A stretch of 64,000 nt of DNA from an uncultured Algibacter sp. (GTDB lineage: Bacteria; Bacteroidota; Bacteroidia; Flavobacteriales; Flavobacteriaceae). The stretch's first letter is position 1. The number at the start of each line of letters is the position of its first letter. The position numbers and the translations under genes are program-made. The stretch lies in assembly GCA_947502405.1 (NCBI GenBank), contig CANMZT010000004.1:186001-250000 (forward strand), read 5' to 3'. Below the pieces are notes generated by a model, which did not search any database, had not been told where the DNA came from, and saw only the letters and a list, made by a program, of their open reading frames with translations. Shown one piece after another: positions 1-64,000 of the stretch.

Positions 1-58
1 CAAACAAACTTTTACAGCTATTAACAACAGCATCATATTGTTTTGAAGTATCTTGCAT
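1..58 (-). CDS. DUF1599-type protein, N-terminal fragment (runs off the left edge)
   Basis: Reverse complement reads MQDTSKQYDAVVNSCKSLF, resembling the N-terminus of DUF1599 proteins that often neighbour folP in Flavobacteriia. Confidence 0.6.
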   Translation of the reverse strand, partial: MQDTSKQYDAVVNSCKSLF

Positions 59-163
59 CTATTAAATTGTATTTTGCGTAAATTTCGCATAAATAATTAA
101 AACCTTCAAGGTTTATGGTTTAAAGTTTTAAACCATGTACCAACACCTAACAAAACAGTATAA

Positions 164-988
164 ATGACTATTAATTGTAAAGGCAAACTCATAGATGTAT
201 CATCACCCAAAGTCATGGGGATTTTAAACATCACCCCAGATTCTTTTTATGATGGAGGCACTCATAAAAATGAAAACGAAATTCTAAAACATGTAGAGCA
301 AATGCTTAATGAAGGCGCTACTTTTATTGATGTTGGCGCCTATAGTTCTAGACCTAATGCTGACCATGTTAGTGAAACTGAAGAATTAAGTCGTATAATT
401 CCTATTGTAAAGTTGATTTTGAAAGCGTTTCCAGAAACTTTACTTTCCATTGATACCTTTAGAAGCGAAGTTGCCAAACAGTGTGTTGATGCAGGAGCTT
501 CTATGATTAATGATATTTCAGCGGGTTTATTAGACAAAGACATGTTGCAAACTATTGCTCAGTTACGCGTACCTTACATTATGATGCATATGAAAGGTAC
601 ACCACAAACTATGCAAAGTTTAACGGATTATGATGATTTGATTAAAGACATCTTATTCTATTTCTCTGAAAGAATTGATGCTGCAAGAACGTTAGGTATT
701 ATAGATGTTATTATTGATCCTGGTTTTGGTTTTGCTAAAACTCTAAAACAGAATTTTGAATTACTCAACAAACTAGAATTATTTAAAATGATAGAAAAAC
801 CTTTATTAGCAGGTATTTCCAGGAAATCAATGATTTATAAAACTTTAGAAACTTCGGCTCAAGAAGCGCTTAACGGAACATCCATTTTAAACACTGTTGC
901 ATTACAAAAAGGCGCTTCTATTTTAAGAGTTCATGATGTGAAGGAAGCTGTGGAATGTATTAAACTTTTAGAATCGTTGAACCAATAA
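164..988 (+). CDS. folP: Dihydropteroate synthase
   Basis: MGILNITPDSFYDGG and SIDTFRSEVA motifs; GISRKSMI. Confidence 0.95.
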   Translation: MTINCKGKLIDVSSPKVMGILNITPDSFYDGGTHKNENEILKHVEQMLNEGATFIDVGAYSSRPNADHVSETEELSRIIPIVKLILKAFPETLLSIDTFRSEVAKQCVDAGASMINDISAGLLDKDMLQTIAQLRVPYIMMHMKGTPQTMQSLTDYDDLIKDILFYFSERIDAARTLGIIDVIIDPGFGFAKTLKQNFELLNKLELFKMIEKPLLAGISRKSMIYKTLETSAQEALNGTSILNTVALQKGASILRVHDVKEAVECIKLLESLNQ

Positions 989-1008
989 ATTATTTTAGTA
1001 ATTAGTTT

Positions 1009-1692
1009 ATGAAAAAAATATTCTCTTTTTTTATTGTAGCATTGGCTTTTTCCTGCGGAAAAGAAAAAGTACTGCAATTACCAGAAATTAATTCTTCAGA
1101 AATCTCCGAAATTAATGATGTTTCGCATGCCTATTTGTTTTATGATGAAACACAACCTGATAATGTTGACCTGAATAGGAAAAATTTAATAAGTACAACA
1201 AATTGGCTTATTAATGTAGACAAACGTTTAACACTTAAACAAGCCATTCCCAAAATTAAATTTCTTCAGGATAAAAAATCGAATTCCAGTCATAAAAATA
1301 AAAATGCTAAAAATTATTTTACTTGTCATGATTTGAACAGTAACAACTTAGGGTTTATGGAATTTACTGATGTGGTTTATCAAAATGAATCTTTAGATGA
1401 TTATTCTGGAGTACTTTCAAACCTTGAAGATGCGCCCAATTCTACAGCTATAGCTTTTGAAAAAAACAATGGTATCGTAATAGCTAGTACCGTACTAAAA
1501 TCAATCATTAAAGAAACCACAAAAGACAGTTTACAATTTTACTTAAAAAGATGCGACACAGTTAATAGTCTTATCTTCTTGAATTTTAATGAGGATTTAT
1601 CTTTTCAAAGCTACATTGACTTTAAGGATGTTGTGAACAAAACAGATTTAAAAGACGCCAAAATATCAAATAAAGAATTTATATTTAATTAG
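1009..1692 (+). CDS. Hypothetical lipoprotein
   Basis: Signal peptide with lipobox-like AFSCGK; no family recognised. Confidence 0.6.
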   Translation: MKKIFSFFIVALAFSCGKEKVLQLPEINSSEISEINDVSHAYLFYDETQPDNVDLNRKNLISTTNWLINVDKRLTLKQAIPKIKFLQDKKSNSSHKNKNAKNYFTCHDLNSNNLGFMEFTDVVYQNESLDDYSGVLSNLEDAPNSTAIAFEKNNGIVIASTVLKSIIKETTKDSLQFYLKRCDTVNSLIFLNFNEDLSFQSYIDFKDVVNKTDLKDAKISNKEFIFN

Positions 1693-1726
1693 TCATATTT
1701 TACTAAATTTACCAAAACCCACCACT

Positions 1727-2512
1727 TTGGATATTTTTAAAGACCTTTTAAAATTTACCGTAGTCGATATTATTGATGTTATTCTAGTAGCACTGCTCCT
1801 CTACTATATTTACCGACTCATTAAAGGCACCGTTGCAATCAATATTTTTATTGGAATCATCATTATTTATGGTGCTTGGATGCTCACCGATTTCTTAAAC
1901 ATGGAACTACTAACAGGTATTTTTGGCGGTTTCATGAAAGTGGGAATCATTGCGTTGATTGTGGTGTTTCAACCCGAAATCAGGAAGTTTTTACTTATGG
2001 TTGGTTCAACAAATTTCGGGAGAAGGAAAAAGTTTTTTCAGCAAATTAATTTCTTAAAAACAGAGCAAACTGATGAAACTGATGTTGAAGCTATTATTTC
2101 TGCATGTAATAAAATGTCTTTATCAAAAACAGGAGCTTTAATTGTTTTTGAGCGCAACAATAATTTAGATTTTTTATCTTCTTCAGGAGATGAAATGAAT
2201 ATTAAAGTTACACAACCTATTATAGAAAGTATCTTTTTTAAAAATAGCCCGCTGCATGATGGCGCTATAATTGTTAGCAATAACGTGGTTAAAGCAACTC
2301 GAGTTATTCTACCGGTTAACAATGAAAAACACATTCCGCAACGTTTTGGCTTAAGGCATAGAGCAGCTATAGGTGTAACTGAAAAAACGGATGCCTTAGC
2401 CTTAGTAGTTAGTGAGGAAACTGGACATATTTCTTATTTCAAAGATGGGGAGTTTGTTGTATTTGAAGATTCCAACGAATTGAATAATATAATTAAAACC
2501 GATTTAGCTTAA
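1727..2512 (+). CDS. cdaA: Diadenylate cyclase (CdaA/DisA_N family), TTG start
   Basis: Three N-terminal TM segments, then DisA_N motifs DGAIIV and RHRAAIG. Confidence 0.93.
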   Translation: MDIFKDLLKFTVVDIIDVILVALLLYYIYRLIKGTVAINIFIGIIIIYGAWMLTDFLNMELLTGIFGGFMKVGIIALIVVFQPEIRKFLLMVGSTNFGRRKKFFQQINFLKTEQTDETDVEAIISACNKMSLSKTGALIVFERNNNLDFLSSSGDEMNIKVTQPIIESIFFKNSPLHDGAIIVSNNVVKATRVILPVNNEKHIPQRFGLRHRAAIGVTEKTDALALVVSEETGHISYFKDGEFVVFEDSNELNNIIKTDLA

Positions 2513-3297
2513 TGACTTGTAGAAACTGTAACAATACACTCAGAACAGACTTTAGTTATTGTCCCGATTGTGGTTCTAAAATCATCAGAAACAGGCTAAC
2601 TCCTAAAAGTTTAATCTATGATGTAATTGAGCGCTATTTTAATCTAGACAATACGTTTTTAAAAACACTTTGGCATATGATTATTAAGCCCGAAGATGTT
2701 TGTGGCGGTTACATTTCTGGAATACGAAAAAAGTATTTAAACCCAGTGAGCATGTTGGCTATTTCGTTAACACTTTCTGGGTTCGTTATCTTTTTAACCA
2801 AAAAATTAGCTTGGTCTGATATCGATTTTTCAAAAATAAGTTATGCTCAAACAAGTTCTGGTGGCGCAGGCACTGAAAAAATTATGTCTGCTACTATGGA
2901 GTACGGCTCATTACTTTTTTTGTTTTACATTCCAATTTTAGCCTTTGCTAGTTTTGTGTTTTTCAACAAAAAACAATACAATTTTGCCGAACATACGGTT
3001 ACCGCCATATATGCTTTAACCAGTTTTGGAATTATTGGTTCTATATATGCAATTCCAGCATTATTTATTAGTCCTCAGTTTTATTTTGAAACAGCACTTT
3101 TATACTCATTAGTTATGGTACTGTTTTGTATTTATGTGTCTTATAAAAACTCAAAAGACAGTATAAAATCTTTATTCTGGAGAATCCCGATGTTTTTATT
3201 CATATTTTTAATAGGATATATGGGAGTATCGCTCCTGACCTTTTTAGGATTATTTATTACCGGAGAAATATCTGTTCAGGATTTTATGCCTCAATAA
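2512..3297 (+). CDS. Zinc-ribbon membrane protein, DUF3667-like
   Basis: N-terminal CxxC..CxxC (CRNC, CPDC) followed by multiple TM helices; start overlaps cdaA stop. Confidence 0.7.
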   Translation: MTCRNCNNTLRTDFSYCPDCGSKIIRNRLTPKSLIYDVIERYFNLDNTFLKTLWHMIIKPEDVCGGYISGIRKKYLNPVSMLAISLTLSGFVIFLTKKLAWSDIDFSKISYAQTSSGGAGTEKIMSATMEYGSLLFLFYIPILAFASFVFFNKKQYNFAEHTVTAIYALTSFGIIGSIYAIPALFISPQFYFETALLYSLVMVLFCIYVSYKNSKDSIKSLFWRIPMFLFIFLIGYMGVSLLTFLGLFITGEISVQDFMPQ

Positions 3298-3302
3298 ATA
3301 AA

Positions 3303-5072
3303 TTAAGCCACTTCCTCTTGCAAAAACTGAACTTCGTACAAGTTCTTATAGTACCCATCTTTTTTCTTAAGAAGTTCATTATGTGTACCTTGTTCTACAA
3401 TTTTACCAGCATCCATAACTATAATTTTGTCAGCCTTTTTAATGGTTGCTAAGCGGTGTGCAATCACAATAGACGTTCTGCCTTTAGTAATTTTATCGGT
3501 AGCGTTTTGAATGAGTTGCTCTGAATACGAATCCACAGAAGAAGTCGCTTCATCCAATACTAAAATACTAGGGTTGGTTACATAAGCACGTAAAAACGAA
3601 ATTAACTGGCGCTGACCAGAAGATAGCATCACACCACGTTCCTTAACGTTATAATGATACCCATTAGGCAGTGTCATAATAAAATCATGAATCCCAATAT
3701 CCTTGGCTGCTTGATAAACCTGTTCTTCAGTAATCTCAGGATGGTTTAAAGTAATATTATTCAAAATAGTATCAGCAAACAAAAACACATCCTGTAAAAC
3801 CACAGCAATTTGAGTTCTTAAAGAAGACAGTGTTACATCTTTTATATCAATCCCATCCACCGAAATCACACCATCTTTAATTTCATAAAAACGATTCAAT
3901 AAATTTATAATCGTAGATTTTCCAGCACCCGTAGCACCAACAATTGCAATAGTATCTCCAGCATTCACATCAAAAGAAATGCCTTTAAGCACTTCTTCAT
4001 CTTCAACATAACTAAAATGCACATCATCAAATTTAATATTACCTTTTAACGATTCTGCAATATGCGTTCCATTATCATCAATCTGCGATGTGGTATCAAT
4101 CACTTTAAACACACGTGTTGCTGCAACCATTCCCATTTGTAAGGTGTTAAACTTATCCGCTATTTGTCTTAATGGTCTAAACAACATCGGAATAAACATA
4201 ATAAAAGCAACTAAATCACCTTGTGTAACGCTACTACTTTCTAAAACCACGTTAAGTCCGCCATACCAAGCCACTAAACCAACGGTTATAGAAGACGATA
4301 AATCTGCTAACGGGAAAAATATAGAGTTATACCAAACCGTTTTTACCCAACCCTTTTTATGGCGTTCGTTAATCGCTTTAAAGTTTTTATATTCAATATC
4401 CTCACGTGTAAACAACTGTAGGATTTTCATACCCGTTAACCGCTCTTGCACAAACGAATTCAAATTAGAAACCTCTGTTCTAACCTCCTCAAAAGCTTTT
4501 TTCATATACTTCTGAAAAATACGAGTAGCATACAGCAATAAAGGCAACATAATAAATACAATAAGACTCAACTTTAAATTCAAGTATACCATAACCCCAA
4601 AAACCACGGCCATGGCTAATAAGTCTTTAAAAATCATAAAAAGCCCTTGCCCAAAAATATCAGCAATACGCTCCATGTCAGTTACAGCACGAGTTATCAA
4701 TAAACCAACCGAAGAATTATCATAATACTTCATTTTAAAACGTAGTAAATGATCGAAGAGTTTTACACGTACATCTTGTACTAAATTCTGCCCCAACCAA
4801 GCCGCATAATAGATAAATAGCAACTGGAAAACTGTATTTATAACCAAAACACCAAGCATTAATATAATGTAAAACAAAAAGTCTTTTTCAATCTTATTTG
4901 TAATACTATCATCAATGGCATATTTGGTAATGTAAGGCGTTGCGGCACTAAAAGCAGCCAACAAAACCACCAATATAATCAAGCCAAAAAAAACCGCTTT
5001 ATAAGGCTTTATGTATTCAAACAGGCGCTTAAAAAGTACAAAATCAAAAATATTTTCTTTCTTTTTACTCAT
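3303..5072 (-). CDS. ABC transporter, fused permease/ATP-binding protein
   Basis: GATGAGKST Walker A, LSSGQRQ signature, LVLDEATSSVD Walker B; N-terminal TM domain. Confidence 0.95.
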   Translation of the reverse strand: MSKKKENIFDFVLFKRLFEYIKPYKAVFFGLIILVVLLAAFSAATPYITKYAIDDSITNKIEKDFLFYIILMLGVLVINTVFQLLFIYYAAWLGQNLVQDVRVKLFDHLLRFKMKYYDNSSVGLLITRAVTDMERIADIFGQGLFMIFKDLLAMAVVFGVMVYLNLKLSLIVFIMLPLLLYATRIFQKYMKKAFEEVRTEVSNLNSFVQERLTGMKILQLFTREDIEYKNFKAINERHKKGWVKTVWYNSIFFPLADLSSSITVGLVAWYGGLNVVLESSSVTQGDLVAFIMFIPMLFRPLRQIADKFNTLQMGMVAATRVFKVIDTTSQIDDNGTHIAESLKGNIKFDDVHFSYVEDEEVLKGISFDVNAGDTIAIVGATGAGKSTIINLLNRFYEIKDGVISVDGIDIKDVTLSSLRTQIAVVLQDVFLFADTILNNITLNHPEITEEQVYQAAKDIGIHDFIMTLPNGYHYNVKERGVMLSSGQRQLISFLRAYVTNPSILVLDEATSSVDSYSEQLIQNATDKITKGRTSIVIAHRLATIKKADKIIVMDAGKIVEQGTHNELLKKKDGYYKNLYEVQFLQEEVA

Positions 5073-5816
5073 CTATAATTTTATCGTTTCGGGGTATTCC
5101 ACATGCGTTAAATACAAACCATGCGCAGGTACTGAGAATCCTGCTTCACTCCTATTTTTAGATTTTATAATGTTATGTAATTCTTCAACCTCTATTTTCC
5201 CTAAGCCAATATTAATCATGGTTCCCACAATGGCACGCACCATATTCCGTAAAAACCTGTTGGCTTTAATTACAAAATGCAACTCATCATCCTTTAAAAT
5301 CCATTCCGCTTGCATCATATCACAATAATACGTTTTTACATCGGTTTGCGACTTAGAAAAACATTGAAAATCTTTATACTCAAATAAAATTTTACAAGCC
5401 GCATTCATGCGCTCCACATCCAATTTTTGCTTCACATAAAAGGTATTATCAAACGCAAAAACATTCTTTTTCAAGCTAATACGGTACAAGTACGCTCTAC
5501 TTAACGCATCAAAACGCGCATGCGCATCTGGTTTCACCTTAAAAATAGCTCTAACCGCAATATCGTTTGGCAAAAAAGAATTCAGACTATAAAGTAACTG
5601 TTGTTCATCAAAATCCGCCTCTGTATCAAAATGCGCAAACTGTTGTGTAGCATGCACGCCCGCATCGGTACGTCCAGCGCCCATAATAGAAATTTGCTCT
5701 GGCAAAACCGTAGACAACCCCTTCTCAACAACCTCCTGAACAGAAATCGCATTCGGCTGATTTTGCCAACCATGATACGCCTTGCCATTATACGAAAGTT
5801 CTATAAAATACCTCAA
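5073..5816 (-). CDS. truA: tRNA pseudouridine(38-40) synthase
   Basis: GAGRTDAGVHA catalytic motif; FLRNMVRAIVGT. Confidence 0.96.
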   Translation of the reverse strand: MRYFIELSYNGKAYHGWQNQPNAISVQEVVEKGLSTVLPEQISIMGAGRTDAGVHATQQFAHFDTEADFDEQQLLYSLNSFLPNDIAVRAIFKVKPDAHARFDALSRAYLYRISLKKNVFAFDNTFYVKQKLDVERMNAACKILFEYKDFQCFSKSQTDVKTYYCDMMQAEWILKDDELHFVIKANRFLRNMVRAIVGTMINIGLGKIEVEELHNIIKSKNRSEAGFSVPAHGLYLTHVEYPETIKL

Positions 5817-5907
5817 TCCGTTCTCCTACGTTTTTAAAAACACAAAGATAGAGAGATTTGTCCGTCCAAGGAAAACCCTAATCTTAATTAAATATTAAAA
5901 GATGCTA

Positions 5908-6009
5908 TTTGGGCGTTACCCGAAAAGGGTCGGGCTTTACGTTACAAGTCCTCGCTTCTGCGCTAGGGCGCAAAAGCTGTGGGCTTTCCTCTGCAATCCC
6001 TAACGCGGG
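5908..6009 (+). repeat. Dispersed structured intergenic element, copy A
   Basis: TTTGGGCGTTACCCGAAAAGGGTCGGGCTTTACGTTACAAGTCCTCG...GTGGGCTTTCCTCTGCAATCCCTAACGCGGG; homologous to copies B, C and D. Confidence 0.85.
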
Positions 6010-6084
6010 TTTGTTTGCTTATTTTGTTTTTATACCGAAAAATGAATGTTTAACTTATTTGCGTCATTATCTGTTTAAGCATCA

Positions 6085-8742
6085 TTACAAATCTATTGTA
6101 TTTCTACAATCAGGATAATTTGTACACCCCAAAAAGCTTCCATATTTCCCTGTTCTTTTTGTCATAAAGCCACTTTTACAATCAGAACAAAGAAATTTAT
6201 TATCTAAAATTTCTAAATCGTTAAACGTATTATTACAACTAGGATAATGAGAACATCCCAAAAAATGACTACCATTTAATGAATTTTCTCTGGTCACAAG
6301 TTTCCCTGTTTTGCAATAAGGACAATTTGCAGTATTTAGTGTTCCTTCAAAAGTAGATAATAAATAATTATTATCTTTAAATAGTTCATCAGCAAATAAA
6401 GAAACATCAGTCGGAATTAGTAATACAACCTCGTTTTTGGTTCTTGTTAATGCAACATAAAACACTCTACGTTCTTCAGCAAATCTATAGTCTTCCTCAT
6501 CGCTGAGTAAAAGAGACAAAATAGGATCATCTGTCATTTTGTTTGGAAAACCTAGTAAATGATTTCGAAGATTCAATACTATAACATTATCTGCCTCTAT
6601 ACCTTTTGACCCGTGAACAGTTAAGTATTTAATATCAACATCTTCAAAACCCTTTACTTCTAATTTTCTGGTTCTTTCTATGTATTTTACTTTACTGTTT
6701 GGTGTTAGTTTTATCAAGTCATTAATATCAAAACTGTGGCGTCCTAAAACCAAGATTGATTTATTACCATATATATCTACAAGTTTTTGTATTTCGTTTA
6801 TGAAAGCGTCTTCAATTTCTTCTTGCTTGTAATAAACAAACTTAACAGGCTCTTCCAAGTTATTGCACTTAGACTTTGGCTTTTTTGAAATTTGTTTGGT
6901 ATTTTTTTGTATAAATTTTGATGTGATGTTAACAAGCGATTGTGAATTCCTGTAGGTCTGTTCAATCAATAATAGTTCATATTTTCCAACATACTTACCA
7001 AAGTTGCTAAATAAAGAAATATCGCTTCCTGCAAAACGATAAATTGATTGCCAATCGTCTCCAACACAAACCAATTTTGCTTTTAACAAATCCCTGATTT
7101 CTTTAATCAAATTAAATCTAGAAAATGAAATATCCTGATACTCATCAATAATAATATACTGATATGAGTATTGAGGTTTATTGCTTTTAACAGCATAAGT
7201 TGCCTTATTTATCATATCATTAAAATCAATCTCATTTCTCTCATTTAGTGTATCATTATATTTTTTAAGAATAGGAAGCACAAATTCTAAAAATAACTCT
7301 TGTCGTTCATGCATAAAATCGCTTTGATCCTTGGTTTTGTAAAAAAACAAAGTCATCAATGAATCATGATTTAACTGTCTTGATTTACTTAGATTGATAA
7401 AACTTTCAATGAGTTTATTTATTTCTTCTCCAAAATGTTTATCATTATCAGACACTTTCGTGTAAATATTTTTAGCATCTCTTGGTTTAAAAATAACGTT
7501 TTCTGTTTCCAACATTTCTTTAAGTTTCTCTAACAAAATGTTGTCTCTATTGTAATAAGAATACGTTTCTAACAATTTAGTATTGTTCGTTTTATGAGTT
7601 TCTCTTTTTATTTGCATTTCCTCTACATACTTTTGCTCATAAAAAGGGGTTAGCCATTTTGCTCTGTTATTTTCATCTACACCAAAATGTTCTAAATATA
7701 TGTTATACTCTGTAAGAAAAAAATCGGGACGATACATCGTCTCTCCATAAGGGTAAGGGGGTTCATATTCATACTCAACTCCATTTAGGTATAAAAAATT
7801 AGCTAACATGAGTTCCTCAACACTTTTTACTCGTTCTCCCTGTATGGTGTCAAGTGCTGATTTTGATACAATATTTAAAGGTTCGCATTTTGATTTTAAT
7901 GTTTGAAAATCAATTCCTTTTTCTGTATCTATCTTTTCTCCTAATGAATTAAAATTATCGTATTCCTCTGGAATGTTCATGTAACAAGCAACATATTGAA
8001 TGTATGATTGTAATACTTCTGAATCATTGAAAATGTCTGTTTGCAAATACATTTTGATTACTCTGCTTAAAGTGTTTTCATTAGTAACAGCAGGAATATC
8101 TCTATGATACTTTTTGATTATGTTATACCCAAGTCTATGAAATGTAGTTGCTTCCGCACCAAGTTCCATCTCTTTTAGTCGCTCATTTAACTCTTCAACA
8201 GTCTTTCTGGTAAACGATAGTAATAAAATATCTTTAGGGTTAATATGTTTCTGCTCAATAAGGTACTTGACTTTCCCAAGGATTGTTAGCGTTTTTCCAG
8301 AACCTGCACCAGCAATTATTAAATTGGAATATTCATCTGTTATCAATGCAGTACGTTGCTGGTCGTCCAATTTTTTTCCTTCAATATTATCAAAATACAG
8401 TTTTAATTTTTCTTTTTGAGCTTTAATATAATTTTGGTTGTAAAAAACAATGTAGTTATCAAAATTGCTAAAAACTTCATTAAAACGTTTTACGATTTCT
8501 TCTTTTTTATAGTATTTGGTTTTGTTTCTAAAGTATTCTCCTGTAGTTAAATATTTTGATTTTATTTGATTCCGTTGTATCCAAGTAACATAATCGCTTA
8601 ATGTTTGAAGATGATTAAGAAATTTAGTAGCTTGATTTAAGTTACTTAGATAAACAGTGTCTTGGTATTTTTTCTTTTCTAAAGTTTGATGAAAAAACAA
8701 CAATAGCACTATAGTCGAAATGATACTAACTATCAATATCAT
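6085..8742 (-). CDS. UvrD/REP-type superfamily 1 helicase with N-terminal TM, internal nuclease-like insert and two C-terminal topoisomerase-type C4 zinc ribbons
   Basis: Walker A IIAGAGSGKT, DEYQD, VGDDWQSIYRFAGSD, VALTRTK; CPYC..C..C and CSDC..C..C zinc ribbons. Confidence 0.9.
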   Translation of the reverse strand: MILIVSIISTIVLLLFFHQTLEKKKYQDTVYLSNLNQATKFLNHLQTLSDYVTWIQRNQIKSKYLTTGEYFRNKTKYYKKEEIVKRFNEVFSNFDNYIVFYNQNYIKAQKEKLKLYFDNIEGKKLDDQQRTALITDEYSNLIIAGAGSGKTLTILGKVKYLIEQKHINPKDILLLSFTRKTVEELNERLKEMELGAEATTFHRLGYNIIKKYHRDIPAVTNENTLSRVIKMYLQTDIFNDSEVLQSYIQYVACYMNIPEEYDNFNSLGEKIDTEKGIDFQTLKSKCEPLNIVSKSALDTIQGERVKSVEELMLANFLYLNGVEYEYEPPYPYGETMYRPDFFLTEYNIYLEHFGVDENNRAKWLTPFYEQKYVEEMQIKRETHKTNNTKLLETYSYYNRDNILLEKLKEMLETENVIFKPRDAKNIYTKVSDNDKHFGEEINKLIESFINLSKSRQLNHDSLMTLFFYKTKDQSDFMHERQELFLEFVLPILKKYNDTLNERNEIDFNDMINKATYAVKSNKPQYSYQYIIIDEYQDISFSRFNLIKEIRDLLKAKLVCVGDDWQSIYRFAGSDISLFSNFGKYVGKYELLLIEQTYRNSQSLVNITSKFIQKNTKQISKKPKSKCNNLEEPVKFVYYKQEEIEDAFINEIQKLVDIYGNKSILVLGRHSFDINDLIKLTPNSKVKYIERTRKLEVKGFEDVDIKYLTVHGSKGIEADNVIVLNLRNHLLGFPNKMTDDPILSLLLSDEEDYRFAEERRVFYVALTRTKNEVVLLIPTDVSLFADELFKDNNYLLSTFEGTLNTANCPYCKTGKLVTRENSLNGSHFLGCSHYPSCNNTFNDLEILDNKFLCSDCKSGFMTKRTGKYGSFLGCTNYPDCRNTIDL

Positions 8743-8907
8743 ATTAGTTGTTAATGCTTTTTTTTGACTAAAGTTTAGTAGTGATTATGTTCCTTACCTG
8801 TAAGATAATGTTTCGTCGACATGTAAGGTAGCTGAAAATTTACACAAAGTCAAGAGAATAAATGAATTATCAATAACTTTACAAACACAAAATACAATTT
8901 CAAATTA

Positions 8908-9414
8908 ATGACCAAAATCCTCTTACTTTCTGATACACACGGTTATATAGATAACGACATTTTAAAGTACGTTAAACAAGCTGATGAAGTATGGCATGCT
9001 GGCGATATTGGCGATTTAAAAGTAACAGATGCTATAAAAGTTATAAAACCTTTACGTGGTGTTTATGGAAATATTGATAATGCTGGTGTTAGAGTAGAAT
9101 TTCCAGAACACAATAGGTTTATGTGCGAAGATGTTGATGTTTGGATCACACACATTGGTGGCTATCCGCCAAAATACAATATGCGTGTTGCGGAAACGAT
9201 AAAGCAAAATCCACCGCGACTTTTTATTTGCGGACATTCGCATATTTTAAAAGTTATGCCTGATAAAAAATTAAACCTTATCCACATGAATCCGGGTGCG
9301 GTTGGGAAACATGGGTTCCATAAGGTTAGAACCATGCTTCGTTTTACTATTAATGGAAAAAAAATTGACGATCTAGAGGTTATTGAGTTTCCGGTAAGGC
9401 ATCCGAAAAACTAA
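8908..9414 (+). CDS. Metallophosphoesterase, YfcE/MJ0936 family
   Basis: LLSDTHG, HAGDIGD, GNID, CGHSH motifs. Confidence 0.93.
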   Translation: MTKILLLSDTHGYIDNDILKYVKQADEVWHAGDIGDLKVTDAIKVIKPLRGVYGNIDNAGVRVEFPEHNRFMCEDVDVWITHIGGYPPKYNMRVAETIKQNPPRLFICGHSHILKVMPDKKLNLIHMNPGAVGKHGFHKVRTMLRFTINGKKIDDLEVIEFPVRHPKN

Positions 9415-9444
9415 AAAAGCAACTACAATTCTATTGATTAGTTG

Positions 9445-9452
9445 TAAATTTG
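9445..9452 (+). promoter_or_regulatory. Bacteroidota -7 box (TAAATTTG) upstream of the FKBP gene
   Basis: Matches TAnnTTTG, 35 nt before the start codon; no clear -33 TTG. Confidence 0.45.
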
Positions 9453-9486
9453 CAGACTTATTTAAAAACAGAAAATAGTATTAGTT

Positions 9487-9915
9487 ATGAGTCAAGTAAA
9501 AGAGAATGATACAGTAAAAGTACATTACACAGGGAAATTAAGCAACGGGCAAGTTTTTGATAGCTCGCTTGAAAGAGAGCCATTAGAGGTTACGCTTGGA
9601 CAAGGTGCCCTTATTCCTGGTTTTGAGAAAGGTATTATTGCTATGGAAGTTAACGAGAAGAAGACTATAAATATTCCGGTTGCTGAGGCTTACGGCGAGG
9701 TACAGAAAGAATTATTTTACGATGTGAAGAAAGAACAACTTCCGCCAGAAATGGCTCCTGAGGTTGGTATGGGACTTGCTTCTAAAGGTGAGGATGGTAG
9801 AGAAGTACAATTTAGAATTGCTGAAGTTAAGGACGACCATATTGTTGTGGATGCTAACCACCCATTAGCTGGACACGATTTAACTTTTGAGTTAGAGCTT
9901 GTTGAGATAAAATAA
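9487..9915 (+). CDS. FKBP-type peptidyl-prolyl isomerase, SlyD-like
   Basis: VHYTGKLSNGQVFDSS and LIPGFEKGI; AYGE motif. Confidence 0.93.
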   Translation: MSQVKENDTVKVHYTGKLSNGQVFDSSLEREPLEVTLGQGALIPGFEKGIIAMEVNEKKTINIPVAEAYGEVQKELFYDVKKEQLPPEMAPEVGMGLASKGEDGREVQFRIAEVKDDHIVVDANHPLAGHDLTFELELVEIK

Positions 9916-9941
9916 CATTTAAGTTTTATACGTATTTAAAA

Positions 9942-9970
9942 AGCCTGAAATGTATTTCAGGCTTTTTTTT
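9942..9970 (+). terminator. Rho-independent terminator
   Basis: AGCCTGAAAT-GT-ATTTCAGGCT followed by T run. Confidence 0.85.
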
Positions 9971-10139
9971 ATGTCCCCTTGAGGATTATCGAAATGAAAA
10001 TATATTTTTATTGAAGATACCTAGCGAAGCGTATTAGGGGTGTTTTTCAAATCACTAAACTTTGCTTTTACTCTATGGATTACTGCCTTAGCAGGAATGA
10101 CATCACTTTGGGTTATATAATTTTAGTTGGCAGATGTGT

Positions 10140-10247
10140 GCGTTAGGGATTGTAGTGGATAGCCCACAGCCCGATCCCGATAGCTATCGGGAGAGGTGCG
10201 AGGACTTGTAACGGAAAGCCCGACCCCTTTTCGGGGTAACGCCCAAA
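10140..10247 (-). repeat. Dispersed structured intergenic element, copy B
   Basis: Reverse complement TTTGGGCGTTACCCCGAAAAGGGGTCGGGCTTTCCGTTACAAGTCCTCG...CTGTGGGCTATCCACTACAATCCCTAACGC; central arm holds perfect palindrome CCCGATAGCTATCGGG. Confidence 0.87.
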
Positions 10248-10333
10248 TAAACTTAAAAAATTATGAGATCCCGAAGTGCTTCGGGATTAGTTCAGCTACG
10301 TATTTTTTCTCAAAAAAATACTGCTTCTCTAAA

Positions 10334-10361
10334 AAAACCCAAAGCTTTCGCTCTGGGTTTT
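10334..10361 (-). terminator. Rho-independent terminator for the DUF4293 gene
   Basis: AAACCCAGAGC-GAAA-GCTTTGGGTTT plus T run on the minus strand. Confidence 0.7.
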
Positions 10362-10391
10362 ACGCACTAATACTACTAAGATATAAGGTTT

Positions 10392-10802
10392 TTAACGTAA
10401 CCTATCAACAGATTTTACAAGATCTTCATCCTTCTTGATGGCCTTATTGGCTAATGCCAACAACACGATAGAAACAATAGGGAGAAGCATCCCAATACCT
10501 TTCTCTGAAACCGCCGTTTCTCCAGATACATTTAGTGATTGATACACGAAAAATCCTAATAAAATAAAGTTTAATATGATGTTAAGTCGACCCAACATAA
10601 ATTGAGACTTCCTATTTTTGTACATAAAAATGACTACTACAGACAAGATTGCTGAACCTAGGAATAAACCCAGATATAATAACTCGTCTTTAGCATAAAC
10701 ACTTACACCAGCATCTGTAATCCATAAATGGCATACAAATATAAGACCAGCAGATACTCCTGCTGCTAATAATAGGTATATGGTTTGAATACGTTGTAGC
10801 AT
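10392..10802 (-). CDS. DUF4293 family membrane protein
   Basis: MLQRIQTIYLLLA start and four TM helices, typical of DUF4293; adjacent to rho as in other flavobacteria. Confidence 0.85.
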   Translation of the reverse strand: MLQRIQTIYLLLAAGVSAGLIFVCHLWITDAGVSVYAKDELLYLGLFLGSAILSVVVIFMYKNRKSQFMLGRLNIILNFILLGFFVYQSLNVSGETAVSEKGIGMLLPIVSIVLLALANKAIKKDEDLVKSVDRLR

Positions 10803-10984
10803 ACTTTTTTTAAACTAGACCGCAAAAATAATAGATTTAACGGTAAAAAATAAAATAAAGTTGTATTATTGCAGTAATAATTCACAAGAACCGCATTTAC
10901 AAGCGGTTAATTCTTCAAGATTAAAAATTATATTTCTGAATTACTTAAAATAGTATTCTACATAAAATATTCAATTAAACATCA

Positions 10985-12604
10985 ATGTTTGAAATTTCAC
11001 AATTAAAAGAGAAAAAACTCACTGATTTACAGGAGATTGCAAAAAAATTGAGCGTCCCTAAGTACCGTTCGTTAAAAAAATTAGATTTAGTGTATCAAAT
11101 ACTAGATCAACAAGCTGCCGACCCTAAAGCGGTTAAAGCTGTTGTAACTCCTGCTAATACTGCTGAAGCCAAAACAGAGGCTAAACCTAAACCTGCACCT
11201 ACTGCAAGAAAACCAAGACAGCGCGTGCAAAAACCTACTAATAATGATAGTAAGGATACGTCGGCTTTGGATAAGCAAGAGGAAAGTGCTCCAAAAAACG
11301 AAGCGCCTAAAGCACAGCAAAAGGAGGATAAGAAACCGGTACATAAACCAAATCCGAGACCGCAAAACGACAACCAACATAAGTCTAACCAAAGACACAA
11401 TAAGAACCAACATAGAAACCAGAAAAATGGTAATGTGGATAAGGGCAATAAAGATAACAGAAATCGCTACCGCGAGCCTGATTATGAGTTTGATGCTATT
11501 ATTGAAAGTGAAGGTGTTTTAGACATTATGCAGGATGGTTATGGGTTTTTACGTTCGTCTGACTATAATTATTTATCGTCTCCTGATGATATCTATGTAT
11601 CCCAATCACAAATAAGATTATTTGGTTTAAAAACTGGAGATACTGTTTTAGGACATGTACGCCCTCCTAAAGAAGGTGAAAAATATTTCCCTTTAATTAA
11701 GGTAAGTAAAATTAATGGACAAAGTCCTAATGTGGTAAGAGACCGAGTGTCTTTTGAGCATTTAACACCTTTGTTTCCTCAAGAAAAATTTAATTTAGCA
11801 GAACGCCAAAGCACCATTTCTACTCGTATTATGGATTTGTTCTCGCCTATTGGTAAAGGACAACGTGGTATGATAGTATCGCAACCTAAAACAGGTAAAA
11901 CCATGCTGCTTAAGGATGTTGCTAATGCTATTGCAGCAAATCATCCTGAAGTTTATCAAATGATTTTATTAATTGATGAACGCCCTGAAGAGGTAACTGA
12001 TATGCAACGTAATGTTCGTGGTGAAGTTATAGCCTCTACTTTTGATAAGGAAGCTCATGAGCATGTAAGAATTGCTAATATTGTACTTGAAAAAGCAAAA
12101 CGTTTGGTAGAATGTGGACACGATGTTGTAATTCTGTTAGACTCTATTACACGTTTAGCAAGAGCATACAATACCGTACAACCTGCCTCTGGAAAAATAT
12201 TGAGTGGTGGAGTAGATGCCAATGCGCTACACAAACCAAAACGTTTCTTTGGTGCGGCTCGTAACATTGAAAATGGTGGATCACTTACCATTATTGCTAC
12301 AGCACTTACCGAAACGGGTTCTAAAATGGACGAGGTTATCTTTGAAGAGTTTAAAGGTACTGGTAATATGGAGCTGCAATTGGATAGAAAAATATCTAAT
12401 CGTAGAATTTTCCCAGCTATCGATTTAACATCTTCAAGCACACGTCGTGATGATATTCTATTAGATGACAATACTATTCAACGTATGTGGGTAATGCGCA
12501 AATACCTTGCGGATATGAACCCTGTTGAAGCTATGGAATTTATTAACGACCGTTTCAAACAAACCAGAAACAACGAAGAATTTTTAATATCTATGAATGG
12601 ATAA
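10985..12604 (+). CDS. rho: Transcription termination factor Rho with N-terminal low-complexity insert
   Basis: [54 protein letters not shown]. Confidence 0.97.
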
Positions 12605-12660
12605 ATATTCCATTCCCGTGTAGACGGCAAACTAAATATAACTAACTCTAATTAGAAAAA

Positions 12661-12688
12661 GCCTTAGCATATTCGCTAAGGCTTTTTT
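12661..12688 (+). terminator. Rho-independent terminator after rho
   Basis: GCCTTAGC-ATATTC-GCTAAGGC-TTTTTT. Confidence 0.85.
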
Positions 12689-12817
12689 GTATCAGCTTAT
12701 TTCAGTATGAGATAATCAAATTGACTACTATAGTTATTGACCTATATAAGATAATTAATAATTTTTGTTTATGATTTAAATAAATTATATAAATAAAAAT
12801 ATATGAATTATTCAATA

Positions 12818-12825
12818 TAACTTTG
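12818..12825 (+). promoter_or_regulatory. Bacteroidota -7 box (TAACTTTG) upstream of the isocitrate dehydrogenase-like gene
   Basis: Matches TAnnTTTG. Confidence 0.5.
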
Positions 12826-12848
12826 TGTAAACAAAAAACATACAGGTC

Positions 12849-14366
12849 ATGGAAACAAAAATTGAAGGCAAAAACCATAAGAAACAAAACATTAATAAAG
12901 CAGTTAATATTGCCGTTGCAAAAGGAGATGGTATTGGTCCAGATATTATGGATGCTACATTAAAAATTCTAAAAGCTGCTGGGGCAAATATAAAACCACA
13001 GTTTATTCAATTAGGCAAACAGCTTTACCTTTCCGGAAATACTTCAGGAATAAATAAAGCTGCTTGGGAAGCCATAAATAATACCAAGGTAATACTTAAA
13101 GCTCCTATTACAACGCCGCAAGGAAAAGGGTATAAAAGCTTAAATGTCACCTTAAGAAAATCCCTTGGTTTATTTGCTAATGTTAGACCCGTAAGTGCAT
13201 TACATCCATACGTAAAAACTAATTTTCCTAATATGGATGTTGTAATTATAAGAGAAAATGAAGAAGACTTGTATGCAGGTATTGAGCACCAGCAAACCCA
13301 TGACGTAGTGCAATGCTTGAAACTAATAACCAGACCAGGTTGTGAAAAAATTGTAAGATATGCATTCGAGTATGCTAAGGTATATAATCGAAAAAAAGTG
13401 ACATGTATGATAAAAGACAATATTATGAAATTAACCGATGGGTTATTTCATCAAGTCTTTAAAGAAATAGCACTAGAATATCCTGAAATTACAAGCGAAT
13501 CACAGATTATAGATATTGGTGCTGCGCGTCTAGCTGCAAATCCAGAACAATATGATGTTATTGTAACCTCAAATTTATACGGAGACATCATTTCTGATAT
13601 CGCAGCAGAAATTGGTGGTTCTGTAGGTATGGCAGGATCTGCTAACATTGGCTCTAATGTTGCCATGTTTGAAGCAATTCATGGGTCTGCACCAGATATT
13701 GCTGGAAAAAATATAGCCAACCCATCTGGACTTATTAATGCAGCTGTAATGATGTTATCACACATTGGACAAAACAAAGTTGCAAATAAAATTAAAAATG
13801 CTTGGTTAAAAACGTTGGAAGATGGTTATCATACAGCCGATATTTTTAGCCATAAGTTTAGTGTAAAAAAAGTTTCTACGGATGAATTTGCCACCGAGGT
13901 GATTGCGAGATTAGAGTTACTTCCAAAGAGACTAAAATCTAGTGACTTAAATAATAATTCTAGTCAAATTATATTACCAGAATATATTAGAAAAAAAGAA
14001 TCGAAAGTGTTACTTGGTGTTGATGTGTTTATTGACTGGAAGGGTAATAACCCTGAAGAAATTGGTAATATATTGGATGATATAAATGCTTTTAAACTCA
14101 AATTAAAAATGATAACAAATAGAGGCGTAAAAGTATATCCAAAAGGTTTAAAAGAAACCTATTGTACCGATCATTGGAGGTGCAGGTTTGTTGCGATAGA
14201 TGCCGATATAAAAAACAGTAATAGTCCAAAATATGAGCAAGTGGAATATGAGCAAGTGATTGCACTACTTTCAAAGCTTCATAATGCAGGGATAGATGTT
14301 ATAAAAACTGAAAACTTATACGAATTTGGTGGTAATAGAGCTTTCTCTCTAGGACAGGGAGAATAG
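12849..14366 (+). CDS. NADP-dependent isocitrate dehydrogenase-like, isocitrate/isopropylmalate dehydrogenase family with C-terminal extension
   Basis: GDGIGPDI, NLYGDIISDIAAEIGGSVGMAGSANIG, EAIHGSAPDIAGK; extra ~130-aa C-terminal domain. Confidence 0.88.
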   Translation: METKIEGKNHKKQNINKAVNIAVAKGDGIGPDIMDATLKILKAAGANIKPQFIQLGKQLYLSGNTSGINKAAWEAINNTKVILKAPITTPQGKGYKSLNVTLRKSLGLFANVRPVSALHPYVKTNFPNMDVVIIRENEEDLYAGIEHQQTHDVVQCLKLITRPGCEKIVRYAFEYAKVYNRKKVTCMIKDNIMKLTDGLFHQVFKEIALEYPEITSESQIIDIGAARLAANPEQYDVIVTSNLYGDIISDIAAEIGGSVGMAGSANIGSNVAMFEAIHGSAPDIAGKNIANPSGLINAAVMMLSHIGQNKVANKIKNAWLKTLEDGYHTADIFSHKFSVKKVSTDEFATEVIARLELLPKRLKSSDLNNNSSQIILPEYIRKKESKVLLGVDVFIDWKGNNPEEIGNILDDINAFKLKLKMITNRGVKVYPKGLKETYCTDHWRCRFVAIDADIKNSNSPKYEQVEYEQVIALLSKLHNAGIDVIKTENLYEFGGNRAFSLGQGE

Positions 14367-14404
14367 AGTCTGATTACAATAAAGACATAGTGAGTAAAAA
14401 AGAA

Positions 14405-14440
14405 AAGCCTCAATACATAAATATGCTGAGGCTTTTTTTT
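14405..14440 (+). terminator. Rho-independent terminator
   Basis: AGCCTCA...TGAGGCT followed by T8. Confidence 0.8.
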
Positions 14441-14459
14441 AATATTTAAAATTTTAATT

Positions 14460-14819
14460 TCAGTAATTATTTAAAAGATCTCTGTATTCTTTTAAATCTG
14501 AAATATTCGATTTGTTATTCAAATTAGCCATTAAGGAGATTAAATATTTCAGGCTCTCAACAGGCGAACTCTCAGCACTAGTTACTTCATTCTCCTCATC
14601 TACTGGTTCATCATCTAGTATTGGGATAAGAAACGAGTCATTGGCTTCTATATGCTCATAAGTTAGTCTTAATACTTTTACAACTAAAGGTATTTGTTGT
14701 TCTAGCGCATAAGTTCTTAACTCTTTAAGGTTTTCAATAAGTGATTCTGTATTAATACCATTCTTATCTAGATCTTTAAGAATCTTATCAATTAATTTTA
14801 AAGCTTTTTTATTTTCCAA
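14460..14819 (-). CDS. Hypothetical small helical protein
   Basis: Intact ORF with plausible context; no family recognised. Confidence 0.65.
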   Translation of the reverse strand: MENKKALKLIDKILKDLDKNGINTESLIENLKELRTYALEQQIPLVVKVLRLTYEHIEANDSFLIPILDDEPVDEENEVTSAESSPVESLKYLISLMANLNNKSNISDLKEYRDLLNNY

Positions 14820-14904
14820 GAGGGTAATATTATAAGGTTATTAAGATTTTACAAATTTAAATTTTAAAATCCTTTTTGCACTATACAAAACTTAAAAAAA
14901 GTCA

Positions 14905-14934
14905 TAAAAAAAGCTTCTCTTTTTTGAGAAGCTT
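14905..14934 (-). terminator. Rho-independent terminator after rpsT
   Basis: AAGCTTCTC-AAAAAA-GAGAAGCTT plus T run on the minus strand. Confidence 0.8.
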
Positions 14935-14957
14935 AAACTTTTTGAATTTAAATGCTA

Positions 14958-15209
14958 TTAAAGTGCAGCAATATGCTTTGCTAAACCAGATTTAAGATTA
15001 GCCGCTTTGTTAGCATGAATAACATTTTTCTTTGCTAATTTGTCTAACATAGAAACTACAGTAGGAAACATTTTCTCAGCTTCTTTCTTATCAGTTAACT
15101 CTTTCAATTTTTTAATTGCGTTACGAGTCGTTTTATGCTGATACTTGTTAATCAAGCGTTTTGATTCGTTACTTCTGATTCTTTTTAATGCTGACTTATG
15201 ATTTGCCAT
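14958..15209 (-). CDS. rpsT: 30S ribosomal protein S20
   Basis: [29 protein letters not shown]. Confidence 0.97.
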
Positions 15210-15237
15210 TTTATTTTTTTCTTAAATTTTTTAATTG

Positions 15238-15309
15238 TAGCCCGTAGGGGAATCGAACCCCTCTTACCAGGATGAAAACCTGGCGTCCTAGCCGATAGAC
15301 GAACGGGCC
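15238..15309 (-). tRNA. tRNA-Glu (anticodon TTC)
   Basis: GGCCCGTTCGTCTATCGGCTAGGACGCCAGGTTTTCATCCTGGTAAGAGGGGTTCGATTCCCCTACGGGCTA folds as a 7-bp acceptor cloverleaf. Confidence 0.95.
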
Positions 15310-15481
15310 ATTAGTTTTTTGAGTGCGCAAATATAAATATTAAATCTATACTTACAATAATCTTTCAAATAACATACAATGTTTCCATTGCGGATGCAAA
15401 AATACAACTATTTTTAAATGTTGCAAGAGGTAAATAATCTTTTTTTAAAAAAAATTATTTTAACCTCATTTTCAGTATACT

Positions 15482-16960
15482 TTAATACGCTTTTGCAAAT
15501 AATACTCTGCGTTTTGAAGGTTTTCCTGAATACACACAAACACCTTCTTCTTCTTTCCCCTCCAAAGGAATACATCTAATTGTAGCCTTTGTTAACTCTT
15601 TTATTTTATCTTCAGTTTCATTCGTTCCATCCCAATGTGCTGAAATAAAACCTGTTTTTGTTTCTAAAACGGTTTTAAATTCATCAAACGTATCCACTTC
15701 TGTAGTATGCTCTCCTCTAAAATCTAAAGCCTTCTTGTATAAACTTTCTTGAACTTCTTCAAGTAAATCCTCCACAACCACACTAATTCTATCTAAGATT
15801 ACTGTTTCTTTACTTAAAGTATCTCTTCTAGCAACTTCAACAGTTTCATTTTCTAAATCTTTCGGACCAATGGCTATTCGTAATGGTACACCTTGCAATT
15901 CGTGTTGTGCAAATTTTGCACCAGGCCTTAGCGTATCACGCTTATCAAATTTAACAGAAATGTTTCTATCTCTTAAATCTCCAATAATATCTTCAGCCAC
16001 TTTACTAATAGCATCAAATTGCTCTTCATTTTTATAAATTGGTACTATAACTACTTGGTATGGCGCCAAATTTGGCGGTAAAACTAAACCTTGATCATCA
16101 CTATGTGTCATAATCAAAGCCCCCATTAATCGAGTAGACACTCCCCAAGAAGTTGCCCAAACATAATCTTGCTTTCCTTCTTTATTAGCAAACTTAACAT
16201 CAAAAGCCTTAGCAAAATTTTGTCCTAAAAAGTGAGAAGTTCCTGCTTGTAACGCTTTTCCATCTTGCATTAAAGCTTCAATACAGTAAGTCTCGTCAGC
16301 ACCTGCAAAACGCTCACTTTCTGTTTTCAATCCTTGTATTACTGGAATAGCCATGAATTTTTCCACGAAAGTGGCATATACATTATTCATTAAGGCAGCT
16401 TCATCCAACGCTTCTTGCTTGGTTGCATGTGCTGTATGACCCTCTTGCCATAAAAACTCTGCAGTTCTTAAAAACAAACGTGTACGCATTTCCCAACGTA
16501 CCACATTAGCCCATTGGTTTATTAATAATGGTAAATCTCTGTAAGATTGAATCCAACCTCTATACGTGTTCCAAATAATAGCTTCACTTGTTGGCCGTAC
16601 TACAAGCTCCTCCTCTAACCTAGCTTCTGGATCTACACGAAGTTTTCCTTTATTATCTGGATCGTTTTGTAACCTATAATGTGTAACAACAGCACATTCT
16701 TTTGCAAAACCTTCCGCATTTTTTTCTTCAGCTTCAAACAAACTTTTAGGAACAAAAAGTGGGAAATAAGCGTTTTGATGCCCTGTTTCTTTAAACATTT
16801 TATCTAATTCTGCTTGCATTTTTTCCCAAATAGCGTAACCATAAGGTTTTATTACCATACATCCTCTAACAGCTGAATTCTCCGCTAAGTCTGCCTTAAC
16901 AACCAATTCGTTATACCATTTTGAATAATCTTCTGCTCTACTAGTAAGTTTTTTGCTCAT
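15482..16960 (-). CDS. proS: Prolyl-tRNA synthetase
   Basis: [46 protein letters not shown]; start trimmed to [16 protein letters not shown]. Confidence 0.96.
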
Positions 16961-17058
16961 ATCTTTTTTTTGGCACAAATATTGTGACTATTGTAAATAA
17001 AAAATAGTTCAGCAAAACTAACTATTTTTGTTATGTTCAACAATAAAATTAAAGAGAT

Positions 17059-18261
17059 ATGCAATTTAACAACTACCTAAAAAGAAAAGTGCCATTTGTA
17101 GCCCTATTTGGTTTACTATTTGGCTTAGTGTCCTGTGGCTCTTACCAATATGTTGGTGTAGATAGCGATGGGATTTATGGTGACGAGCCTGTACAGGTTA
17201 GAAATACTAATACAGGTACTGTTGTTGAAGTGCCAAACCAAAATAATAGTGATTTTTATAAAGATTATTTCAGAACAAAATCTATTGAGTCTGAGAACAT
17301 TTATACAGGTGACGAAATATTTACCGATATAGATTCTTATGAAGGTCCAAATTATGTTGAGAACGACACCTTACAAAACAACTATCAAGGTTACGCAGGT
17401 TGGGGTCAAGATAGCAATAGTGTTACCATTAATTATATAGACAACGGTTGGAATAACTGGGGTTGGAATGCTGGTTGGGGCGGTGGCTTCGGCTGGGGTT
17501 GGAACAACTGGGGCTGGAATAATTGGGGCTGGAACCGTTGGAATAGATGGAATAATTGGGGTTGGAATGCCGGTTGGGGCGGTGGCTTTGGCTGGGGTTG
17601 GAACAATTGGGGTTTTTATGACCCGTTTTGGTGCCCGCCGTTTTACGGAAATGCATGGGCTTTTAATAGAGGATTCAATAACAGAGGCTTTTACAATAGC
17701 AGAGGTCGCTTTAACAATAGAGGCATATCTTACAGTGCTAGCAGAAGAAATAGTTATGCATCAAATAATTCTAGAAGAACAAGCATTAGCAACAATAATC
17801 TAAATAGACGAAGCAGCAATAGTTTGAATAGACGTAGTTCTGTGAATTCTCAAAACAGTAACATTAGAACAACATCAAAATACAATACAAATAGAAGAAG
17901 CAGTATTAACAGGAATGCAACTTCAGCAACAACAAATAGAAGAACTTACAACCCTAATGGCACACGTACATCTTCTGGTGTAACAAGACGTTCTACAGTA
18001 GCTAGAACTCCATCTACAAATTCAACTGCTAGAAATTCATCTTCAACAGCAAGAAGAAGTTCAAGTACAGTTTATAGACAACCTACAAGAAGTAACTCTT
18101 CTAGTTATAATAGTTACAGAAGATCTTCATCTTCAAGTAATAGAAGCTACACTCCTAGCAGATCAAGTAGTAGTTCAAGGTCTAGCGGCGTTTCAAGGTC
18201 ATCAAGTAGCAGTAGAAGTTCAGGAGGTTCAAGGTCATCTGGTGGAGGAAGAAGACGTTAA
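17059..18261 (+). CDS. Hypothetical lipoprotein with W/G/N-rich repeats and R/S/N-rich C-terminal half
   Basis: Lipobox-like GLVSCGS; NNWGWNAGWGGGFGWGWNNWG repeated; RS-rich tail; conserved-looking position before the OMP gene. Confidence 0.8.
   Translation: MQFNNYLKRKVPFVALFGLLFGLVSCGSYQYVGVDSDGIYGDEPVQVRNTNTGTVVEVPNQNNSDFYKDYFRTKSIESENIYTGDEIFTDIDSYEGPNYVENDTLQNNYQGYAGWGQDSNSVTINYIDNGWNNWGWNAGWGGGFGWGWNNWGWNNWGWNRWNRWNNWGWNAGWGGGFGWGWNNWGFYDPFWCPPFYGNAWAFNRGFNNRGFYNSRGRFNNRGISYSASRRNSYASNNSRRTSISNNNLNRRSSNSLNRRSSVNSQNSNIRTTSKYNTNRRSSINRNATSATTNRRTYNPNGTRTSSGVTRRSTVARTPSTNSTARNSSSTARRSSSTVYRQPTRSNSSSYNSYRRSSSSSNRSYTPSRSSSSSRSSGVSRSSSSSRSSGGSRSSGGGRRR
17452..17613 (+). repeat. Two near-identical 63-bp direct repeats, period 99 bp, coding for NNWGWNAGWGGGFGWGWNNWG
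   Basis: 17452-17514 and 17551-17613 differ at a few mostly synonymous positions. Confidence 0.85.
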
Positions 18262-18290
18262 TCCCATTTATTAAAATTAAAAATCTACAC

Positions 18291-19793
18291 ATGAAAAAGT
18301 TAAATATACTATTCATAGGTTTACTATCTATGTCTACAATTTACGCTCAAGATATTAGTGATGCATTAAGATATTCTCAAAGTGAAATTCAAGGAACAGC
18401 ACGCTTTAGAGCGCTAAGTGGTGCCTTTGGAGCCTTAGGAGGTGATATGAGTGCAGTAAGCGCTAATCCTGCTGGTTCTGCTGTTTTTAGTAGAAGTCAC
18501 GCCTCTTTTACAGGTTCTAATGTTGACTCAGAAAACAATACAACTTATTTTAATGGTTCAACAGTAAATAGTATATCAAATTTTGATATCAATCAAGGTG
18601 GTGCTGCATTCGTTTTTGCTAATAGGAATACAAATTCGCCTTGGAGAAAGTTTACATTAGGTATCGCTTATGACCGAACAAACAACTATGATGATGTTTG
18701 GAATGCGGATGGTTTAAATACAAATAATCAATCTATAGATCTTTATTTTTTAAATTATGCAGATGGAGTAAGATTAGGAGATATCTCATTATTGGATAAT
18801 GAGTTTGTAGAAGATGCTTATTTAGATATAGGAAATACATTTGGTTTTGCCCACCAACAAGCATTTCTTGGTTATCAATCATTTATACTTGAGCCAGATG
18901 ATGAAAATGATGATAACAATACAACGTATTTCTCAAACTTAGCAGATGGAAATTTTGATCATGATTATTTACATGTAAGTACAGGTTATAATGGAAAAAT
19001 TTCATTCAATCTAGCAGCGCAATATGATGATAATTTATACATAGGACTCAATTTAAACTCTCATTTTATCGACTATCAACGTTCAACTTCATTAGAAGAA
19101 AAGAATTCAAATAGTAGTATATCTTTTATCAATTTTGAAAATACACTTTCTACAACTGGTAGTGGTTTTTCTTTTCAACTTGGTGGTATCATGAAATTAA
19201 CACCAGAACTAAGAGCTGGTATAACATACGACTCTCCTATTTGGTATTCTATTGAAGAAGAAACCACACAATTTATTGACACTAATGAAGCTGATGCTGA
19301 TTTGGATTTTATTGGAGGTGTGGTAAATATTTACCCTAGATATAGATTACAAACTCCAGCAAAAATTACAGGAAGTTTGGCTTACGTATTTGCTAAAAAA
19401 GGGTTAATCAGTTTTGATTATTCTAAAAAAGATTACGGCAAAACTAAGTTTAATCCAGACAGAGATTTCACAGACTTAAATGCTGCAATAAGTGATGTTC
19501 TTACTGATGCCTCAACTTATCGTTTGGGTGCAGAATATAAACACAAACAGTTTAGTTTTAGAGGGGGTTACCGATTTGAAGAAAGCCCGTATACTGATGG
19601 CGTAACTGTTGGTGATTTAACAGGATATTCTTTAGGTTTAGGATATAATTTTGGTAATACTAGGCTTGATGTTACTTATGACAAATGGGAACGTACTGAT
19701 GAAACACCTTTATATAATGTTGGCCTTATTGACACCGCAACTATTGATAGAGAAAACTCAAATATCACATTATCTTTGAGTTTCAATATTTAA
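18291..19793 (+). CDS. OmpP1/FadL-like outer membrane protein
   Basis: Signal peptide; ARFRALSGAFGALGGDMSAVSANPAGSAVF; beta-barrel ending in aromatic/hydrophobic residues. Confidence 0.88.
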   Translation: MKKLNILFIGLLSMSTIYAQDISDALRYSQSEIQGTARFRALSGAFGALGGDMSAVSANPAGSAVFSRSHASFTGSNVDSENNTTYFNGSTVNSISNFDINQGGAAFVFANRNTNSPWRKFTLGIAYDRTNNYDDVWNADGLNTNNQSIDLYFLNYADGVRLGDISLLDNEFVEDAYLDIGNTFGFAHQQAFLGYQSFILEPDDENDDNNTTYFSNLADGNFDHDYLHVSTGYNGKISFNLAAQYDDNLYIGLNLNSHFIDYQRSTSLEEKNSNSSISFINFENTLSTTGSGFSFQLGGIMKLTPELRAGITYDSPIWYSIEEETTQFIDTNEADADLDFIGGVVNIYPRYRLQTPAKITGSLAYVFAKKGLISFDYSKKDYGKTKFNPDRDFTDLNAAISDVLTDASTYRLGAEYKHKQFSFRGGYRFEESPYTDGVTVGDLTGYSLGLGYNFGNTRLDVTYDKWERTDETPLYNVGLIDTATIDRENSNITLSLSFNI

Positions 19794-19814
19794 AATGATT
19801 TTGACGATATTAAA

Positions 19815-19847
19815 AAAAGCTTGAACCTAACGTTCAAGCTTTTTTGT
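19815..19847 (+). terminator. Rho-independent terminator
   Basis: AAGCTTGAAC-CTAAC-GTTCAAGCTT plus T run. Confidence 0.85.
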
Positions 19848-19934
19848 TTAGCATGTAATGACACACAGGATTTAGGGACTAAACACAAATATTAATTATT
19901 TATTAACTTCGAGCATAAGAAAAGCGAAATGCTT

Positions 19935-19942
19935 ATCTTTGC
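19935..19942 (+). promoter_or_regulatory. Bacteroidota -7 box (TATCTTTG) upstream of folE
   Basis: Matches TAnnTTTG, about 25 nt before the start codon. Confidence 0.55.
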
Positions 19943-19966
19943 AAATTAATTTTTTACATATAAATC

Positions 19967-20644
19967 ATGGCTTTTGATAGCAACATAGACGATTTTGACG
20001 CATTAGGAAACGAACACATTGGAACTTCTGAAAATACACCAATGCGAAGTGATGCATTTAAATTAACTCATGAGGAAAAGATAGACATTATTAAAGATGA
20101 TGTTCGCCATATCATGGAGACTCTTGGTTTAGATTTAACAGACGATAGTTTAAACGGAACTCCTAACCGTGTAGCTAAAATGTTTGTTAATGAAATTTTT
20201 GGAGGCTTAGATCCTGATAAAAAACCCAGCGCTTCTACTTTTGAAAATAAATATAAGTATGGAGAAATGCTTGTTGAAAAAAACATTACAGTATACTCAA
20301 CCTGTGAGCATCACCTCTTACCTATTGTTGGACGCGCTCATATAGCATACATTTCTAACGGAACAGTTGTAGGTTTATCCAAAATGAATCGTATTGTTGA
20401 TTATTTTGCAAAACGTCCGCAAGTTCAAGAACGTTTAACTATTCAAGTTGTTAGAGAGCTTCAAGAAGTTTTAGGCACAAAAGATGTAGCTTGCGTTATT
20501 GATGCTAAACACTTGTGTGTAAATTCAAGAGGCATAAGGGATATTGAAAGTAGCACCGTAACTTCAGAGTTTGGTGGTAAATTTAAAGACATGGCTACTC
20601 GTCGTGAATTTCTTGATTACATTAAATTAGATACTAAATTCTAA
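19967..20644 (+). CDS. folE: GTP cyclohydrolase I
   Basis: TVYSTCEHHLLPIVGRAHIAYI; GLSKMNRIVDYFAKRPQVQERLT. Confidence 0.96.
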   Translation: MAFDSNIDDFDALGNEHIGTSENTPMRSDAFKLTHEEKIDIIKDDVRHIMETLGLDLTDDSLNGTPNRVAKMFVNEIFGGLDPDKKPSASTFENKYKYGEMLVEKNITVYSTCEHHLLPIVGRAHIAYISNGTVVGLSKMNRIVDYFAKRPQVQERLTIQVVRELQEVLGTKDVACVIDAKHLCVNSRGIRDIESSTVTSEFGGKFKDMATRREFLDYIKLDTKF

Positions 20645-20730
20645 ATTTGTTTGTCGTTTAGTCGTTAAGATGTTCAGTCGAATCAAACAATCAACTTTAC
20701 AATTAAATAACGAACAACGAAATAAAAAAC

Positions 20731-21093
20731 ATGCATCAATACTCATTTGAAAAGTTGGAGGTTTGGAAAGAAGCCATCCAACTTGCAGTTAAAACTTATA
20801 AGACAACAGATTTATATCCTAAAGAGGAAAAATTTGGTTTAATTTCTCAAATGCGACGATGTTCTGTTTCTGTATCTTCAAATATAGCTGAGGGAACAGC
20901 AAGATTAACGAAAAAAGATAAAGCACATTTTATGACTATAGCTTATAGCTCAGCACTAGAACTGCTAAACCAAGCTATAATTTCAAAAGAATTAGGATTT
21001 ATTTCAGAAGAAAACTATAAAAATATTAGATTTGAAGTTGAATCGATAACTAACAAGATTAATGCTTTACGAAAACACTTCCTAAAAGCATAA
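20731..21093 (+). CDS. Four-helix bundle protein, 23S rRNA intervening-sequence protein family
   Basis: FEKLEVWKEAIQLAVKTYKTT, LISQMRRCSVSVSSNIAEGTARLT. Confidence 0.93.
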   Translation: MHQYSFEKLEVWKEAIQLAVKTYKTTDLYPKEEKFGLISQMRRCSVSVSSNIAEGTARLTKKDKAHFMTIAYSSALELLNQAIISKELGFISEENYKNIRFEVESITNKINALRKHFLKA

Positions 21094-21135
21094 TAACCAT
21101 CGACTTAACAACAAACAGCTAAACAAAAAACATTA

Positions 21136-22617
21136 ATGCAACTCTTTAAAGAAAACCAGATCAAAATATACAACTCACTAACTGGTAAAAAGGAAACATT
21201 TAAGCCTATAAATGAAGGTCATATAGGTATGTATGTTTGTGGACCTACTGTGTATAGCAACGTTCATTTAGGCAATGTAAGAACCTTTATGTCTTTTGAT
21301 ATGGTGTTTCGTTATTTGAAACATTTAGGCTATAAAGTGCGTTATGTTAGAAATATAACTGATGCGGGGCATTTAGAAAATGATGCTGACATTGGTGAAG
21401 ACAAAATCACAAAAAAAGCACGTTTAGAACAAATTGAACCTATGGAAGTTGTTCAACGTTATACTGTTGATTTTCATAATATTTTAAATACACTAAATTT
21501 TCTGCCACCTAGTATAGAACCTACAGCAACCGGTCATATTATTGAACAAATAGATTTAATAAGTAAGATAATTGAAAATGGTTTTGCTTATGAAGTTAAT
21601 GGTTCTGTTTATTTTGATGTTCATAAATTTAATGAAACGAATGAGTACGGTAAATTAAGTAAGCGTAAGCTTGAAGATTTAATCCATAATACTCGTGAAT
21701 TAGACGGCCAAAGTGATAAAAAGAACCCTCAAGATTTTGCTTTATGGAAAAAAGCTGAACCTCAACACATTATGCGTTGGCCTTCGCCTTGGAGTGATGG
21801 TTTCCCAGGTTGGCATTTAGAATGTACAGCTATGAGCACCAAATATTTAGGAGAACAATTTGATATTCATGGCGGTGGTATGGATTTAAAATTTCCACAT
21901 CATGAATGTGAAATTGCTCAAAATGAAGCGGCTAAAGGTAAATCTCCTGTAAATTATTGGATGCATGCTAATATGCTTGAGTTAAATGGGCAGCGCATGT
22001 CTAAAACTACTGGTAATACCATAAATCCAAACGAATTATTATCTGGAGATAATGATAAAATGAGTAAAGCTTACTCCCCTAGCGTTATCCGGTTTTTTAT
22101 GGCACAATCATCTTACAGAAGTGTTTTAGATTTAACCGATGATGGTTTATTAGCAAGTGAAAAAGGGTTTTACAGACTGATGGATGCTGTTAATCTTATG
22201 GATAGTTTAAAAGCATCTTCTTTATCTTCAATTGATATTCTAGCATGGAAACAGAAATGTTATGATGCCATGAATGACGATTTTAATTCGCCAATATTAA
22301 TAGCGCATTTATTTGAAGCGGCGAAGTACATCAATCAAGTTAAAGAGGGTTCTGAGACTTTGTCTTCAGACGATTTAAATCTACTTAAAAATACTATTAA
22401 CAATTTTGTTTATGATGTTTTAGGTCTTGAAAATACTGTTAAAACAGATTCTGGTACAGATAAACTTTCTGGTGCTGTAGATGTTTTAATTCGTTTAAGA
22501 CAAGACGCGAGAGCTAATAAAGATTTTGCAATGTCTGATAAAATTCGTGATGAGTTAGCAGAAGTTGGGATTCAACTAAAAGATGGAAAAGACGGGACCA
22601 CGTTTTCTGTGAATTAG
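21136..22617 (+). CDS. cysS: Cysteinyl-tRNA synthetase
   Basis: [45 protein letters not shown]. Confidence 0.97.
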
Positions 22618-22661
22618 TTTGGTTGTTCTTCTTGTGAAAGTCATTTATTGTTAAGTGTTTT

Positions 22662-22742
22662 TTGTCATTCCGCACTTGATGCGGAATCCATTATAAACTA
22701 GAATTATATTAATAAGATTCCTGCTTTCGCAGGAATGACAAG
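22662..22742. repeat. REPIN-like inverted pair of short hairpins
   Basis: TTGTCATTCCGCACTTGATGCGGAATCC ... GATTCCTGCTTTCGCAGGAATGACAA. Confidence 0.75.
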
Positions 22743-22746
22743 CCTT

Positions 22747-22986
22747 ATGTTAAAAAAACTACTCATAGCACCATTTTTGTTTTTAATTAAAGTGTATCAA
22801 ACCTTGATATCGCCTTTAACACCAGCTACTTGTAGATATAATCCAACTTGCTCGCATTACAGTAAAGAAGCTTTAAAGAAACATGGTTTATTTAAAGGTG
22901 GTTGGTTGGCTCTGAAACGTATTTTTAGTTGCCATCCATGGGGCGGCTCAGGGTATGATCCAGTTCCAGATAAGGATGACAACTAA
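22747..22986 (+). CDS. yidD: Membrane protein insertion efficiency factor
   Basis: [36 protein letters not shown]; start trimmed because the first ATG of the ORF lies in the repeat. Confidence 0.95.
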
Positions 22987-23059
22987 AAATTCATACTTAA
23001 TTGTTGAAAGAAAATTATTATAAATTTGTATGTTTACTTTTTAATTGATTCTTTTAAAA

Positions 23060-24391
23060 ATGAAACCTACTTATAAATACACCCTAATTTTTCTATTATT
23101 TATCATTTCTTGCTCAAATGAAAATAATACTAAAGATCCTATAAACGAGGAAATAACTGAAGAATTTGTGATTTTTTCCAACGAGGATTATCCTGAGATT
23201 CCAAAAGAAGAAATCTTAATATCAAATCAAAGGTTTTTAGGGGGTACAAATGCTAGTGACTCTAATGACGGGTCGCAAAATGCACCATGGGCAAGTTTTA
23301 ATAAAGCATTACAAGAACTATGTGCATCCAAAACTTGGTACTGTTTAAATATAGCATCAGATATAACCATTAACGATTTTATTGATACAAAATTCTATGG
23401 TGGTGGTCCTGGAACTCTTTCTCAATATGTTTATATACGAAGTTTACCGTCATTATCTAAACCAGCCACCTTAACTTTAAACGCAAGAGTGGAAATAGAC
23501 GGACAGCAAAACTGGGTATGGTATGGTTTTAACATGACAGGTTCTGAAGGCATTAATTTAGGTCAAGATTTAAAAACAAATCACCACACCATTAGAAATA
23601 TTAGTGGCGAAATGACTGGAAAAGGCGGTGACAACCATGGTTTTTTTCAAGCTCTTAACAGTAATGCAGACTATTTTGGTGTATTTAATTGTGATTTCAA
23701 AGGACCTGGAATAGATGGTATTCATGGAAATACATCAAATATCATTGCTTTTGGAATTTCGCATATGCGGATAGAAAATAATATTTTCACAAACGCTCCT
23801 AGGCCTTTCTATTTCAAACATTCCAACAAAGCAGAACGAGGAGCCGCAGATATTCATTTTAAAAACAATTTCCAACTAGAAACATCAATAGGTGAATCGT
23901 GTTTTTTTGCAGGAAGAGCACAAGGAGGGGTTTTTGAAATTTCAAATAATATTTTCGCAAGTAATGTTAAGATATCTAACGGTGGAGGTTCTGAACAACC
24001 AGAAGGGCATTTTATCTCACACAACACCTTTTTATCAAACTTAATCTTAGATAAAGGCAATGACCCTGTAATTAATGCTACTTTAGAGAATAACATCATT
24101 ATTGGAGATTTAGAATTACTTAGATATAGTAACCATATAAATACCAATGTTTCTGACTATGAATTAATAGGAGGACGGATTTATTACCAATATAATGACT
24201 ACACATTATCGCAATGGCAAACAAATGCTATTCCAAATGGTCAAGATAAAAATTCTATTAGCGGTATAGCCCTATTTAATGGAGGTAATACTCCAATAGA
24301 TTTTAAGCTAGCAAGTAATTCTCTTGGTAAAAATTCAGCAAGCGATGGTGGAGATATAGGTGCATTTGTAGACTTTGTTGGCACTAAATAG
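23060..24391 (+). CDS. Hypothetical lipoprotein, possible right-handed parallel beta-helix
   Basis: Lipobox ISCSN; repetitive short strands with FNCDFKGPG/IENNIFTN/ISNNIFAS/LENNIIIG turns. Confidence 0.65.
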   Translation: MKPTYKYTLIFLLFIISCSNENNTKDPINEEITEEFVIFSNEDYPEIPKEEILISNQRFLGGTNASDSNDGSQNAPWASFNKALQELCASKTWYCLNIASDITINDFIDTKFYGGGPGTLSQYVYIRSLPSLSKPATLTLNARVEIDGQQNWVWYGFNMTGSEGINLGQDLKTNHHTIRNISGEMTGKGGDNHGFFQALNSNADYFGVFNCDFKGPGIDGIHGNTSNIIAFGISHMRIENNIFTNAPRPFYFKHSNKAERGAADIHFKNNFQLETSIGESCFFAGRAQGGVFEISNNIFASNVKISNGGGSEQPEGHFISHNTFLSNLILDKGNDPVINATLENNIIIGDLELLRYSNHINTNVSDYELIGGRIYYQYNDYTLSQWQTNAIPNGQDKNSISGIALFNGGNTPIDFKLASNSLGKNSASDGGDIGAFVDFVGTK

Positions 24392-24496
24392 AAGTTTCGT
24401 TTGATTCTAAAGATTAAGGCACAATCAAAGAATCATGAAAACAAATTTTAAAACATTAAAAAATATAATGTTTACCTCAGTTCATACAATAATAAA

Positions 24497-25960
24497 CTAA
24501 GATTTAACAGGAATAGCCTTTAAAATCTCCAAAACAAACTTCCAATATTTTTGAACCGAGGAAATTTGAGCACGTTCATCAGGAGAGTGTGCGCCTTTTA
24601 TATTTGGCCCGAAACTAATCATATCCATATCTGGATAATTTTGCCCCAAAATTCCACATTCTAATCCAGCATGACAAGCAGCTACATGTGGTTTTTCACC
24701 ATTTATATCTTCGTAGAGTTTAGTCATTACTTTTAAGATAGCTGAATCCATATTGGGTGTCCAACCAGGATAATCTCCAGAGAATTCAACTTCACAACCA
24801 GTTAATTCAAAAGTTGCACGAAGGGTATTTGCTAAATCTAATTTTGAACTCTCTACCGAAGAGCGTGTTAAACAACCAATTTTAATATGGCCATCTTTAA
24901 TAATAACTCTAGCTATGTTATTGGAAGTTTCAACCAATTCAGGAATATCAGCACTCATTCTATATACACCATTTAAGGCTGCGTAAATGGCTCTAGTTAA
25001 TCCTTCTTGAACACCTAAATCCATAATTTTTTTTGGTGCTTCTGTTTTAGAAATAGTAATCTCTAAATCGGGTTCCATGGTTTTGAGTTCCTTTTTAATG
25101 GTTTCTGCCATTTGCTTCATTTCTAATAAAAAAGCGTCTTCATGAATAGCATCAATAGCAACAATAGCATTACTTTCTCTAGGGATGGCGTTTCGTAAAC
25201 TTCCGCCATCAATTTCTGAAATGCGTAATCCGAAGTTTTCAAATCCATCAAATAATACACGGTTCATTATTTTATTGGCATTTCCTAAACCTTCGTGGAT
25301 TTGCATTCCTGAATGCCCGCCTTGTAAGCCTTTAACAGAAATTTTATATCCTATTTTAAACTCAGGGGTTTCTTCTTCTTCGTAAGTTCTTGTTGCGGTA
25401 ACATCTGTTCCGCCAGCACACCCTACTCCTATTTCATCATCTTCCTCAGTATCTAGATTTAGGAGAATCCCTCCTGAAAGTAAACCGCCTTTTAAGCCCA
25501 TAGCACCCGTCATACCTGTTTCTTCATCAATAGTAAACAAAGCTTCTATAGGTGGATGTGGAATACCTGTACTTTCCAAAATAGCCATAATAGTTGCTAC
25601 ACCTAAACCATTATCTGCTCCCAGGGTGGTTCCTTTTGCTTTTACCCAATCGCCTTCAATAAACATTTCTATACCTTGGGTATCAAAATCGAAAACGGTG
25701 TCGTTATTTTTTTGGTGCACCATATCCAAATGCGATTGCATAACCACAGTTGTTCTGTTTTCCATCCCTGCTGTTGCTGGTTTTTTTATGATGACATTTC
25801 CAACCTCATCTTCTATGGTTTCTAAACCTAAGCTTTTACCAAAATCTTTCATGAAAGCAATAACGCGTTCTTCTTTTTTTGATGGACGTGGCACTGCATT
25901 TAAATCGGCAAATTTATTCCATAATGCTGTTGGTTCTAGTTGTCTTATTTCTGTGCTCAT
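24497..25960 (-). CDS. pepD: Aminoacyl-histidine dipeptidase (cytosol nonspecific dipeptidase)
   Basis: VVMQSHLDMVHQKN, GTTLGADNGLGVA, GLQGGHSGMQIHEGLGNA. Confidence 0.95.
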   Translation of the reverse strand: MSTEIRQLEPTALWNKFADLNAVPRPSKKEERVIAFMKDFGKSLGLETIEDEVGNVIIKKPATAGMENRTTVVMQSHLDMVHQKNNDTVFDFDTQGIEMFIEGDWVKAKGTTLGADNGLGVATIMAILESTGIPHPPIEALFTIDEETGMTGAMGLKGGLLSGGILLNLDTEEDDEIGVGCAGGTDVTATRTYEEEETPEFKIGYKISVKGLQGGHSGMQIHEGLGNANKIMNRVLFDGFENFGLRISEIDGGSLRNAIPRESNAIVAIDAIHEDAFLLEMKQMAETIKKELKTMEPDLEITISKTEAPKKIMDLGVQEGLTRAIYAALNGVYRMSADIPELVETSNNIARVIIKDGHIKIGCLTRSSVESSKLDLANTLRATFELTGCEVEFSGDYPGWTPNMDSAILKVMTKLYEDINGEKPHVAACHAGLECGILGQNYPDMDMISFGPNIKGAHSPDERAQISSVQKYWKFVLEILKAIPVKS

Positions 25961-26201
25961 TTTTATAGTATTCTGGTTTTCAAAGATAGCAAATTGAACC
26001 AGACTTTAGCGGCTACTCCTGATTGAAACGGCATCCTTTTTTGTGCTTATCTATTAATTTAAAAATAAGCTTATTGTTAAATGAGTTAAAACAAACTTGA
26101 TGAGATACTGAAACAAGTTCAGCACAATAAAGATATAGTGGAAAGCAGGAAGAAACTTAAGTTAATAAAGACCAGCGTTAGGGTTCAAATTTTTATTATT
26201 T

Positions 26202-27275
26202 TTGAGTATGATGAGAGAGAAAAAAACGCTGCTTGCGTTATCGCTAATTCCCCAGATAGTGTTAGTGAAGCTGCTAGCCAATTTCCCAGAGTTTATAGAG
26301 TGCTATTATAGCAATGGTTTGTACCCCATAATCTCGAAAATTTTTAGATTTACTTTGGGTTGGTTGCCGGTTTCGTTTGGGGATTTAATATACACTGCCG
26401 TAACTATTTATGTGATACGATGGTTTTATAAAAACAGAATGCGATTGCGAAAGGACACAAAACGTTGGTTGATTGATGTTGCTGCTGCTGTATCTATATT
26501 TTATGGGGTTTTTCATTTGTTTTGGGGATTGAATTATTACCGTTTACCGCTGCATAAAAGTTTAAATTTAGCGCATGATTATACTACGGAACAATTAGTA
26601 AAAGTGACGGAATCTTTGATTGAAAAATCTAATACTTTGCATTTTGAAATTACGAAAAATGACACTTTAAAGGTTAATGTACCGTTAAGTAAAACTGATA
26701 TTTTTAATATGGTGCCTGCTGCTTATGATAATTTGAAAAGCACATTTCCGCATTTAGAATATTCCCCAAAAAGTTTGAAAAAATCAATATACAGTTACCC
26801 GTTAACCTATATGGGGTTTAGCGGGTATTTGAATCCGTTTACTAATGAGGCGCAAGTTGACGGTTTGATTCCTGTTTATAAATTTCCAACGACGTCTACG
26901 CATGAAGTAGCGCATCAGTTGGGTTATGCCGCAGAAAATGAAGCTAATTTTATTGGTTTTATGGCTGCTACTAGTCACAAAAATATTTATTTTAAATACA
27001 CCGGCTATACGTTTGCTTTACGTTTTTGCTTGAATGAAATTTATAGGCGTGATGCTGATTTGTACGAAACCATTATCCCAAATGTAAATACTGGTATTTT
27101 GAAAAACTATAAAGAGGTTCGGGATTTTTGGGATGCACACGAAAATCCTGCTGAACCTCTTTTTAAATTATTTTATGGTAATTTTTTAAAGGCTAATAGC
27201 CAGAGTAAAGGGATGCAAAGTTATAATTATGTGGTGGCATTATTGGTTAATTATGTTGAAAAACACCCTTTGTAA
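26202..27275 (+). CDS. DUF3810 family membrane protein, zinc-metalloprotease-like HEVAHQ
   Basis: TM segments, VDGLIPVYKFPTTSTHEVAHQLGYAAENEANF. Confidence 0.85.
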   Translation: MSMMREKKTLLALSLIPQIVLVKLLANFPEFIECYYSNGLYPIISKIFRFTLGWLPVSFGDLIYTAVTIYVIRWFYKNRMRLRKDTKRWLIDVAAAVSIFYGVFHLFWGLNYYRLPLHKSLNLAHDYTTEQLVKVTESLIEKSNTLHFEITKNDTLKVNVPLSKTDIFNMVPAAYDNLKSTFPHLEYSPKSLKKSIYSYPLTYMGFSGYLNPFTNEAQVDGLIPVYKFPTTSTHEVAHQLGYAAENEANFIGFMAATSHKNIYFKYTGYTFALRFCLNEIYRRDADLYETIIPNVNTGILKNYKEVRDFWDAHENPAEPLFKLFYGNFLKANSQSKGMQSYNYVVALLVNYVEKHPL

Positions 27276-28067
27276 CTATTCTATAATTGTTGCTCCTGCT
27301 GGTGCTTCAAAAATACTTGAATCAGCAGTTTCCTTTGAAAGTTTAATATCTGTAAACTGTAAATCGTTGCGTTTCTCGGTAGGTAAATTGTTTTCGTATT
27401 TATACCATGTTAAGGTTTCTGGTAATACTAAACCTTCTACCGTTTGCCAATTACTATATTTTATAAAATGAAATTCTTTACTTTTTTTACCCTTACCAAA
27501 AGTAACAGTATAACCAAGCCATTGCATTTGGCCTGTTTCTGCATCGTAATAAATTATATACTGGTCATCAGGTGAAGCTCCTACTCCAGCCTCATAAGAA
27601 ATAAGAATTCCAGGATAAGTTTTTCCTTCAAAAATAAGTGGTTCAGCATTTTCATAGATAATCCCATCATCACCAACTATAAAAGGCATTGCATAAAAAT
27701 ACATCATCAATCCTCTATAAAAGTTAGCTCTACTCCCATCGTTTTTATTATCTCCTTTTTCTTTTATCCAAATTGTACTGCCATCATAACCTTGTATATG
27801 TGTTGGCATATCTATAAGTTCTGCTCTTGTTTTTAAATCTACGGTAGTAACTTCTTTACCGTTTGGTTTTTCCATAGTAAAAGACAAAGTTTTCATGGTA
27901 TTCCATTTGTCTAAACCACCGTGGGCATCAAATACTTTTGTGATGTTTTCTGGGTAAATGCTTGTAGTAACATCTAAATTTTCTTCTGAATAATCAACTG
28001 TTGGTGTTGTTTTATTTTTACAGGCGAAAACTGAAAATGCTATGGCTAAAAGGATGAGTTTTTTCAT
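27276..28067 (-). CDS. Hypothetical lipoprotein, DUF6503-like
   Basis: Lipobox VFACKN; HGGLDKWNTMKTLSF typical of this family. Confidence 0.7.
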   Translation of the reverse strand: MKKLILLAIAFSVFACKNKTTPTVDYSEENLDVTTSIYPENITKVFDAHGGLDKWNTMKTLSFTMEKPNGKEVTTVDLKTRAELIDMPTHIQGYDGSTIWIKEKGDNKNDGSRANFYRGLMMYFYAMPFIVGDDGIIYENAEPLIFEGKTYPGILISYEAGVGASPDDQYIIYYDAETGQMQWLGYTVTFGKGKKSKEFHFIKYSNWQTVEGLVLPETLTWYKYENNLPTEKRNDLQFTDIKLSKETADSSIFEAPAGATIIE

Positions 28068-28148
28068 TATTTTGTTTTGAAAGGTTGCTTCTTTGACGAA
28101 GTTAGTATAATAAAATTACATAAAAACAATTACTTTTGCTTCACCTTT

Positions 28149-28967
28149 ATGAAACAGATAACTAGCTCACAAAACACTTACATAAAACAACTTGTCCAAT
28201 TAAAAGACAAGTCTAGAGAACGTAAAAAAACAGGCACGTTTTTAATTGAAGGTGTTCGTGAAATTTCTTTAGCTCTTAAAGGTGGTTATGAATTAGAAAC
28301 TGTTTTATTTTATCCTGAGATATTTTCTTTAGAACAATTAAACGAATTAACTTCAAATGTCAGGTTGAGCGCAGTCGAAACCCAATCAAACTGTATTGAA
28401 GTTTCAAAAGAAGTCTATCAAAAACTCGCATACCGAAATACTACTGAAGGTATTTTAGCCGTTACAAAATCAAAAACTAATAGTTTAAATGATTTAGCTT
28501 TTGAAAATAAAAACCCCTTAATTTTAGTTGCTGAAGCTCCTGAAAAACCAGGAAATATTGGTGCTATTTTAAGAACTGCTGATGCTGCCAATGTAGATGC
28601 CGTAGTTATTGCTAACCCAAAAACCGATTTATACAATCCAAATATTATTCGTTCTAGTGTTGGGTGTTTGTTTACTAATCAAATTGCCACAGGTACTACT
28701 TCTGAAATAATTGAATTTTTGAAATCCAAAAACATCAATATTTATTGTGCTGCTTTACAAGCTTCTGTGGATTATCATACTCAAAATTTTAAAGAACCAA
28801 CTGCTATTGTTGTTGGTACTGAAGCTACAGGTTTAAGCGATGCATGGTTAGAAAATTCGACTCAAAATATTATAATCCCCATGCAGGGTGAAATTGATTC
28901 TATGAATGTTTCAGTTGCTGCTGGAATTCTTATTTTTGAGGCTAAACGACAGAGAGATTTTAAATAA
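28149..28967 (+). CDS. TrmH/SpoU family RNA 2'-O-methyltransferase
   Basis: AEAPEKPGNIGAILRTADAANVDAVVI, IVVGTEATGLSDAW, IPMQGEIDSMNVSVAAGILIFEA. Confidence 0.93.
   Translation: MKQITSSQNTYIKQLVQLKDKSRERKKTGTFLIEGVREISLALKGGYELETVLFYPEIFSLEQLNELTSNVRLSAVETQSNCIEVSKEVYQKLAYRNTTEGILAVTKSKTNSLNDLAFENKNPLILVAEAPEKPGNIGAILRTADAANVDAVVIANPKTDLYNPNIIRSSVGCLFTNQIATGTTSEIIEFLKSKNINIYCAALQASVDYHTQNFKEPTAIVVGTEATGLSDAWLENSTQNIIIPMQGEIDSMNVSVAAGILIFEAKRQRDFK
28359..28383. repeat. GTCAGGTTGAGCGCAGTCGAAACCC repeat unit inside the TrmH-family CDS
   Basis: Resembles the intergenic TGAGCGCAGTCGAA repeats common in Bacteroidota; translated as VRLSAVET. Confidence 0.6.
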
Positions 28968-28970
28968 CTC

Positions 28971-29084
28971 GTCATTGTGAGGACGAAGGACGTAACAATC
29001 TTTTGAATTGAAACAAGAAACATTAATAATCGATAAATTAATTAAACAGATTGCCACGTCGCTAAAAAGCTTCTCGCAATGACA
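28971..29084. repeat. REPIN-like inverted repeat with GTCATTGYGAG ends
   Basis: GTCATTGTGAGGACGAAGGACGTAACAATCT ... AGATTGCCACGTCGCTAAAAAGCTTCTCGCAATGAC. Confidence 0.8.
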
Positions 29085-29092
29085 TAAAAAAT

Positions 29093-30325
29093 ATGACAGC
29101 TACTACCCTTTTTTACATCATCATCGCCATTATTGTTATCAATTTTATAGTTGACAAAGTGCTTGACGCATTAAATGCAAAACACTTTAATGATGCACTT
29201 CCAGAAGAATTACAGGATGTTTATGATGATGTTGAATATAAAAAATCGCAAAGCTATAAGGCTACCAAATACAAGTTTGGGTTGCTAACCTCAACGTTTT
29301 CAATTCTTTTGACTTTGGGTTTTTTATGGTTTGATGGTTTTGAATTTGTGGATAATATGGCTAGAAGTTATTCTGACAGCCCAATTGTTATTGCTTTAAT
29401 TTTCTTTGGTATTATTATGATTGGTAGCGATATTTTAACCACACCATTTTCCTATTACAGCACGTTTGTTATTGAAGAAAAATTTGGGTTTAATAAAACA
29501 ACGGTTAAAACCTTTTTTTTAGATAAAATAAAAGGTTGGCTCATGATGGTTATTATTGGCGGTGGTATTTTGGCGTTGATTATTTGGTTTTATCAAGCTA
29601 CAGGGAAACACTTTTGGTTGTATGCTTGGGCTTTAGTGGCGGTTTTTACGTTGTTTATGAATATGTTTTATTCCAAGCTTATTGTGCCTCTTTTTAATAA
29701 ACAAACGCCTTTGGAAGAAGGCACGTTGCGAGATAAAATTTCAGCATATGCTAAAACAGTTGGTTTTAAACTCGATAAGATTTTTGTGATTGACGGCTCT
29801 AAACGAAGTACAAAAGCTAACGCCTATTTTTCTGGATTTGGAAGCGAAAAACGTGTGACGCTTTATGATACTTTGATTAATGATTTAGATGATGAAGAAA
29901 TTGTTGCGGTATTAGCGCATGAAGTTGGACATTATAAAAAGAAACACATTATTTTTAACTTGTTTGCTTCTATTTTATTGACGGGGTTTACACTTTATAT
30001 TTTATCGTTGTTTATTTCGAATCCGCTATTATCACAGGCATTAGGTGTTGAAATACCTAGTTTCCATATTGGATTGATTGCTTTTGGTCTTCTCTACTCG
30101 CCTATTTCTGAAATTACAGGGTTGATTATGAATATATTTTCTAGAAAGTTTGAATACCAAGCAGATGATTATGCTAAAAGCACCTATAAAGGTGAGCCAC
30201 TTATTACGTCTCTTAAGAAGCTTTCTAAAAATAGCTTGAGCAATTTAACACCGCATCCTGCTTATGTGTTTATGCATTATTCGCATCCTAAACTTTTGGA
30301 ACGGATTGTGAATTTGAGGAAGTAA
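29093..30325 (+). CDS. M48 family metallopeptidase (Ste24/CAAX prenyl protease 1 type)
   Basis: HEVGHYKKKH, EITGLIMNIFSRKFEYQADDYA, N-terminal TMs. Confidence 0.95.
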   Translation: MTATTLFYIIIAIIVINFIVDKVLDALNAKHFNDALPEELQDVYDDVEYKKSQSYKATKYKFGLLTSTFSILLTLGFLWFDGFEFVDNMARSYSDSPIVIALIFFGIIMIGSDILTTPFSYYSTFVIEEKFGFNKTTVKTFFLDKIKGWLMMVIIGGGILALIIWFYQATGKHFWLYAWALVAVFTLFMNMFYSKLIVPLFNKQTPLEEGTLRDKISAYAKTVGFKLDKIFVIDGSKRSTKANAYFSGFGSEKRVTLYDTLINDLDDEEIVAVLAHEVGHYKKKHIIFNLFASILLTGFTLYILSLFISNPLLSQALGVEIPSFHIGLIAFGLLYSPISEITGLIMNIFSRKFEYQADDYAKSTYKGEPLITSLKKLSKNSLSNLTPHPAYVFMHYSHPKLLERIVNLRK

Positions 30326-30395
30326 TTATATTTAGTTGTTTCGTTACGCAACCATTTGTAATAAAATGCGTCTATCAATAAATGCTCTTATTTTT

Positions 30396-30749
30396 ATGAA
30401 AAATTTATTTCTAATTTTATTTTCAATTTTTACTATAGTTTCTTGCTCTAATAGTGAGGATGAAACATCTTTCGATATTAATGGGCAATTTACAGACAAC
30501 CTTATTGAATGCAGTGGTATATCCATAGAACAAAATTGTGTCAAATTTATTTCTTTTATTGATGATTCTGAAGTATATATTTTGTATGAAGGAGATATTA
30601 TTTTAAAGAGAATTTATCAAATAAAAGGAACCCAAATAACAACAAAAAAACAATTTGAAAATGATCTAGAAATATCTTTCAAAATCATAGACGAAACGAC
30701 TTTAAAACGTATTCAAGACAATGCCATTTTTAAAAAAGAATCCATTTAA
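30396..30749 (+). CDS. Small hypothetical lipoprotein (paralogue 1)
   Basis: Lipobox IVSCSN; similar to the next ORF. Confidence 0.7.
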   Translation: MKNLFLILFSIFTIVSCSNSEDETSFDINGQFTDNLIECSGISIEQNCVKFISFIDDSEVYILYEGDIILKRIYQIKGTQITTKKQFENDLEISFKIIDETTLKRIQDNAIFKKESI

Positions 30750-30773
30750 TAGTAACCAAAACTTAATTTAGTA

Positions 30774-31130
30774 ATGAAAAATGTTTTCTTTTTTTTATTC
30801 TTTTCAGTAACAATTATTTCTTGTACAAATGATGAAAATTCCTCTTTTGAAATAAACGGACTTTATACTTATAACATTCCTAATTGTGACAATGGAGGGA
30901 ACCCTGAAATCCATTGTACTCTATTTGTAGATTTCGTTGATAAAACTGAAGCAAGCCCTATTTCAATAACAGGTGGTGATATTGTTTATGAAACTACGTA
31001 CACAGTAAATAATGACATTATCAAATTTAAAAAGACATCAAAATTTAATTTCGATTTGTCATTTAAAATCATAAATGATTTAACTCTTAAACGAATTGAA
31101 GATAATACTATTTGGTTAAAAGAAGAATAA
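30774..31130 (+). CDS. Small hypothetical lipoprotein (paralogue 2)
   Basis: Lipobox IISCTN; shared SFxINGxxT and SFKIIxxxTLKRIxDNxIxxKEE with paralogue 1. Confidence 0.7.
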   Translation: MKNVFFFLFFSVTIISCTNDENSSFEINGLYTYNIPNCDNGGNPEIHCTLFVDFVDKTEASPISITGGDIVYETTYTVNNDIIKFKKTSKFNFDLSFKIINDLTLKRIEDNTIWLKEE

Positions 31131-31164
31131 ACCATTTAATTGCATTAACGATTGAACGGCATAG

Positions 31165-31215
31165 TTAAAGTATTTTTGTGTAAACCTTAGTTTAACTTCG
31201 TTTGTAATACTTTAA
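31165..31215. repeat. Nested inverted repeat
   Basis: TTAAAGTATT ... TAAAC-CTTA-GTTTA ... AATACTTTAA. Confidence 0.6.
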
Positions 31216-31272
31216 AACTATTTCCAAACCAAAATATAGTTTTAAACACCTATTAACAAAAGTAGAAAAGAA

Positions 31273-31692
31273 ATGAAAAAACATATTTATTTGATATTAA
31301 TATTAACTAGTCTTTTATCATGCAATTCTAATGATGAAACGTCTGAATTTGAACAAGATAGTTTTACTGGAGAATGGAAATTAACTGAAGCCTTTATAAG
31401 TTCTGGAGGACCTCAATATTGGGTTGATATTAAAAACGGAGAGAAATTAGTCTTTTTTAAAAATAAAACGTTTAAGTCAAATAAATACTCAAAATGTAAA
31501 AGTGGAAATTTTTCAATAGAAATTGACACACTAAATCTGGAATATACTTGTGATGGATTTCAAACTAATGCAGAAAATCAAGCTGGATTGATAACATATA
31601 TAATTGATTTTAAATCAAACTACTTCATCTTAACCCCCACAAGTGGCCCGATTTGTATAGAGGGGTGTAGTTATAAATATCAAAGACAATAA
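31273..31692 (+). CDS. Small lipocalin-like lipoprotein
   Basis: Lipobox LLSCNS; FTGEWKLTE lipocalin-like start. Confidence 0.7.
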   Translation: MKKHIYLILILTSLLSCNSNDETSEFEQDSFTGEWKLTEAFISSGGPQYWVDIKNGEKLVFFKNKTFKSNKYSKCKSGNFSIEIDTLNLEYTCDGFQTNAENQAGLITYIIDFKSNYFILTPTSGPICIEGCSYKYQRQ

Positions 31693-31738
31693 AAAATCAC
31701 CAACAGCTTACTAAACAACACGTCCAAAAGCAAACCAA

Positions 31739-31842
31739 CCCGCGTTAGGGATTGTAGTGGATAGCCCACAGGTTTGCCAATTTTTATTGGCGAACCGAGG
31801 ACTTGTAACGGAAAGCCCGACCCTTTTCGGGTAACGCCCAAA
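31739..31842 (-). repeat. Dispersed structured intergenic element, copy C
   Basis: Reverse complement TTTGGGCGTTACCCGAAAAGGGTCGGGCTTTCCGTTACAAGTCCTCGGTTCGCCAATAAAAATTGGCAAACCTGTGGGCTATCCACTACAATCCCTAACGCGGG. Confidence 0.87.
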
Positions 31843-31871
31843 AAATTATTAGAAACCAACTAATTTTAAAA

Positions 31872-31898
31872 AGATTCCCTCCTTCGAGGGAATGACGA
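31872..31898. repeat. REP-like hairpin GATTCCCTCCTTCGAGGGAATGACGA
   Basis: Same layout as 22716-22742 and 36100-36124 with changed stem bases. Confidence 0.65.
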
Positions 31899-31907
31899 TT
31901 ATTTATC

Positions 31908-31915
31908 TATCTTTG
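31908..31915 (+). promoter_or_regulatory. Bacteroidota -7 box (TATCTTTG) upstream of the DEAD-box helicase
   Basis: Matches TAnnTTTG; implies a ~120-nt 5' UTR. Confidence 0.5.
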
Positions 31916-32040
31916 CGCCTTGAAACTCAAGATGAGTTTACTCCTCAGGGTGAGGATGTGTTACTGGAAGTTTAAGTTTAGTATGTCGATGCGCTTCTTT
32001 ATGTAACACCACATAACAAAATCGCATACATTAAACAAGA

Positions 32041-33840
32041 ATGAGCACATTCCAAGATTTAGGTCTTAATGACGACCTATTACAAGCCATTACAGATTTA
32101 GGGTTTGAAAAACCTAGTGAAGTACAAGAAAAAGCCATCCCCATTTTATTAGAGTCTGAAACCGATTTAGTGGCTTTGGCCCAAACGGGAACGGGTAAAA
32201 CTGCCGCATTTGGTTTTCCGATGTTAGAGAAAATTGACGTGGCTAGTAGAACCACGCAAGGTTTAATTTTATCGCCTACCAGAGAGCTTTGTTTACAAAT
32301 TACCAACGAGATGAAATTGTATGGTAAATATTGTAAAGGCCTTAACGTGGTAGCGGTTTACGGTGGTTCTAGCATTACCGACCAAGCGCGTGAGATTAAA
32401 CGTGGCGCACAGATTATTGTGGCAACTCCGGGACGTATGAAGGATATGATTAACAGACGTTTGGTTGATATTTCTAAAATCCAATATTCGGTTTTAGATG
32501 AGGCTGATGAGATGTTGAATATGGGTTTTAAGGAGGATATTACTGATATTTTATCGCATACGCCAGAGGATAAAAACACCTGGTTGTTTTCGGCTACAAT
32601 GCCTAGAGAGGTTTCTAGAATTGCTAAAAACTTTATGCACAACCCACAGGAAATTACTGTTGGGAATAAAAATGAGAGCACAAGCAATGTATCTCATGAA
32701 TACTATTTAGTAAATGCCAGAGACCGTTACCAAGCCTTGAAACGTTTGAGTGATGCTAATCCTGATATATTTTCGGTTATTTTTTGTAGAACGAAACGTG
32801 ATACGCAAAAGGTTGCTGAAAAATTGATTGAAGATGGTTATAGCGCTGGTGCGTTGCACGGTGATTTGAGTCAGAATCAGCGTGATATCGTAATGAAATC
32901 GTTTAGAAACAAACAAATACAAATGTTGGTTGCTACCGATGTGGCAGCACGTGGTATTGATGTTGATGATATTACACACGTAATAAATTACCAATTGCCA
33001 GACGAGATTGAAACTTACACACACCGTTCTGGTAGAACAGGACGTGCTGGAAAAACAGGAGTTTCAATGGTAATTGTTTCTAAAAGTGAAGTGCGCAAAA
33101 TTAAAAGTATTGAGCGTATTATAAAGCAACAGTTTGAGAAAAAGGATATTCCTGATGGGGCCTCAATTTGTGAAGTTCAATTAATGTCGTTAGCCAATAA
33201 AATCCATAATACTGAGGTTAATCATGAAATTGATAAGCACTTGTCTAGTATTAATGAACTATTTGCTGATACGGATAAGGATGAATTGATTAAAAAATTC
33301 TTCTCGGTTGAGTTTACACGTTTTTATAATTACTACCAAAAATCTAAAAACCTTAATGTAGCAGAAGGTTCTTATGATAGTAGTGAAGGCAGAAGTAGAG
33401 GTGGAAAATCTACACGTTACTTTATAAACGTTGGTGGAAAAGATGGTTTTGATTGGATGAAGTTAAAAGACTTCTTAAAAGAGCAATTAGACCTTGGTAG
33501 AGATGATGTTTTTAAAGTGGAAACTAAAGATAGCTTCTCGTTTTTTAATACCGAAAATGAACTTAAAGAGAAAGTATTAGCGCATTTTACCGACTTTAAA
33601 CACGAAGGCCGCTTTGTAAATGTTGAAGTATCTGAAAACCGCGGTGGCGGTGGAAGACGTGGAGATAGACGCGGTGGCGGAAAAAGACGTGATGGCAGAC
33701 GTAGTGGCGGAAAACGTGATGACAGAAAAGAAAGCTCTGGAAACAGAGGTGATAGACGCAGAAGTGATAGTGGCTCTAAACCTAGACGTTCTAATTCTAG
33801 TGATTTTGGGAGTTCTAGACCAAGGCGTTCACGACGTTAA
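32041..33840 (+). CDS. deaD: DEAD-box RNA helicase, CsdA/DeaD type, with RGG-like tail
   Basis: AQTGTGKTAAF, VLDEADEMLNMGF, HRSGRTGRAG; DbpA-like RNA-binding domain; R/G-rich C-terminus. Confidence 0.94.
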   Translation: MSTFQDLGLNDDLLQAITDLGFEKPSEVQEKAIPILLESETDLVALAQTGTGKTAAFGFPMLEKIDVASRTTQGLILSPTRELCLQITNEMKLYGKYCKGLNVVAVYGGSSITDQAREIKRGAQIIVATPGRMKDMINRRLVDISKIQYSVLDEADEMLNMGFKEDITDILSHTPEDKNTWLFSATMPREVSRIAKNFMHNPQEITVGNKNESTSNVSHEYYLVNARDRYQALKRLSDANPDIFSVIFCRTKRDTQKVAEKLIEDGYSAGALHGDLSQNQRDIVMKSFRNKQIQMLVATDVAARGIDVDDITHVINYQLPDEIETYTHRSGRTGRAGKTGVSMVIVSKSEVRKIKSIERIIKQQFEKKDIPDGASICEVQLMSLANKIHNTEVNHEIDKHLSSINELFADTDKDELIKKFFSVEFTRFYNYYQKSKNLNVAEGSYDSSEGRSRGGKSTRYFINVGGKDGFDWMKLKDFLKEQLDLGRDDVFKVETKDSFSFFNTENELKEKVLAHFTDFKHEGRFVNVEVSENRGGGGRRGDRRGGGKRRDGRRSGGKRDDRKESSGNRGDRRRSDSGSKPRRSNSSDFGSSRPRRSRR

Positions 33841-33941
33841 TCTTAAACTTTTCTGTTAATTTTTAGTCAAAAAAAAAAGCTTAATTCTATTGCTAAAGTT
33901 TTCTTTAGTACTTTTATAAAAAAATTAGCGTTGAATAATTC

Positions 33942-34718
33942 ATGAGGTATTACCTATTTATCATTTTTATGTTCTGCTTTTCTGCTATTGGCATAGCACA
34001 AGAAGCAGATAAGGTTTTAGGTATTGTACTTAATTCTGCTGATAAGAGTGCCTTGGAAAACGTTAATATTGTTAATCTCAATCAAGTCATAGGAACAACC
34101 ACGAATAAAAAAGGCGAGTTTCAAATTTCGGCTAAAGTTAATGATACCCTTCACTTTTCCTATTTAGGTTTTAAATCTATAAAAGTTAGAGTAACTAATG
34201 ACTGGCTAAAGTTTGGAAGCTCAAATATTGAACTCACAGAACTAGCTTTAGCACTAGAAGAAGTGGTTGTGAATCAGTTAAAATTAACAGGTTATTTAGA
34301 GGTTGATATAAAACAAGTACCAGATATTAACACCAACTACCGTTACAGTATTTCTGGTTTACAAGGCACTGGTTACGAGGCTAGTAAAAAATCGGGGTTA
34401 ACCAAAGTTATTGGTTCTATTTTTAATCCTGCTGATTTTTTACATCGTATGTTTGGCAAAAAACCAAATGAGCTACGGAAGCTTAAAAAGATGAAAGAGG
34501 ATGATGAGATTAGAAACTTATTATCGTCTCGTTTTGATCGTGAAATGCTTACCGTTTTACTTCAAGTAGAACGTGTTGATTTGGATGAAATAGTAAGCCA
34601 ATGCAATTACTCTAGAGGCTTTATACAAACTGCCAACGATTTACAGATTCTTGATGCTATCAGTGAGTGTTATGAGGAATACAAGCTATTAAGTCGCGGT
34701 AGAAGCAGAAAAATTTAG
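33942..34718 (+). CDS. Carboxypeptidase-like regulatory domain protein
   Basis: VLGIVLNSADKSALENVNIVNLNQVIGTTTNKKGEFQI ... LHFSYLGF. Confidence 0.8.
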   Translation: MRYYLFIIFMFCFSAIGIAQEADKVLGIVLNSADKSALENVNIVNLNQVIGTTTNKKGEFQISAKVNDTLHFSYLGFKSIKVRVTNDWLKFGSSNIELTELALALEEVVVNQLKLTGYLEVDIKQVPDINTNYRYSISGLQGTGYEASKKSGLTKVIGSIFNPADFLHRMFGKKPNELRKLKKMKEDDEIRNLLSSRFDREMLTVLLQVERVDLDEIVSQCNYSRGFIQTANDLQILDAISECYEEYKLLSRGRSRKI

Positions 34719-34834
34719 ATTATTTAGGTGTTATTCTAAAGCATCTGAAGTTATGTAAATCATGAATATCTATTTGATTTATTGAAATCGTGAATATAAA
34801 TTATTCCACTACTCAATCAACCCATTCATTTCAC

Positions 34835-35368
34835 TTAATAATTATTTTCTAAAATTAATTTTAAGCTTGCTAACCCCTCTTCAAAATCTTTTCCTACGGC
34901 TTTATCCATGTTAAAAAACAGGAAGAACACATTTGTTGGTGGTTTACTTTCTCCTGAAAAACCCCAAATAATATTCGTTTTATCAGGTGTAACTTTCTCA
35001 ACTTTTAAATACGCATCAGATTCTGATTTCCATGGTTTAAAAAACCGCAAACGAGATTCAATAATATCATTTTTCTTAATTCTTGTTATCTCTTGTTCAC
35101 CAATACCAACATCCTTATTACCTTCCCATTTAGCTATAAAACCAACTTCTCCATCAGTTCCCTTAAACTCTTGTTTCATATCTGGATCTTTTTTCTTCCA
35201 AGGTGACCAGTCATCTTGATTTTTTATAAATTTTAAATACTGAAATACCTCGTCTAATGGTTTATCAACAATAACACTTCTGTATACATTAAATCTCTTT
35301 GGAGCAAATAGAACAAGTAAAATAAAAATAGCCAAAATAGCTATAATGCTGTAAAATAAAATCATCAT
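34835..35368 (-). CDS. SRPBCC (START-like) family protein
   Basis: N-terminal TM, IVDKPLDEVFQYLKFIKNQDDWSPW. Confidence 0.85.
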   Translation of the reverse strand: MMILFYSIIAILAIFILLVLFAPKRFNVYRSVIVDKPLDEVFQYLKFIKNQDDWSPWKKKDPDMKQEFKGTDGEVGFIAKWEGNKDVGIGEQEITRIKKNDIIESRLRFFKPWKSESDAYLKVEKVTPDKTNIIWGFSGESKPPTNVFFLFFNMDKAVGKDFEEGLASLKLILENNY

Positions 35369-35401
35369 AATGTTGAGAGTTGGTTGGTTTTATAAAGATA
35401 A

Positions 35402-36061
35402 TTATTTTTTCGAATCGTTGTAACGGTTTACAATATCATCATAACTTTTTATGGTTTTTTTACACCAATCCAAACGCTTTTCAATTTGCTCTTCTTCGGA
35501 TAGTTGCCATTTAACATCTGTTTTTCTCAGCTTACTGGTTACATGTTGCAAAATTATAGCTGCAGAAACTGAGATGTTCAAACTTTCTGTAAAACCAACC
35601 ATAGGAATTTTTAAGTAACAATCGGCATGATTTAAAACTTCCTTAGAAAGACCTTCGGTTTCTCTTCCAAAGAAAAAACAGGATTTTTTAGTAACATCAA
35701 AATCATGCAATTCACAATCATTAGCATGAGGCGTTGTTGCTACTATTTGATAGCCTTTTTGTTTTATATCTAAAATACAATCACGAACCGTATGATAACG
35801 ATTTAAATCTACCCACTTTTGTGCTCCCATAGCAATTTCTCTATCAATACGTTTAGAGTTTTGCTCTTCAACAATATTTACCTCTTGAATACCAAATACA
35901 TCACAGCTTCGTATTACGGCACTGGTGTTATGCAATTGATAAACATCTTCTGTAGCCACTGTAAAGTGCTTTGTACGTTGCGATAGAACCTCTTCAAAAC
36001 GTTGTTTCCTATGCTCGGTTAAATAAGACTCTAAATGTTCAAGAAGTTTTAAGTCAATCAT
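35402..36061 (-). CDS. TrmH family tRNA/rRNA methyltransferase
   Basis: QNTSAVIRSCDVFGIQEVNIVE-like region, FFFGRETEGLSKEVL, IPMVGFTESLNISVSAAIILQ; start trimmed to MIDLKLLEHL. Confidence 0.9.
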   Translation of the reverse strand: MIDLKLLEHLESYLTEHRKQRFEEVLSQRTKHFTVATEDVYQLHNTSAVIRSCDVFGIQEVNIVEEQNSKRIDREIAMGAQKWVDLNRYHTVRDCILDIKQKGYQIVATTPHANDCELHDFDVTKKSCFFFGRETEGLSKEVLNHADCYLKIPMVGFTESLNISVSAAIILQHVTSKLRKTDVKWQLSEEEQIEKRLDWCKKTIKSYDDIVNRYNDSKK

Positions 36062-36099
36062 TAATAGTAAAATTTCTTCTAAGTTATTAAATTTGATGA

Positions 36100-36124
36100 G
36101 ATTCCTGTCTTCACAGGAATGACA
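36100..36124. repeat. REP-like hairpin GATTCCTGTCTTCACAGGAATGACA
   Basis: CCTGTCTTCACAGG stem; same family as 22716-22742. Confidence 0.7.
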
Positions 36125-36137
36125 AAAAGAAAAATTA

Positions 36138-36818
36138 ATGAAACACATTGTAGTGCTTACTGGAGCAGGCATGAGTGCCGAAAGTGGTATTAAAACCTTT
36201 AGAGATGCTAATGGCTTATGGGAAGGACATGATGTTATGGAAGTGGCTACACCAGAAGGTTTTGCAGCTAACCCAGAATTGGTTCTAGATTTTTATAATC
36301 AACGCAGAAGACAGTTGTTTGAAGTTGAGCCGAATCAAGCGCATTTTGATTTAGCCGAATTAGAAAACAACTTTAAAGTAACTATAGTTACCCAAAATGT
36401 AGATGATTTACATGAACGCGCAGGAAGTAGCAACGTGGTTCATTTACATGGTGAATTACTAAAAGTAAGAAGCACTTTTGATAAGCACGATATTCAAGAA
36501 TGGAAAACAGATTTAGTTTTAGGCGATACTTGTGATAAAGGCCATCAACTAAGGCCACATATTGTTTGGTTTGGAGAAGATGTGCCTATGATAGAAAAAG
36601 CTGTTGAAATTTGTGAAACTGCAGATATACTAGTTATTATTGGTACGTCTATGCAAGTGTATCCTGCAGCCAGTTTGATGCATTATGTTCCTGAAAACAC
36701 ACCTACTTACTTTATAGACCCAAAACCGAGTATTACTAGTAAGGAATTTTTAACTGTTATTTCTGAAACAGCAACAATTGGTATGAGTAAGTTAATGAAA
36801 ATATTTAGTGATTCTTAA
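36138..36818 (+). CDS. Sir2-family NAD-dependent protein deacylase
   Basis: VVLTGAGMSAESGIKTFRDANGLWEGHD, TQNVDDLHERAG, LHGEL, RPHIVWFGE. Confidence 0.95.
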   Translation: MKHIVVLTGAGMSAESGIKTFRDANGLWEGHDVMEVATPEGFAANPELVLDFYNQRRRQLFEVEPNQAHFDLAELENNFKVTIVTQNVDDLHERAGSSNVVHLHGELLKVRSTFDKHDIQEWKTDLVLGDTCDKGHQLRPHIVWFGEDVPMIEKAVEICETADILVIIGTSMQVYPAASLMHYVPENTPTYFIDPKPSITSKEFLTVISETATIGMSKLMKIFSDS

Positions 36819-37614
36819 CAGCCATAATACTAGACCAATGCTTATCATCTTTCCAAGCATTAAAACCTTGTGCCTTTAAGATGTTGATATAAGTATTAAT
36901 GTCTTCGCTTTCATCTAAGTGCATTTCAATATTTATTGCTTTAACATATTGCAGCCATCGTAAATCGTCTTGCTCTAAAATAGCTTCTTCAGCACCTTCA
37001 ATATCCATTTTCACATAATCAATATGTGTTAGATTATAAGTCTCTATAATGCTTTGGATGGTAGTGCTTTGAATGGTTACTTTTTTACCAAAATCATCAT
37101 TTTCTTTAATAGAATACGCATCAAAATCAGAATCTGCATTATAGCTTACCGTAGTGTTTTCTTTCCAAATAGCTTGATTGTGTATATGTACGTTTTTATA
37201 AAATTTGGTATTGTTTTTAGCTAACAAATAATTATTTGTATTCATTTCATAGCCATAAATAGTACTCTTAGGATAAAGCTGTTTTAAATGCACTACGGTT
37301 AAACCAATATTACTTCCTAAATCCAAAATTATAGGGTTATCCGACAATGTAGCTTTTTGGGGTGGTAAGTGGTATTTATCTGCAAACACGTAGCCTACAA
37401 CTTCTTTATCAATAAAATTCTTTCTAATTTTTATAGGATGACCTAAACCTTTAAGATGCAATTTCAAAAATCCCTTTTTAGGATTATCCCGCTCTATTTT
37501 TGAAAGTTTAATTCTATCAATAGTACTGTAAATCGGGTGTGGTTGAGTAAACACTCTTACTTTACGGTATTGCTTTTTAATTGAGTTGTAAACCTTTTTC
37601 AGCATTATTGACAA
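36805..37614 (-). CDS. FkbM family methyltransferase
   Basis: ILDLGSNIGLTVVHLKQLYP, YVKMDIEGAEEAIL. Confidence 0.92.
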   Translation of the reverse strand: MSIMLKKVYNSIKKQYRKVRVFTQPHPIYSTIDRIKLSKIERDNPKKGFLKLHLKGLGHPIKIRKNFIDKEVVGYVFADKYHLPPQKATLSDNPIILDLGSNIGLTVVHLKQLYPKSTIYGYEMNTNNYLLAKNNTKFYKNVHIHNQAIWKENTTVSYNADSDFDAYSIKENDDFGKKVTIQSTTIQSIIETYNLTHIDYVKMDIEGAEEAILEQDDLRWLQYVKAINIEMHLDESEDINTYINILKAQGFNAWKDDKHWSSIMAVKNH

Positions 37615-37670
37615 ACTATATTTATTAAACGAATGTAGATTGATTATTTAACAAAATCAAGTTTAATAAC

Positions 37671-38909
37671 TTATTCGTTTTTATTCTTTTCGGAAATCCA
37701 TTTACTCATAAATTTTGTACTCTGCATGGATTGATGCTGTAACATTTGTCCTGTAAAGTTATGGAATCTATGATTTTTAAGGTTTTTAGAGGCACTATTT
37801 ATAGTATTCAAAAGCATGTTTTGATGCGCTTTTTTACTAAACCGCTTGTTAATAACATCAAATCCTTTTTGCTGTTTTATGTTCCATAAAGTTTCATCTT
37901 TATATAACGCAACAGCTTTATTAGCAAATAATTCTGGCGTGTTTTCTACAAACCCATTTATTTCTAAATCACCGTACATACCTTCTGCCCCAATAGCTGT
38001 TGTTACACAAGGTGTTCCGTTTTTCATAGCATCAACTAGTTTTCCTTTTAAACCAGCTCCAAATCGGATTGGTGCTAAACATACTTTAGCTTTTTGCATT
38101 ACATCGTTTACATCTTCAGCAAAACCCTTTACAAAAAAACCTTGCTTTTCGTTATGTAATTGATTCACTTTTTGAGAAGCGTAAGCACCATAAATATGCA
38201 TTTCAGCTTTTTGTAGTTGCTTTCTAATCAATGGCCAGATCGTTTCTTTTAAATATAAAATAGCATTATAATTAGGGGGGTGCAAAAAATTCCCTACCGT
38301 TATAAAATGATTTCGATCTTCAAATGCAGGAAACTTAATAAGCGCATTTTCAGAAATTGCATCTATCATAAAAGGTAAATAAAGTAGTAAGCTCTTATCT
38401 ACATTAAAATCACGCTGTAATATTTCCATTTCAGCTTCAGAAATAATCAAACTTAAATCACATCTATATATACTTGCTATTTCACGCTTAGCTGTATCGT
38501 TAAATAAATATGCTTTATTAAATGGCTTGTTATCTTTAAACGCTAGTTGCCTACCTTTTCTCAAACCATGCAAGTCTTCAGTATCTAAAAGGCGTAATGC
38601 ATTGGGGCATTGTTCCGTAACGCGCCACCCAAACTGTTCCTCCATCATAAAACGGTCAAATAAGACTACACTTGGATTTAATTCTGCAATAAAATCGTCA
38701 AAAGACGTATGATTTAATTCAATGGAAGTTTGAGTTACCCCAATACTTTCAAGATTAAAGGCATTGTTACTTTTAGCACAAGGACTAGCAAATGTTATAT
38801 TATAATTTTCAGATTTAAAGGTCTCAATTAATTGCATCATTCTACTACCGGCTGCAGAACTTTTTGGCTCTGGCCATACAAAACCAATAATCAAAAGATG
38901 CTTTCGCAT
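37671..38909 (-). CDS. Glycosyltransferase (GT-B type)
   Basis: C-terminal FITVGNFLHPPNYNAILYL, CLAPIRFGAGLKGKLVDAMKNGTPCVTT. Confidence 0.88.
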   Translation of the reverse strand: MRKHLLIIGFVWPEPKSSAAGSRMMQLIETFKSENYNITFASPCAKSNNAFNLESIGVTQTSIELNHTSFDDFIAELNPSVVLFDRFMMEEQFGWRVTEQCPNALRLLDTEDLHGLRKGRQLAFKDNKPFNKAYLFNDTAKREIASIYRCDLSLIISEAEMEILQRDFNVDKSLLLYLPFMIDAISENALIKFPAFEDRNHFITVGNFLHPPNYNAILYLKETIWPLIRKQLQKAEMHIYGAYASQKVNQLHNEKQGFFVKGFAEDVNDVMQKAKVCLAPIRFGAGLKGKLVDAMKNGTPCVTTAIGAEGMYGDLEINGFVENTPELFANKAVALYKDETLWNIKQQKGFDVINKRFSKKAHQNMLLNTINSASKNLKNHRFHNFTGQMLQHQSMQSTKFMSKWISEKNKNE

Positions 38910-38933
38910 TATATTATTCAGATTAAGAAATAC

Positions 38934-39410
38934 CTATTCTGGTTTCGGCTCCAAACCATATTTTACACGAACAAGTTTTGCCCAATCTACTACCGCTTTT
39001 ATTTGTGCATCAGTAAGTTTTGCATCTCCATGCGTCCATGTGTAAGAGTTTAAAGGCATTTCACCTTCTTCAACTTCTTCTATCAATTCTTCAAACTTAT
39101 GGTCTTTTCTTTTTACAGAATTGCCCTCCCATTTTGAAACATTGAAATGTTTTTTCCCATCTTTAATATGTGATGCTAACCAATAGTTTATAGGTGTAAT
39201 ATTATTATACCAAGGGTACCGGGTGACATCACTATGGCAATCAAAACAGGTTTCTTTTAAAATAACTTTCACCTCTTCTGGGGGATTCGTTTCTTTCGTA
39301 AAAGCTTCAATTGAAGCGATATTGCCTTCATTTTTTTCTGGCCCAAAAAATTGAGCAATTACCAATGCGATTAGTAATATTATCAGTATTTTTTTTATTA
39401 TTTTCATCAT
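38934..39410 (-). CDS. Haem-binding domain protein
   Basis: ETCFDCHSDVTRYPWYNNITPINYWLASHIKDGKKHFN. Confidence 0.9.
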   Translation of the reverse strand: MMKIIKKILIILLIALVIAQFFGPEKNEGNIASIEAFTKETNPPEEVKVILKETCFDCHSDVTRYPWYNNITPINYWLASHIKDGKKHFNVSKWEGNSVKRKDHKFEELIEEVEEGEMPLNSYTWTHGDAKLTDAQIKAVVDWAKLVRVKYGLEPKPE

Positions 39411-39444
39411 ATCATTTTTGAGTTTTTAAAAATAAGAAAACCTT

Positions 39445-40014
39445 TTGACTACCGAGCAACTCTATACCGAATTAAATTATGTAAATCATTCTAGAGAGAA
39501 ACGATTATTTTATGCGCAGATGATGCAAAAGCATCCTGAATTAGTTCCCAACCTTTTAGATATTTTATTTAAAGTAGACGATAAAATATCACCACGGGCA
39601 GCTTGGGTTTTTGAGTTTATGTGTAGTGCCAATATAAATGCTATAATACCTTATCTAGACTTGTTTACTAAAAATATGCATAAAGTGCATTTAGATTCTG
39701 CGGTAAGACCTGTAGCTAAAATTTGTGAACTAATTACCATAGCGTACTCAAGTAAAGAAGAAAACGAAATTAAAAAGGCTTTAACTAAAACCCATATAGA
39801 GCGTATTATTGAAACGTGTTTTGATTACATGATTAATGATGAAAAAGTAGCTCCAAAAGCTTATAGCATGTCTGCACTATATTTGTTGGGAAAAGACTAT
39901 GATTGGGTATATCCAGAGCTAACACGTATTTTAGAAGATGATTTTTCTAAACAAAGTGCTGCTTTTAAGGCTCGTGCAAGACAAATACTAAAAAAAATTA
40001 AGAAGAATTTATAA
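39445..40014 (+). CDS. Hypothetical HEAT-like helical protein (TTG start)
   Basis: Intact ORF, helical repeats; no family named. Confidence 0.65.
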   Translation: MTTEQLYTELNYVNHSREKRLFYAQMMQKHPELVPNLLDILFKVDDKISPRAAWVFEFMCSANINAIIPYLDLFTKNMHKVHLDSAVRPVAKICELITIAYSSKEENEIKKALTKTHIERIIETCFDYMINDEKVAPKAYSMSALYLLGKDYDWVYPELTRILEDDFSKQSAAFKARARQILKKIKKNL

Positions 40015-40989
40015 TTGCATAACTTCAGAAAGTTTTGCTTCTGAAATAGAAAGCAAACCGCTTTTAACCAAACGCTTTGTTAGAGTTCTCCAGTTATTAT
40101 CCTTGTTAAAAATAATTTTCAAAATTGGATATGCTTTATTAAAATCTTTATTATTCAATAAATTAATAGCGTACCAATACTTCATTTCTAAATTATCTGG
40201 AAAAAGCTTTTGAGCTTCTAAATATAAACTTTCTGCATTTTTTGAGTCTCCAACTTCCATAGCCAAATCACCTTTATTCATAAAATCATAAGCTTTATGG
40301 ACTTTTATGAGTCGCTCTAGTTCTTGCACTGGGTTTTTATGGTCATCAACTCGAAGATCCATAACTACATCTTCCCAAGAATTTCCTGTAGCTTCTCCTT
40401 TTACAATTAAAATAGCAGCAGATTGTTTACCTCTGATATCGCCTTTTTCATTTTCTGCAGCCTTTAACGCAGCTAATACACGTTCACTTAAGTCTCCATT
40501 ACTAGATTCAAAAGCATTTGCCATAGCATCCCATACAGTATTTTTTAACATCATGTTTGCTTGTACTGAAAAAAAGTTTCCTTGACGATGCCCAGCTTCA
40601 TCTATACATTTACTACCAGTATGTGTGGCTACCGAGCCTTTATGATTTAAAAAAGCGACTTGCCTGTACATTTCTCCTGAATCATTTTGTAATAAAACAT
40701 TTAGAGCCTGTTGCGGAGATAATCCTTGTTCCATTAAAGCAAGACCTTTAGAACCATAACTTGGATTAACCAATGATTGTGTTGCTACAACACCAACACC
40801 TGCTTTACCATAAGTAACAACACTGCCAACACTAAACCAATGGCTTTGAACCGCAACCGCCATATCACCTGTAATAGAATCTTTTGCTACAATAGAATAG
40901 GTATGGGCAAATGGTTCTGCTTTTTTATGGAACTGAGCTGATATTGTTTGAGAAATAATTATAATAAAGAAAAATGATACGAACCTCAT
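40009..40989 (-). CDS. DUF1028 family (Ntn-hydrolase-like) secreted protein with TPR-like tail
   Basis: HTYSIVAKDSITGDMAVAVQSHWFSVGSVV, GVGVVATQSLVNPSYG. Confidence 0.9.
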   Translation of the reverse strand: MRFVSFFFIIIISQTISAQFHKKAEPFAHTYSIVAKDSITGDMAVAVQSHWFSVGSVVTYGKAGVGVVATQSLVNPSYGSKGLALMEQGLSPQQALNVLLQNDSGEMYRQVAFLNHKGSVATHTGSKCIDEAGHRQGNFFSVQANMMLKNTVWDAMANAFESSNGDLSERVLAALKAAENEKGDIRGKQSAAILIVKGEATGNSWEDVVMDLRVDDHKNPVQELERLIKVHKAYDFMNKGDLAMEVGDSKNAESLYLEAQKLFPDNLEMKYWYAINLLNNKDFNKAYPILKIIFNKDNNWRTLTKRLVKSGLLSISEAKLSEVMQL

Positions 40990-41086
40990 AACTTATTTTT
41001 AAATTAAATATACTATTTATTGTTTAAAATAGAAGATGCAGTACAAACTTCAAGCTTAAATTTTTACTTCTTCCAGACAAAAAAAC

Positions 41087-41094
41087 TATCTTTG
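41087..41094 (+). promoter_or_regulatory. Bacteroidota -7 box (TATCTTTG) upstream of purB
   Basis: Matches TAnnTTTG, 26 nt before the start codon. Confidence 0.55.
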
Positions 41095-41119
41095 CAACTT
41101 CAAAAAATCAAACAAAATT

Positions 41120-42463
41120 ATGTCGTTATCAGCATTAAATGCCATCTCTCCAATTGATGGACGCTACAGAAATAAAGTTAGTGAACTAGCTCCATATTTT
41201 TCCGAAGAAGCCTTAATAAAATATCGTGTATTAGTTGAGATAGAATATTTTATTGCGCTTTGTGAAATTCCGTTACCACAACTTAAATCCGTTGATAGTG
41301 GCATTTTTGATGATTTAAGAGCTATCTACAAAGATTTTTCTGCTGAAGATGCAAGTGCTATCAAGAAAATTGAAAGCGTAACTAACCATGATGTAAAAGC
41401 GGTTGAATACTTTATAAAAGAGCAATTTGATACTTTAGGATTATCTGAATATAAAGAGTTTATACATTTTGGATTAACCTCTCAAGATATAAACAACACA
41501 GCCATTCCTTTGAGCATAAAAGAAGCGATGAATGCTGTTTATGTACCTGAATATTTTAATGTTTTAGAAAAATTAAAAAGTTTATCTAAAGATTGGAGTG
41601 CTATCTCTATGTTAGCTAGAACACATGGGCAACCCGCATCTCCTACCCGACTTGGTAAAGAAATTCAGGTTTTTGTAGTACGTTTAGAAGAGCAATTTAA
41701 CTTACTTAATGATATACCAAGTGCTGCTAAATTTGGTGGCGCTACTGGTAATTTTAATGCACACCATGTCGCGTATCCAGATATTGATTGGAAAGCTTTT
41801 GGAAGTAGTTTTGTTCAAGAGAAATTAGGTTTGCAACACTCATTCCCTACAACTCAAATTGAGCATTACGACCATATGGCGGCTTTATTCGATACCCTAA
41901 AACGTATAAATACTATAATTATTGATTTAGATAGAGACGTTTGGACTTACGTATCTATGGATTATTTTAAACAAAAAATAAAAGCTGGAGAAGTGGGAAG
42001 TTCTGCAATGCCACACAAAGTAAACCCGATTGATTTTGAAAACTCTGAAGGAAACTTGGGTATTGCAAACGCTATTTTTGAGCACCTATCAGCTAAACTA
42101 CCCGTTTCTAGATTACAACGTGACTTAACAGATAGTACTGTTTTAAGAAACGTTGGTGTTCCTTTTGGGCATACGCTAGTTGGTTTTAAATCTACTTTAA
42201 AAGGTTTAGATAAATTATTGCTTAACGAAAGTAAATTTGCTGAAGACTTAGAAAATAATTGGGCTGTAGTAGCCGAGGCTATTCAAACCATTTTACGTCG
42301 CGAAGCTTACCCGAACCCATATGAAGCTTTAAAGGGTTTAACACGAACCAATTCTGTTATAAATCAAGACTCTATTTCTAACTTTATTGATACTCTGGAG
42401 GTTTCTGATACAATAAAACAGGAATTAAAACGTATTACACCTAGTAACTATACAGGAATATAA
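41120..42463 (+). CDS. purB: Adenylosuccinate lyase
   Basis: ALNAISPIDGRYRNK, TSQDINNTA, GSSAMPHKVNPIDFENSEGN. Confidence 0.97.
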   Translation: MSLSALNAISPIDGRYRNKVSELAPYFSEEALIKYRVLVEIEYFIALCEIPLPQLKSVDSGIFDDLRAIYKDFSAEDASAIKKIESVTNHDVKAVEYFIKEQFDTLGLSEYKEFIHFGLTSQDINNTAIPLSIKEAMNAVYVPEYFNVLEKLKSLSKDWSAISMLARTHGQPASPTRLGKEIQVFVVRLEEQFNLLNDIPSAAKFGGATGNFNAHHVAYPDIDWKAFGSSFVQEKLGLQHSFPTTQIEHYDHMAALFDTLKRINTIIIDLDRDVWTYVSMDYFKQKIKAGEVGSSAMPHKVNPIDFENSEGNLGIANAIFEHLSAKLPVSRLQRDLTDSTVLRNVGVPFGHTLVGFKSTLKGLDKLLLNESKFAEDLENNWAVVAEAIQTILRREAYPNPYEALKGLTRTNSVINQDSISNFIDTLEVSDTIKQELKRITPSNYTGI

Positions 42464-42469
42464 TAATAT

Positions 42470-42667
42470 ATGTTAAACGATAAACAATCCTTAGCCCTTA
42501 CAGGTCTTATGGTAGGTGGGATTTTTGTTTTTGGAATTCTAGATGTTCTAGATAATTTTGTGGTTTTAACGCTTCTTACTATTATCTTTTTTACGGTAGT
42601 TATCAATATGTTTTATTCAAAGTATAAATCTGAAGATTCAACTCAAGAACAAAATAACTCCAAATAA
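42470..42667 (+). CDS. Small two-TM membrane protein
   Basis: Directly downstream of purB; hydrophobic. Confidence 0.6.
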   Translation: MLNDKQSLALTGLMVGGIFVFGILDVLDNFVVLTLLTIIFFTVVINMFYSKYKSEDSTQEQNNSK

Positions 42668-42721
42668 AAAAGCTTCTTTTTTTAGGAAGTTTTTACACTT
42701 TAAAAATATTATATTAAAAAA

Positions 42722-42756
42722 AACCTAGATATAAAATCTAGGGTTTTTCAACATTA
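42722..42756 (-). terminator. Rho-independent terminator (convergent gap)
   Basis: AACCCTAGATTTTATATCTAGGTTTTTTTT on the minus strand. Confidence 0.7.
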
Positions 42757-42770
42757 ACATAATTACTATA

Positions 42771-43313
42771 TTATTTAAAGAAATTCATAATATCTTCTAT
42801 CTGTCCTTCTTCAACATTTGCTTTTTGCAATGCATTAATTAAAGTAACCATTTTTTCAGGGTTCATATCATCACCCAAAATCCTTACAATTCCAAAGCCC
42901 ATATCTTTTGCGCTTCCAAATACCACAACCTCATCTGCTGATTCATCATCGCCAATATACTTCACTGAAATTTTATTGCCTTTATCACTAAATTCCATCA
43001 AATCATTATACTTACTATCGCTTAAAATAGTTTTAACTTTAGCTATTTCTGCTTTATAAGTTTCAGTGTTTGTTTCGTTAGCTTTATATCCTAAAAAATT
43101 TAACTTATTTACAGACTCATAAGCTTCTTTCTGTGCTTCTGTAAATTCAGATTTATCAATTTCTATCATAGAAAGTGGTAAATCCTGTGATATAAAATTT
43201 TTAGCCTCTTGATTATCTACATAGTAGCTTTGTAGGCTAGCATTATTACCGCAGCTAGTTAAAACAACTGCGGTAAATAAAGTATATACTAGATATTTGA
43301 TTGTTCGTTGCAT
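42771..43313 (-). CDS. DUF4252 family lipoprotein
   Basis: Lipobox VLTSCGN; ends VTLINALQKANVEEGQIEDIMNFF. Confidence 0.8.
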   Translation of the reverse strand: MQRTIKYLVYTLFTAVVLTSCGNNASLQSYYVDNQEAKNFISQDLPLSMIEIDKSEFTEAQKEAYESVNKLNFLGYKANETNTETYKAEIAKVKTILSDSKYNDLMEFSDKGNKISVKYIGDDESADEVVVFGSAKDMGFGIVRILGDDMNPEKMVTLINALQKANVEEGQIEDIMNFFK

Positions 43314-43330
43314 TGATTGATGTTTTAATT

Positions 43331-43924
43331 TTATTTATCCTTTTCTAAATGCTTCCCACCTGGGATATTCATTTTATCAGTAAGCTTAGAAATCTCATTA
43401 AGATCAATATCACCAGTCATAGACACTACAACCGTTTCAATTTTACGCTCTTTACCGTTAATTTCAATCTTATCTTCCATCACCTTATCAATACCATTCA
43501 CGAATATTAAAAGTTCTTTTACATGGTCTGCATCCTTTCCTTCTTTTACGTAAAACTTCACCTCTGTGCCATCATCTTTAACTTCCATTAATTCTTCCAA
43601 ACCTCCAGAACGTGATTTAACCCATTTTGAAACATCAGCAGAAATTGCCTTGTTATCAGTTACAATAGTTTTAAAACTCGTAATGCTCTTTACCATATCC
43701 ATATAAGCTTTAGCTTCAGCATCTTCAACATTAATGCCCATTTTGGCAATCATCTGAAACATTTTTGGCTTAATAGAAACGTAAGTTACATCAGGGTTTT
43801 CACTATACTTTTCAAAAATATTTTTTTGAGCCATTCCCGTTAATGGTAATAACATAATGGCCATTACTAGTACTATTAATTTATTTTTCATTGTTCTTGT
43901 TTTTAATTTATTAGAATTTTTCAT
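43331..43924 (-). CDS. DUF4252 family secreted protein
   Basis: Signal peptide; YVSIKPKMFQMIAKMG, MTGDIDLNEISKLTDKMNIPGGKHLEK. Confidence 0.85.
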   Translation of the reverse strand: MKNSNKLKTRTMKNKLIVLVMAIMLLPLTGMAQKNIFEKYSENPDVTYVSIKPKMFQMIAKMGINVEDAEAKAYMDMVKSITSFKTIVTDNKAISADVSKWVKSRSGGLEELMEVKDDGTEVKFYVKEGKDADHVKELLIFVNGIDKVMEDKIEINGKERKIETVVVSMTGDIDLNEISKLTDKMNIPGGKHLEKDK

Positions 43925-43961
43925 TGCTTTTTAATTGATACTGAAACAAGTTCAGCACATG

Positions 43962-44435
43962 TTAGTTTTTAAAAATTATACTTGTTGTGTTTTCAATTTC
44001 GTTAAGATATCCTAGAGTAGAAGTGCCTTTATTTACCTCATTAAGATAACTAACAGTTGATGCGCCTTTGTTGAATTTTGAAGAAATCATTTCCATAGAT
44101 TTCGAAAATTCGTTAAAAGCTAATTCTGGGTCTTCATAAGTACCTAATTCATTATTTCCAAATGAAGTCCCGAAATAGAAACCTAACATAAGAACCGCTA
44201 CAGCTGCGACAGAAATCCATTTGTAATTAAAAATTGTCTTAGTTTTTAATGGAACGTCTTTAGTAAATTGTTCTTGTTGGTTTCCCAAAAAATACGCAAA
44301 CATCGGTTTATACATTTCTAAATGTGGTGCCACAGTGTCACTTGCAAAATAGTTTTTTAACACTTGCTCCTCTTTCAGGCTAGTTTCTCCGTTTTCGTAC
44401 TTTTCTAGTAACTTTTCTATATTATTTAATACCAT
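43962..44435 (-). CDS. Anti-sigma-factor-like single-TM protein
   Basis: Overlaps the sigma gene by 14 nt; cytosolic N-terminus, one TM, short periplasmic tail. Confidence 0.7.
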   Translation of the reverse strand: MVLNNIEKLLEKYENGETSLKEEQVLKNYFASDTVAPHLEMYKPMFAYFLGNQQEQFTKDVPLKTKTIFNYKWISVAAVAVLMLGFYFGTSFGNNELGTYEDPELAFNEFSKSMEMISSKFNKGASTVSYLNEVNKGTSTLGYLNEIENTTSIIFKN

Positions 44436-44931
44436 AATTATGTGTATTAGTTAATTTCTCTCGTATTGTTTTTCTTGCTCTAGATAAGGCTACTCTAACC
44501 GCTGTATTATTCATTTCCAGCATTTTAGCAATCTCATCAAAATCATATTCTTCTATATCTCTAAGCTGAATTATCATTTTTTGTTGTTCTGGCAAGTCCT
44601 CAATAATTTTGGCTACCCAACTTACACTATCATTTAATTCAACTTGTTTTTGTAATGGCGTATTTTTTTCCTCGTAATTGCTATGTACAATTTTCAAATT
44701 CTGTGCCTGTTTAGATTTCAATTTATCAAAACAGTAATTCTTAGTCATCGTCATCGAAAAAGCCTCCACATTCCTATACTCAGCAATCTTCTTTTTATTA
44801 TTCCATAACTTCAACAACACCTCTTGCGTAGCATCTTCAGCCTCTTCTGTAGACACCAGCAATCGCTTTGCTAAACGAAACACCTTATCCTTAAACGGCA
44901 TTACAATATTTAAAAACTCTTTCTGAGTCAT
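44422..44931 (-). CDS. ECF-type RNA polymerase sigma factor
   Basis: Region 2 EEAEDATQEVLLKLWNNKK, region 4 LPEQQKMIIQLRDIEEYDFDEIAKMLEMNNTAVRVALSRARKTIRE. Confidence 0.94.
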   Translation of the reverse strand: MTQKEFLNIVMPFKDKVFRLAKRLLVSTEEAEDATQEVLLKLWNNKKKIAEYRNVEAFSMTMTKNYCFDKLKSKQAQNLKIVHSNYEEKNTPLQKQVELNDSVSWVAKIIEDLPEQQKMIIQLRDIEEYDFDEIAKMLEMNNTAVRVALSRARKTIREKLTNTHNYGIK

Positions 44932-45037
44932 TTTTCGGTTGTATTAGTATGGTTAAAAACAGCTTAGTTACGGCTATTTATAATTACGACGACCATCTAT
45001 TTATTTTGTTACACCAACATATAAAAAAAATTAAAAA

Positions 45038-45133
45038 TTTGGGCGTAACCCACAAGGGGTCGGGCTTTCCGTTACAAGTTTTGGCTCGATGCTCGCCTCG
45101 CCAAAAGCTATCCACTACAATCCCTTACGCGGG
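45038..45133 (+). repeat. Dispersed structured intergenic element, copy D (diverged, shorter)
   Basis: TTTGGGCGTAACCCACAAGGGGTCGGGCTTTCCGTTACAAGTTTTGGCTCGATGCTCGCCTCGCCAAAAGCTATCCACTACAATCCCTTACGCGGG. Confidence 0.85.
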
Positions 45134-45290
45134 CAAATCCGCTAAAGTATAGCAAAACACTAACTAAAATCTTAATTTATTTAAGACTTAGGCTTACATT
45201 CACCGAAATTAATAGCACATATTTTTTATTATACAATAATGTAAGTAAATTTAGGGTTTTAAGGACTAACCCTTGAAAAGAACATAAGCT

Positions 45291-46730
45291 ATGAAAAATT
45301 ACAAGGCCCTATTTCTACTATTTATTATTTCATTTAATACCATTAGTTGTTTTGAAGATAATGACGATGTTGCTGTTTCTGCAAATGAAATCAATGATTT
45401 TGTTTGGAAAGGCATGAACTTTATTTACTTATATAAAGATGATGTCCCAGATTTAGCAAACGATCGCTTTTCTAGTGATTCGGAATATGCCTCTTATTTA
45501 AATGATTTTTCAACACCTAGTGACTTGTTTGAATCCCTGAGATTCGAACCTCAAACTGTCGATAGATTTAGTAGGATTTTTGAAGATTATATTGCTTTAG
45601 AGCAATCATTCCAAGGCAATTCAAACACCAATGGGATGGAGTTTAGCGTGTTTTTGGCACCCAACAGCACTACTGAAGGTATCGGAATTATACGCTTAGT
45701 ATTACCTAATAGTCCAGCTGATAATATGGGGTTAAAACGGGGAGATATTTTTTATGGTATTGACGGTAATAGGCTTACAAATGATAATCTTAATCAATTA
45801 TTAAATCAGGATTCTTATACATTAAATCTTGGTTTTTACAACGATAAGGGCACACTCGAGACTGATGATGATAGTATAGACCCCCTTAATGAAGATGTAA
45901 CTTTAAACAAAGTTCTATATTCAGAAAACCCAGTTTTTAAAACTGAAATAATTAATGTTGGTGGTGAAAATGTTGGTTATTTGATGTATAATGGTTTTAT
46001 AGCTGATTCAGAGAATGAGTTAAATGATGTATTTGGTGAATTTAAATCTAATAACATACAACAATTAGTTTTAGATTTAAGGTATAACCCAGGTGGCAGA
46101 ATTAGTGTTGAAACTTCTTTGGCTAGTATGATTACAGGTCAATATTCTGGAGAACTTTTTCAAAAACTTATTTACAATAGTACTTTACAAAGTAATAACA
46201 CGGATTTTAATTTTTCTTCCAAATTAGATAACGGGAGTACAATAAATAGTTTAGGTTTAAGCAAGTTATATGTTTTAACCTCCCAACGGTCTGCTTCCGC
46301 TAGTGAAGGTTTAATAAACGGATTAGCCCCTTACATTCAAGTTATACAAATAGGTGTTAATACAACAGGTAAAACACAAGCATCAAGAATAGTTTATGAT
46401 TCTTCACCTCCTAACTTTTTAAGGGAAGGTGCTAACCCAAAGCATAGGTATGCGATGCTGCCTTTAATTGCAAATGGTGTTAACAAAAATGATGTTGCTG
46501 TACCTAGTTCAGGTTTACCGCCTTCAATTGGTTTTGAATATGATGAAAACCCACTGAATTATGGAATTTTAGGCGATGTTAATGAACCGATGTTGGCAAT
46601 AGCACTTGCAGATATTGCAAACTCTAGTGGTAAAATATCTGACATTAAAGCAAAATCAGAAAAACCATTAAAAATGCTAATTGATAGTAATGATTTAATT
46701 TCTTTTGAAGGTGGTATGATAGTGGATTAA
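45291..46730 (+). CDS. S41 family peptidase with PDZ domain (lipoprotein)
   Basis: PDZ-like GIIRLVLPNSPADNMGLKRGDIF; LVLDLRYNPGGRISVETSLASMI; TSQRSASASEGLINGL. Confidence 0.93.
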   Translation: MKNYKALFLLFIISFNTISCFEDNDDVAVSANEINDFVWKGMNFIYLYKDDVPDLANDRFSSDSEYASYLNDFSTPSDLFESLRFEPQTVDRFSRIFEDYIALEQSFQGNSNTNGMEFSVFLAPNSTTEGIGIIRLVLPNSPADNMGLKRGDIFYGIDGNRLTNDNLNQLLNQDSYTLNLGFYNDKGTLETDDDSIDPLNEDVTLNKVLYSENPVFKTEIINVGGENVGYLMYNGFIADSENELNDVFGEFKSNNIQQLVLDLRYNPGGRISVETSLASMITGQYSGELFQKLIYNSTLQSNNTDFNFSSKLDNGSTINSLGLSKLYVLTSQRSASASEGLINGLAPYIQVIQIGVNTTGKTQASRIVYDSSPPNFLREGANPKHRYAMLPLIANGVNKNDVAVPSSGLPPSIGFEYDENPLNYGILGDVNEPMLAIALADIANSSGKISDIKAKSEKPLKMLIDSNDLISFEGGMIVD

Positions 46731-46741
46731 ACTTATTAATC

Positions 46742-47467
46742 TTGAAAAAACACAAAACCTACTTCAATTGGAGCTCTGGTAAAGACTCTGCTTTAGCATT
46801 GTATCACCTACTACAAGATGAACGCTATGCTGTTGATGAATTGATAACTACCGTAAACAGTCATTACAATCGTGTTTCCATGCACGGTTTAAGAAAAGAA
46901 TTGCTAATTACTCAAACCAATGTATTAGATATTCCTGCTAGTATAATTGAACTTCCTGAGATGCCCTCAATGGAAGTATATGAGCAAAAAATGATTGAAA
47001 CAGTTTCTAGATTAAAAGATGATGGATTTACACATGCTGCTTTTGGAGATATCTTTCTTGAAGATTTAAGAGATTACCGAGATACACAACTGGCGAAACA
47101 AAGCATAAAATCTATTTATCCTCTATGGAAACGAGATACCAGAGCACTCTTAAACGAATTTCTAGATTTGGGTTTTAAAACCGTAATTGTTTGTGCAAAT
47201 TCTAAATATTTTGATGAAGACTTTGTTGGAACCATTATAGACAAAAACTTTATAAATAATTTACCTGAAAACGTTGACCCATGTGGGGAAAATGGGGAGT
47301 TTCATACCTTTTGTTTTGATGGACCTATATTTAAAAACCCCATTCCTTTTAGCATTGGAGAAAAAGTATTTAGAGAATACGATACACCTAAAACTGATGA
47401 TGATTCGGTTTGCCGAAGTGATTCTGAAAAATATGGGGTTTGGTATTGTGATTTAATTCCAGAATAA
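46742..47467 (+). CDS. Diphthine--ammonia ligase-like ATP pyrophosphatase (MJ0570/Dph6-related)
   Basis: FNWSSGKDSALALYHLL PP-loop; DPCGENGEFHTFCFDGPIF. Confidence 0.9.
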   Translation: MKKHKTYFNWSSGKDSALALYHLLQDERYAVDELITTVNSHYNRVSMHGLRKELLITQTNVLDIPASIIELPEMPSMEVYEQKMIETVSRLKDDGFTHAAFGDIFLEDLRDYRDTQLAKQSIKSIYPLWKRDTRALLNEFLDLGFKTVIVCANSKYFDEDFVGTIIDKNFINNLPENVDPCGENGEFHTFCFDGPIFKNPIPFSIGEKVFREYDTPKTDDDSVCRSDSEKYGVWYCDLIPE

Positions 47468-47533
47468 TCAACTCAGCTTGACTTTTTATTTTTAACCTAA
47501 ATGGGTTCAATGAATAACGCATTATTTATCAAG

Positions 47534-47680
47534 CTACTTTTTTTGTTTATCACTCATGCGCTTTTCAACATCTTTAAAATAGCGTCTTTCTTTATATTTC
47601 CTAAAAACAAATACAGTTATAACAATTAAGCCTAAAATCATCATGCCGCCTTGGCCTGTTAAGTATTCAAGTGTTTTCAT
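47534..47680 (-). CDS. Small single-TM protein
   Basis: MKTLEYLTGQGGMMILGLIVITVFVFRKYKERRYF; internal start preferred. Confidence 0.5.
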   Translation of the reverse strand: MKTLEYLTGQGGMMILGLIVITVFVFRKYKERRYFKDVEKRMSDKQKK

Positions 47681-47780
47681 AAGTAGTAATTTAACTAGTG
47701 TAGTCGGCATTAAATATAAAACTTTCATTTATCAAGTTAATTTCATAAAAAAGCTATTTCAAAATTGTTTAGAAATAAAA

Positions 47781-47812
47781 AACCTATAAAGTCTTAAAGA
47801 CCTTATAGGTTT
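47781..47812. terminator. Inverted repeat, likely transcription terminator
   Basis: AACCTATAAAGTCTT / AAAGACCTTATAGGTT. Confidence 0.55.
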
Positions 47813-47877
47813 GTAAATATGTAAATCTTAGTTTTAAAATATACCTATCTGGTTTAAAAATCTAAAAGACCTTCACA

Positions 47878-48939
47878 TTAATTAAAGTAAACCTCTCCTG
47901 GTATAATTCTTAATGTTGTAGTATTAATCTCAGTATTCGTAGACAAATCATAGACTTTCAATTCTCCATTACTAGCAAAATCTTTAGCATCAACACCATA
48001 TAGAAAATCATTTTTTACTGTCATATTATAAAAACTAAGTCCAGTAATTTCAGCATTACTAGGTAAAGTATTTGATGAACTTGACATTTTATGAACACTA
48101 CCTCCCAAGTAGTAATATAAATTACCATTTTCAAAAGCTAAATAGTTAGGGTGTTCGGTAGTAGCAAAATCTATTGATGTTGTAGAATTGTCTGTTGTAT
48201 TTACTTTAAAAAGTTTTCCTCCTGTTTCACTTCCAGTCCATGAAGGTTTTCCACCACATAAAACCCATAAATTTCCAGAATTATCTAATTCCAAAGAATT
48301 TGGAACATCACCAACAGTAATGGTTTCAGTAATGTCATCAGTAGAAGCATTTATTACTGAAATCTTATTATTTTGACTAAACCCTCCTTGATGAGCTACA
48401 TAAACAAAATTAGATACCGCTAATATTTCTTCTGGCCCCTCTTCAACAGGAATAGTTGTATTACTTATTGTGTTAGTATCCAAATCTAATATTGCTAAAT
48501 AATCATCCATCGCATTACTACCATCACCCCAATTAGTAACATAACCTTTACCATTAGCAAAAGCTATATACCTTGGGTTATTTAGACCTGTATCAATAGT
48601 AGCAACAGATTCAAAAGTGTATCTGTTAACTATATCTATTCGGTTAGACACGTTTGAAATGATATAAGCTAAGTCACCATTAAATGCCATACTTTGTACA
48701 ACTGTACCCAAAGTTCTACCGTTCACGTTTGAAAAAATATTGTGTTCTACAGTTGTAAAATCATCTGATATAAAAGAAACTGTTCCAACACCGTCAGTAA
48801 AACTCCCTTCATGAGAAATTAATAATCCGTTTTCGTAATCGCCTCTTGGTTCTGGTGGCGTATCATCGTCGTCTGTAGTACATGAGGCAAAAAACAAACC
48901 CATTAAAAGGGCTAAAAGTAATAATTTGTTAAGTTTCAT
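47878..48939 (-). CDS. YncE/DUF5074-like beta-propeller lipoprotein, candidate BtuG-type cobalamin-binding protein
   Basis: Lipobox FASCTT followed by DDDDTPPEP; propeller repeats; downstream of BtuB-like receptor and B12 riboswitch. Confidence 0.82.
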   Translation of the reverse strand: MKLNKLLLLALLMGLFFASCTTDDDDTPPEPRGDYENGLLISHEGSFTDGVGTVSFISDDFTTVEHNIFSNVNGRTLGTVVQSMAFNGDLAYIISNVSNRIDIVNRYTFESVATIDTGLNNPRYIAFANGKGYVTNWGDGSNAMDDYLAILDLDTNTISNTTIPVEEGPEEILAVSNFVYVAHQGGFSQNNKISVINASTDDITETITVGDVPNSLELDNSGNLWVLCGGKPSWTGSETGGKLFKVNTTDNSTTSIDFATTEHPNYLAFENGNLYYYLGGSVHKMSSSSNTLPSNAEITGLSFYNMTVKNDFLYGVDAKDFASNGELKVYDLSTNTEINTTTLRIIPGEVYFN

Positions 48940-48942
48940 TTT

Positions 48943-50772
48943 TTAAAATTTAATTGTTGTTATTATTTGATAATTTCTATTTGGCATGGGCCGTAACGCC
49001 ACATTTTGATATTCTCTATCACGAAAATTATTTACTCTAAGATTAATATCATAGTGTACCTTTCCGTTTTTATTTATAAGACATCCAAAGCCTATATTAC
49101 CCACATTATAGCCACTTAACCTATCCCCTATAGTTAAAACTTCTCCATTAAATTGGTGTTGGTAAAACATAGAAAATACGGCATGACTATAAGCAACCGA
49201 TACATTTCCTTTATGAAACGGCACATAAATGAGTTGTTTTTTTGTCTCAATATTTTCTGAAACTGTATAGGAATAACGCCCGCTAAAACTAAGGTGATTT
49301 AATTTTAATTTAACCTTAGAAAACGCTTCTATTTCTGCACCATAACTCTGAGATTTAGCAACATTAATTGGCGTCCAATCCCCAGAATTATCAGGCCGCC
49401 ATTGTATTAAATCCTCAGTAGATATGTAATAGGTGTTTAATTTAAAATTAAAAGCTTTCAAGTTTAAAGTATGCCCTAAATCTAACTGATAAGACTGCTC
49501 AGGACTTAAATCCAAATTACCTCCTGGTTGCCAGTACAAATCATTAAATGTTGGAATTCTAAAGTTTTTAGAGGCATTAAATTGAATGGCGTATGTATTG
49601 GATACCTGATAAGCGCCATCTACCGAAAACAAAAACGGATTTTCAAAATCGGATGTAACATCCTTTCTAAGATTCAAATTATACTCAAAACGGTCTGTAG
49701 GCTTATGGTTCATTAATATTGTGGCAGAAAAAGCATTGCGTTTAGGATTCCCAAAACTACTGCCACCACCATCAAAATGGCTAAATTCTAAAATATTCCT
49801 AAACTGTAATGTATTTGATACCCGATAATTTAAATTATGGTTAAAAAGCCATGTATTTACCTTTCCAAAAGAAAAGAAATCGTTCACCTTATTTTCAAAA
49901 AACTTAAAACGTTCGTTAAGATGTACAACTTTTAATTTAGAACTAAACGCCCCGGAAATACGCGTCCACTCCAACATGGTTCTATAATTTTCATCCACAT
50001 ACTTACTGTTAGAAGGCGCTACCAAAGTACCCGAAAACTCCCTTTCACCATTATAACTTTGATGGTATAGTTTTAAAACATCTTTTTCAGATATAAAATA
50101 TCCTAAATTCAAATTGAAGTTTACATTGTTAAAAGCACCATTTTCATTCACCCTATCTGCTCCTAAATACTTATAGTCATTATCAGAATCTACATAGGCA
50201 AATCCTGCGTTTACAGTGAATTTTGAATTGCCGTAAGATGAAGACACATCGGTCATTCTTGTATCAAAACTGCCATATGCCAACCTAAGCTGTGTATCAA
50301 AATGAGGTTTAAATTCTAAATTATTATTCAAATGAATACTGCCACCAATGGCGCCGCTTCCGTATTGCACACTACCACCACCGCTTCGTATATCTATAGC
50401 ATCAAAATTGGTGGCGTTTATGGTATTAAAATCGGTTTGTCCGTTAAGTTGCGAATTAATGTTTATACCATTCCAAACCACAGCTGTTTGAGAGGCATTT
50501 GTACCTCTAAAAGAAGGAGATGAGACCATCCCAAAACCATTTTCCTTAAAATATAAGTTTGAATTAAACCCAAGTAATCCAGTAAGAGAAACAGAGTTTT
50601 TATTAATTATAGAATCATTAAGCTTTTCAACTTTAATTCCCGTAGTGTATTGCACTAATTTGGCATCACTTAAAACAATTTCATCTAATTTTTGGATAGC
50701 ATCTAGTTGTGCTTGAGCAAGATTGCAAAAACCTGTAGAAAATAATAATAGTGTAAAAATATTGTGTCTCAT
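48943..50772 (-). CDS. TonB-dependent receptor, BtuB-like
   Basis: Plug domain NSVSLTGLLGFNSNLYFKENGFGMVSSPSFRGTNASQTAVVWNGININSQLNGQTDFNTI; preceded by B12 riboswitch. Confidence 0.92.
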   Translation of the reverse strand: MRHNIFTLLLFSTGFCNLAQAQLDAIQKLDEIVLSDAKLVQYTTGIKVEKLNDSIINKNSVSLTGLLGFNSNLYFKENGFGMVSSPSFRGTNASQTAVVWNGININSQLNGQTDFNTINATNFDAIDIRSGGGSVQYGSGAIGGSIHLNNNLEFKPHFDTQLRLAYGSFDTRMTDVSSSYGNSKFTVNAGFAYVDSDNDYKYLGADRVNENGAFNNVNFNLNLGYFISEKDVLKLYHQSYNGEREFSGTLVAPSNSKYVDENYRTMLEWTRISGAFSSKLKVVHLNERFKFFENKVNDFFSFGKVNTWLFNHNLNYRVSNTLQFRNILEFSHFDGGGSSFGNPKRNAFSATILMNHKPTDRFEYNLNLRKDVTSDFENPFLFSVDGAYQVSNTYAIQFNASKNFRIPTFNDLYWQPGGNLDLSPEQSYQLDLGHTLNLKAFNFKLNTYYISTEDLIQWRPDNSGDWTPINVAKSQSYGAEIEAFSKVKLKLNHLSFSGRYSYTVSENIETKKQLIYVPFHKGNVSVAYSHAVFSMFYQHQFNGEVLTIGDRLSGYNVGNIGFGCLINKNGKVHYDINLRVNNFRDREYQNVALRPMPNRNYQIITTIKF

Positions 50773-50809
50773 AATCTGTAAAACCCTTTACCCGAGAGTT
50801 TCTATTAGA

Positions 50810-50985
50810 TGATGAAAATGGCAGGTCTCCTGACTTGCGTCTTCATGTTGGTCTTCCCATCAAATTGACAGTGACATAGAAGTATAACATGAAGCTTTAT
50901 AGCTTACAGTTGCGGGAACAGTTCTGGATTTTAACCAGATTCCCTTTTAATTCATTTCGAAAAAATCACGAAAGAAACCAAATTC
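50810..50985 (-). promoter_or_regulatory. Cobalamin riboswitch
   Basis: Minus strand GGGAATCTGG...CCCGCAACTGTAAGC...TGTCACTG...TGGGAAG...AAGACGCAAGTCAGGAGACCTGCC, the B12-box signature; outer boundaries approximate. Confidence 0.93.
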
Positions 50986-51038
50986 GAAACAAAAGTAAAC
51001 ATTATGTTTAATCTATTACTAAAAACATTTAATAATAT

Positions 51039-51046
51039 TACTTTTG
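51039..51046 (+). promoter_or_regulatory. Bacteroidota -7 box (TACTTTTG) for the btuFCD-like genes
   Basis: Matches TAnnTTTG; only ~20 nt before the start codon. Confidence 0.4.
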
Positions 51047-51066
51047 AAAACATTAAATATTGAATT

Positions 51067-52212
51067 TTGAGAACGCTCGTCTTATTTTTTGTTTTAGCTA
51101 TACTTTTTTCTTGTAAAGAAGAAAAAGCAGTTAACTCCATACTGCCTAATACCAATAGAGAACATATTAAACTTAAATACGCTAAAGGGTTTTCAATAAC
51201 GAAACATGACCATTTTACTTTAGTTGAAGTGTTAAAACCATGGCCTAAAGCTGAAAAAAGTTATAAATATGTGGTTGTATCAAAAGAGTATTTAGCAAAA
51301 ACTTCTTTCATGAAGGATGCTTATGATGGTATTATTATTACGCCAATTGAAAAATCAGTGGTTACATCAACAACACATCTTCCTGCATTGGAACTATTGG
51401 AGGTTCAAAAAACGCTTGTGGGTTTCCCAGGAACAGATTACATATCTTCTAAATCAATTAGACAACAAGTAGATAATGGAAATATTAGAGAACTAGGTAA
51501 AAATGAGGGTTTAAATACTGAAGTTATTTTAGAGTTAAATCCAAATATAGTCGTTGGTTTTGGTATAGATGGCGGAAATAAATCCTTAGAAACTATTAAA
51601 AAATCAGGAATTCCTGTTATTTATAATGGCGATTGGGTGGAGCATTCTCCTTTGGCAAAAGCCGAATGGATTAAGCTTTTTGGTACGCTGTACAACAAAG
51701 AGAAAGCGGCAGATTCTATTTTCAATCAAATAGAGAATGATTACTTAGAAGCTAAAACATTAGCAAAAAAAGTAAAATCTAAACCAACAGTTTTGAGCGG
51801 TGCTATGCATAATGATGTATGGTATTTACCGAATGGTTCTAGCACTGAAGGTCAACTTTTAAAAGATGCCAATGTTAACTATCTTTGGAGTGATACTGAA
51901 GGCTCTGGAAGCTTAAAGTTAAATTTTGAGTCGGTTTTAATAAAAGCTAAAAACGCAGATATCTGGTTGAGTCCCTCAAATTATTCAAGTATGGAAAGCC
52001 TTAAAAATAGTAACGAAAATCACGGGCTTTTTGATGCTTTTAAAAGCAAAAACATTTATACATTTAGTAATACAACTGGAGATAAAGGCGGCGTAATTTA
52101 TTATGAATTGGGGATGACTAGGCCCGATTTGGTTTTAAAAGATATTATAAAAATTTGCCACCCAGAACTTCTAGAAAGCTATGAACCTTATTTTTTCAAA
52201 CCCTTAGAATAG
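51067..52212 (+). CDS. ABC transporter substrate-binding lipoprotein, BtuF/FecB-like (TTG start)
   Basis: Lipobox LFSCKE; VGFPGTDYIS; NPNIVVGFGIDGG; IPVIYNGDWVEHSPLAKAEWIKLFG. Confidence 0.9.
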   Translation: MRTLVLFFVLAILFSCKEEKAVNSILPNTNREHIKLKYAKGFSITKHDHFTLVEVLKPWPKAEKSYKYVVVSKEYLAKTSFMKDAYDGIIITPIEKSVVTSTTHLPALELLEVQKTLVGFPGTDYISSKSIRQQVDNGNIRELGKNEGLNTEVILELNPNIVVGFGIDGGNKSLETIKKSGIPVIYNGDWVEHSPLAKAEWIKLFGTLYNKEKAADSIFNQIENDYLEAKTLAKKVKSKPTVLSGAMHNDVWYLPNGSSTEGQLLKDANVNYLWSDTEGSGSLKLNFESVLIKAKNADIWLSPSNYSSMESLKNSNENHGLFDAFKSKNIYTFSNTTGDKGGVIYYELGMTRPDLVLKDIIKICHPELLESYEPYFFKPLE

Positions 52213-53244
52213 TTGCCAAATAGAAATACATATCAAGTTACCTTTATTATTTTAACAGTTATTCTTCTGCTATGTTTTATTATTAATATTAGTTTAGGTT
52301 CAGTATCTATACCTATTAAAGACATATTTAACAGCCTAATAGGTAACACAACAGAACAAGAAACCTGGCAATATATCATTCAAAACTACAGATTACCAAA
52401 AGCACTAACTGCAATCATTGTGGGTTCTGGTTTGGGAATCTCTGGTTTATTAATGCAAACCTTATTTAGAAACCCATTGGCTGGTCCCTTTGTATTAGGT
52501 ATTAGCTCAGGAGCGAGTTTGGGAGTTGCCTTAGTTATTCTAGGCTCTGGTGTTTTTGGTGGTGTTTTAGCATCTCTTTTTATCTCAAAATGGGGTTTAG
52601 TAATTGCCGCGAGTTTAGGCAGTTTTTTAGTATTACTTGCCGTTTTAATTGTATCGCTTAAAGTTAGAGATACCATGGCAATTCTTATAATTGGATTAAT
52701 GTTTGCAAGTATTACTGCAGCCATTGTAAGCGTGCTCTCCTACTTTGGATCAGCAGAACAATTACAACAATATATTTTCTGGGGTTTTGGTAGTTTAGGT
52801 AACTTATCATGGGAAGATGTTTCGGTGCTTTTAATGGTTTATAGCATTGGAGTTTTATTAGCTATCCTATCTATAAAGTCATTAAATACCTTGCTTTTAG
52901 GAGAAAATTATGCCAAAAGTTTAGGCTTAAATATCAAAAAAAGTCGTCTTACGATTATAATATCTGCAAGTTTATTGGCTGGAACAATAACTGCTTTTAC
53001 AGGCCCTATTGCCTTTATTGGTTTAGCTATCCCGCATATTACAAGGCAAGTATTTAATACCTCTAATCATAAAATATTGTTGCTGGCAGTATTTATATTT
53101 GGTGCTATTGTTATGCTTATTTGTGATAGTATTGCACAACTACCTAACAGTGATTTTACTTTACCCATTAATGCCATAACATCTTTAGTTGGCGCTCCAG
53201 TGGTTATTTGGTTATTGATAAGAAAACGAAAAATGGTTTTTTAA
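52213..53244 (+). CDS. FecCD/BtuC family ABC permease
   Basis: LPKALTAIIVGSGLGISGLLMQTLFRNPLAGPFVLGISSGASLG; GPIAFIGLAIPHITR. Confidence 0.95.
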   Translation: MPNRNTYQVTFIILTVILLLCFIINISLGSVSIPIKDIFNSLIGNTTEQETWQYIIQNYRLPKALTAIIVGSGLGISGLLMQTLFRNPLAGPFVLGISSGASLGVALVILGSGVFGGVLASLFISKWGLVIAASLGSFLVLLAVLIVSLKVRDTMAILIIGLMFASITAAIVSVLSYFGSAEQLQQYIFWGFGSLGNLSWEDVSVLLMVYSIGVLLAILSIKSLNTLLLGENYAKSLGLNIKKSRLTIIISASLLAGTITAFTGPIAFIGLAIPHITRQVFNTSNHKILLLAVFIFGAIVMLICDSIAQLPNSDFTLPINAITSLVGAPVVIWLLIRKRKMVF

Positions 53245-54038
53245 TGAATAGTTTAGATAAAAATATCATCTTAAAAACCAAAAACCTAGAGGTAGGTTAT
53301 GTTTCAAAAAAGGAAAAAACTATTGTTGCTTCTAATATAAATATTGAATTAGAAAAAGGAAAATTAGTTGGTTTAATAGGTGCCAATGGTATTGGAAAAT
53401 CAACACTTCTAAGAACCCTTACTAAAGTTCAAAACCCACTCAAAGGAAGTATTGATATTAATAATGTTCCCCTTGAAAACTACTCAGAAATTGATTTAGC
53501 AAAGGTGATGAGTTTAGTTTTAACGGAACCTATTGCATCTAAAAATTTATCTGTTTTTGAGCTTGTTTCCTTAGGAAGGCAACCTTACACAAACTGGATT
53601 GGAAACCTATCAGAAAAAGATATTAAAGCAACTTATGGAGCTATTTCGCAAGTAAATATTGAAAATTTAAAAGACAAAAAATGTTATGAGCTTAGTGATG
53701 GTCAATTACAAAAAGTGATGATAGCACGAGCTTTAGCTCAAGATACCGATTTAATTATTCTAGATGAACCAACCACGCATCTAGATATGTACCATAAAGC
53801 CTATACTTTAAAGTTGCTTCAAAAATTAACTAAAGACACTGGAAAAACCATCTTATTTTCTTCTCATGAAATAGATTTGGCTATTCAACTCTGTGATAAT
53901 CTAATTGTAATGACAGAGAAAGAAGTGGTTTCAGATGAACCCTGTAATTTAATTACTGAAGGTATTTTTGAAAACTTGTTTCCAAAAGATTTAATTGCTT
54001 TTGATGAAACTACGGGAAGTTTTCGGGTTAAAAAATAA
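53244..54038 (+). CDS. ABC transporter ATP-binding protein, BtuD/FecE-like
   Basis: GANGIGKSTLLRTL, LSDGQLQKVMIARALAQ, LIILDEPTTHLD. Confidence 0.95.
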   Translation: MNSLDKNIILKTKNLEVGYVSKKEKTIVASNINIELEKGKLVGLIGANGIGKSTLLRTLTKVQNPLKGSIDINNVPLENYSEIDLAKVMSLVLTEPIASKNLSVFELVSLGRQPYTNWIGNLSEKDIKATYGAISQVNIENLKDKKCYELSDGQLQKVMIARALAQDTDLIILDEPTTHLDMYHKAYTLKLLQKLTKDTGKTILFSSHEIDLAIQLCDNLIVMTEKEVVSDEPCNLITEGIFENLFPKDLIAFDETTGSFRVKK

Positions 54039-54122
54039 TATTCATTAGCTATAAAGGAGTATTTATAAAATATAACTTCACTACTTTTTGGAATTTGGTT
54101 TTTGTTATTTGATATTTGTTAC

Positions 54123-55442
54123 ATGAACGATAATGTAATCATAATTCTAGCTGCTATACTTTTTGCAGCAATTGGCTTTTTCTTAGGAAACTACTTCTCA
54201 AAACTTAAAAACAAAAGTGAACAAAGTACTTTAGAAGAGCGTCAAAATCAAATGCAAAGTACCATTGACGAGCTAAGACAAAACCTTAGCAAGATTGAAA
54301 ATGAACGCGAAGAGATTCGTCGTGAAAAAGAATTTTTAAACACCGAACTCGCTAGAAAAAATTCAGAATACGAAAACCTGCAAGAGCAAAACTTAAAACG
54401 TGATAAGGAGCTTGAAGAACGCCAAGAGCAATTGCGAAAAGATTTTGAATTATTAGCTAATAAAATACTAGAAGAAAAATCGAATAAGTTTACCGAGCAG
54501 AACAAAGAAAATATTAAAAACATTTTAAATCCGCTACAAGAAAAAATACAAGGGTTTGAGAAAAAAGTAGAAGCTTCTCAAAAAGAAAGTATCAGCATGC
54601 ATTCCGCTTTAAAAGAGCAATTATTAGGTTTAAAAGACCTTAACCAACAAATGACTAAAGAAGCTACCAATTTAACTAGAGCCTTAAAAGGTGATAGTAA
54701 AATGCAAGGAAATTGGGGTGAATTGGTGTTAGAACGTGTTTTAGAAAAATCGGGGCTAGAGAAAGACCGTGAGTATTTTGTACAACAAAGTTTCACAAGA
54801 GATGATAACTCTCGTGTAATGCCAGATGTGGTATTACATTTACCTGATGGTAAAAAAATGATAATTGACTCAAAGGTATCTTTAACTGATTACGAGCGGT
54901 TAGTAAACGCAGAGGATGACGATAGAAATGCCCACTTAAAAGCCCATGTAAACTCTATAAGAAAACATGTAGAACAACTCTCAGCAAAGAATTATCAAGA
55001 TTTATACGATATAGAATCTCCAGATTTTGTTTTGATGTTTATACCTATTGAACCTGCATTTGCCATTGTTGTTAATGAGGACAACTCCATATACAACAAG
55101 GCTTTTGAAAAGAACATTGTTATTGTTACACCTTCTACGCTATTGGCTACACTCCGTACCATTGACACCATGTGGAATAATGAAAAACAGCAACGAAACG
55201 CTATAGAAATAGCACGACAAGCTGGAGCGCTTTATGATAAGTTTGAAGGATTGGTGGGTGATTTAACTGGTGTTGGAAAAAAGATTGATGCTGCTAAAAA
55301 CGATTATTCTTCAGCTATGAATAAGTTGGTTGAAGGTAGAGGCAATCTCATAACTAGTGTTGAAAAACTAAAAAAAATGGGTGCTAAGGCAAAAAAATCA
55401 TTACCTGAAGCAATTATAAAACGTGCTGAGGAAGATGAATAA
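54123..55442 (+). CDS. rmuC: DNA recombination protein RmuC
   Basis: N-terminal TM and coiled coil; QGNWGELVLERVLEKSGL, MPDVVLHLPDGKKMIIDSKVSL, FIPIEPAF. Confidence 0.95.
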   Translation: MNDNVIIILAAILFAAIGFFLGNYFSKLKNKSEQSTLEERQNQMQSTIDELRQNLSKIENEREEIRREKEFLNTELARKNSEYENLQEQNLKRDKELEERQEQLRKDFELLANKILEEKSNKFTEQNKENIKNILNPLQEKIQGFEKKVEASQKESISMHSALKEQLLGLKDLNQQMTKEATNLTRALKGDSKMQGNWGELVLERVLEKSGLEKDREYFVQQSFTRDDNSRVMPDVVLHLPDGKKMIIDSKVSLTDYERLVNAEDDDRNAHLKAHVNSIRKHVEQLSAKNYQDLYDIESPDFVLMFIPIEPAFAIVVNEDNSIYNKAFEKNIVIVTPSTLLATLRTIDTMWNNEKQQRNAIEIARQAGALYDKFEGLVGDLTGVGKKIDAAKNDYSSAMNKLVEGRGNLITSVEKLKKMGAKAKKSLPEAIIKRAEEDE

Positions 55443-55482
55443 CTATTAACTTGCTCAATAATTGGTTTTTTTTAGGTGAATT

Positions 55483-55530
55483 ATGATTTTAATAACCTCA
55501 TCTCTCATAATCTATTAAAATCATTTTTTA
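55483..55530 (+). terminator. AT-rich intrinsic-terminator-like inverted repeat after rmuC
   Basis: Perfect 12-bp ATGATTTTAATA / TATTAAAATCAT with 18-nt loop followed by T run. Confidence 0.5.
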
Positions 55531-55634
55531 ACTTCTAAATCATTTACAACTTAGTAAAAATAAAACCTGGTCTTGATGTTTATCAATTTATATTGTTATT
55601 TTGAGACATCCTTCAATTAAAGATTAATTCATTT

Positions 55635-56174
55635 ATGTTCAAGCACGCAAAAGAATCACAAGTTTCAATTACCGAACTCATGTTACCATCACATTCAAAT
55701 TTTAGTGGAAAAATACATGGTGGGCACATTTTAAATCTTATGGATCAAATAGCTTTTGCATGTGCTTCAAAACATTCCAATCATTATTGTGTAACGGCTT
55801 CTGTAAACAAAGTAGATTTTTTAAACCCTATTGATGTAGGCGAATTGGTTACACTAAAAGCTTCTATAAATTATACAGGAAGAACTTCTATGGTAGTTGG
55901 ACTTCGAGTAGAGTCAGAAAATATTAGAACTGGAGAAGTTAAACATTGTAACTCTTCATATTTCACCATGGTTGCTAAAGATGAGCATGGTAAAAATGCC
56001 AAAGTTCCAGGTTTAATTTTAGATACTGAGCAAAGTGTTCGTCGTTTTGCTAGAAGTATTGCTAGACAAGAGCAGGCAAGAAAACGGTCTAATAAATTTA
56101 ATGCTTCTACGTTTAAAATGGATGAACATCTAGAGTTTATTAAAACTCAGAATGCAAAAATTGAGCTTCATTAA
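55635..56174 (+). CDS. Acyl-CoA thioesterase (hotdog fold)
   Basis: HSNFSGKIHGGHILNLMDQIAFACASKHS. Confidence 0.93.
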   Translation: MFKHAKESQVSITELMLPSHSNFSGKIHGGHILNLMDQIAFACASKHSNHYCVTASVNKVDFLNPIDVGELVTLKASINYTGRTSMVVGLRVESENIRTGEVKHCNSSYFTMVAKDEHGKNAKVPGLILDTEQSVRRFARSIARQEQARKRSNKFNASTFKMDEHLEFIKTQNAKIELH

Positions 56175-56184
56175 CTTTATAAAC

Positions 56185-58473
56185 TTAAAAATAAATACGC
56201 ATTAAAAGGTTAGGATAAAATCCTAGAGATGTTTGTAATGTCTCATCTACTTGTCCATTATTAACTCTAAAAAAGTTATTTATTTGGTTGTTTCTATTAA
56301 AAAGATTCCAAACGGATGCTCCAATATCAGCTTTAGTTTTTAATCCTAAATTAAAATGGTATAATGCAGAAATATCTAACTTTAAATAATCTTTTAATTC
56401 GCTACTATTACTAGCTTCAAAATTAATACTGTTATCAACAATTTCATTTCCAGAAACTGGAAACGTAGTTGGGTTACCAGAAAACCAGTTTAAACCTGTT
56501 GAAATCCTAAAATTTCTATTAGTATAAGTGGCCCCCAAAGTTGTAGCATGTCTTATATTATAATTACTTGGGAATTCATTTTCTGAGAAGGTTTCAAATT
56601 GATAATCGCTATTCAAAAAAGCATAGCTTAACCAAACATTAAAATTATTTACTTGCTTTCTCAATATAAAATCAAAGCCATTAGCCGTATAATTGCCTAT
56701 TGCCTGAACGAATTCAAATTGATTTTGAAATCCTTGACTTTGTGCCGTAATATTCTTAACCTTTTTGTAATAGGCATCGGCACTTAGTTGCCACCCCCGC
56801 TTACTGTAATTTAGACCAACAGAAACTTGTTGGCTTCTAATTACAGGAATATCTTCATCGTTAGATAATTGCCACCTCCGCTTTTCAACACCTAAAAAAT
56901 CATTTTGAAAATTGATTACCTGCGATGTATTTTGATGCTTCATTTCTCCTAAAAATTCAACATTAAAATTATCAAGAAATTTATGAGTAAAGTTTAAACG
57001 TGGCTCCCATATTTGCTTTTTAAATTTACCAATATAATTGAATCTTAATCCCGCATTAAGTACTGTTCGCTTATCAAAAGATTTATAATTTAATTGAGAA
57101 AACAGACCATGGGTACGAACAACCTCTGAAACTAGTGACCTAAATCTTGGTAAATCCACATCGTCTAAGTTAGTCACCTCTGTTTCTACAAAATGATAGC
57201 CTCCAAGAAAGTTTATATTATCAGAAAACCGATACTGATTCTTTAATTTGAAACTGGTTTCAGAAACAATATTTTCCTGTAAAAACCGCTGTGAATCAAC
57301 AATATTAGCGTTTATTGCCTTCAATTTATAATCCGTTTCATAAATTTCTAAAGCAGTTTGCCATTTAGAATTCCAAATTTTATTGTAATGAATAGCCCCT
57401 GCAATACTATTTTGATTTACGTTACTCTGTCTGGATTCATCCTCTGTGTTTTCATTAAAAACTAACTCATTAGCTACATTAATAAAATTAACACGCAACT
57501 CATCTTTATCACTAATTTTATATATCCATCTTAAAGACACATCATAAAAATCAAACTCCTTATCAGAATTCATAACAGTATTCATAGCGTTTTCCACTTC
57601 GGTATCTTCAGAAATTTTATCAAAAAAACTATTGTAAGCTGGTGTTTGAATAAAATCGCTAATCGACTTTCTCAACGCTAATTGAATAGAAGATTTTTTG
57701 TTTATCGGAATATCCGCAAAACCATTAGCGTCAATAAAATTAACACCTATATTCCCTTTAAACTGAGAATTAATTTGATTATCGGTTTTCATCAAAATAG
57801 TTCCTGAAACACCATCTGTATAACTAACATCAGAACCGTTTTTGTACAATAATACATCTTCAGTTATTTGTGGGTTATACATCGAAATTAATCCAAAAAA
57901 ATGCCCTGATTGATACATTTTAATACCATCCCATAAGATTAGATTTTGATCGTGGCTTCCGCCTCTAATACTAATATTTGATACATTTTCATTTATACTC
58001 TGTATTCCAGGAAATGCTTGAATAGACTGTAATACATCTGCTTCAATTAAACCCGGTAACATTGTAAATTTTGAAAAATCAATTTTAAAAGCACCCGTAT
58101 TCAACTTACTAATTCCTTTGATGATATAACTTGGAACAATAACTTCTGGTAGTTGTTGTAAGTTGTCTTTTGCAGTTTTATTAGATGGTGTTACCAAAAC
58201 AAAATTACTACCGATAACGGTATATTTTAAATCTGTATGATCTTTTAAAAACTTTATAACTTCGTCGAATGTAAGGTCCTTTGGTGGTAAACTTATTTTA
58301 TATACCTCTACAACATCTTTGGCATAATTAAATTGATATCCGTATTGATTTTGAATAGTTGTTAGAACAGAGGATAACGGCATTTTTTCATCATGCTTTT
58401 GAGCGCTAACTGCAAAAGTGCCTACAAATAACAATAAGTTTAAAATAAGATAATGGCTACTCTTTATTTTCAT
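56185..58473 (-). CDS. TonB-dependent receptor with N-terminal STN (FecA-type) domain
   Basis: STN-like MPLSSVLTTIQNQYGYQFNYAKDVVEVYKISL...; plug NVSNISIRGGSHDQNLILWDGIKMYQSGHFFGLISMYNPQI. Confidence 0.93.
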   Translation of the reverse strand: MKIKSSHYLILNLLLFVGTFAVSAQKHDEKMPLSSVLTTIQNQYGYQFNYAKDVVEVYKISLPPKDLTFDEVIKFLKDHTDLKYTVIGSNFVLVTPSNKTAKDNLQQLPEVIVPSYIIKGISKLNTGAFKIDFSKFTMLPGLIEADVLQSIQAFPGIQSINENVSNISIRGGSHDQNLILWDGIKMYQSGHFFGLISMYNPQITEDVLLYKNGSDVSYTDGVSGTILMKTDNQINSQFKGNIGVNFIDANGFADIPINKKSSIQLALRKSISDFIQTPAYNSFFDKISEDTEVENAMNTVMNSDKEFDFYDVSLRWIYKISDKDELRVNFINVANELVFNENTEDESRQSNVNQNSIAGAIHYNKIWNSKWQTALEIYETDYKLKAINANIVDSQRFLQENIVSETSFKLKNQYRFSDNINFLGGYHFVETEVTNLDDVDLPRFRSLVSEVVRTHGLFSQLNYKSFDKRTVLNAGLRFNYIGKFKKQIWEPRLNFTHKFLDNFNVEFLGEMKHQNTSQVINFQNDFLGVEKRRWQLSNDEDIPVIRSQQVSVGLNYSKRGWQLSADAYYKKVKNITAQSQGFQNQFEFVQAIGNYTANGFDFILRKQVNNFNVWLSYAFLNSDYQFETFSENEFPSNYNIRHATTLGATYTNRNFRISTGLNWFSGNPTTFPVSGNEIVDNSINFEASNSSELKDYLKLDISALYHFNLGLKTKADIGASVWNLFNRNNQINNFFRVNNGQVDETLQTSLGFYPNLLMRIYF

Positions 58474-59368
58474 GGATTATTACATGGTTCGATGAACTTA
58501 GTTCATAAGACAAACCCATGGGCTTGGTGATAGATAAAAGTGCATGTTCTAGATTCTTATGGTTAAATCCGCCTGTAAACTGTCTAGTTAAATCAACATT
58601 TTCAAATGATACACTAATGTTGTATTGCCTTTTTAACTCTTCTACAACAAGATGAAAAGGCACTGATTTAAAACTACTAACACCAGCAACCCAAAATGGC
58701 TTTTTTAAAGGCGTCTTTTCTTCAACTAAAGCATCGTTTAAAAACTGGAATGTATCTCCTGCATGTAAAGTCCTCTCAATTGTATTTGATGTTACTTTTA
58801 CTATACCTTCAAAACATTTAACCTCAAAATAATTATTTCGTTGCTTAACATTAAACTCTGTTCCAACAACAGTTACCTTACCATCGTTAGTAATAACATC
58901 AAACTTATTTCCTTTTTCTACAATAAAATAGGCTTCACCTTTAAGTTTCACCTGCCTATTATCCTTCCAGTTATCATCATCAAATTGCAATTGCGAATTA
59001 GCATTCAATTTCACCTTAGAATTATCGGGAAGTACCACATCCATATTTTGACTTATAGATGTTTTGTATGATGATGAACTATTGTAAAAAGCAAAATAAT
59101 AAATCCCAAAACCAATAATAAAAGCTGCTGCCATTTGTAGTATTGGTTTAATCCATTGCAGTTTTAAAATAGGCTTTTTACGGGAATTATAATGCTTTTT
59201 GAAGGTGTTAAAATCTTTAATATCTGAAAATCCAGACGCCTTAAACTGCTTTGAAGTTTCAATGATAGCAACATTAAGCTTGGAGTCGTCAAGATTATCA
59301 AATGCAGCTTTTTCAGCATCTGTTAAATCATCATTAAGCCATTTTTTTATCAAATACTCTTTGTCCAT
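58457..59368 (-). CDS. FecR family anti-sigma regulator
   Basis: One TM; VVLPDNSKVKLNANSQLQFDDD, GEAYFIVEKGNKFDVITNDGKVTVVGTEFNVK. Confidence 0.94.
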   Translation of the reverse strand: MDKEYLIKKWLNDDLTDAEKAAFDNLDDSKLNVAIIETSKQFKASGFSDIKDFNTFKKHYNSRKKPILKLQWIKPILQMAAAFIIGFGIYYFAFYNSSSSYKTSISQNMDVVLPDNSKVKLNANSQLQFDDDNWKDNRQVKLKGEAYFIVEKGNKFDVITNDGKVTVVGTEFNVKQRNNYFEVKCFEGIVKVTSNTIERTLHAGDTFQFLNDALVEEKTPLKKPFWVAGVSSFKSVPFHLVVEELKRQYNISVSFENVDLTRQFTGGFNHKNLEHALLSITKPMGLSYELSSSNHVIIHENKE

Positions 59369-59414
59369 GCTAAAGCACTTTATTATATAACAACTTCATC
59401 TTTAAAATTCCTGA

Positions 59415-59939
59415 CTACTTTATGTTAAAATTTTCTAACGCGTCTTTTAGTTTACCAAAAGCTGTATAAATTCTATATTCAACAACCTTTTTTGTAACAC
59501 CTAATTGTTCTGCAATTTCAGCATGTCTTTTACCTTCAACTTTATTCAATAAAAAAGCTACACGCTGCTCTTTACTTAAATTTTGCAAAGCTTTTTTATA
59601 TTTTTCCATAAATTGTTTCTGCTCAAAAATAAACTCAGGGGTTTCATTGGTATGTGATTTTTGGGGTTTCTTCTGATAATTTAGAACTACTTTTTGATGC
59701 TTAATATCATTTAAGACCAAATTATTAGCTACTGTAAACAAAAATGATTTTGCTTTTGCCAAATTAACTGTTTTACAACTATCCCAAAGCTTAATAAAAG
59801 CTTCTTGGGTTTTATCTTCTGGATTAATCTGCGAACCATATTTGTAGTATAAAAAATTATGTAAATCTTTTGAGTATGCATTATATACACCCTCAAAAAC
59901 CTGGGTTTCACAAATATTTTTACTAGAATCTTCTGGCAA
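59415..59939 (-). CDS. ECF RNA polymerase sigma factor, FecI-like
   Basis: NPEDKTQEAFIKLWDSC, LSKEQRVAFLLNKVEGKRHAEIAEQLGVTKKVVEYRIYTAFGKL. Confidence 0.93.
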   Translation of the reverse strand: MPEDSSKNICETQVFEGVYNAYSKDLHNFLYYKYGSQINPEDKTQEAFIKLWDSCKTVNLAKAKSFLFTVANNLVLNDIKHQKVVLNYQKKPQKSHTNETPEFIFEQKQFMEKYKKALQNLSKEQRVAFLLNKVEGKRHAEIAEQLGVTKKVVEYRIYTAFGKLKDALENFNIK

Positions 59940-60044
59940 GCTCTTTTTATAATTTTCTTAAATATATATATATTTTAAAAACTTTTCAGGAATTTTAAAG
60001 ATGAAGTTGTTATATAATAAAGCAGACATTTTATCTGATTGAAT

Positions 60045-61118
60045 ATGAAAGCAGATTACAACATTTCGATATTCTATTTTTTCTTGTTATGCATCATGGT
60101 ATCATCATGCAGAAAAGAAGATATGGAACTTATTGAATCACCCGCAGATGAGACTTTAATTGCAGATTCATCTGTTGCGCTTTTAATGAAGAATGTTTCT
60201 AGTAATGATGGCTCCAATGACAATATAATAGATAAATCTAATTGTTTTAATATTAAATTTCCTTTGAATGTTAACGTAAACGGAGAGAACATTCTTGTAA
60301 ATTCTCCTGATGCTTATAAAATTATTGAATACATTTTTGATGATGAAGACGATGATGTTGATATTTTGGAAATCTCCTACCCTATAACCATAGTTTCCGA
60401 AGACTTTTCTGAAATCATAATATATAATGATACTGAACTTAATAGTTACTCTATTGATTGTAATGGTGAAAATGAATTTGATAATGACATTGAATGCTTA
60501 GATTTTAAATACCCAATAACAACTTCAACTTTTAATAAGGAAAATGAAGCTATAGAAACTGCATCAATAACATCAGATTATGAGCTAAACCAATTTTTAA
60601 AAAATCTAACTCAAAACCTAATTACTACAATTAACTTTCCTATTGATGTCACACTTTCTGATGGTACAGAACTAATGCTAAACAATTTAATTGAACTTGA
60701 AAATAGCATTAATAATTATAAAAATGATTGTGATGAAGATGATGATTTTGATTATAACGATGATGATTGTGACTCATGTAATATTGAAGAATTAACAAAC
60801 ACTTTAACAAATTGTAATGGGTGGTTGGTAGATCAATTAGATCGTGATAATACAAATTATGACAATGCCTATGAGGGCTACAGATTTAATTTTACGGCAG
60901 ATGGACGTGTGGGCGTTTATTGGGGCAGCACTAGTGCTTATGGCACTTGGGTAGCTTCAGGTGAAAAAAACAACATCAGTGTTACTATAAACATTCCTGG
61001 ATTACCATTATGTAATAATGTTTGGAGATTACATGAAATGTCTGAATACACTAAGAAGAGAGTTGATTTTAGAGTTGATGAACATGATAGACTCCGATAT
61101 AATAATATTTGTGATTAA
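60045..61118 (+). CDS. Acidic hypothetical lipoprotein with duplicated CFxIxFP-type domain
   Basis: Lipobox VSSCRK; two units starting NCFNIKFPLNVNVNG and ECLDFKYPITTSTFN; D/E-rich linkers; lipocalin-like C-terminus. Confidence 0.8.
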   Translation: MKADYNISIFYFFLLCIMVSSCRKEDMELIESPADETLIADSSVALLMKNVSSNDGSNDNIIDKSNCFNIKFPLNVNVNGENILVNSPDAYKIIEYIFDDEDDDVDILEISYPITIVSEDFSEIIIYNDTELNSYSIDCNGENEFDNDIECLDFKYPITTSTFNKENEAIETASITSDYELNQFLKNLTQNLITTINFPIDVTLSDGTELMLNNLIELENSINNYKNDCDEDDDFDYNDDDCDSCNIEELTNTLTNCNGWLVDQLDRDNTNYDNAYEGYRFNFTADGRVGVYWGSTSAYGTWVASGEKNNISVTINIPGLPLCNNVWRLHEMSEYTKKRVDFRVDEHDRLRYNNICD

Positions 61119-61197
61119 ATAATATTGAGCTAGTGATTTGCTTCTATGAAAAAGAAAAATGTCACCCAAGTTTTACCTAAATCCTTGGAACTAGCTA

Positions 61198-61236
61198 AAA
61201 ACTGCTTCGGTTTTAATTAACCGGAGCAGTTTAAAA
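61198..61236 (+). terminator. Terminator-like hairpin
   Basis: AAACTGCTTCGG-TTTTAATTAA-CCGGAGCAGTTT (one mismatch), short A/T tail. Confidence 0.55.
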
Positions 61237-61270
61237 AACATGGTGCTTTAAAAGCATTTCAAGCTAAAAT

Positions 61271-61645
61271 ATGAAAAATAAAATCCTAATTATTATTGCG
61301 CTTTTAGTTATTGCCCTTCTTGCATATAATTACTTATATCAAGACCATAGAGATATTGCTTCAGAGGAAGCAAAATTTTCAATTTCACCAGAACAAATTG
61401 TAAATGCATTTAAGACTAATACAAGAGATTCAGAAAAAAAATTTCTTAATCAGACTATAGAATTAACTGGAAGTGTAACGGAATCAAACAACAAAGATTT
61501 AACATTAAACCACATAGTTTTTTGTCAGTTTTCAGAAAATCATGAGACTACATTAAACGCTAATATTAAAATTAAAGGGCGTTGTATTGGTTATGATGAT
61601 TTATTAGAACAAGTTAAACTCGATCAATGTTACATAATTAATTAA
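61271..61645 (+). CDS. OB-fold (tRNA_anti-like) membrane-anchored protein
   Basis: N-terminal TM; FLNQTIELTGSVTESNNKDLTLNHIVFCQF..INIKIKGRCIGYDDLLEQVKLDQCYI pattern. Confidence 0.75.
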   Translation: MKNKILIIIALLVIALLAYNYLYQDHRDIASEEAKFSISPEQIVNAFKTNTRDSEKKFLNQTIELTGSVTESNNKDLTLNHIVFCQFSENHETTLNANIKIKGRCIGYDDLLEQVKLDQCYIIN

Positions 61646-61660
61646 ACCAAAAAAAATGCT

Positions 61661-62569
61661 ATGAAAACAACACTACTAAAATTATTTTTTACGCTAGTAT
61701 TATGCTATGGTATAAATCTACCTAGTCAAACAGTAAATCTCAGTCCTGAAAAAGACAATTCTATATATAGCGAAAACAACAATTCCAACGCATTAGGAAA
61801 TTTATTTTCAGGTAGAACTAATAATGGTAACAATAGAAGAGCTTTAATCAAATTTGATTTATCTTCAATTCCGGCTGGTTCTACTATAAATAGTGTAAGC
61901 TTAACAGTTAATGTAAACCGAGTACCTACAGGAGGTGCAGGAACGCAAACTTATACTATACACCAACTTTCAAGAGATTGGGGAGAAGGCACTTCAAACG
62001 GTGGTGGTACTGGTAGTACAGCAACAACTAATGATGCAACATGGAATGATGCCATGCAAGGTACAAGTACGTGGACAAACCCAGGTGGTGATTTCTCTGC
62101 TTCTCCTATGGCTTCATTAGCAGTTACAGGAATTGGGAGTTACACATTTACATCTAATGCAAATTTTGTAGCTACAGTTCAAAACTGGATAGACACACCT
62201 AATTCCAATAACGGATTAATACTTATTGGAGATGAAAATGTTGCTAGAAGCGCTAGACGTTTTGATAGTAGAGAAGGTACAAATGTCCCGCAACTTAGTA
62301 TTAGTTATACCACACTTAGCACAAATAGATTTACAACTATAAATTTTTCCATGTTTCCAAATCCAACAAATAATCAAGTTAGTTTAAGGCTTCCAAAACA
62401 TATATCTAAAGCCCAATTAAGTATTTATGACGTATTGGGTAAACAGGTAAAAAATAAAAGTATATCTAATCAAGAACGTATCGACATTTCAGACTTGGAC
62501 AGCGGGGTTTATTTATTAGAAGTTTCCTCAAAAGGTATGACAAAAACTAAACGATTAATAAAATTATAA
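61661..62569 (+). CDS. DNRLRE domain-containing secreted protein with T9SS type A sorting domain
   Basis: LSPEKDNSIYSENNNSNALGN, RRALIKFDLSSIPAGSTI; C-terminal NFSMFPNPTNNQVSL...SIYDVLGKQV...DISDLDSGVYLLEVSSKGMTKTKRLIKL. Confidence 0.93.
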   Translation: MKTTLLKLFFTLVLCYGINLPSQTVNLSPEKDNSIYSENNNSNALGNLFSGRTNNGNNRRALIKFDLSSIPAGSTINSVSLTVNVNRVPTGGAGTQTYTIHQLSRDWGEGTSNGGGTGSTATTNDATWNDAMQGTSTWTNPGGDFSASPMASLAVTGIGSYTFTSNANFVATVQNWIDTPNSNNGLILIGDENVARSARRFDSREGTNVPQLSISYTTLSTNRFTTINFSMFPNPTNNQVSLRLPKHISKAQLSIYDVLGKQVKNKSISNQERIDISDLDSGVYLLEVSSKGMTKTKRLIKL

Positions 62570-62588
62570 TTTAAAACACTAAAATTAT

Positions 62589-63437
62589 ATGAAGCGCTTA
62601 CTTTTAATAGTATTGATATTACCGTTTTTAGTGAACACCCAAAATGATTTACTTGATGAAATAGATACATATCAAACAGAAGGACAATATGCAACTGCCG
62701 CTTTTAAAGGTCTGAAAATTGTAAATTTTGAATCCACAAAATTAGTAGCAAAAGACGAACTTACTTTTATAGTATCCCATAGGTTTGGGAGCGTTAAAAA
62801 TGGCATTGACACCTTTTTTGGATTAGATGAAGCTGTAACACGAATCCATTTTGTTTATGGAATTAGTGATGCTATAAATATTGGTGTTTCAAGAAGTTCT
62901 TTTTTAAAAGTTTACGATATTACTACTAAATACCGATTGTTAAGGCAAGAAGAAAATGGTTTTCCTTTTACAATAGTTGGTTTTAATGCCGTATTAATTA
63001 ATACAGCATTGGATAAAGAAAACCTACCTTTATTAAAATTTAAACACAGATTAGGATATACAGCTCAGATATTAATTTCAAGAAAAATAAACACCGACTT
63101 TTCAGTTGAACTTGCTCCAACTTTTTTTCATGATAATTATGTTCAAGTTGATGAACAAAGTAATTCTCAATTTGCTTTAGGATTTGGCGGACGTTACAAA
63201 TTAGGTAAGCGATGGTCTGTGAATGCTGATTACGGTTTACACTTAAATAGAGCTAATAACTCACCTTTTAAAAATCCGTTATCTATTGGTTTTGATTTAG
63301 AAACAGGTGGGCACGTTTTCCAAATGCATTTTTCAAATGCTCAAGCTATGAATACCAATGGTTTTTTAGGACAAGGAACTGGTGATTGGTCAGATGGAGA
63401 CGTATATTTTGGATTTAACCTAAGCAGGAGATTCTAA
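62589..63437 (+). CDS. DUF5777-like beta-barrel protein
   Basis: ATAAFKGLKIVNFESTKLVAKDELTFIVSHRFGSVKNGIDTFFGLDEAVTRIHFVYG. Confidence 0.85.
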   Translation: MKRLLLIVLILPFLVNTQNDLLDEIDTYQTEGQYATAAFKGLKIVNFESTKLVAKDELTFIVSHRFGSVKNGIDTFFGLDEAVTRIHFVYGISDAINIGVSRSSFLKVYDITTKYRLLRQEENGFPFTIVGFNAVLINTALDKENLPLLKFKHRLGYTAQILISRKINTDFSVELAPTFFHDNYVQVDEQSNSQFALGFGGRYKLGKRWSVNADYGLHLNRANNSPFKNPLSIGFDLETGGHVFQMHFSNAQAMNTNGFLGQGTGDWSDGDVYFGFNLSRRF

Positions 63438-63467
63438 TAAAAAATAATAACAGTAAAAACAATAACT

Positions 63468-63851
63468 ATGAAATCTACAAAATTAATTTATGTTTTAGCA
63501 TTATGTCTAATAATTTTCAACTGTTCTAGCGATAGTAACGACGATTTACAAGAAGAGGAACAACAACAAGAGGAACAACAAGAAGAAATGGATCCAAATC
63601 CAACACCTATTACCTATAATGGTGATATAAGAAGTATTATGACTAACAACTGTAATCAATGTCATGGAAGTACAACTACAAATGGGGCTCCATTTTCTTT
63701 AACAACTTACAGTCAGGTAAGTGGTAGAATAGATCGTATTATAGCCCGCACAAATAACGCATCAAATCCAATGCCTCGTGCTGGTTTAATGAATATTGAA
63801 TTAAGAAACATGATTAAGCAATGGAAAGATGATGGTTTATTAGAAAACTAA
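63468..63851 (+). CDS. Lipoprotein with a single c-type haem motif (CxxCH)
   Basis: Lipobox IFNCSS; acidic linker; DIRSIMTNNCNQCHGSTTTNGAPFSL. Confidence 0.9.
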   Translation: MKSTKLIYVLALCLIIFNCSSDSNDDLQEEEQQQEEQQEEMDPNPTPITYNGDIRSIMTNNCNQCHGSTTTNGAPFSLTTYSQVSGRIDRIIARTNNASNPMPRAGLMNIELRNMIKQWKDDGLLEN

Positions 63852-63900
63852 TCGTTATAAATATTGGCAAGTAATTTGCTGTAAATCAATAAAATTGGTA

Positions 63901-64000
63901 TGAAAAAAATAGTCTATCTCATAGTCTTAATTAGTATAAATATTTTTGCTCAATCAAAATATTTAACTAAAACTGGTACTATAAATTTTGAAGCATCAGT
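63901..64000 (+). CDS. YceI-like protein, N-terminal fragment (runs off the right edge)
   Basis: MKKIVYLIVLISINIFAQSKYLTKTGTINFEAS. Confidence 0.75.

Follow-up and report, generated by a model that had tools for sequence, protein, structure and literature searches.

Four short intergenic sequences in a 64,000-nucleotide window of Algibacter DNA (the whole stretch analysed here) are, close to certainly, members of Flavo-1, the Rfam family RF01705 published in 2010 (PMC2864571), and comparison of the host genome with its congeners reveals a new property of this family: the base of the element stays at its site while the inner arm is often swapped. A sequence-only reading of the same DNA had described the four as a candidate undescribed element and had left it open whether they were a mobile element or an RNA fold; the family was already described, and the evidence now leans toward a repeat at the DNA level. 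We put the probability at roughly 0.55 that Flavo-1 behaves as an intergenic DNA repeat, non-autonomous and high in copy number, whose base keeps its site while its arms can be exchanged, rather than as one small RNA. The DNA reading is thus a little better than even, and the evidence for it is suggestive, not proof.

Identity and copy number

The coordinates and strands first reported for copies A (5908-6009, +), B (10140-10247, -), C (31739-31842, -), and D (45038-45133, +) are correct, although the strand modelled by Rfam is the opposite one; a cmscan search against Rfam matches all four copies to Flavo-1 on that opposite strand (A and D on -, B and C on +). The initial count of four proved too low, since a fifth copy, E, lies within the window at 26011-26156 (+). 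Copies E (52.7 bits, expect value 1.5e-8) and D (45.7 bits, 1.3e-6) exceed the Flavo-1 gathering score of 42 bits, while C (31.6 bits, 0.0095), A (31.1 bits, 0.013), and B (26.1 bits, 0.31) fall below it. On its own score B is not significant in Rfam; it shares with the other copies the base, the ends, and the outer stem P1 described below. Copies A, B, and C carry what we call a type I inner arm, with a CCCGATAGCTATCGGG palindrome at the tip in B, and D carries a type III arm; E is of the Rfam type, without the GCGTTA stem and with a long loop.

A covariance-model search of the host genome returned 89 Flavo-1 matches at E<=0.1, 37 of them above the cut-off. Simple patterns for the two ends occur 149 times (five-prime) and 161 times (three-prime) in the 3.79 Mb genome, against 0 to 1 for reversed controls, so that the repeat is present far above chance, at about 150-160 copies in this member of the Flavobacteriaceae. 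The view of these sequences as a dispersed repeat stands, but on a scale of some 150 genome copies, not four.

A three-way junction

The shared ends are as first written, TTTGGGCGTWACCC..GGGTCGGGCTTTMCGTTACAAGT at one end and ..CAATCCCTWACGC at the other, with A diverged (TTTCCTCTGCAATCCCTAACGC). They pair as proposed, GCGTTA with TAACGC in A, B, and C, and GCGTAA with TTACGC in D; the small hairpin is likewise ACCC-GAAAA-GGGT in A and C and ACCCC-GAAAA-GGGGT in B, and in D it reads ACCC-ACAAG-GGGT. Taken together, the Algibacter copies enlarge the Rfam model into a three-way junction composed of an outer stem (P1), a side hairpin (P3), and a long arm (P2). In copy A, i) the two arms of P1, GCGTTA at 5913-5918 (+) and TAACGC at 6001-6006 (+), are defined by sequence and covariation; ii) P3, ACCC-GAAAA-GGGT at 5918-5930 (+), is defined by sequence and pairing and is not in the Rfam model; and iii) P2, at 5932-6000 (-), has in the pair table a GGG/CCC base, an A.G mismatch, two 3x3 internal loops, and a variable tip. 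Read on the Rfam strand, the layout is GCGTTA (P1) - GGG-A-TW-GNA-GY-GGA... (P2) ... -GGA-WA-G-CCC - GACCC..GGGT (P3) - TAACGC (P1), and a P2 stem with the conserved base and internal loops is found across 75 copies, including A, B, C, and D. Flank profiles show an AT-rich element edge, AAATWATTAT.

The sub-threshold Rfam scores are explained in large part by the absence of P1 and P3 from the 76-position model; more generally, most copies fall below the curated cut-off because P1 and P3 lie outside the model and because there are several alternative P2 arms.

Three further features were seen in or near the elements. In several host copies the 5′ side of P2 has lost a part to a perfect palindrome, TCCCGATAGCTATCGGGA, which stands in its place (GTTAG-TCCCGATAGCTATCGGGA-GCAG; L036, L044, L067, L070, L081, L083-L085), and a different palindrome, CCTGCCGGCAGG, occupies similar places in genome G003. 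The terminal loops of many arms (L063, L066, L079, L082-L084) contain sequences resembling CGTC-tagged REPs (CAGATTGCCACGTCGCTCACTCCTCGCAATGACG). Finally, a companion block, GTTAAACGAACCTCTCCAAAAA, lies about 65 bases 5′ of P1 on the Rfam strand in 21 of 152 copy entries, some of them counted twice, against 1.6% of random stretches (examples are L049, L071, L076, and G008_C1a:338708), and may either belong to a longer element or represent a second repeat.

Arms are replaced at fixed sites

Comparison of the host with genome G008, a close relative, yielded 29 paired sites whose flanking genes are mostly 80-97% identical. At 12 of the 23 sites that could be parsed, the inner P2 arm resembled a paralogue more closely, by its score, than its own orthologue. 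For at least six of these 12 the base and the sequence directly to either side are clearly orthologous, among them C13:88484, where the inner arm scores 0.33, the left flank 0.96, and the right flank 1.00; at C4:321648 the two orthologues have the rare P1 GCATTA in common and their arms differ; and at the remaining five, either one or both flanks are themselves at the paralogue level or, as at C4:316277, a deletion of the arm in G008 led to a misreading of the site.

The site of copy D tells the same story across more species. The element is present at the same place in all congeners compared (9-10), and the rare P1 GCGTAA/TTACGC is retained in nearly all of ten species, being visible wherever the sequence is complete (G005 has TTATGC, and the G006 sequence is incomplete there); three unrelated P2 arms nevertheless alternate among the species at this one site. 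Comparable arm switching between species is seen at the site of copy A. The same D arm recurs in several independent genomes, making assembly error unlikely as the sole cause. Breakpoints of replacement vary from the tip only (C3:20477) up to the whole arm, the pattern expected from gene conversion or template switching. The differences among the first four copies, which the sequence-only reading had accounted for incompletely, are mainly differences between exchangeable inner-arm modules.

We suggest that copies persist for long periods at their sites while the P2 arm is repeatedly replaced from other copies; the simplest route for such exchange would be gene conversion, or template switching, among copies with the same short conserved base.

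Covariation and conserved mismatches

The proposal that the element is under structural constraint, with compensatory changes, is borne out: both P1 and P2 co-vary strongly. Among 75 copies, Watson-Crick pairs fill 367 of the 375 cells of P1 pairs 1-5, where TA has undergone double changes to CG and AT, and 223 of the 225 cells of P2a. In an R-scape-like test with a tree-based null, which is not strictly valid for recombining copies, five column pairs reached significance, of which four correspond to proposed pairs and the fifth is adjacent. Type I copies from other genera have perfect P1 in 76 of 91, with 13 different P1 sequences (GCGTT, GCGTG, GCGCA, GGGTT, GCATT, and others); shuffling of partners left perfect P1 in 23 copies on average and in 33 at most (1000 shuffles, n=91), and the result is not circular since these copies were selected by an exact P2 pattern, not by P1.

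Mismatched positions are conserved too. The A.G opposition is kept in 75/75 copies, and in the first 3x3 internal loop G.A is kept in 74/75 and A.G in 75/75. Such conservation of the A.G and GNA/GGA mismatches speaks for specific recognition, and we propose that a putative protein reads them.

The mismatches also bear on a different explanation of the covariation, namely that it is a mutational by-product: template switching during replication of an imperfect palindrome would rewrite one arm from the other, keeping stems perfect without selection for the fold. A single step of template switching can generate a perfect hairpin and can also maintain it (PMC8794818; PMC7202029), intermediates with G.U or with A.C are both scarce in our copies, and species-specific perfect palindromes have arisen within elements (TCCCGATAGCTATCGGGA in the host, CCTGCCGGCAGG in G003). 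Such a process should erase mismatches, however, yet the A.G and the G.A/A.G loop pairs persist in 74-75 of the 75, in orthologues and paralogues alike, and it leaves some 150 dispersed copies unexplained. We consider it very unlikely.

DNA repeat or structured RNA

The strongest competitor of the DNA reading is that Flavo-1 is a genuine structured RNA, whether an sRNA or a UTR cis element that stabilises or ends transcripts, and that it spread and was kept for its RNA fold. Rfam places Flavo-1 in its sRNA class, and Weinberg et al. judged it "probably" RNA (PMC2864571).

Orientation does not speak for RNA. Copies had been reported in both orientations and in all types of gap, and so they are: A and C lie between genes on the same strand (A between a tRNA pseudouridine synthase and a UvrD-type helicase, C between a lipocalin-like protein and a DEAD-box helicase), B lies in a convergent gap (FKBP isomerase and DUF4293), and D in a divergent one (sigma factor and S41 peptidase), all neighbors being ordinary genes named from Pfam. 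On the larger scale of 66 detected copies in about 2 Mb of three genomes, with genes from a simple ORF caller, there is no preference of orientation relative to genes, with 16 same and 20 opposite in tandem gaps, and 31 versus 30 relative to the upstream gene. Local GC skew matches the orientation of 28 of the 66 copies (p 0.27), giving no signal of replication-strand bias. The published transcriptome of F. psychrophilum (Guerin et al.) likewise lacks a strand preference, with Flavo-1 matches falling on the sense and the antisense side of transcripts without distinction, and often beyond their limits, although some transcribed 5′ regions do coincide with matches (PMC9723704). Random orientation relative to genes fits DNA, or a structure independent of strand, better than an sRNA.

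The pairs themselves point the same way. A stem kept as RNA on one strand should tolerate G.U much more readily than A.C, and we find no G.U excess: G.U and A.C occur in 6 and 4 of 455 cells in the 91 copies, and in roughly 11 and 6 by hand count in the 75, a difference that is not significant. Similar frequencies of G.U and A.C again fit DNA or a strand-independent structure better than an sRNA, but the avoidance of G.U is a weak test, as gene conversion among copies could remove the intermediates.

Predicted folding energies do not decide between DNA and RNA. Shuffled sequences fold somewhat less well than copies A, B, and C (z about -2 to -2.8), but the two strands of these copies fold about equally well, D does no better than shuffles on either strand (z 0.5 and 0.9), and DNA folding parameters yield the same z-scores.

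Two observations favor some involvement of transcripts. Where a gene 3′ end faces the element 3′ end, the stop codon of that next gene often lies within about 13 nt (n=35), and convergent gaps are in mild excess (15 observed versus 8.6 expected with the simple ORF caller, p 0.02), which would fit an RNA role at gene ends. A role of the element at gene ends is possible, and the stop codon may come from the AT-rich edge of the element. Internal loops of the GNA/GGA kind are also well-known motifs of RNA, and we count them against the DNA reading. On balance we regard the RNA explanation as rather unlikely.

In the DNA reading, a strand that is single-stranded, or extruded from the duplex, would fold into the P1/P3/P2 three-way junction. 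An extension of this reading, which we offer tentatively and hold to be doubtful, is that Flavo-1, one of the "small RNA" families of highest abundance in Rfam, consists not of RNA genes but of folded DNA repeats, a class extending across the phylum, with a stable base and exchangeable arms, which a putative dedicated enzyme recognises, and perhaps exchanges, at the three-way junction.

A cobalamin riboswitch also lies in the window, at 50803-50997 (-; 109.6 bits), upstream of the ORFs at 48943-50772.

Mobility

The element had also been called mobile and REP/MITE-like; its behavior is REP/MITE-like, whereas transposition is not proven by the present evidence. The B site is without the element in three congeners (G001, G005, and G009), and presence or absence of this kind, together with dispersal, implies that the element has spread; mobility of Flavo-1 is likely, and transposition may have occurred in the past. 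Comparison of orthologous sites had been suggested as a check on mobility, and gave one further empty site in the closest relative, where the difference of about 150 bp includes 5′ sequence; this single site could be a deletion. Judged as a MITE, the element has a P1 inverted repeat of only 5-6 bp, and we found no target-site duplication, linked transposase, or clean empty site. Nor was there an autonomous version, with a gene between half-elements, among the matches listed for both halves.

Flavo-1 might be a REP-like miniature transposon mobilised by a RAYT (a Y1/HUH transposase of IS200/IS605 type), for like REPs it is intergenic, structured, of high copy number, and patchy across taxa (PMC3733652). 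The sole Y1_Tnp match in the host, however, is inside a methyltransferase-like ORF and is not flanked in the manner of a REPtron; A. marinivivus (G002) and G005 are without Y1_Tnp yet have 70 and 31 Flavo-1 matches; and flank profiles show no GTAG tag at the element end. With the only host domain of this kind in a methyltransferase ORF, and two copy-rich congeners having none, we reject a RAYT-driven REP as the present cause, and consider the RAYT explanation as a whole to be highly improbable.

As an observation in its own right, the Y1_Tnp-like (HUH transposase) domain of locus L088 (G000:C22:30159-30461, -; 35.6 bits) is embedded in a methyltransferase-like restriction ORF of more than 1,000 aa, and similar long open frames occur in G001, G003, G004, and G006.

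Distribution and comparison with known systems

Each of the ten Algibacter genomes compared has 31-77 Flavo-1 matches. Beyond the genus the distribution is very patchy: 23 of 158 sampled Bacteroidota genomes have matches, from many to one each, whereas none of 14 control genomes has any. Copies of type I are further present in Flavobacterium, Chryseobacterium, Chitinophagaceae, Pelobium, and others, and matches below the cut-off lie on Bacteroides and Phocaeicola plasmids; a search of 50,697 phage records gave no Flavo-1 match. The plasmid type I elements (L376, L377, and L378) include one on the conjugative p5482 of B. thetaiotaomicron, and lie partly under an annotated "hypothetical protein".

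Integron attC sites are folded, with a variable terminal arm on a conserved base. We rejected them as a model for Flavo-1, in which the order of AAC and GTT boxes is reversed relative to attC R'' (RYYYAAC) ... R' (GTTRRRY), the GTT-side box coming first on both strands; orientation relative to genes is also random in Flavo-1, a difference from attC. Among other small repeats, BOX is modular (boxA-boxB-boxC). Pneumococcal BOX, RUP, and SPRITE resemble Flavo-1 in being small interspersed repeats but are unrelated in sequence and host, and in the parts of that account consulted we found no description of Flavo-1-style arm replacement at fixed sites (PMC3049150). REP/BIME and CGTC-tagged repeats are, like Flavo-1, short, palindromic, intergenic, patchy, and present in hundreds of copies, and the CGTC repeats are likewise without a dedicated transposase (PMC3733652); Flavo-1 differs from them in sequence, in forming a three-way junction rather than a single hairpin, and in having no GTAG or CGTC tag at its own end, although CGTC-like REPs (GTCATTGCGAGGAG..) are found within the P2 loops of many Flavo-1 copies. 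Closest of all is the Rfam family itself (Weinberg et al. 2010, PMC2864571), with which the Algibacter copies share the covariance model, the P2 base, the A.G mismatch, the symmetric internal loops, and residence in Bacteroidota, while adding P1 and P3 and carrying several alternative P2 arms.

Implications

Although Flavo-1 entered the catalogues in 2010, no function has been attached to it; a 2022 review counts it with the bacterial sRNA families of greatest abundance (PMC9029176), and our literature searches found no earlier account of it as a repeat. Adding P1 and P3 would complete the Rfam model and recover many copies that are now missed, and because arms are replaced while sites stay fixed, one can measure directly how short bacterial repeats evolve. 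We wish to stress, as a warning, that strong base-pair covariation can come from DNA repeats; if Flavo-1 is such a repeat, the "sRNA genes" listed under this name in many genome annotations are not genes at all.
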